From a virus: a stretch of DNA of 22,513 bases. Of this stretch, positions 1 to 22,513 are shown in pieces. Below the pieces are notes generated by a model. The model saw only the letters and a program-made list of their open reading frames with translations. It was not told the DNA's origin and ran no database searches. How positions within the stretch are numbered: position 1 is the stretch's first letter; each line of letters starts with the position of its first letter. The stretch lies in IMG/VR virus record IMGVR_UViG_3300023198_001213, positions 1 to 22,513 of that record; one strand, written 5' to 3'. The translations under genes were made by a program, and so were the position numbers.

Positions 1-275
1 CCCAGCCGCCGCCGCACCAGGCGGCGCAGCCAGCCGGCGGCCCGGGCCGGCCTGGTGTGCGTGGCCGCCCTGGCCTCGGCCGCCGCCAGCCACTCCAGCA
101 TCGGGCGCTGATGCGGGCCGGGTGCCACTGCTGCGACGATGGTCTGGTGCCAGTCCAGCACCAGGCGGCGCACCCTGGCCACGTCGCCACATGCAACCGC
201 ACCGTTGACCGAGGCGATGCAGTTGCACAGCACCTCCTTCGGCAAGCGGTCCAGCTGCCAACGGTCGGTGGTCAC
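1..275 (-). CDS. hypothetical protein, C-terminus cut by window edge
   Basis: An open frame starts with GTG at 275 and stays open to base 1, giving at least 91 residues. It begins MTTDRWQLDRLPKEV and is rich in Ala, Arg and Leu, with predicted helices and a basic end (WLRRLVRRRLG). The start is supported by a GTGA overlap with the stop of the gene before it (272-274) and by a GGGGAG stretch just upstream, although the spacing is very short. Reading frame and third-position GC bias match the neighbouring minus-strand genes. I recognise no family. It is the last visible member of the left-arm operon and continues outside the window. Confidence 0.6.
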   Translation of the reverse strand, partial: MTTDRWQLDRLPKEVLCNCIASVNGAVACGDVARVRRLVLDWHQTIVAAVAPGPHQRPMLEWLAAAEARAATHTRPARAAGWLRRLVRRRL

Positions 276-541
276 AGCTCCCCGGCTGGCTTGTGTGGCG
301 GGCGCACGCTGGGCATCGGGCACACCTCTTCCAGCGTGTTCAGCGCAGCGCACATCGCAGCGTTCGCGGTGCGCACCTGGGAGCGTGCCAGTTCGAGCGC
401 AAGCTCCTGGTCGCACGGTGCGGTCTCCTGCATCTGCTCGACCGTGTAGTACAGGCGGCGCGTGATGGCTTCCGCCTCGCGCGTGATGTGCAGCACGGCG
501 CCCCACTGCTCTATCGGTTGTCTGCTGCGCATGAGGGCCAT
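272..541 (-). CDS. small helical hypothetical protein (89 aa)
   Basis: ATG at 541 follows a strong ribosome binding site (GGGGAGG, 4 nt before the start), which decides this start over a longer open frame reaching back to 706. The product begins MALMRSRQPIEQWGAV and is almost wholly helical, with an amphipathic stretch at roughly residues 15-70 (EAEAITRRLYYTVEQ, then ELALELARSQVRTANAA) that could form a coiled coil or helical hairpin. It has no signal peptide, membrane span or metal site. Its stop overlaps the GTG of the next gene, implying coupled translation. Function unknown; it is one of several small helical genes in this arm. Confidence 0.65.
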   Translation of the reverse strand: MALMRSRQPIEQWGAVLHITREAEAITRRLYYTVEQMQETAPCDQELALELARSQVRTANAAMCAALNTLEEVCPMPSVRPPHKPAGEL

Positions 542-596
542 TCTACCTCCCCGTGTCGTGGCCGGCCAAAGTAGCCAGGGTGTCCACCCTGCCAGG

Positions 597-818
597 TTAT
601 GCGTCCCCCGGGATGCGTGTGGCCCAGTAGCTCTGGTCGGTGTCGCATACCCAGAGGTGGAACTGCCCAGCGTGCACCGGGTGGACGACGGCGATGCGCC
701 CAGCACGGCGCAGTCGAGCCGGCCGCTCGGTGCAGGGGACCGGCCCGCGGAGGGCGTCGTACCTGTACCAGCCAGTCGCGCACGACTGCATCTCGGGGAG
801 GCCGCTACTGCTCGTCAT
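597..818 (-). CDS. small hypothetical protein (73 aa)
   Basis: ATG at 818 lies 14 nt inside the 3' end of the upstream gene (which stops at 805), so translation is probably coupled. No clear ribosome binding site is visible. The product starts MTSSSGLPEMQSCATGWYRY and looks like a compact beta-rich domain with many aromatic residues (WYRY, FHLWVC, SYWATR) and three cysteines. A longer open frame begins at 857, but the extra residues overlap the upstream gene and do not look like natural coding sequence. I do not recognise the family. Confidence 0.5.
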   Translation of the reverse strand: MTSSSGLPEMQSCATGWYRYDALRGPVPCTERPARLRRAGRIAVVHPVHAGQFHLWVCDTDQSYWATRIPGDA

Positions 819-1299
819 CTTGCGCGCATGATGACGCGCGTTCGGTGTCGGGTGCAAGTTCGTCGGCCGTGCACCCTTGCGCCGCGCAGCACAGCAGCGC
901 GCCCATCACCACCTCGGGGTCGTCGCGCCACTCGTCCGCTGACCAGAAGCCGATCTCGCGGCCGGTCGCGTCGAGCACATGCACGTCGCCGCCCGCCACA
1001 CGGTCTTCGCCGTGGCTGACAATGCGACATCCGTTCACCAGCGTCAGCTCCACGCCGTCGTCGCCCACCGTGCAAGGCGGCGGAGCCGGCGGCCGGCTGC
1101 CACCGGCGGCCACGTCGGCCGCTGCTGCGTACACTTCCGCCGCCGCCTCGTGCGCTTCGGCCAGGGCGGTGACACACGCACCGTACGACATGGTCGGCTG
1201 CTTCGTGGCCGCGCGTGCCTTGCGTGCCTCGGTGAGACAGCGCTTGGCGTTGTCACGCAGCCACATCACCAGCAGGTCTTCCTTCAGCTTGCGTCCCAT
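805..1299 (-). CDS. hypothetical two-domain protein (164 aa)
   Basis: ATG at 1299 lies 4 nt after the stop of the upstream gene; no convincing ribosome binding site is seen. Residues 1-65 are helical (LVMWLRDNAKRCLTEARKAR and an Ala-rich helix). A short Gly/Pro linker (GGSRPPAPPP, about residues 66-75) follows. Residues 76-145 look beta-rich and include GREIGFWSADEWRDDPEVV, followed by a short helix with a Cys pair (ALLCCAAQGC). The tail is acidic. This two-part layout suggests a real folded protein, but I recognise no family and assign no function. Confidence 0.6.
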   Translation of the reverse strand: MGRKLKEDLLVMWLRDNAKRCLTEARKARAATKQPTMSYGACVTALAEAHEAAAEVYAAAADVAAGGSRPPAPPPCTVGDDGVELTLVNGCRIVSHGEDRVAGGDVHVLDATGREIGFWSADEWRDDPEVVMGALLCCAAQGCTADELAPDTERASSCAQDDEQ

Positions 1300-1303
1300 G
1301 GCG

Positions 1304-1606
1304 CTAGGTTATGCGGCGGGCGTCCAGCGTGCACAGCGCGTTCGATGAGAGCGTGTCGGGCCTGGCGTCCGGGTCGTACCGGGTGACCACTCGCAGCACA
1401 GCCAAGATCACCAGCAGCAAGAACAGGAAGGCCAGCAGCGCGGTCGGCAGTGCGGCCACCGTACGGTCGCTCAGTTGCTGTTCGGGCGCGTCCTCGGGCT
1501 CGAACGAGAAGACCAGCGGCGGGTAGACTACTTGAACTTGCGAAGCAGGTGGCGCCGGTAACGCATCACCTTCCGCGTGAGCTTCGGCACCTTGACGTCT
1601 CGCCAT
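1304..1606 (-). CDS. single-span membrane protein, possible lysis accessory (holin or spanin candidate)
   Basis: The frame encodes 100 residues with a basic then Pro-rich N-terminus, an acidic stretch (EPEDAPEQQ, about 36-44), one strongly hydrophobic span at about 52-74 (ALLAFLFLLLVILAVLRVV) and a polar tail. Codon use looks like real coding right up to the endolysin stop at 1528, with no start codon at that point. The first usable ATG is at 1606, inside the endolysin gene, behind a GGCGAGGGCG stretch. A GTG at 1459 would give only 51 residues. Position directly after the endolysin and the single span suggest a lysis role, which is inference. The charge pattern suggests N-out/C-in. The start is uncertain; the membrane span is clear. 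Confidence 0.5.
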   Translation of the reverse strand: MARRQGAEAHAEGDALPAPPASQVQVVYPPLVFSFEPEDAPEQQLSDRTVAALPTALLAFLFLLLVILAVLRVVTRYDPDARPDTLSSNALCTLDARRIT

Positions 1607-2169
1607 CGCCCTCGCCTGTCCTTCCTCATGTTGCACCAGACGCCGGAGCGTCCGCCGCGAGCATAATTGTTGAAGCCCTGGTACGACGACAGCCACCGAG
1701 CGAACAGCGCCGAGTGACCGGTGCGCTTCCGACACATCTTGCGGTTCGCCGTGATGCTCGCCGCCATGCGCCGCAGATTGTATGCGCCGTTCTGTAGCTC
1801 GGCTATCCGTGCGCGACACCCTGGTGACTGCAGCCCTCCGTCGCGGCATGCCTTCCGGTGGTAGGCGTTGATCTGTCCCAGCCCGACGTAGAAGCCCGAG
1901 TGATGCTTGAACGTCAGCGTCTCGTTGCAGGTGCGCCCCGTCTCGTTCCAGACAATGGCGATGCCGGTGTAGGGGCAGAAGCTACGCTCGCGCGCCTGCT
2001 TCTGCAGGATGCCCGCCCAGAGCTTGGCCTTCGCCGGGTTGAGGTGTGGGCACGCTTCCTTCCACGCACGTTCCACGCGGCGCACCGACACGTCGCGCGC
2101 CTGTGCACTGGGCAGCGCGAAGCCCAGTGCGGCGACGAGTAGGAGTAGCGCCGGGATGGCGCGTTGCAC
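1528..2169 (-). CDS. endolysin: exported lysozyme-fold / lytic transglycosylase-like (SLT) protein
   Basis: This probably cleaves peptidoglycan glycan strands during lysis. Residues 1-24 are a signal peptide or signal-anchor (MQRAIPALLLLVAALGFALP, then SAQA). The fold shows transglycosylase hallmarks in order: the catalytic-Glu motif VWNETGR (Glu76), GLGQIN (96-101), an AYNL helix (129-132) and a late SYQG motif (162-165). Seven cysteines after the signal fit disulfide bonding outside the cytoplasm. The last ~35 residues are very basic (RKDRRGRWRDVK and RYRRHLLRKFK), which may aid binding to the envelope. The start is GTG at 2169, immediately after the upstream stop (TGAGTG), with GGAGG five bases before. 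The exact bond cleaved cannot be told from sequence alone. Confidence 0.8.
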   Translation of the reverse strand: MQRAIPALLLLVAALGFALPSAQARDVSVRRVERAWKEACPHLNPAKAKLWAGILQKQARERSFCPYTGIAIVWNETGRTCNETLTFKHHSGFYVGLGQINAYHRKACRDGGLQSPGCRARIAELQNGAYNLRRMAASITANRKMCRKRTGHSALFARWLSSYQGFNNYARGGRSGVWCNMRKDRRGRWRDVKVPKLTRKVMRYRRHLLRKFK

Positions 2170-2766
2170 TCAGCCTCCGTCGCCGTTCGCGTGCAAGGTG
2201 GTGACGGTGGCGCGCTTCGGCTGGGGCTCGACGGCGCGGACGCGTTCGTCATGCTTCTCGATGTTGGCAGCGACCACGTCGTTGCAGCCATGTCGCAGCC
2301 AGCGACGCAGCTCAAGGGCTGCGTCTTTGCGCCCCTCGCGCAACTTCTTCTCGTAGCGTAGGACGTACTCCTCGTGCTCCATCCGAACTAGCGTGGCGCA
2401 GAGTTCGCAGTAGACCTTGGTCGCGTCTTTGGCTTGCGAGATGATGTAGCGGGCGGGCGCCCCGAAGGTGCGGCGCACGAGGTCCCACCAGCCTTCGCTC
2501 TGCCTCACCAGGAACGGCGGTTGCGTGGCGCGCGTCACCTTGTCCTGGCAGGTGATGCACAGCCGGCGCCCGTCACCGTCGTGCGTGCCCTGGCGCACGC
2601 TGACGGCGCGCGCTGCGCTGCGTTCCTTCTCCAGCTCGGCCAGTTCCGCGGTCTCGTGCTCCTTGCGCGCGACCTCGGCCTTGCGCCAGAGCCAGAGGCC
2701 CAGCGGCAACACGACGGCCAGCACGGCTAGACCAACGAGAGTCTCAAGTGTCGATACGTTCGGCAT
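2170..2766 (-). CDS. membrane-anchored protein with two CxxC pairs (198 aa)
   Basis: ATG at 2766 has a good ribosome binding site (AGGGGTGA). Residues 7-27 form a hydrophobic span (LVGLAVLAVVLPLGLWLW), followed by a basic/acidic helix (about 28-55, likely coiled coil). Two cysteine pairs follow, CITC (70-73) and CELC (120-123), about 46 residues apart, which could bind one zinc or form disulfides. A highly charged helix and polar tail end the protein. It sits directly upstream of the endolysin with adjoining stop and start, so it may belong to the lysis group. It is longer than typical small holins and I do not recognise the family. Confidence 0.65.
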   Translation of the reverse strand: MPNVSTLETLVGLAVLAVVLPLGLWLWRKAEVARKEHETAELAELEKERSAARAVSVRQGTHDGDGRRLCITCQDKVTRATQPPFLVRQSEGWWDLVRRTFGAPARYIISQAKDATKVYCELCATLVRMEHEEYVLRYEKKLREGRKDAALELRRWLRHGCNDVVAANIEKHDERVRAVEPQPKRATVTTLHANGDGG

Positions 2767-2914
2767 GGCTCACCCCTTCGTCGTAAGCATCGCAGGTTCC
2801 CCAGTTCCGCCATCGGTAGCCACGCGAGGCGCGCGCGGTCAAGGTTACTGCTGACACGGTGCGTCATGGGTCGTTCGTAAGTGCGCGAACGCGCGGGACT
2901 ATGCGTTGCGCCGC

Positions 2915-3073
2915 CTACCTCTTGTTCGGCCCGCCGACTCGACGCAGTGTGCGCAGCAGCCAGGTCGCACCGTCCATCGCCACGATGAGCGGCTGTGTCA
3001 GCGCCAGACCGAGCGCCTGCCCCGCGACGCGTGCTAGGTCGACTCGCCTGGCGGGAGCTTGCACCCGGGACAC
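2915..3073 (-). CDS. small hypothetical protein overlapping the zinc-site gene (52 aa)
   Basis: The frame from a GTG at 3073 (GGAAG eight bases before) runs 52 residues and overlaps the end of the upstream gene by 40 nt. A second GTG at 3064 would give 49 residues. The part beyond the overlap looks like real coding: an amphipathic or mildly hydrophobic stretch (ALGLALTQPLIVAMDGATWL) and a basic tail ending GGPNKR. It could be membrane-associated. There is no recognisable family, and the short length keeps confidence modest. Confidence 0.4.
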   Translation of the reverse strand: MSRVQAPARRVDLARVAGQALGLALTQPLIVAMDGATWLLRTLRRVGGPNKR

Positions 3074-3375
3074 ACTGGGGTCTTCCGTCGGTGCGGTAGG
3101 TCGTAGCAGACTCCGCACAGCTTCCCGGGACGCTTCGCGCTGCGCCCGGGCAAACTGATCTGCTCCCCGGGGTGCTCCTCCTCGCTGGTGCAGGCTCGAC
3201 ACAGGCCGGGTCCGCGCAGGTCGAACGTGCTCAGCGGCTTCAGCATCCCGCACAGCGTGCACCGCTTCCGCGGGACGTGCATGCGGCACAACCGCCGACC
3301 GCCGCGAAGGAGCGTGGCGATGTTGGTGCACGGTGTTCCGTCTATTCTGATTGCTTCGCATCGCCTCTTGTCCAC
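3034..3375 (-). CDS. cysteine-rich protein with three zinc-site candidates (113 aa)
   Basis: The start is GTG at 3375, five bases after the previous stop (3381). Three cysteine groups occur in order: C6, C16, C30 and H33 (motif C-x9-C-x13-C-x2-H); C39, C42, C59 and C62 (CTLCGMLKPLSTF then LCRAC); and C87, C90, C102 and C105 (LCGVC then VCPGC). Each has the spacing of a zinc-binding site. The middle motif resembles the zinc ribbon seen at the start of some phage HNH or endonuclease VII-like proteins, but no nuclease domain follows. DNA, RNA or protein binding is an inference from the zinc sites only. The spacer carries a basic patch (GRSAKRPGK). Confidence 0.65.
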   Translation of the reverse strand: MDKRRCEAIRIDGTPCTNIATLLRGGRRLCRMHVPRKRCTLCGMLKPLSTFDLRGPGLCRACTSEEEHPGEQISLPGRSAKRPGKLCGVCYDLPHRRKTPVCPGCKLPPGEST

Positions 3376-3380
3376 CCGCG

Positions 3381-3689
3381 CTAGTCTACCAGCAGCAGCC
3401 GCGCAGCGCCTTCATACTCCTGCATCGCGTCACACAGCTCTGCGCACAGCTCACGCGCTCGCGCGCCGTTCTCACCGGTGCCGTCGAGAAAGATGCGTGC
3501 TTGAAACACGGCCGACGTCACGGTGCGGAAGGTGGCCGGCGTCTTCGGCCGTGCGATTGCGGCGGCGAACGCCTGTACCATGCGGTCCTTCACTGGCCAG
3601 CTTCCCGACACGAACTGCAGCTCGGCCAGCAGCGCCTCGAACTGAGGGCGTAGCTCGTCCAGCGGTAGCAGCTCCACATTCCCGAACAC
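3381..3689 (-). CDS. hypothetical helical protein (102 aa)
   Basis: The frame opens with GTG at 3689, one base after the TAG of the upstream gene, so translation is likely coupled. The product starts MFGNVELLPLDELRPQFEAL and is helical and soluble, with repeated hydrophobic heptad-like spacing (ALLAELQFV, then AVFQARIFLD, then CAELCDAMQEYEGAARLLLV). It lacks a signal, membrane span or metal site. Composition and codon use match the neighbours. I recognise no family. Confidence 0.6.
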   Translation of the reverse strand: MFGNVELLPLDELRPQFEALLAELQFVSGSWPVKDRMVQAFAAAIARPKTPATFRTVTSAVFQARIFLDGTGENGARARELCAELCDAMQEYEGAARLLLVD

Positions 3690-3690
3690 G

Positions 3691-3999
3691 CTACATCCCG
3701 TCCGACAGCATGGCGGCGGCGGTGCCCAGCACAGCCAGCTCGGCCTCGGCCTTGTCCAGCACGGTGTCCAGTGCGACGTCGTGGGGCGGCCCGCCCAGCG
3801 TGGCGTGGAGTCGGCGCGTCTCGTTCACCACGACGCCGAGGTGGCGCACGTCCACCGGGCGCACCGCTTGCTCCTGCTCCTCCTGGCGCACCGCGAGGGC
3901 TGTGCTGGCGAAGAGCAGGGTGCTCGTCGCAGTACCGCCGGCCCTGGTGAAGTGGTCGAGCACCTGGCTCGCAACCCACCGGACCCGGCCGCGGGTCAT
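3691..3999 (-). CDS. hypothetical helical protein (102 aa)
   Basis: ATG at 3999 overlaps the stop of the upstream gene (ATGA at 3996-3999), which picks it over a longer open frame beginning at 4209. The product begins MTRGRVRWVASQVLDHFTR and is helical throughout, with a central segment (ALAVRQEEQEQAVRPVDVRH) and a C-terminal amphipathic helix (DTVLDKAEAELAVLGTAAA). No signal, membrane span or known catalytic motif is visible. It is one of four consecutive small helical genes between 3381 and 4686 read as one coupled unit. Confidence 0.6.
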   Translation of the reverse strand: MTRGRVRWVASQVLDHFTRAGGTATSTLLFASTALAVRQEEQEQAVRPVDVRHLGVVVNETRRLHATLGGPPHDVALDTVLDKAEAELAVLGTAAAMLSDGM

Positions 4000-4433
4000 G
4001 GTGCGGCCCCCGCGAGGGCTTCGCGTAGCCGGAGCAGGGTGCGCTCCCCGGCGGCCAGGTGGTCGGGCCAGCGGTCCGCCTGGCGCGCCAGCACGAGCAG
4101 CGCCTCCAGGTGCGTCACCATGCGGTGTGCTCCTTCCAGGGCCTTCTCGTCGTGGCGCTTGCGCACCTCGCATCGGCAGTACAGGAACGCGCGGTGTGCG
4201 CCGTTCCACGCCTCGGTCGTTGCAGCGCGGTCGACATGCGCCGCTATGTTATGCACGGCGCCGCTGGCTTGATTGGCGGCCGATGCAGCGTTCAGCAGGC
4301 TAGCGAGCGGGTGGTCGTCGCTTGTAGCGAAGCCCGATGGTGGCGTCTCGCTTCTGGGGCGCTGGTTCGGGCGGTGGCGGGTAGGCGCGCTCGATTGCTG
4401 CGGAGAGGGCCTTGATGCGGACGGTCGGTGCAT
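3996..4433 (-). CDS. hypothetical helical protein, start uncertain (145 aa from ATG 4433)
   Basis: The reliable part is the C-terminal ~110 residues, which are helical and soluble (LASLLNAASAANQASGAVHN, CEVRKRHDEKALEGAHRMV, LRLREALAGAAP). Coding-like sequence continues up to the stop of the upstream gene at 4300, but the only in-frame ATG before that is at 4433, inside the upstream gene. That ATG has a strong GGGGAG seven bases before it. The 44 overlapped codons read as a Ser/Arg/Pro-rich string. A GTG at 4256 would give 86 residues but has no ribosome binding site. The 3' end overlaps the next gene by ATGA. Confidence 0.45.
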   Translation of the reverse strand: MHRPSASRPSPQQSSAPTRHRPNQRPRSETPPSGFATSDDHPLASLLNAASAANQASGAVHNIAAHVDRAATTEAWNGAHRAFLYCRCEVRKRHDEKALEGAHRMVTHLEALLVLARQADRWPDHLAAGERTLLRLREALAGAAP

Positions 4434-4686
4434 GGAGAAGCTCCCCAGGTAGGCCGGCCTCCGACGCAGCGCGCAGACAGGTGCCCAGCGCGGACAGCGC
4501 CACGCGAAGCGCCTGCTTCTTCCCCTCGGCTGTGGACGCCTTGCGTGCGCGTCGCCAGGCGATGCCGCACTGCTCCCAGCGCCGGTGGAGCTTGGCCGCC
4601 TCGTCGGGCGGGAGCGCGCGAGCGGCGGTGCGCAGCGCGTCAAGCGAATGCCAGGTCTGCCGGAGGTCGGTGGCGAGGTCGGTCAT
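4300..4686 (-). CDS. hypothetical helical protein, first gene of the left arm (128 aa)
   Basis: ATG at 4686 is the promoter-proximal gene of the minus-strand arm; its leader lies in the divergent region with the inverted repeat. The product starts MTDLATDLRQTWHSLDALR. It is strongly helical and basic, with Arg/Lys-rich stretches (AWRRARKASTAEGKKQ and LRYKRRPPAR at the end) and a Pro-rich segment (YPPPPEPAPQKR) before the C-terminus. It could bind nucleic acid through its charge, but no helix-turn-helix is clear. It lies next to the large terminase but on the other strand, and it does not look like a known small terminase. Confidence 0.65.
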   Translation of the reverse strand: MTDLATDLRQTWHSLDALRTAARALPPDEAAKLHRRWEQCGIAWRRARKASTAEGKKQALRVALSALGTCLRAASEAGLPGELLHAPTVRIKALSAAIERAYPPPPEPAPQKRDATIGLRYKRRPPAR

Positions 4687-4840
4687 GGTTTCATCTGTAG
4701 TCTACCGCAACAGATGAGGCAGGTGCAAGCGTTCGCGACGGTGCGTTGAGCGGCTAGCCGTGCGGGGCGGGCGGTGATACTTTGGACAGCGCGCGAAAAG
4801 AACCGCGCCAGGTAGAGGCACGTCGGGTCAAGGGCGAAGG
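4687..4840. promoter_or_regulatory. divergent intergenic region between the two arms
   Basis: These 154 bases separate the minus-strand small-gene arm from the plus-strand packaging and structural arm, so both transcripts may start here. It contains the 8-bp inverted repeat at 4691-4717, a possible extended -10 on the plus strand (TGATACTTT, 4775-4783) without a matching -35, and an AGGG six bases before the terminase ATG. Host promoter consensus is unknown, so promoter positions are inferred from the layout. Confidence 0.4.
4691..4717. repeat. perfect 8-bp inverted repeat, operator candidate
   Basis: TCATCTGT (4691-4698) and ACAGATGA (4710-4717) are exact reverse complements separated by 11 bases. 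The arm centres are 19 bases apart, about two DNA turns, as for a dimeric repressor site. It begins five bases before the first codon of the minus-strand arm (ATG at 4684-4686), so a bound protein or an RNA hairpin there could affect that gene. Confidence 0.35.
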
Positions 4841-6415
4841 ATGCAACAGACGCAAGACGGCTCAGCGTGGTGGGCGGATGAGGTACAGACCGCCCGCCGC
4901 AGTCGCGTCACGCTGGCTCAGCAGGACCCCAGCACGTTCATCGAGATGGTCATGCGCGACGAGTTCACCGGCAACCCGGTGGACCAGGCAGACTGTCACG
5001 TCGCCTGGCACAATGCGGTGACCGAGAACGACCGCGTCGTGCTGTTCGCCCACATCGAGAGCGGCAAGACGAACCAGTTCAGCATCGGTCGCACGATGTG
5101 GGAGCTGGGGCGCAACCGCAACCTCCGCGTCGCGCTGGTGAGCAACACCTATCACCAGGCGGAGAAGTCGGTGCGCGCGGTGGCCGAGTACATCGAGCAC
5201 AGCGAGATGCTCCAGGGCATCTTTCCCGAGCTGAAGCCAGACGAGCCGTGGACGAACGCCTACTTCAACGTCAAGTGCGACACCATCAAGAAAGACCCCA
5301 GCGTGCAGGCCGTCGGCGTGCACGGCAACATTCTCGGCGCCCGTCTCGACCTCGTCATACTTGACGACATTCTCGACTACGAGAACACGCTCACGCCGCG
5401 ACAGCGTCAGGACTTGTGGGACTGGTATCTCGCCACCTTCGCCGGCCGTCTCACCGCCAACGCGAAGGTCATTTGCATCGGCACCGCCTGGCACCCCGAC
5501 GACATCATGCACCGGTGGGAGCGTGAGAAGATGTGGCACACGGTGCGCACTCCGGTGCTGGACACCAGCGGCCAGCCCATCTGGCCCGCGCGATGGCCGC
5601 TCGAACGCGTCGAGGCGAAGCGTCAGGAGTTGGGCCCGTTGGAGTTTGCGCGGCAGATGCTTTGCAAGGCGCGCGACGACAGTGAGAGTCGCTTCAAGCA
5701 GGAGTGGATTGACCAGTGCATCGCCAACGGCGAGGGCTGCAGCCACGCGACAACGGTGCGCGACTTCTTTACAGACAACCCAGAGCAGCGCCCGGACTGG
5801 TGGGAAGCCGCAGACCAGGACGAGATGGAGGCGACCGCCCGGCTGCTGGGCGACGCGGGCGACTACTTCTCGGGCGACCACCCTGGCAAGTTCTTCACCG
5901 GGGTCGACCTCGCGGTGCAGCGTCACGCAGCCGCCGACGAGACTTGTCTGTTCACTCTGTACCAGCGCCCGGACGGGCGGCGCCAGGTGGTCAACATCCA
6001 AGCTGGCAAGTGGACCGGCCCGGAGATTGTGGACCGGGTGATCTCTACGCACCAGCGCTTCGGCAGCATCGTCGTGGTCGAGAACAATGCGGCCCAGGAC
6101 TTCATTCTACAGTTCGTTCGTCAGCAGGAGGTGACGGTGCCAGTGTTGCCGTTCACCACTGGCAAGAACAAGGCGCACCCCGAGTTCGGCGTTGAGAGCA
6201 TCGCCGCCGAGTTCGCTGCTGGGCGCTGGGTCATCCCCTCACACAATGGTCGCACGCGTCACGCTCAGGTGGACCGTTGGATTCAGGAGCTTCTCTTTTA
6301 CGACCCGCGAGCGCACACTGGTGACCGCCTGATGGCGTGCTGGTTTGCGCGAGAGATTGCGCGGCGCAGCGAAGGCATGAGCAACCAAGTCAGCGCGCGC
6401 GTTGTCGGCGTGTGA
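4841..6415 (+). CDS. terL: terminase large subunit (DNA packaging ATPase-nuclease)
   Basis: This is the motor that cuts phage DNA and drives it into the procapsid through the portal. Residues 70-77 (AHIESGKT) are a variant Walker A; LVILDD (171-176) is Walker B with its catalytic acid pair; GTAWHPDD (214-221) is the coupling motif of this family. The RNase H-like nuclease follows, with acidic residues in GVDLAVQ (Asp356), VVVENN (Glu414) and GDRLMACW (Asp495). The 524-residue length is normal. ATG at 4841 has AGGG six bases upstream. It opens the plus-strand arm and lies 11 bases before the portal gene. No recognisable small terminase precedes it. Confidence 0.95.
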   Translation: MQQTQDGSAWWADEVQTARRSRVTLAQQDPSTFIEMVMRDEFTGNPVDQADCHVAWHNAVTENDRVVLFAHIESGKTNQFSIGRTMWELGRNRNLRVALVSNTYHQAEKSVRAVAEYIEHSEMLQGIFPELKPDEPWTNAYFNVKCDTIKKDPSVQAVGVHGNILGARLDLVILDDILDYENTLTPRQRQDLWDWYLATFAGRLTANAKVICIGTAWHPDDIMHRWEREKMWHTVRTPVLDTSGQPIWPARWPLERVEAKRQELGPLEFARQMLCKARDDSESRFKQEWIDQCIANGEGCSHATTVRDFFTDNPEQRPDWWEAADQDEMEATARLLGDAGDYFSGDHPGKFFTGVDLAVQRHAAADETCLFTLYQRPDGRRQVVNIQAGKWTGPEIVDRVISTHQRFGSIVVVENNAAQDFILQFVRQQEVTVPVLPFTTGKNKAHPEFGVESIAAEFAAGRWVIPSHNGRTRHAQVDRWIQELLFYDPRAHTGDRLMACWFAREIARRSEGMSNQVSARVVGV

Positions 6416-6426
6416 AGGAAGGTACG

Positions 6427-8238
6427 ATGTCAGACCAGGAACAGACAGACCAGGACAAGCAGGCCGAGCGCGATGCCGTGTTCAAGGTCCACGTCCTTGG
6501 TGCAGGGGTTGAGCCGCCAGCATCCAGCCAAGCCGAGGAGCAGGACAAGCTGAACGCGCTGCTGAAGAGCGGGACGACCATTGCGCCCCCTGTCTCGCCG
6601 GCGACGCTGCTGCGTATCTGGGAGAACAGCGGGTCGCTCAACCAGAACATCGAAGCCTATATGACCAACATCGACGGGCTCGGCTACCGCCTGGAGCCCG
6701 TGCTGGACTTCGACAGCCCCGACGTGAAGGAGCAGGTGCGCGAGGCAGCGTGGGCAGCCAACGATCAGGTCTCTGGCAACGCCAAGCTCCCCACCGACGA
6801 CGAGGTGGAGGAGATGATGAAGCAGCTCCGCCAGCGCGCGCGGCTGGAGAAGGTGCGGCTTAGCGCCTTCCTTGAGAACGCGAACCCGGACGGGTCGTTC
6901 GTGTCGCTGCGTCGCTCCACGCGTCAGCAGCAAGAGATTCTGGGCAATGCCTACTGGGAGGTCTTGCGGAACAAGATCAACCGCCCGGCCCGCTTCATCC
7001 TGGTGCCCGCGACTACCGTGAGCCTCACCACGCTGGACGCGCAGCCGACGAAGGTGGTGGACAAGGTGCCAGCCGGGCCGCTCGGCTTTGCAGAGGTCGT
7101 GCAGTACAGGTTCTTCCGTCGCTATGTGCAGGCGGTCGGCGGCGCGAAGCGGAGTGTCGTTTGGTTTAAGGAGTACGGTGACCCGCGCACCGTGTCGCGC
7201 ATGACGGGCAAGATCTACAAGGACGCCAGGGCGTTCGAGGCCGACGACAAGAAGCCGAAGGGCGACCTCCCCGCCACGGAGATCATCCATCACAAGCTGT
7301 CCGTCCCTGGCGAGGCGTACGGCATCCCGCGATGGTTCGGTAACCTGCTCGCCGTGCTGGGCAGCCGCGCAGCCGACGAAGTGAACTACGACTACTTCGA
7401 CAACAAGGCGATTCCGCCGTTGGCGCTGCTCGTCTCGGGCGGTGGTCTGGGCGACGACGCTGTGAGTAAGATCGAGACCTATATTCGAGACAACTTGAAG
7501 GGCCGCCAGAACTTCCACAAGATTCTCATTATCGAAGCCAAGCCCAGTGAGGCGCAGCAACTCGCGGGTGACGGTGCCATGCCGCGTCTGGCCTTCGAGC
7601 GGCTGGGCGAGTTGCAGAAGGGCGACTCGCTGTTCCAGAAGTACGACGAGCGCAACATCGACAAGATCGGTTCCAGCTTCCGTCTGCCGCGTCTCATGCG
7701 AGGCGACGTGCGCGACTTCAACCGTGCGACGGCCGTGGCCTCGCTTCGGTTTGCGGAGGAGCAGGTGTTCGAGCCTGAGCGCAAGGACTTCGACGCGCAG
7801 TTCAACCGGCGCATCCTGCCGGCGCTGGAGGTGTCGCTCTGGCAGTTCCGCAGCAACGGCCACCGCACTCGCGACCCGGAGGCGATGGCTGAGATTATCG
7901 AACGCCTGGTGCGGCGCGGTGTGCTCACGCTGAACGAGGGGCGCGAGCTTGCCTCTGACGTGATGGGCAAGTCCTTCGAGCCGCTGACGGAGTTCTGGGC
8001 GAAGCAGCCGCTTGCTCTCACGCTGGCAGGCGTGCGGCCCGGCGGTCCGCAGACTGGTACGACCACGCCGGAAGAGGACGAGCTTGCTGCGCTGCAGGAG
8101 GAAGCCAACCGTCTGGCAGCGCAGGGCGACGCAGCACTGGACGCATCCCGAGACCTGGCTGATAGCGAGTTGACCAACGAAGCTCGCGTTGAGGCCGAAG
8201 TGGAGGAGTACAATGAATCCGAACAAGAGGCTCTATAG
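6427..8238 (+). CDS. portal protein
   Basis: The portal is the dodecameric ring at one capsid vertex through which DNA enters and leaves. ATG at 6427 has GGAAGG at good spacing, which picks this start over the longer frame from 6337 that overlaps terminase. The 603-residue product shows portal hallmarks: an early LLRIWENSGSLNQNIEAY segment and GLGYRLE (61-90), an AYWEVLRN strand-helix near 174-181 followed by a VPATTVSL strand, and a long clip/stem region near 285-331 (SVPGEAYGIPRWFGNLLAVL, then NYDYFDNKAIPPLALLVSGG). The acidic helical C-terminus (VEAEVEEYNESEQEAL) overlaps the next gene by 26 bases. Position between terminase and the MuF-like gene agrees with this call. Confidence 0.92.
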   Translation: MSDQEQTDQDKQAERDAVFKVHVLGAGVEPPASSQAEEQDKLNALLKSGTTIAPPVSPATLLRIWENSGSLNQNIEAYMTNIDGLGYRLEPVLDFDSPDVKEQVREAAWAANDQVSGNAKLPTDDEVEEMMKQLRQRARLEKVRLSAFLENANPDGSFVSLRRSTRQQQEILGNAYWEVLRNKINRPARFILVPATTVSLTTLDAQPTKVVDKVPAGPLGFAEVVQYRFFRRYVQAVGGAKRSVVWFKEYGDPRTVSRMTGKIYKDARAFEADDKKPKGDLPATEIIHHKLSVPGEAYGIPRWFGNLLAVLGSRAADEVNYDYFDNKAIPPLALLVSGGGLGDDAVSKIETYIRDNLKGRQNFHKILIIEAKPSEAQQLAGDGAMPRLAFERLGELQKGDSLFQKYDERNIDKIGSSFRLPRLMRGDVRDFNRATAVASLRFAEEQVFEPERKDFDAQFNRRILPALEVSLWQFRSNGHRTRDPEAMAEIIERLVRRGVLTLNEGRELASDVMGKSFEPLTEFWAKQPLALTLAGVRPGGPQTGTTTPEEDELAALQEEANRLAAQGDAALDASRDLADSELTNEARVEAEVEEYNESEQEAL

Positions 8239-8620
8239 TCCTGACGCAGCGCCGTCGATTCGCGACGCGCTCACAGCCGCCGACGCGGGCACCTGGACGC
8301 CCGACGATGCTGGTACGCCTGCCGACCATGTGCTTGACGCGCGGGAGTGGGAGACGGTGCGCGTCTACCCCTCGTTCGTGGGAGGGGCTGGCACGTCGGT
8401 CACGCTCACCCCGTTGCTCGCGGTGCCTGCTGGTGCTTCGCCGCGTGAGTGGATTGCGCTGGCGACCACTGGAGTGTTGGTGCCGGAGGCGTTTTCCGAG
8501 GTGCCTGTCGAGGGCCACTTCGCCAGCTTCCGAGCCACCGCTGTCGTCCTGGGCGCAGCAGCCAGCGTGAACGTGAGGGTGACGGGTGGCCGGAAGCGCC
8601 GTAACATCGCCGGCGGCTGA
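8213..8620 (+). CDS. small beta-rich protein between portal and MuF-like gene (135 aa)
   Basis: ATG at 8213 lies inside the portal 3' end, behind GGAGGAG; a longer frame from 8189 lacks such a site. The product starts MNPNKRLYSPDAAPSIRDAL. After ~40 residues it becomes beta-rich (EWETVRVYPSFVGG, TSVTLTPLLAVPAG, FRATAVVLGAAASVNVRVTG) and ends with a basic tail (GGRKRRNIAGG). It overlaps the next gene by 35 bases. The position and beta-sandwich look suggest a minor structural protein of the head or its vertex, which is inference. I do not recognise the family. Confidence 0.7.
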   Translation: MNPNKRLYSPDAAPSIRDALTAADAGTWTPDDAGTPADHVLDAREWETVRVYPSFVGGAGTSVTLTPLLAVPAGASPREWIALATTGVLVPEAFSEVPVEGHFASFRATAVVLGAAASVNVRVTGGRKRRNIAGG

Positions 8621-9878
8621 GCCCGCGCGTGGTGTCCTGGGGCCGCCCTGGCAAGAGGTGCCAGCGCTGTCCCCAGTGCACCTGTCGCTCGACAGGCCAG
8701 TGGCGCGCGACGCTGCTGCCCTGGCGGTGTACTCGCGTGGTCATGGCTCCCTGGTGCGGTGCGGTAGCGCCAAGGAGGCGGCGCTGCGCGCTGAGATTGC
8801 AGCGCGCAGCACGGGACAAGAAGCGTGCATCTTGAAGGGCTGTCTCCAGCTTGCGTCGGGGCGCTGGTACTTCCCCACCGTGGTCGAGCGCGTGGACACC
8901 CGCAAGGTGCTCGACCCGCTGAAGCGCAGGGACCGCGCGCTGCTGGCGAAGAAGCTGTCGCGTGAGATGGTGCGCGCTGCGCGAGTGGGCGAGGTGGCGC
9001 AGCTAGAGGTGACGCTGGACCTGTACCTGGGAACGCAGTGGGGAACGCTGGCGCCGGCGCAGCTGGAGGCGGTGTACCAGACAACGCGCGCAGCCATTGC
9101 CTCGGTCGGCACCACGACGCAGATGACGGCCACTACGACCAAGGCCGGGCAGACCTTGTTCGGCGTGGCCGAGCGGAGCAGACGCGCCAAGCTCTTTGGC
9201 ATCCCCGAGAGTTTCACGCAGCCAGACGCCGCTTCGATTCGGCGGCTCAATGGCAATATGCCGTTCTTCGTGAGCGACGATTACGGTCGGCGCGTGGATG
9301 TCTTTGTCGAGAGGGACGCGCTGTCCATTCTGCAGGGCGGCCAGCGTCTCGGGTTGGACGACCAAGTGATTGGGGCGCGACTGCACACCGCGCTCGCGGC
9401 GCGGGTCACTGGCAGGACAGCCGCCTACTTCAGCAACCTATCCTCCATCTCGGTCGTGCGCTCGTCCACTTATGGCCAGCTCACCGGCTACAAGGACGCG
9501 AAGATTGCGCGCTGCGAGTGGGTGGCGGTGATGGATGGCGCCACCTGCAACATCTGCCGGTTCCTCCACGGCGAGGTGTTCGACGTAGGCCAGACGCTCA
9601 GCCAGATTCAGGGGGCCAGTGCGCCGGGACGCCCGCCGGACCAGGCCATCATGGCCGACATGCCCTTCTATCGGGAGTTCCAGGGTGCCATCCACGTCGC
9701 ACCCACCGAGCGCGGCGGTCCGGTCGGCGTCATGCTTGCCTCGGTGGACCAGAGCGCAGTCGGCCGCGACAATGCGCGTGGTCAATTCACCACGGTCACA
9801 TCGCCGCAGACGGCAGGTGCGACCAAGTCGCCGCCGGCGCACGGTCTGTGTCGGTGCCTCACCCTCCCTGTCATGTAG
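8586..9878 (+). CDS. phage Mu gpF-like head morphogenesis protein
   Basis: MuF-family proteins are minor head components made next to the portal and packaged in a few copies. The family signature is at the C-terminus: WVAVMDGATCNICRFLHGEV (312-331; Asp317, Cys321, Cys324) and PPAHGLCRC (416-424). The N-terminal ~300 residues are helical with a conserved-looking SSTYGQLTGYKDAKIARCEW lead-in (293-312). The start is GTG at 8586, overlapping the previous gene by 35 bases, with GAGGGTG nearby. The two halves of the signature are separated by about 85 residues, more than the few tens I would expect, so an insert is likely. The place after the portal fits. Confidence in the family is high, in the exact start moderate. 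Confidence 0.85.
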   Translation: MAGSAVTSPAAEPARGVLGPPWQEVPALSPVHLSLDRPVARDAAALAVYSRGHGSLVRCGSAKEAALRAEIAARSTGQEACILKGCLQLASGRWYFPTVVERVDTRKVLDPLKRRDRALLAKKLSREMVRAARVGEVAQLEVTLDLYLGTQWGTLAPAQLEAVYQTTRAAIASVGTTTQMTATTTKAGQTLFGVAERSRRAKLFGIPESFTQPDAASIRRLNGNMPFFVSDDYGRRVDVFVERDALSILQGGQRLGLDDQVIGARLHTALAARVTGRTAAYFSNLSSISVVRSSTYGQLTGYKDAKIARCEWVAVMDGATCNICRFLHGEVFDVGQTLSQIQGASAPGRPPDQAIMADMPFYREFQGAIHVAPTERGGPVGVMLASVDQSAVGRDNARGQFTTVTSPQTAGATKSPPAHGLCRCLTLPVM

Positions 9879-9886
9879 GTGTAGTC

Positions 9887-10237
9887 ATGTCGAACAAGTT
9901 GGACGTCATCGCAAAACTGGTCGACCCGAACAAGATGCGTGCGGTCGAGGCGGCGGTCACCCGCATCATTGCGGCCAGCTTTCACGAGGACGCGCGCAAG
10001 GCCGCTGGTCTGCAGGGGCGCATCACTGGAGAGCTGAAAGCGACCGAACGCGAGGTGCGGCGTCGGGCCGAGCTGTGCTGGGACTGGTTCATTGCCATGC
10101 GCGCTGAGTGTGGGTTCTCGTCGTACCACGCGATTGACCTTTTGCCGGCTGCGCTACGCTCGGAGCTGGACGGGACACCGTGGATACCACCGCCGCCGGA
10201 GCGTAGCTGGAGCCCGCAGACTGGAGTGAAGCCATGA
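9887..10237 (+). CDS. small helical protein in the head cluster (116 aa)
   Basis: ATG at 9887 follows the MuF stop by eight bases (TAGGTG upstream); its stop TGA overlaps the ATG of the next gene. The product starts MSNKLDVIAKLVDPNKMRAV. Three or four helices follow, one rich in charged residues (RITGELKATEREVRRRAELC), then a WDWF aromatic patch and a Pro-rich tail (WIPPPPERSWSPQTG). There is no signal peptide or catalytic motif. Tight coupling to MuF and protease suggests a head assembly role, which is inference. Confidence 0.7.
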   Translation: MSNKLDVIAKLVDPNKMRAVEAAVTRIIAASFHEDARKAAGLQGRITGELKATEREVRRRAELCWDWFIAMRAECGFSSYHAIDLLPAALRSELDGTPWIPPPPERSWSPQTGVKP

Positions 10238-12300
10238 CCGACATCGAAGCCAGGCTAGCGAAGGCACTGGATGGCGCAGCCGCGGCGCTGGGCCAGTCGC
10301 AGGACACAGAGGATGGCGTGTGTCTAGGGAAAGAGGCGCTTGCTCAGGGCAAATTGCAGACGCTCAAGGTGCCCGACCCCGAGTTCGTGGTGAAGCGCCT
10401 GACAGCAGGGCAGTCTGCCGGGCTGCTGGCGCGCCGGAGCCGCGTCGCACGGCTGGGGGATGCGCAGGCCCTCGTCTCCGGTCGCGGCGCAGCAGCGCGC
10501 GTCTGGGGCGTGGTTAGCCAGGGCGGCCCGGTGCCTGCTGCCTCGTTGGCTGCCCTGGATGGCGGGCTGCGCAGCGGGGTCGACAAGGCTACTCGGGCCG
10601 ACTACGCCGAGCAGGACCGGGAGCTGTTCTACATCCCGCTGCGCCTGCTGGCCCAGTTCGACCCACCGCTGAAGCTGCGACGTGCGCCACTGGGCAAGCG
10701 CTTCGGCAGCACCATCGACTTCGCCACCGACATCGAGTTGGACGCGCCGCCGGCTGCCTGGTTCGCGGAGAACCCGAGCGCCGAGCGGTTGCGCGGGCTG
10801 TCCGACGAGTCGTTGGCCACGCTGCGCGGAGAGCTGTGCGACTTGCACGACAGCGACACCGTTGCGGTGGAGAAGGCTGACATTGTGAACGCTCACGCCT
10901 TCGTGCTGGCCGAGGCGAACCATCGCACGCTCGACCTGGACATGAACGTGGAGGAGCCGTTCCTGCTGGAGACTTTGGCGACGCTCTCCGTGGCGGCGCA
11001 AGGCGGCAACCTGGACGCGTTCGAGGTGGTCAAGCGGTTCGCCACCGTGCACCCGAGTGGCAAGGCGGCGCACGCCGACGACCCAGTGTTGCTGGATGAG
11101 GTGCTGAGCGCGCTGGACAAGTCGATGGCGTTGCGGACGCCGGCGGTGTTCCTCGTGGGCGGGGTGGCGCAGCACGGGATGTCGCCCAACGACGTCGACC
11201 TGCTGGTGCGCGGCCCGTTTGACGAGGCCACCGAGCACGTCATCAAGGTGCGCCTCGGCCGCGCGCTGCCACCGCGGCTGTCGCAGCGGGTGCAGTTCGT
11301 GAAGGACGACATGGGCGGCCCCATCAGCACTCACGTTCCGCTGTTCGACTTGGTCCTGGTGCCACACTCGGCGCGAGAGCTGGTGCAGATGCGCACCTCT
11401 GACGGGTTCGAGTACTCGGGTGCGGGCGGCTGCGACGTTTGCGGCCACGGTACGGTGGCGGATGCGGACACGTTCGACCCCGAGGCACCGTGCCCCGAGT
11501 GCGGCGTGACGATGCAGGTGTCGAAGCAGGCACCGCGCGAGGGCATGTCCGGCGAGCAGCTTGACGCAGCGCGCAAGGCACGCAGCCGGCAGTTCGGTAT
11601 CGAGGTGCTCGACGCGGGTAGCGCGCTGTCGTTCCCCGCCGGGTTCCCGACTGACCTGCGTCAGTATGGCGACCCGGTGAACCTGAAGTATCCGGTGGAC
11701 ACGGTGGAGCGTGCTCGCAATGCGCGCACCCGCTTCAAGCAGAACGCGGACGCGTACCAGGAGGCGCGCAGCCGAGCGCGAGTGCACGAGCGCATCGTGC
11801 GTGCCGAGCTGCGGTTTGGCGTGGTGCCGTCGTTCGACTCGGACGACCCGCTGGACAAGCTGCTCCCGGCGGGCCTGCGCGACCAGCTCAGCAAGAGCGT
11901 CGAGAAGAATGTGCGCCTGCTGAAGCAGGACAGCACCGCCGACACTGGCGGCGCCAAGGAGGAGCGCTTCGTGTTCGGCGTCGTGCTGGTGCCGGACGAG
12001 GTGGACGCGCAGGGCGAGGTCTACTCGGCCGACGAAGTGCGGAAGGCGGCGCACTCGTTTATGGAGTTGTTCGGTGGGCAGTTCAAGGTCATGCACAAAG
12101 GACGTCCTGTGGATGGCGTCCAGGTGCTCGAAACCTACGTGACCAAGGCAAAAGAGGCGCACGGAGGTGAGACATTCCCGATGGGCACCTGGCTCATGGG
12201 AGTGCGCGTGCAGGACGACGAACTGTGGGCCGACGTGCAAGCTGGAGAGTTCACCGGCTTCTCCATCGGCGGGACCGCCTTGCGCGAGAGGTTGACATAG
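10234..12300 (+). CDS. fusion: nucleotidyltransferase-like domain, zinc ribbon and XkdF-type capsid maturation protease
   Basis: This 688-residue protein looks multi-functional. Residues ~130-270 are helical (LSDESLATLRGEL, then DIVNAHAFVLAEANHR). Residues ~285-375 carry the Pol beta-type nucleotidyltransferase signature: LVGG (307-310), PNDVDLL (318-324; Asp320, Asp322) and FDLVLVP (371-377; Asp372). A CxxC pair at 400-403 and another at 420-423 form a zinc ribbon. A helical linker (YPVDTVERARNARTRFKQ, 486-503) leads to the XkdF serine-protease-like domain (575-688) with FVFGVVLVPDEVDAQGEV, MHKG (His621), MGTWLMGVRV, and GEFTGFSIGG (Ser677). The protease would process the scaffold during capsid maturation; the transferase role is unknown. 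ATG at 10234 overlaps the upstream stop (ATGA). A single in-frame TAG ends it 27 bases before the next gene. Confidence 0.8.
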   Translation: MTDIEARLAKALDGAAAALGQSQDTEDGVCLGKEALAQGKLQTLKVPDPEFVVKRLTAGQSAGLLARRSRVARLGDAQALVSGRGAAARVWGVVSQGGPVPAASLAALDGGLRSGVDKATRADYAEQDRELFYIPLRLLAQFDPPLKLRRAPLGKRFGSTIDFATDIELDAPPAAWFAENPSAERLRGLSDESLATLRGELCDLHDSDTVAVEKADIVNAHAFVLAEANHRTLDLDMNVEEPFLLETLATLSVAAQGGNLDAFEVVKRFATVHPSGKAAHADDPVLLDEVLSALDKSMALRTPAVFLVGGVAQHGMSPNDVDLLVRGPFDEATEHVIKVRLGRALPPRLSQRVQFVKDDMGGPISTHVPLFDLVLVPHSARELVQMRTSDGFEYSGAGGCDVCGHGTVADADTFDPEAPCPECGVTMQVSKQAPREGMSGEQLDAARKARSRQFGIEVLDAGSALSFPAGFPTDLRQYGDPVNLKYPVDTVERARNARTRFKQNADAYQEARSRARVHERIVRAELRFGVVPSFDSDDPLDKLLPAGLRDQLSKSVEKNVRLLKQDSTADTGGAKEERFVFGVVLVPDEVDAQGEVYSADEVRKAAHSFMELFGGQFKVMHKGRPVDGVQVLETYVTKAKEAHGGETFPMGTWLMGVRVQDDELWADVQAGEFTGFSIGGTALRERLT

Positions 12301-12327
12301 AGGTACAGTTCGCAACAGAGGCGATGG

Positions 12328-13986
12328 ATGCAGCTCTCCAAGGCAGACGCAGCTATCGAGGCTGCGCTCGGCGCGCTGAAGGTCAGTGGTGCTCGCTTTC
12401 GTCTGCGCGATATCTTGGTGGAGGAAGTTTCGCTGGTAGACCGCGCCGCGAACAAGCGGCGGTTTCTCGTTGTGAAGCAGCAGGGTGACAACATGGGCAA
12501 TCCAGACAGCGCTGTGCAGAAGCTCGAACTCTCCAAAACGACCAAGGCAGCTCTGCTGCTGACGCTGACCAACGCGCTGGAGCGTTTCGTGCCAGTGGTC
12601 CACGCGGTCAAGGGTGCGGATGAGTTGGAAGCCGATGGCGCTGGGCTGCCCGCAGACCTGGCTGCAGCGCTCGCCGGTGTCGGCGCCATGCTGTCCGGTG
12701 TGCTGGACGACCACGCCGTGTCGGTGTCCAAGCAGATGCACGTTCACAGTCTGCCGGGTGGCGAGATGACTGGCGAAGCCGGCGAGGGCCCGCACATGCA
12801 CAGTCTGCCGGACGGCGGTGAGACTGGTAGCGCTTCCGGCGAGGGGCACACGCACAGTCTCCCTGATGGTGGTGAGACTGGGCCTGAGCAGTACGTCGAA
12901 GGCGAGGAGATGGAAGAAGAGGAGATGGCGGCCAAGTCGTTGGCCAAGTTCATCTCGAAGGTGCTGGGGGACGAGGCGCCCGAGGCGCTGTCCGCCGAGA
13001 AGCTCAGCGGACTGGGCAGCGAGTTTGCCGACAAGATGGGCGTGCTCGCGCGCGTCATCGCACTCATTGCCGACGTTGGTTCGCCCGACGAGCTGGCTGA
13101 CATGGGCAACCGCATGCTCGGTGTCGGCAAGGCGCTGAAGCGCGACGGCACCGCATCGCAGGTGCTCGATGTGGTGGCAGATGTGGCCAGCGCTACGTCT
13201 GCCGAGGCGGCGGACGGCGAGGAGCTGACTGCCGAGACCGTGGTGAAGATCAGGCAGCTCGCAGCCACGCTGAACGAGCTGGTCGAGAAGTACCCGAGCC
13301 CGGTTGCGGGCGAAGCCAAGGGAGACGGCGACATGACCGCGAAGGCCGACGACACCAGCAAGAACGACACCCCGCCCGAGGGCAGCGCCAAGGACCAGAG
13401 CAAGGACGCGGCCGGTGCGGCGCCTGGCGAGGGCAACCTGGACAACGCGGACAAGGACGCGGCCGACGCGGCTGCTGCCAAGAACGTGGATGCCGATGCT
13501 GACACCGAGCCCGGTGCTTCGGCTGATGACATCGAGGCAGACGAGAGCGTCGTGAAGATGGCCGAGGCCATTGCGACCGGCGTCGTGGTGCTCTCCAAGG
13601 CCGGCCGCAAGATGAGCCGGGTGCGGCTGCGCCGCATGCGCAACGCGGTCAACACTCTGGGTGAGTTGCTGGGCGAGTTGGACGACGAAGCCAGCGCCGG
13701 CGACGGCACGGAGAAGCGCGTGGCCGAGACCACGCCCCAGCCGCCCGACAAGGAGCCGGGCGACACCAGCGTCGGGCACGCCGGCCCGCCCGACAAGCGC
13801 AACGACAAGGCCGAGAACCTGCCGGCAGTGGAAGACGTGCTGAAGCGCGTGGACGAGCTGCAGGCCGAGGTCAAGAAACTTGCCGACACGCCGGAACCTC
13901 CGGCGAGCCGTGCAGATGAGAACGCTGGTTCACCAGGCGTCCCGCCGAACGGCGGGAAGAGTGCTGGCGGGCCGTGGGTCTGGTGA
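12328..13986 (+). CDS. probable capsid scaffold, linked to the protease
   Basis: This likely guides capsid assembly and is then degraded. Residues 28-50 carry the conserved segment DILVEEVSLVDRAANKRRF and VVK, which in XkdF-type proteins I know belongs to the same polypeptide as the protease. After that come a three-copy His-rich repeat (137-185), an acidic patch (VEGEEMEEEEM, 190-200), a helical region, a long Asp/Ala/Lys-rich low-complexity stretch (~330-410) and a C-terminal coiled coil (VEDVLKRVDELQAEVKKLAD), as expected of a scaffold just before the major capsid gene. ATG at 12328 has GAGG six bases upstream. It is in the same frame as the protease gene, separated only by one TAG. An internal ATG at 12493 could give a shorter scaffold. 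No membrane span. Confidence 0.75.
   Translation: MQLSKADAAIEAALGALKVSGARFRLRDILVEEVSLVDRAANKRRFLVVKQQGDNMGNPDSAVQKLELSKTTKAALLLTLTNALERFVPVVHAVKGADELEADGAGLPADLAAALAGVGAMLSGVLDDHAVSVSKQMHVHSLPGGEMTGEAGEGPHMHSLPDGGETGSASGEGHTHSLPDGGETGPEQYVEGEEMEEEEMAAKSLAKFISKVLGDEAPEALSAEKLSGLGSEFADKMGVLARVIALIADVGSPDELADMGNRMLGVGKALKRDGTASQVLDVVADVASATSAEAADGEELTAETVVKIRQLAATLNELVEKYPSPVAGEAKGDGDMTAKADDTSKNDTPPEGSAKDQSKDAAGAAPGEGNLDNADKDAADAAAAKNVDADADTEPGASADDIEADESVVKMAEAIATGVVVLSKAGRKMSRVRLRRMRNAVNTLGELLGELDDEASAGDGTEKRVAETTPQPPDKEPGDTSVGHAGPPDKRNDKAENLPAVEDVLKRVDELQAEVKKLADTPEPPASRADENAGSPGVPPNGGKSAGGPWVW
12736..12885 (+). repeat. three-copy His-rich repeat inside the scaffold gene
   Basis: The unit HxHSLPxGGExTG occurs three times with about 18-20 residue spacing: MHVHSLPGGEMTG, HMHSLPDGGETG and HTHSLPDGGETG. 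The DNA copies are similar but not identical (cacagtctgccggacgg versus cacagtctccctgatgg). The HxH pairs could bind metal. Similar GHTH-type repeats occur in various phage structural proteins. Confidence 0.85.
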
Positions 13987-14031
13987 ACGAGGCCGCGCAC
14001 TAGGAAGCCTCAGAAAACGGAGAACAGGAAG

Positions 14032-14964
14032 ATGGAAGACAATCGAAGCATCGTCCAGAAGGCGGACTTCCTGGTCGCGCAGTTGGCGCCGGGTGGGCTG
14101 CTCGAACCAGCGCAAGCGGATCGGTTCATCCGATTGGCCATCGACGCCAGCGTGCTCATGCAGAAGATGACGCGCGTTGACATGCGTGCGCCGAAGGAGT
14201 TGCGCGAGAAGATTCGCTACGGGTCGCGCGCTCTCCGCAAGGGCACCGAGGCCACCGCGCTGAGTGAGGCGCAGCGGAGCCGTCCCGACACCTCCAAGGT
14301 GGAGCTGGATGCCCAGCTCGTGAAGGCCGAGACGCGCATCTCGTTCGAGGCCATGGAGGACAGCATCGAGCGCGGTAACTTCGAGAACACCGTGCGCGAC
14401 ACCCTGGCCGAGCGCATCGCGCTGGACCTGGAAGACCTGGCCGTCAACGGCGACCTCACCTCGGCAGACAGCCTGATGAGCGTGCTCGACGGCTTCCTGG
14501 TGCAGACCACCTCCAACACCGTGCTCGGCGGCGGCGCGACGCTGTCTCGTCCGGTGCTGAAGGATACGCTGAAGGCCATGCCTTCGGAGTTCCGCCGTGA
14601 CAAGCGCTCGATGGCGTACATCACGGCCGACGAGGCGGTGATCGACTATCACGAGAGCTTGGGTGACCGGGCGACCGTGCTGGGCGATGAGCACGTCGTG
14701 CAGCCCGAGAACCGCGGCTTCGGTGGCAGTCCCGTCATGGGCGTCCCCGTCTTCCCGGTCAACCTCGGCGGTGCGACCAACGAGACCGAGCTGCTCTTTG
14801 CCGACCCCAGCAACATGCTCTTCGGAGTGTGGCGCAACATCCGCGTCGACACGGACAAGGACGTGTCGGCTGGCGTGTACGTCATCGTCGTGACTGCGCG
14901 GGTGGACTTCAAGTGGGCCGAAGAGACGGCGGCCGTCAAGACCACGGGGATCGTCGCGGTCTGA
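14032..14964 (+). CDS. major capsid protein, HK97-like fold
   Basis: This protein should form the icosahedral shell. It is 310 residues long and starts MEDNRSIVQKADFLVAQLAP. The HK97-type pattern is visible: an N-terminal helical arm, an E-loop region with strands (KVELDAQLVKAETRISFEAM), a spine helix (NTVRDTLAERIALDLEDLAV), the typical NGDLTSADSLMSVLDGFL segment (about 138-157), and A-domain strands with GGSPVMGVPVFPVNL and AGVYVIVVTARVDFKW. ATG at 14032 follows GGAG and AGGAAG. It lies after the protease and scaffold, the expected order. I see no obvious processing site in its short N-terminus. A GC-rich stem-loop follows the gene. Confidence 0.93.
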   Translation: MEDNRSIVQKADFLVAQLAPGGLLEPAQADRFIRLAIDASVLMQKMTRVDMRAPKELREKIRYGSRALRKGTEATALSEAQRSRPDTSKVELDAQLVKAETRISFEAMEDSIERGNFENTVRDTLAERIALDLEDLAVNGDLTSADSLMSVLDGFLVQTTSNTVLGGGATLSRPVLKDTLKAMPSEFRRDKRSMAYITADEAVIDYHESLGDRATVLGDEHVVQPENRGFGGSPVMGVPVFPVNLGGATNETELLFADPSNMLFGVWRNIRVDTDKDVSAGVYVIVVTARVDFKWAEETAAVKTTGIVAV

Positions 14965-14974
14965 TCGCGCACCT

Positions 14975-15002
14975 AGCGGGGTCGCGGTAGCGCGGCCCCG
15001 CT
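14975..15002 (+). terminator. GC-rich stem-loop after the major capsid gene
   Basis: Bases 14975-14986 pair with 14991-15002 to give a 12-bp stem (one G-U pair) closed by a GTAG loop. It starts ten bases after the capsid stop. There is no T-run after it, so it may be a partial terminator or an mRNA-stabilising hairpin that raises capsid expression over downstream genes. That role is inferred. Confidence 0.4.
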
Positions 15003-15053
15003 CCAGCGCAACGCAACGCAAGGCTTCAGCAGCAAGACAGAGGAGACAGAGAC

Positions 15054-15368
15054 ATGGCTCACACAGTGAACAGCACCATCATCAGCGGAGGCCAGCCCTC
15101 GGCGCCCTTCCGGTGCATGGAGTTGGATGTCGACCTGGACGCCAGCTACCCCGCCACCGCCGGTGGATACGAGATTGCGGAGCTGGACGACTACGTCGTG
15201 GTCCAGGGACTCCAGGTGGTCGTGAGTGATGGCACCACGCCGCTCTACGCCAAGGTCGCCGCCGACGGCACGCTCCACTTCTACGTGGACGACACCATGG
15301 TCGAGGTCGCCAACGGCGCGAATCTCGCCGCCTACACCGGCATCAAGGTCCCGGTTCTCGTCCAGTAG
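15054..15368 (+). CDS. small beta-rich protein, probable capsid decoration (104 aa)
   Basis: ATG at 15054 has a strong GAGGAGACAGAG leader. The product starts MAHTVNSTIISGGQPSAPF and is beta-rich and acidic (LQVVVSDGTTPLYAKVAADG, LHFYVDDTMVEVANG), without a signal, membrane span or cysteine pair. Its size and its place directly after the major capsid gene are typical of head decoration or cement proteins. I infer the role from size, fold type and position, not from a family match. Confidence 0.65.
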   Translation: MAHTVNSTIISGGQPSAPFRCMELDVDLDASYPATAGGYEIAELDDYVVVQGLQVVVSDGTTPLYAKVAADGTLHFYVDDTMVEVANGANLAAYTGIKVPVLVQ

Positions 15369-15416
15369 CCTGCGGCGCTCTGCGTTGCGCGCTATCGGTA
15401 GGAAGGAGACAGACGG

Positions 15417-15785
15417 ATGACAACCATCCCCGAGAAGTTTGCTCAGGGCGGCGTCGGCGTTCAGCCCAGCGGTCACGGTGAGCCCCACCTGGCGGCAATC
15501 CTCCGCGGCCTGGCCGACGACGCGAACGGCGCGCCTGTCGTGCTGTCTGGCCTGACGGTCACTACCCACGTCGTCACGCTCGCGGTCGCTGGCCGTGTGC
15601 TGGCGGTCGAGGCAACGACCGCCACTTCGGCCGGCGCGAAGGTGCGCAAGGTCGAGGGCGCTCTCGCCGCTGGCGAGTACTCGGTGGCCTACACGGCAGG
15701 CGTCGCCACCATCACGTTCGAGGCGACTGACGCCGTGACCGTTGCCGCGGTCGAGGTGTCGCCCGCCAACTACACGTCCACGTAG
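15417..15785 (+). CDS. small beta-rich protein, probable head decoration (122 aa)
   Basis: ATG at 15417 is preceded by GGAAGGAGACAGACGG, which shares GGAGACAGA with the leader of the gene before it. The product starts MTTIPEKFAQGGVGVQPSGH and includes GLADDANGAP followed by alternating strands (LTVTTHVVTLAVAGRVLAVE, VATITFEATDAVTVAAVEV). This looks like a small beta-sandwich or head fibre/decoration protein. Two small beta-rich genes in a row after the capsid gene suggest a pair of capsid surface proteins; this is inferred from context. Confidence 0.65.
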   Translation: MTTIPEKFAQGGVGVQPSGHGEPHLAAILRGLADDANGAPVVLSGLTVTTHVVTLAVAGRVLAVEATTATSAGAKVRKVEGALAAGEYSVAYTAGVATITFEATDAVTVAAVEVSPANYTST

Positions 15786-15793
15786 ACGTCGAA

Positions 15794-15862
15794 GGACTTT
15801 GCGCGTAGGCGCGGCGTCTGGATGCGTCGCGTGCTGCGCGGGGAAGGCAGAGCGCAAAGGTC
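15794..15862 (+). promoter_or_regulatory. long-range inverted repeat covering the next gene's leader
   Basis: CTTTGCGC (15797-15804) is the exact reverse complement of GCGCAAAG (15852-15859). The pairing extends past one mismatch to GG/TC at 15794-15795 and 15861-15862. The 3' arm contains the AAAGG closest to the ATG at 15863, so pairing could hide the ribosome binding site. GC-rich bases between the arms could form further stems. Confidence 0.3.
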
Positions 15863-16393
15863 ATGCAATTCGTACGAGTCACACCTTACGACAAGAGGCA
15901 GAAGGCACTGGCACGACGCGTCGTAGTCGGTGGCAAGCTGTTCATCGCTGGCAAGTGGTACAAGATGCCCGAAGCCAGTGCCGCGCAGCTCACACCGCTG
16001 AAGCAGTCGAGCGGGGCACCCTACTTCGACGTCGTTTCCGAGGAGCGGTTTCGCGAGGTGTCGCGGCGGGAGTTGGCTGCTGCCATGACCGCCGCAGGAC
16101 TCTCGGGGCTGGCGATGCAAGGCGTGGAGCCTGCACCGGTGGCGCCGGAGCCGAAGGTGGCTGCTCGCAAGAGCGCCTTCGACGGCATGGAGAAGGCCAC
16201 GACTGAGGTCGATCTGACCAAGCCCGTTCCCCCAGCCGACGACGCGCCCAGCGTTGAGGCTACTTCCGACCAACCGGACATCGACAAGATGACCAAGGCG
16301 GAAATGAAGGAACTGGCCGAGCAGCTCGACGTGGCTCTGCCCTCTGGGGCCAGTGCTGCGCGCATCCGCGCCCTCCTTCGCGACTACGTCTGA
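15863..16393 (+). CDS. hypothetical structural-region protein with C-terminal SAP/HeH-like helices (176 aa)
   Basis: ATG at 15863 (AAAGG just upstream) starts MQFVRVTPYDKRQKALARRV. The N-terminal ~70 residues are a small mixed domain (VVVGGKLFIAGKWYKMPEAS). A flexible Pro/Ala/Glu linker follows (PAPVAPEPKVAARK, then KPVPPADDAPSVEATSDQP). The last ~35 residues (MTKAEMKELAEQLDVALP, then ARIRALLRDYV) fit the helix-extension-helix or SAP-like module often found at the end of small phage proteins in this genome position. Such modules bind DNA in some proteins; here it is a suggestion only. It could be a head-completion protein. Confidence 0.65.
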   Translation: MQFVRVTPYDKRQKALARRVVVGGKLFIAGKWYKMPEASAAQLTPLKQSSGAPYFDVVSEERFREVSRRELAAAMTAAGLSGLAMQGVEPAPVAPEPKVAARKSAFDGMEKATTEVDLTKPVPPADDAPSVEATSDQPDIDKMTKAEMKELAEQLDVALPSGASAARIRALLRDYV

Positions 16394-16447
16394 CCGGCGC
16401 CGAGCCTTCACCCGTCCCCTTGTCTGGGGTAGGATAGCGACAGGCTC

Positions 16448-16975
16448 ATGCGTCTCATCAACGCCGCAACCGTCCCCCGGGCCGAGAAGCTACTTCGGCG
16501 GGCCCAGTGCGCGCCGAGCTTGGCGGTGGGTGATTGCGTCAAGGTCAGCGGTGCGAAGGTCGGGGTGTACCTCCAGGTCGCGTTGGCCGACCCGTTGGCT
16601 GCGCCGTTCCGGCCGGCGGTGGGCATCGTCACGCGGAAGTACACCAGCACGCTCTGCCTCGTGCAGTCCGCTGGTCCCATGGCGGGTGTCGTGTCGGGCC
16701 TGGTGCCTGGCGCTGCGTACTACCTCGGCGCGAGCGGTCAGCTTGTCAGCAGCCCACCGGCTTCGCCGGCGCGGGTGCAACAGATGGGCGTCGCCTGGGA
16801 TGCCGACGAGTTCCTGGTGCACTGGTACGATGAAGGGGGCGCTGCTGCCGTGGCCGACTTTGACGTGGACCGGATGCTGGTGCTTCGGTGGAACCCGCAC
16901 GACCCGCCGGTTCACGAGGAGCCTAGCATCGCAATCCAGCGCAGCACTGGGAACGCGATGGTGTTGAGGCCATGA
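16448..16975 (+). CDS. beta-rich structural protein, probable adsorption-complex component (175 aa)
   Basis: ATG at 16448 starts MRLINAATVPRAEKLLRRAQ. The body is a beta-rich module: AVGDCVKVSG, PAVGIVTRKYTSTLCLVQSA, GVVSGLVPGAAYYLGASGQL, then QQMGVAWDADEFLVHW. The same pattern (value entering at 'G..VY', 'A.GI', then 'LYVS...G.LT...P' and an 'iG.al' strand) occurs twice in the large fibre protein at 18895-21585, so this is a shared virion module. The C-terminus has FDVDRMLVLRWNPHDPPVHE. The stop overlaps the next ATG (ATGA), so the two proteins are probably made together. Exact role unknown. Confidence 0.65.
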   Translation: MRLINAATVPRAEKLLRRAQCAPSLAVGDCVKVSGAKVGVYLQVALADPLAAPFRPAVGIVTRKYTSTLCLVQSAGPMAGVVSGLVPGAAYYLGASGQLVSSPPASPARVQQMGVAWDADEFLVHWYDEGGAAAVADFDVDRMLVLRWNPHDPPVHEEPSIAIQRSTGNAMVLRP

Positions 16976-17514
16976 CGTACCACGACGCAGCACGGCCCCG
17001 TGACATCCACGTCATCCACCAGTACGAGTTCACCAACGAGGCGAACCGGTTGGCAGGCATCGACCTGAACCTGGGGTCGCTCACCCTGGTAGCCAACGAC
17101 ATCGGCAAGGTGGGCCGGCAATTGGACACGGGCGAGTTCTATCTGCTGGTCGATGTGGCGCCCATCACCTGGCAGGAGTGGGGCGTTGCCGACGCACTGC
17201 ACACGGTGAAGGACAAGAACCTCGTCGCGAACAACACCGTGAGTGACGGGGCGCTGGCCACCGCTAGCGCCATCACAACGAAGCCCGCGAACGCTGGCTA
17301 TGTGCAGGTCTTTGTGAACGGGAACAAAGTGGAGCTAGCTGATGGCGGTGTGACCCCGGGCTCGTGCTACTTCTCCAACGACGGCGGCGCGACGCGTCGC
17401 CTGATAGCCAACATCGAGAACGGCGACACGCTGCACTGGGTCGGCTCGTTCGCGAGCTACCAGCTAGAGACGTCTGACAGGATTGATTTCGACTACGAAG
17501 AACAGGAGCCGTGA
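16972..17514 (+). CDS. adsorption/fibre-associated protein sharing its C-terminal domain with the next gene (180 aa)
   Basis: ATG at 16972 overlaps the previous stop. Residues 1-80 start MTYHDAARPRDIHVIHQYEF and include SLTLVANDIGKVGRQLDTGE and FYLLVDVAPITWQEWG, a segment typical of phage structural proteins. Residues 81-180 align without gaps to the last 98 residues of the next gene, with about half the positions identical by eye (for example SCYFSNDGGAT, DTLHWVGSF, SDRIDFDY). The gene therefore looks like a short partner of the fibre, perhaps a connector or a second receptor-binding tip. It lies four bases before the next gene's ATG. Confidence 0.7.
   Translation: MTYHDAARPRDIHVIHQYEFTNEANRLAGIDLNLGSLTLVANDIGKVGRQLDTGEFYLLVDVAPITWQEWGVADALHTVKDKNLVANNTVSDGALATASAITTKPANAGYVQVFVNGNKVELADGGVTPGSCYFSNDGGATRRLIANIENGDTLHWVGSFASYQLETSDRIDFDYEEQEP
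17212..17511 (+). repeat. copy 1 of a duplicated fibre C-terminal domain
   Basis: This codes for residues 81-180 of the 180-residue protein, homologous to 18583-18876. Shared motifs are VNG, DG, CYFS, GAT, DTLHW and DRID. The copies are about half identical at the protein level and therefore an old duplication rather than a recent one. Confidence 0.8.
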
Positions 17515-17517
17515 GCC

Positions 17518-18879
17518 ATGGCACTCATCAAGGGCAAGCAGATCGCAACGGGTGCCGATGGTATCGACACCGCTAACCTAGTTGATGACGCGGTCACCAA
17601 CGCGAAGATCGGTCCCAGTGCGGTCGACTCTACCGAGATCGCAGCGGGTGCCATCGACACGGCGCACATCGGCAACAACCAAGTCACCGCCGCGAAGGTG
17701 GGCAGCGACGTGGTGGTCACGGCCGGCACGAACGCCTTCACCGCCGACCAGGACATGGGGAACAACAAGCTCACCGGCTTGGCGACCCCTACGCTGGACG
17801 ATGACGCCGCGACGAAGGCGTACGTGGACGCCGCTGCGCAGGGACTCGACATTAAGGAGTCGGTCCGGGTGCGCGCGAACGGCAACATCAACCTCGCCGC
17901 ACCTGGCGCGACTGTGGACAGCGTGGCGATGGTGCTCGACCAGCGCTTCCTGGCCGACGAGCAGAGCACTGGTACGCAGGACGGCATCTATCTGTGGAAG
18001 GGTGCGGCGGTCCCGGCGGTGCGCACGGACGACGCACAGGTGGGCGATACCTTCGCCGGCGCGTTCCTGTTTGTGGAAGAGGGCACGGACGCCGACACGG
18101 GTTGGGTGTGCACCAATGACCAGGGCTCCGACGTCATTGGCACCGACGCGCTGACGTTCACGCAGTTCAGCGGCGCTGGCGCGATCATCGCCGGCACCGG
18201 CATGACCAAGAGCGGTAACACGCTCAACGTCATTGGCGGCACCGGCATCACCGCCAACGCGGACGACATCGAGGTCGACTATGAAGCAACCCCCGGCAAC
18301 CTCGGCGTGGTCGACGCGGGTTCCACCGCCGCTGTCGGTTCGCTCAACACAGCTGCTCGCGGCGACCACGAGCACGCGGTGTCGACGGGTGCGCCTACCG
18401 CGAACGCACAGGTGGCGGACACGAACGCGGAGGGCAGCAGTGCCAACCTCGCGCGCGCCGACCACACGCACGGCATCCCGGTCGGGTCACCGTCCAGCGT
18501 AGGCACGTCCAACGCGAACGGCTCGTCTGGCAACTTCAACCACAGCGACCACGTTCACGCGGCGCCGCACCAGACCACGTCGAACAAGGACATGGCAGCC
18601 AGTCTCACCGCGTCGGACAACGACCCGGCCACGGCGACTGCGATTGCCAGCACACCGGCGCTGGACGGCATGGTCAGCGTCCACGTCAACGGCGTGCAGT
18701 ACAAAGTCGGGGACGGGGTGAAGACCGGCTGCGCCTGCTACTTCAGCGGCGACGCTGGTGCAACCGCACGGGCCATCGCCGCCATCGTGGCGACCGACAC
18801 GCTGCACTGGAACGGGTCCATCGTGGGCTTCGAGTTGGCTACGACTGACCGTATCGACCTGGACTACCTGGCCTTCTAA
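17518..18879 (+). CDS. tail fibre-like protein with DHxH motifs (453 aa)
   Basis: This probably forms a trimeric fibre that binds the host. Residues ~12-65 are short imperfect repeats (IDTANLVDDAVTNAKIG, AVDSTEIAAGAIDTAHIG, NNQVTAAKVG). Then comes the phage-fibre motif MGNNKLTGLATPTLDDDAAT and KAYVDAAAQGLDIKESVR. A knob-like segment includes GWVCTND and VIGTDALTFTQFSGAG. Three DHxH motifs (DHEH 283, DHTH 315, DHVH 344) follow, each preceded by a Gly/Ser/Ala-rich repeat; HxH sites bind iron along the T4 gp37 fibre. Residues 356-453 are the domain shared with the upstream gene. ATG at 17518 is in GAGCCATGG, with AGGAG upstream. Confidence 0.85.
   Translation: MALIKGKQIATGADGIDTANLVDDAVTNAKIGPSAVDSTEIAAGAIDTAHIGNNQVTAAKVGSDVVVTAGTNAFTADQDMGNNKLTGLATPTLDDDAATKAYVDAAAQGLDIKESVRVRANGNINLAAPGATVDSVAMVLDQRFLADEQSTGTQDGIYLWKGAAVPAVRTDDAQVGDTFAGAFLFVEEGTDADTGWVCTNDQGSDVIGTDALTFTQFSGAGAIIAGTGMTKSGNTLNVIGGTGITANADDIEVDYEATPGNLGVVDAGSTAAVGSLNTAARGDHEHAVSTGAPTANAQVADTNAEGSSANLARADHTHGIPVGSPSSVGTSNANGSSGNFNHSDHVHAAPHQTTSNKDMAASLTASDNDPATATAIASTPALDGMVSVHVNGVQYKVGDGVKTGCACYFSGDAGATARAIAAIVATDTLHWNGSIVGFELATTDRIDLDYLAF
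18583..18876 (+). repeat. copy 2 of a duplicated fibre C-terminal domain
   Basis: This codes for residues 356-453 of the fibre protein and aligns gap-free with the end of the upstream gene (17212-17511). Conserved pieces include ACYFSGDAGAT, DTLHWNGS and TDRIDLDY. Confidence 0.8.
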
Positions 18880-18894
18880 GCACGACTGGTTCGC

Positions 18895-21585
18895 ATGCCG
18901 ACGCCCAGAGGTAAGCAAGTCGAGATCGAGCATACGCCCGTCAACTATGCGGCGGGCGGTGCGCAGCTGGAGCAGCACCTCTCCGGCATCGACACCGCAC
19001 TCGCTTCGGGTGGCAACCCCACACTGCTCGTGCTCACCGCTCGCAAGGGTACTGGTGGAACCATCGCTGTCGGTTCGCCAGTCTACGCCAGTGGGTGGAA
19101 CGGTGGGTTGAGCGTGGTGGAGGTGGAGCTGGCCGACGCAGACGCAGCGGCGCTGATGCCCGCGATTGGGTTGGCAGCTACCGCCCTCACGTCGGCGGCC
19201 GACGGTAGCGTCGTCACGAGCGGTGTGCTGTCCAACGTGGATACGTCGAGCTGGGCCGTGAGCGACTCGCTCTACGTGAGTACGACGGCAGGCACACTCA
19301 CCAATGTGAGGCCGGTTGGCGCGACCGCTGGCATCCAGCGGATAGGCGAGGTGCTGCGGTCGCACGCAACGCTCGGGCAGATTCTCGTGCAAGGCGCGGG
19401 ACGTACCAATGACGTCTCGAACATTGCGGATGGGCAGATTTGGGAGGGCGACGGGACAGGCGTTGCGGTCGAGGTGGAGCCGGACGGGCGGTACACCCCA
19501 GCAGCGCACGTCACCAGCCACCACTCGGGCGGCGGCGACCCGCTGGTGCACGACAGCATCGCGGGCAGTGGCAGCAACACTCACGCGCAGATTGACACGC
19601 ACCTCGGGAGCACCACTAACCCGCACGCTACCGACATCGAGAACCTTGGGTCGGGCACCCTGGCCGAGCTGAACTCGGCGGTGACGGATGCCACGCTGGA
19701 CGACAGCGGCGACAGTCGACCGCCCAACGGTGCGGCGAGCGGGGACTTGGGCGGGTCGTACCCGTCACCCACCGTGAACGACGGCGCGGACAGCACCGCC
19801 ATTCACGACAACGTGGCTGGCGAGATTGCGGCCATCGCGCTGAAGGCGTCCCCCGTTGGCGCGGACATGCTGGTGATTGAGGACAGCGCAGCAGCCAACG
19901 CCAAGAAGCGCGTCACCGTGGGCAGTCTCGCCGGCGGTGGCGACGTCACGGGGCCGGCTGGTGGAACCGTTGCGGGCAACGTCGCTCTGTATGACGACAC
20001 GACCGGCAAGGTCATCCGCAATAGCACCGTCAACATCGACGCCACGGACAACATCACTGGCGTCCGCACCATCGACCTGGACCTGCTGGGGACCCCGCCG
20101 TCGCACGGTGAGGGCCTGGTCTGGTACGACAGCGCAGCGCATGCGCTCGTTGCCTACAACGATATCTCAGCCACGACGCAGCAGCTCGGGCATGAGATGT
20201 ATCTGCGTGTCTACAACGACACGGGCGTGCTGATTCCAGACGGGAGCGCGGTCTACGTCAGTGGTGTGGACACTGGGCGCCCGACTGTCGCGCTAGCGCT
20301 GGCGAGTGCTTATGCAACGGCCTATGCCATCGGGCTCACGACTCACGACATCGGTATCGCGTCCGAGGGAATCGTCACCACGTTCGGTGGGGTGTCGGCG
20401 GATACCAGCGGATACTCGGCAGGGAATACGCTGTACGTCTCTCCGACAGTTGCCGGTGCGCTGACGACTACTGCTCCGGTTGACGGCAATATCCGGGTGG
20501 AAGTTGGCCGTGCGCTAGACTCGGCGGCTAGCGGGCGCATCGCCGTCGATGTCCACGGGCTCCCGCTCGACTCCGACAAGGGGCTGAACGTCCCGGGTGA
20601 CATCACCTGCAGTACTGACGGCAGTACGCAGAGCCCAGTAGCGCCGCGCATCATCGGCTTCACCGACCTGGGGCCAGGTGCGGAGGCCGGGCGATTCCAG
20701 TTTGGTGACGAAGCGAACGGGTTGCAGAATGGCTTCGACACCGTCACGCAGCTCTACAGTTACCACACGCTCCATCTTCTAGGTGACCGGCAGAGCGCAT
20801 CGGCACCGGCCTTCATCGCCGGTACGGCGGAAGACATCGCCGTCATAGTCGACAACATCACCGCCGGCGATATTGCTCTGGTTGTGCGCGCCGACCCGGC
20901 GCAGTCAGTCAGCCTGCAGGAGTGGCAGACGAGCGCAGGGACTCCGCTCGTTGCCGTCACCGAGACCGGCTCCATCGAGATGGGCGGCACGGCGACGGCC
21001 GGCGACCTCAACCTTCCCGACGAGGGGATGATTCGGTCGTATGGTGGGGCAGCACCGCGGGTCGTTGCGCGGGTGGAGGGTAGCGCGCTGTTCGTTGGTG
21101 AGAACGGTGCAGCCGCGGCTACCGGCGCGGTCGCAACGGTCGACATCGAAGCCACCACGAACGTCGACATCAGCCTGACCGGCTCCGACACCGTGGTCGC
21201 GTCGTTCCAGGCGACGCTGCTGGATTTTTTCACAGACATCGCCCACAACAACAACGACGCACTCGAACTCAAGACGGCGACGTTCAACGGTGTCATCACC
21301 AACGCCGCTATCACGGGCAACCCCTACGACATTGATTGGACGGACGGGCAGAAGCAGTCTGGCACCGTGACGGGCACGGCAACGGTCACGTTCACCGCGC
21401 CTGCCGGGCCGTGCAACCTGATGCTCTTGCTGACCAACGGGAGCGCGTTCACGGTGACCTGGCCCGCGACCGTTCAGTGGCCAGGTGGCTCTCCACCGTC
21501 CTTCACTGCGTCGGGCACTGACGTGGTCGCGTTCTTTTACGACGGGACGAACTACTGGGGCGTCGCGTCCCTCAACCTGAGCTAA
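18895..21585 (+). CDS. large multi-module tail fibre / adsorption protein (896 aa)
   Basis: ATG at 18895, 16 bases after the fibre stop, has no clear ribosome binding site. Residues 45-170 and about 440-553 are two copies of the beta module also seen in the gene at 16448 (SPVYASGWNGG and SDSLYVSTTAGTLTNVRPVG; SAVYVSGVDTG and GNTLYVSPTVAGALTTTAPV). Between them are a His-rich segment (HVTSHHSGGGDP, NTHAQIDTHLGSTTNPH), a GDLGGSYPSPTVN fibre motif and a GGDVTGPAGGTVAGN motif. Residues ~570-810 hold beta strands and GDLNLPDEGMIRS. The C-terminal knob (813-896: DIDWTDGQKQSGTVTG, FTVTWPATVQWPGG, VVAFFYDGTNYWGVAS) is a common phage fibre end domain. It probably acts at the host contact end or baseplate. 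Confidence 0.85.
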   Translation: MPTPRGKQVEIEHTPVNYAAGGAQLEQHLSGIDTALASGGNPTLLVLTARKGTGGTIAVGSPVYASGWNGGLSVVEVELADADAAALMPAIGLAATALTSAADGSVVTSGVLSNVDTSSWAVSDSLYVSTTAGTLTNVRPVGATAGIQRIGEVLRSHATLGQILVQGAGRTNDVSNIADGQIWEGDGTGVAVEVEPDGRYTPAAHVTSHHSGGGDPLVHDSIAGSGSNTHAQIDTHLGSTTNPHATDIENLGSGTLAELNSAVTDATLDDSGDSRPPNGAASGDLGGSYPSPTVNDGADSTAIHDNVAGEIAAIALKASPVGADMLVIEDSAAANAKKRVTVGSLAGGGDVTGPAGGTVAGNVALYDDTTGKVIRNSTVNIDATDNITGVRTIDLDLLGTPPSHGEGLVWYDSAAHALVAYNDISATTQQLGHEMYLRVYNDTGVLIPDGSAVYVSGVDTGRPTVALALASAYATAYAIGLTTHDIGIASEGIVTTFGGVSADTSGYSAGNTLYVSPTVAGALTTTAPVDGNIRVEVGRALDSAASGRIAVDVHGLPLDSDKGLNVPGDITCSTDGSTQSPVAPRIIGFTDLGPGAEAGRFQFGDEANGLQNGFDTVTQLYSYHTLHLLGDRQSASAPAFIAGTAEDIAVIVDNITAGDIALVVRADPAQSVSLQEWQTSAGTPLVAVTETGSIEMGGTATAGDLNLPDEGMIRSYGGAAPRVVARVEGSALFVGENGAAAATGAVATVDIEATTNVDISLTGSDTVVASFQATLLDFFTDIAHNNNDALELKTATFNGVITNAAITGNPYDIDWTDGQKQSGTVTGTATVTFTAPAGPCNLMLLLTNGSAFTVTWPATVQWPGGSPPSFTASGTDVVAFFYDGTNYWGVASLNLS

Positions 21586-21596
21586 GGAAGCAACCG

Positions 21597-22220
21597 ATGG
21601 CGACTACGAATGCGAGCCGAACCTACGCGACTAGCGAGTTCACGGGAGCCGGTGGTGACCCGAACGTTGAGATCTTTGCGGCCGAGGTTGGTGAGCTTGC
21701 GCTCAGCGCCCAGCCGACCACGGTGTCGCGTGCTGGCACCAGCGTGAGCCTGACGTGGAACGGCCTGCCCACGGCTGCCGACTTGGCTCTCATCGACGCC
21801 GCGGTGGTCGCGCACACTGGCGGCGCGTTCGCGCCGGACCTGCAGAGCGCGGTGGTCGAGGCCGCGGGGACCAACGCGACAACGACGGAAGACGTACGCG
21901 TCACCCTGACCACTGGCAAGCTGCCGGCCGGGGCCTATCAGGTTGTCTGGTCGGCGGAGATTGCGGTGGATGCCGTGGTGGCGAACACCGGGTGCCAGCT
22001 CAACTTCTACATCCAGAAGAACGGCGGTGCTCGTGTCGAGCGTGGCCAGGGTGTCGTGTCTGCGCAACTGTTCGACACTCGCGCCGCGGTGGCCTACCTG
22101 GAGGGTGTCGAGGCTGGCGACAACTACACCTTCGAGCTGGGCTACAAGAAGGTCGGCGCGTCTGCCAACATCGCCAAGATTCAGAGCGCGCGTCTGTACC
22201 TGAAGCCGCTGGAGGCGTAA
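21597..22220 (+). CDS. beta-rich virion protein, probable adsorption component (207 aa)
   Basis: ATG at 21597 has AAGGAAG at good spacing. It starts MATTNASRTYATSEFTGAGG. Residues ~40-105 are rich in strands and Ala/Thr (TVSRAGTSVSLTWNGLPTAA, VVEAAGTNATTTEDVRVTL). The second half resembles a jelly-roll binding module with alternating strands (GAYQVVWSAEIAVDAVVANT, CQLNFYIQKNGGARVERGQG, DNYTFELGYKKVGASANIA). There are no membrane spans or catalytic residues. It is tightly spaced after the large fibre gene and may be an accessory fibre or glycan-binding subunit; no specific family is recognised. Confidence 0.65.
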   Translation: MATTNASRTYATSEFTGAGGDPNVEIFAAEVGELALSAQPTTVSRAGTSVSLTWNGLPTAADLALIDAAVVAHTGGAFAPDLQSAVVEAAGTNATTTEDVRVTLTTGKLPAGAYQVVWSAEIAVDAVVANTGCQLNFYIQKNGGARVERGQGVVSAQLFDTRAAVAYLEGVEAGDNYTFELGYKKVGASANIAKIQSARLYLKPLEA

Positions 22221-22229
22221 CGCGCAGCG

Positions 22230-22513
22230 ATGGCCATCAGCTTTATCGACAGCAACCAGTCTGTAGTCACAACGCTTACGGCTGACGTCGTGCTGACGAA
22301 GCCTACCGGGACTGCCTCCGGTGACGTGATTCTGGTGCTGCTCTGTTTGGAGGACGCGGACTCCTCGACCTGGGACACGGTCCCAACCGGGTTCCGCCGG
22401 GTGATCTGGCGGCAGAAGGTGGAGGCCACGAGTGCTCCAGCCGTCGCCGCTTTCCTGAAGATCGCAGGAGGCAGCGAGCCTTCCGACTACACGTTCAGCT
22501 ACTCGGAGGCCGA
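22230..22513 (+). CDS. tail/fibre-type beta-sandwich protein, 3' end outside window
   Basis: An open frame from ATG at 22230 runs to the window end (94 residues visible). It starts MAISFIDSNQSVVTTLTADV and contains KPTGTASGDVILVLL, TWDTVPTGFRRVIWRQKV, AVAAFLKIAGGSEPSDYTFS. The pattern 'kP.Gt..GDv.l..l' followed by 'w.tvP.Gf', 'aaflK.a' and 'ePs.YtF' is common in phage tail-spike and other virion beta-sandwich proteins. GGAGG lies 15 bases upstream, a little far. Length and ending are unknown. Confidence 0.7.
   Translation, partial: MAISFIDSNQSVVTTLTADVVLTKPTGTASGDVILVLLCLEDADSSTWDTVPTGFRRVIWRQKVEATSAPAVAAFLKIAGGSEPSDYTFSYSEA

Follow-up and report, generated by a model that had tools for sequence, protein, structure and literature searches.

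Among the described systems closest to the protein studied here are the polyvalent proteins of phages and mobile elements. As published (Iyer et al., 2017; PMC5512222), they include head proteins, some of which end in an assemblin-like protease, and polyvalent proteins of mobile elements can contain polymerase-beta nucleotidyltransferases (NTases). We analysed a 22,513-nucleotide stretch of viral DNA (IMG/VR record IMGVR_UViG_3300023198_001213, positions 1 to 22,513; henceforth the window) in which one gene joins a predicted NTase to an XkdF-type prohead protease (Table 1). Two further systems bear on this fusion. MNT antitoxins transfer AMP to proteins such as HEPN RNase toxins, and bacterial LigD combines polymerase, phosphoesterase and ligase, its polymerase being of the primase type. 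The window fusion is a shortened member of a wider group of viral head proteins, apparently not described before, in which the NTase is linked to a DNA ligase almost without exception; this suggests a DNA-end-repair kit carried in the capsids of these viruses.

Table 1. Features of the fusion gene and its neighbours (positions are those of the window)
Feature	Position	Strand	Basis
Terminase large subunit (context)	4841..6415	+	phrog_38, E 1.5e-67
Portal (context)	6427..8238	+	PF04860, E 3e-21
MuF-like minor head protein (context)	8586..9878	+	Pfam and PHROGs matches
Whole fusion gene, 688 aa	10234..12300	+	Orphan N-terminus, helical module, NTase, Zn-ribbon-like part, DUF6582, XkdF protease
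N-terminal residues 1-173	10234..10752	+	Relative not found; low-confidence model except helix 2-20
Helical module, residues 174-256	10753..11001	+	pLDDT 82-93 over about 174-250; alignment
Predicted polymerase-beta-superfamily NTase core, residues 296-378	11119..11367	+	Conservation, profiles, predicted fold
D320-V-D322, two predicted metal-binding acids	11191..11199	+	D in 35/38 and 37/38 copies
D372, third predicted metal-binding acid	11347..11349	+	D in 37/38 copies; position within search pattern
Two CxxC pairs, C400/C403 and C420/C423, zinc-ribbon-like	11431..11505	+	Sequence; sub-threshold Pfam matches
DUF6582, residues 477-530	11662..11823	+	PF20223, E 2.3e-6
XkdF prohead protease, residues 575-683, with H621 and S677	11956..12282	+	PF14550, E 4e-26
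Scaffold-like ORF starting with EVSLVDRAANKRRFLVVK motif	12328..13986	+	phrog_3017 match; motif kept in relatives
Major capsid protein (context)	14032..14964	+	PF05065, E 8.9e-12

The fusion ORF runs from an ATG to a TAG stop, with a third-position GC of 0.86 and a coding pattern that matches its neighbours; an overlapping minus-strand ORF of 1151 aa is regarded as a high-GC artefact. Viral and genome contigs, scanned with single sequences, gave no relatives for the N-terminal half or the NTase region, and the idea that residues 30-170 are ASCH/PUA-like was dropped, as neither the related loci nor the model support it. An initial annotation, made from the sequence by itself, had proposed an NTase-like domain and a zinc ribbon fused to an XkdF-type protease. 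To this the present analysis adds DUF6582, the helical module, which precedes the NTase in many relatives too, and a ligase partner that recurs among those relatives. The CxxC pairs of the proposed ribbon are indeed present, while their identity as a ribbon is less well supported (Pfam Zn_ribbon_8, E 0.23; DUF5817, E 0.0086; both under cut-off). The DUF6582 region is 62% identical to part of the scaffold-side, downstream ORF of the related locus L001, a placement indicating that modules move between these neighbouring genes. At L001 (6123-10069), a single ORF of 774 aa combines portal with XkdF, and the DUF6582 region lies in the next, scaffold-like ORF.

The NTase motif reads G309-G310, D320-V-D322, then D372 within LFDLVL on a predicted strand (368-375), the hGG/hGS-then-DxD pattern and third acid of the polymerase-beta nucleotidyltransferase superfamily; the hGG, the DhDh and all three acids lie exactly where the initial annotation had put them. 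When the window protein alone was searched against Pfam, PHROGs, NCBIfam and PDB, its NTase went unrecognised, and no named family covers the domain. A tblastn search with residues 1-449 across 50,697 phage records yielded a single meaningful match (E 2e-4), to the N-terminus of an 'ATP-dependent DNA ligase' of ANMV-1 virus in which G309, D320, D322 and D372 are identical to the window. A profile from this pair, followed by a nine-sequence profile, recruited IMG/VR contigs and one Myxococcales bin, so that 38 NTase copies could be compared (the window and 37 from ANMV-1 virus, the contigs and the bin), several of them near-duplicates. The bin is the sole NTase carrier among the 195 genomes searched in its phylum, and the NTase is therefore not a common prophage gene there.

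Across these copies, window included, G309 is kept in 37, and the conservation of the three acids (Table 1) is such that their non-conservation among homologues, which the initial annotation had named as a refutation, did not occur. D372 lies inside the peptide pattern that fetched the loci, which biases its conservation upward, and the only copy without it (L005) is frameshifted; the patterns used to retrieve the viral loci include neither D320 nor D322. Outside the motif residues the window domain is only 28-45% identical to its relatives.

Profiles and structure prediction point the same way. Against PDB sequences the family profile matched family-X polymerases exclusively and weakly (E 0.25-1), with the GG...DxD motif lining up in the displayed alignments, and one relative (L020) matched DNA_pol_B_palm with an E-value of 8.7e-5, slightly under the curated cut-off. 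AlphaFold2 modelled the NTase core (residues 300-375) with pLDDT 83-89 in the order strand, helix, strand (DxD), helix, strand, strand (D372). The top four Foldseek matches of the predicted fold were MNT nucleotidyltransferases (E 0.16-0.3, values weakened by long low-confidence parts in the model used), and a non-NTase fold did not appear. The ANMV-1 match, the motif positions kept in 35-37 of the 38 copies and the confidence of the core place the motif beyond chance. The fold matches are singly weak but, combined with conservation, make a polymerase-beta-superfamily identity secure; the NTase also looks catalytically intact. No primer- or template-binding domain was identified for it.

The XkdF features noted earlier at the C-terminus were borne out by the profile search, in which PF14550 scored 91.9 bits (cut-off 24), with the conserved His and Ser present. 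D591, H621, W665, G675 and S677 are invariant across 30 XkdF domains (window and related loci), and the protease therefore looks active. Proteins of phrog_3017 carry an EVSLVDRAANKRRF-type motif ahead of XkdF within one chain; in the window the scaffold-like ORF matches phrog_3017 positions 4-34 and XkdF matches positions 35-155, and the EVSLVDRAANKRRFLVVK motif is conserved 3' of XkdF in relatives. The XkdF protease may require an EVSLVDRAANKRRF-type piece supplied by the scaffold gene. At 12282-12450 of the window the XkdF ORF ends soon after GFSIGG and the scaffold-like ORF opens with the EVSLVDRAANKRRF-type motif, an arrangement found also in L016, L019, L020, L024, L026, L027, L033, L037 and L038. 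TAG readthrough joining the fusion gene to the in-frame scaffold-like ORF was considered and is disfavoured: given the stop, an AGAGG Shine-Dalgarno-like stretch upstream of the ATG, and the many relatives in which the two frames lie tens to hundreds of bases apart or in different frames, separate genes are more likely.

The fusion gene sits between the terminase-portal-MuF block and the major capsid gene. Its order of portal, MuF and NTase-XkdF is shared with L014, L015 and L016, whose portals match that of the window with E-values of 1e-101 to 1e-141; L015 also has a terminase, and L015 and L016 a capsid gene. A small tree groups the window with these three loci and L025 (support 1.0). Elsewhere in the window, a minus-strand ORF (1528-2169) encodes a protein of 213 aa that starts like a signal peptide and weakly matches a transglycosylase (phrog_28981, E 0.013); it may be a lysis enzyme.

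Among the relatives the NTase is usually followed by an ATP-dependent DNA ligase and then XkdF, in a single ORF of ~1040-2180 aa or spread across neighbouring ORFs, with portal and capsid genes on either side. NTase and ligase are often separated by a methyltransferase (class I or D12), a phosphoesterase-like region or both. No DNA ligase was found at the corresponding place in the window or anywhere in its record; the likeliest history is that the ligase part was lost and the Zn-ribbon/DUF6582 segment gained. We then compared D320 with the presence of the ligase in the 26 loci that have both NTase and XkdF, window included. Where the ligase is present, D320 and D322 are kept in 22 of 22 loci; in the four ligase-less loci D320 is lost from L006 (D320Q), L041 (D320K) and L011 (D320G, with D322N), and the window alone is intact. 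With loci counted as independent, the chance of this pattern is ~0.0015 (4/2600); L006 and L041 are possibly sisters (weak support), which would make the loss of D320 two or three events. Because the three other ligase-less relatives lost D320, the comparison suggests that the activity of the NTase is normally in the service of ligation and that the copy in the window still has a role, with another ligase or on another substrate.

Several relatives carry further modules. The 105-kb contig JACPVI010000063.1 of the Myxococcales bin has two similar, non-identical head-gene sets (L013 and L014), oppositely oriented and close to its two ends, and both include a giant ORF of the methyltransferase-NTase-ligase type (2140 aa, cut by the contig end, and 2175 aa). 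The L013 frame (6350-12772) reads as containing an ADP-ribosyltransferase-like stretch between methyltransferases and NTase. Other N-terminal partners of the NTase (L004, 1807-4014; L016, 8696-13318; L025, 8267-10408) are a LAGLIDADG-like domain (Pfam), TGT-like barrels (by sequence reading) and a metallo-beta-lactamase domain (Pfam). In ANMV-1 virus (L003, 5868-9368) a 1166-aa, very Cys-rich protein with EB/Dickkopf-like repeats appears to end in a MuF-like stretch.

These combinations recall a LigD-like kit, of which the ligase and NTase are solid and the phosphoesterase-like segment putative. An ATP-dependent ligase is in the chain in most relatives and not in that of the window, and the window protein gave no match to LigD_N (3'-phosphoesterase). 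In L016, LigD_N reached E 0.001, below cut-off, and the structure model of the segment was unreliable, so that neither profile nor model confirmed a LigD-phosphoesterase identity for the relatives' segment. No Ku was found in 15 related viral records, mostly fragments; one Ku match, in the Myxococcales bin, is likely the host's own.

We favour, tentatively and with a probability of roughly 0.4, a reading in which the gene encodes a head polyprotein whose intact PolX-like NTase would be freed by the XkdF protease, packaged, injected and active on DNA ends. The XkdF part would take the whole chain into the procapsid along with the scaffold and, during maturation, would free an N-terminal cargo of helical module and NTase, which would remain with the packaged DNA and enter the next host together with it. 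There the NTase would add nucleotides to DNA ends, by fill-in or end processing, and so assist repair or circularisation of the entering genome; relatives would supply a ligase in the same or a neighbouring chain, and the window phage would need a separate phage or host ligase. DNA ends are favoured as the substrate because the usual partner in relatives is an ATP-dependent DNA ligase. Support comes from the kept acids, the family-X and palm matches, the MNT-like fold, the invariant H621 and S677, the NTase-ligase-XkdF order, the terminase/portal/MuF/capsid synteny with L015 and L016 and the loss of D320 in the other three ligase-less relatives, and polyvalent proteins offer a published precedent for a capsid-type protease at the C-terminus (PMC5512222); against it count the missing ligase of the window, the unconfirmed phosphoesterase of relatives, the failure to find Ku in the related viral records, the absence of any identified primer- or template-binding domain and the MNT antitoxins topping the fold matches. 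The initial annotation had offered either delivery into the host or a role at DNA ends while packaging proceeds: the relatives favour its DNA ends, and its timing fits less well than one after injection.

Protein modification by the NTase is a possible alternative on the predicted fold, since the nearest solved folds are those of AMP-transferring MNT antitoxins. As a packaged effector, the NTase would put AMP or another NMP on a protein of the host, such as a HEPN RNase toxin or another defence component, and would be an injected anti-defence factor. This main rival we judge unlikely. It would account for the HEPN-MNT antitoxins at the top of the solved-structure matches, for the minimal domain and for a window triad that is intact although there is no ligase, but the sequence profiles indicate family-X polymerases, and most relatives have the NTase in one chain with a DNA ligase and often with DNA methyltransferases. 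Protein modification was also proposed by the authors of PMC5512222 for the polymerase-beta NTases of mobile elements.

Both remaining readings are less likely than AMP transfer. The three relatives that lost D320 and yet keep the domain make it seem that a non-catalytic role exists in the family, and in the window phage too the NTase could be a purely structural or scaffold-binding remnant; this is improbable, as G309, D320, D322 and D372 are all retained there despite the divergence of the rest of the domain. It is more improbable still that the NTase processes terminase-made DNA ends before or during packaging, with the XkdF fusion merely bringing it to the procapsid. Location in the terminase-portal-capsid block and DNA ends that suit a ligase partner fit such a role, but fusion to an internal scaffold protease puts the NTase inside the shell and the terminase cuts outside, and the DNA methyltransferase, TGT-like and metallo-beta-lactamase modules of relatives suit cargo better.

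If the cargo of the preferred polyprotein is packaged, these viruses supply the enzymes for processing DNA ends themselves and do not depend on the host when they are most vulnerable, and releasing the cargo is a second role of the capsid protease. A broader and more doubtful proposal is that capsids of tailed bacterial and archaeal viruses hold a DNA-end repair machine (PolX-like NTase, ligase and DNA methyltransferases) fused to the capsid protease, which would be released and injected to heal, circularise and protect the genome, the window being a minimal, NTase-only version. The NTase would be a new enzyme family of bacterial and archaeal viruses, met in 1 of 50,697 phage records, and the ligase-less versions offer a natural test of whether it serves the ligase. 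We found no published description of the NTase-ligase-XkdF class in the literature covered, which leaves out most subscription journals and hence is no proof of novelty.

How, then, does the window compare with known systems? Phage polyvalent proteins (PMC5512222) are likewise multi-domain enzymes encoded with virion genes, some with a protease and some with a polymerase-beta NTase. Several effector-type domains in a virion-gene context are found here too, the window itself having one enzyme besides the protease. Unlike the window, the polymerase-beta NTases described there belong mainly to Firmicutes conjugative elements and are fused to ArdC-N, and the DNA-ligase/NTase/XkdF combination is absent from the text consulted. 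MNT antitoxins and family-X DNA polymerases have the GG...DxD...D motif and predicted fold in common with the window NTase, which is close to neither. Relatives of the window resemble LigD in joining an ATP-dependent ligase to a polymerase-like domain and a putative phosphoesterase-like segment, whereas the window itself has the NTase only and the related viral records yielded no Ku. The ANMV-1 ligase (KP703175, AJP62006), which its paper (PMC4372165) does not mention, has an unannotated NTase with all motif residues, and NTase and ligase adjoin the portal gene; it differs from the window in having a ligase and in a chain without XkdF. An XkdF stretch is also present in PHROG 14859, whose label is 'RNA ligase'. 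Finally, in Rhizobium phage RHph_Y1_11 and other cultured phages, where the enzyme is annotated as a DNA methyltransferase and not an NTase, a nucleic-acid enzyme stands N-terminal to an XkdF/PF14550 protease, as in the window.

Follow-up and report, generated by a model that had tools for sequence, protein, structure and literature searches.

Side-by-side short and long genes with a common C-terminal tip domain in uncultivated viruses: a putative paired fibre set

Two adjacent genes of an uncultivated bacterial virus, a short one (P0001) followed by a long one (P0002), encode proteins that end in related copies of one small domain. Genes bearing this tip domain also recur side by side elsewhere among uncultivated viruses, and this recurrence suggests that P0001 and P0002 work together. 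That they are coupled fibres forming a short/long set with homologous tips, and that the pair is the conserved unit, is a reading to which we give about an even chance. As far as sequence comparison goes, the new elements here are a tip domain, occurring in a long and a short form, that the libraries searched do not place, and the recurring adjacency of tip genes in uncultivated phages. No description of the domain or of the paired arrangement was found in the open-access literature, which is weak evidence of absence.

The gene pair and its common C-terminus

The window, i.e. the whole stretch of DNA analysed (an IMG/VR virus record of 22,513 bases with a G+C content of 66%), contains the following features.

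10234-12300: phage protease domain gene (PF14550)
14032..14964, + strand: major capsid protein gene (phrog_1623, 4.8e-81; PF05065, 8.9e-12)
16972..17514, + strand: P0001, short upstream gene, 180 aa (translation)
17200..17499, + strand: tip domain of P0001, long form, residues 77-176 (alignments)
17504..17508, + strand: AGGAG, Shine-Dalgarno-like (sequence)
17518..18879, + strand: P0002, long downstream gene, 453 aa, fibre-like virion protein (family matches, predicted model)
17659..18336, + strand: P0002 module, residues 48-273, phrog_2647-like ("head decoration"; E 1.5e-40), with similarity to further virion-protein families
18367..18558, + strand: HxH segment of P0002, residues 284-347, motifs at 284, 316 and 345, abutting the tip (sequence)
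18571..18870, + strand: tip domain of P0002, long form, residues 352-451 (alignments, predicted model)
18895..21585, + strand: P0003, 896 aa, fibre-like, directly 3' of the pair and outside it (context)

BLASTP aligned residues 77-175 of P0001 with residues 352-450 of P0002 at 49/99 identities without gaps (E 2e-21), and a local alignment of the whole proteins gave 49/98 identities and 0 gaps. The original prediction had claimed an ungapped alignment with about 48 of 98 identities; in its register (P0001 81-178 versus P0002 356-453, offset -2) the count is exactly 48/98. It had also proposed a comparison with shuffled sequences, in which the C-terminal 101 residues scored 227, far above 2000 shuffles with a mean of 27.4, an SD of 5.2 and a maximum of 60 (z 38). 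At the DNA level, identity over the 98 aligned codons is 57%, the longest identical run in register is 16 bases, and a repeat search of the window found no repeat linking both domain copies; therefore no recent DNA duplication is apparent, and a recent tandem origin is not supported. The similarity between the two domains is genuine and seems to be old.

The assignment of both genes to fibres in the original prediction is made at the level of annotation. It is backed for P0002, whose PHROG matches comprise head-decoration, virion-protein and tail-fibre families, but not for P0001, which matched none of the families of Pfam, PHROGs and NCBIfam and owes the label to the domain it has in common with P0002. 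Pairwise comparison of the N-terminal 80 residues of P0001 with 27 comparison genes gave no clear similarity; the scores of the best comparisons, with loci L084 and L036, were reached by 4/200 and 6/200 shuffles, respectively.

Only 3 bases separate the TGA of P0001 from the ATG of P0002, and the AGGAG sits 9 bases 5' of this ATG within the 3' end of P0001, so that translation of the two genes is probably coupled. Readthrough of the stop codon, which would fuse P0001 and P0002 (one TGA lies between them and the frame is common to both), was considered and set aside: one frame is shared by 8/16 pairs of long-form genes (counted by eye from the listed gaps), which is near the one in three expected by chance, and because of this share and the AGGAG ahead of P0002 an ordinary coupled start is preferred.

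The protease domain gene and the major capsid protein gene make up the capsid module of the window, and the pair lies 2.0 kb downstream of the capsid gene. A minus-strand open frame at 10324-13779 (1,151 aa), which overlaps the genes at 10234-12300 and 12328-13986 in antisense, is most likely an artefact of the high G+C content. The 176-aa product of 15863-16393 has a C-terminal end that by eye resembles a small helical Rho-N/SAP-like motif. P0003 (18895-21585) contains an internal duplication (residues ~45-169 and ~435-555; z 15 versus 500 shuffles), and P0004 (16448-16975) is similar to the first P0003 copy (z 7.9), whereas its score of 52 with the second does not exceed the shuffle maximum of 58. 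By these alignments, P0003 and P0004 carry a second common domain within the same gene cluster.

Distribution, forms and history of the tip domain

With P0001 as query, 17 relatives were found among viral contigs; the alignment queries A2 and A3 returned 75 and 60 loci, many of them overlapping. After collapsing by shared sequence, 151 loci including the window yielded 73 groups, in which (one locus each) 42 had a single long-form copy, 28 had two, 2 had three and 1 had five, i.e. 31/73 are multi-copy. This search for relatives with one or more copies had been suggested in the original prediction, and the whole records of the 72 relatives were consistent with it (30/72 multi-copy, leaving out one match of E 9.7e-4 with stops in G039). 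The domain ends at most 10 residues from the C-terminus in 98 of the 107 carrier ORFs and is internal or followed by further sequence in the remaining ones (e.g. L062, L076 and L037). L062:7163-12793 and L076:6479-11935 encode giant collagen-like phage proteins of 1,877 and 1,819 aa in which the internal domain follows very long G-X-Y stretches, with two copies in L062. L040:5642-10297, on a 192-kb contig and also present in L006 and L120, has two mirrored, divergently transcribed pairs with five domain copies, the shorter tip gene coming first in each pair.

Pfam and NCBIfam scans of 26 or 106 members returned scattered weak matches, none common to more than 4/106, and any family of the PHROG scan was matched by at most 5/106, many of these rows including sequence ahead of the domain. 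On the strength of these scans, the tip domain has no convincing family in the three libraries. Profile searches of PDB sequences gave chance-level matches only. Of 50,697 phage records, four divergent long-form queries reached only three, identical for all four queries and each belonging to an uncultured phage (462-642 kb). One short-form query had no match in sequenced phages. In bacterial and archaeal genomes A2 produced 46 pattern matches and 0 relatives, a result of one short pattern that is no measure of prophage absence. Identities of the members to P0001 are mostly 30-45%, and the columns conserved at 90% or more in 106 rows include N116, G117, Y133, F134, G151, D152, L154 and W156.

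A model for a short form of the domain, ~67 residues long, was seeded on three C-termini (L028, L058 and L029) chosen as upstream neighbours and then iterated. Among 9,977 six-frame ORFs it found 35 without the long form, seeds included; 26 of these are immediate neighbours of a long-form gene (13 on its upstream and 13 on its downstream side) and 9 are not adjacent to one. Alignment of both forms by hhalign gave a probability of 97.2% over 60 columns, a score reached by 0/60 column shuffles, and by eye the long form corresponds to the short form plus about 30 residues including a CYFSNDGG stretch. In L026 and L051, the closest relatives of the P0002 domain, it is the short form that terminates the gene in the position of P0001. 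A second short-form gene of L026 (L026:3451-3891, 147 aa) is located ~5 kb upstream of the short/long pair of this locus.

Adjacent long-form genes on the same strand form 16 pairs in 15/73 groups, window included, with the shorter gene upstream in 14/16. When both forms were counted (gaps of at most 250 bases, mechanical gene calls), 46 adjacent tip pairs were obtained in 45/73 groups, comprising 16 long-long, 16 long-short and 14 short-long pairs. This is 5.6 times the mean of 8.2 (maximum 18) from 1000 trials in which the tip genes were placed randomly among the called genes of each locus, although the count is conditional in that all groups were selected for holding the long form and three of the pairs are seeds. 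The upstream gene is the shorter one in 12/14 short-long pairs but only in 10/16 long-short pairs. The recurrence in excess of the random placement lends support to the original suggestion that P0001 may supply an alternative tip; the original interpretation is thus supported in part, its mixing with the long fibre and its dual host range being hypothetical. Since phages often have fibre genes next to each other and shuffle their tip domains widely, the adjacency may partly reflect fibre-gene clustering.

The history of the two copies was assessed with a tree of 109 non-redundant copies over 100 columns, in which many forks are unresolved and the bootstrap had not settled. It splits the window copies, grouping that of P0001 with L037 (98/80) and placing that of P0002 nearest to L026 and L051; L051 has one long-form copy, with which the P0002 copy shares 68% identity, as against about 49% with that of P0001. 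A sister relationship between the two window copies was not rejected in an AU test (p 0.39), and an origin in place in the lineage of the window is therefore possible. Of the tandem duplication proposed originally, a recent DNA copy finds no support and the tree separates the two window copies, while the AU test is compatible with an ancient duplication of the tip domain, which we regard as possible. Between L056 and L084 the first, second and third copies group with first, second and third, respectively, all starred; in L025, L049 and L069 the second copies fall into one starred clade and the first copies group with weaker support (89/72). This positional grouping across phages suggests that pairs are inherited as pairs. 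The two copies of L072 are sisters (100/97).

Predicted fold, shafts and comparison with spore fibres

In the structure predictions, all of monomers, P0001 (modelled with 106 aligned rows) consists of ~76 N-terminal residues of low confidence followed by the tip domain, with a mean pLDDT in blocks of ten of 46-68 for residues 1-70 and of 89-98 for residues 81-180. In the model of P0002 residues 351-453 reach 94-98 per block of ten, and a module around residues 111-200 has a pLDDT of at least 91. The tip domain is mostly beta and confidently predicted in these models, and its fold may be described as a sandwich. A Foldseek search of the PDB with both models returned 0 chains at E 1e-3 or better. 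The top VIA match of both was 9f4b_FA, a baseplate chain of Klebsiella phage KP1 (Z 5.9 and 6.0), followed by chains of the spore fibre F-ENA at ranks 2 and 3 for P0001 (Z 5.6 and 5.1) and at rank 2 for P0002 (5.4), and by a P74-26 neck chain (Z 5.1) and several phage tail proteins, all of which possibly represent background. In BFVD, searched with the P0001 model only, five matches at E 1e-3 or better were obtained, all from uncultured phages, four named "uncharacterized" and one "capsid decoration".

HxH motifs are reported to bind metal in trimeric phage fibres (PMC11705849). P0002 resembles such fibres of the T4 gp37 type, judged from sequence alone, by three HxH motifs before the tip, i.e. 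by repeated HxH in the distal shaft. A [DE]HxH motif precedes the domain in 10/107 domain ORFs, and at least two are present in 3/107 (window, L022 and L059) versus 5/2,031 other ORFs of at least 150 aa. Collagen-like G-X-Y runs precede the domain in 6/107 domain ORFs, including the short partner in L069, and five of the six end at most 18 residues from it; with 64/2,802 other ORFs of at least 120 aa containing such runs, the domain ORFs are not clearly enriched. Collagen shafts are trimeric, and the domain can therefore terminate a trimeric shaft. From the collagen-like shafts and the HxH motifs we infer that the tip-bearing fibres trimerise.

The domain DUF4183 (PF13799) is described as that of the F-ENA fibres of spores, which are end-to-end stacks of C3 trimers and in Bacillus are tethered by the collagen-like F-Anchor with its C-terminal DUF4183 domain; docking of F-ENA trimers on F-Anchor is proposed in the same source (PMC11952670). 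An N-terminal hook links the F-ENA trimers to one another. The tip domain is like DUF4183 in being a small beta domain with a [VI][FY][VI]NG hairpin that two different proteins carry, and some of its relatives have collagen-like shafts as F-Anchor does. It differs in being viral instead of sporal and in the outcome of the profile searches. At the curated cut-off of 25.1 bits PF13799 matched 0/50 records, the window being without a match; weak matches (E up to 1) occurred in 7/50 records, 5/7 of them inside a long-form copy (up to 14.2 bits) and one, the best at 17.2 bits, in the L026 short-form gene, while matches below the cut-off were also seen in 4/14 control genomes. Compared by hhalign with 38 DUF4183 sequences, the domain gave probabilities of 67% (A1, 25 columns) and 51% (109 copies, 21 columns) over a single hairpin, with 0/100 column shuffles reaching either score, and the short form gave 31%. 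Membership in DUF4183 is therefore not supported, and the link is suggestive only, an analogy with a possible distant relationship. In the order of Brevibacillus (L245-L283) at least two DUF4183 matches were found in 29/39 genomes and none in 10, and the matches are paired on one strand, by eye ~180-430 bases apart.

Arrangement and significance of the paired fibres

In the arrangement that we propose, P0001 and P0002 would be co-translated and would give a set of one short and one long fibre protein of the virion. Each would most likely be a homotrimer with the same small beta domain at its distal end. P0002 would be the long fibre, built from a virion-protein module, the HxH-bearing segment and the tip, and P0001 a short spike with little beyond the tip. 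Two unequal fibres would thus present related, diverged tips, probably to two surface ligands or to one ligand at two distances; exposure, adhesion and functional cooperation of the paired tips are presumed in this arrangement.

The position on the virion bears on the doubtful, though serious, possibility that both proteins are head-decoration or head fibres on the capsid surface, the domain contacting the environment or mucus and no specific receptor. The short distance from the capsid gene, the strong likeness of P0002 residues 48-273 to phrog_2647 "head decoration" proteins (e.g. of Cyanophage PSS2 and Phrappuccino) and the pair of L050, located between capsid and tail-tube genes with the portal further upstream, agree with it. 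However, the name of phrog_2647 rests on annotation, in annotated phages its relatives are found close to tape-measure or tail genes, and the match differs in lacking the shared C-terminal domain and in leaving P0001 unmatched. Furthermore, the pair comes after baseplate genes in L069 and after the tape measure in L049 (single loci read, as was L050), and the PF05065 capsid gene is downstream of the tip gene in G036/L051 and ~16 kb upstream in G034/L049; PF05065 matched 3/50 records, too few for a statement on head versus tail. The pair is thus head-proximal in two cases (window, L050) and belongs to the tail region in two others (L069, L049), which leaves a single role on one part of the virion unsupported.

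Other explanations concern the domain itself. It may be a C-terminal trimerisation or folding cap (foldon-like) of many fibres and no receptor binder, so that the pair merely shares a cap. This would fit a domain that terminates very different proteins and shafts and has a strongly conserved part of the core, unlike typical hypervariable receptor tips; we nevertheless hold it to be unlikely, as the low identities to P0001 leave room for a variable surface, relatives carry a shorter form at this position, and in some proteins the domain is internal or has further sequence behind it. Rather unlikely, too, is plain redundancy, in which a tip was duplicated or recombined into the neighbouring gene of a fibre cluster without functional pairing. 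Domain shuffling is described among phage proteins that meet the host (PMC10684548), P0003 and P0004 beside the pair share another domain, and the AU test keeps the window copies as possible sisters, but the excess of adjacent tip pairs over the permutation mean, the short-then-long order of the long-long pairs and the tendency of positional copies to group across phages (L056/L084; L025/L049/L069) speak against it. Axial stacking, with the P0001 trimer docking end-on on the C-terminal trimer of P0002 and thereby extending or capping the long fibre, we likewise think improbable. It would reproduce the layout of F-Anchor and F-ENA, in which one terminal domain is common to two distinct proteins (PMC11952670), and could draw on the weak PF13799 matches, the ranks of the F-ENA chains in the structure lists, hhalign scores above all column shuffles and the close DUF4183 pairs in the order of Brevibacillus. 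However, no member reaches the Pfam cut-off and control genomes match below it too, hhalign covers one hairpin with the short form lower still, and Z values of 5-6 are within the background stated by VIA. Very improbable is its extension to the entire tip superfamily as a two-component system, a phage counterpart of F-ENA/F-Anchor in which a short trimer sits end-on on the homologous tip of the long fibre; the scope of that reading would be uncultivated tailed phages, the system not being found in the cultured ones of the collection searched.

The proposed short/long set can also be compared with known multi-fibre systems. CBA120-type phages carry several tailspikes that have attachment domains in common but distinct receptor ends. 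The likeness lies in several fibres of unequal size per virion, here read from genes alone, and the difference in P0001 and P0002 sharing the C-terminal end. In the invertible fibre cassettes of Mu and P1, alternative genes are oppositely oriented between inverted repeats. Two related fibre C-termini in adjacent genes are reminiscent of these cassettes, but P0001 and P0002 have the same orientation (+), with 3 bases between them. The repeat search of the window showed no inverted-repeat switch around the two genes, both inverted pairs listed (39 nt at 74% and 16 nt at 81%) having both arms inside P0002, and a cassette of this type was rejected.

Receptor-binding fibres decide which bacteria a phage enters, and many tips of uncultivated phages are unclassified. 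The tip domain may help to locate tip genes in viral metagenomes. Its paired occurrence raises the question of whether a short and a long fibre whose tips are homologous act as one adhesion device.
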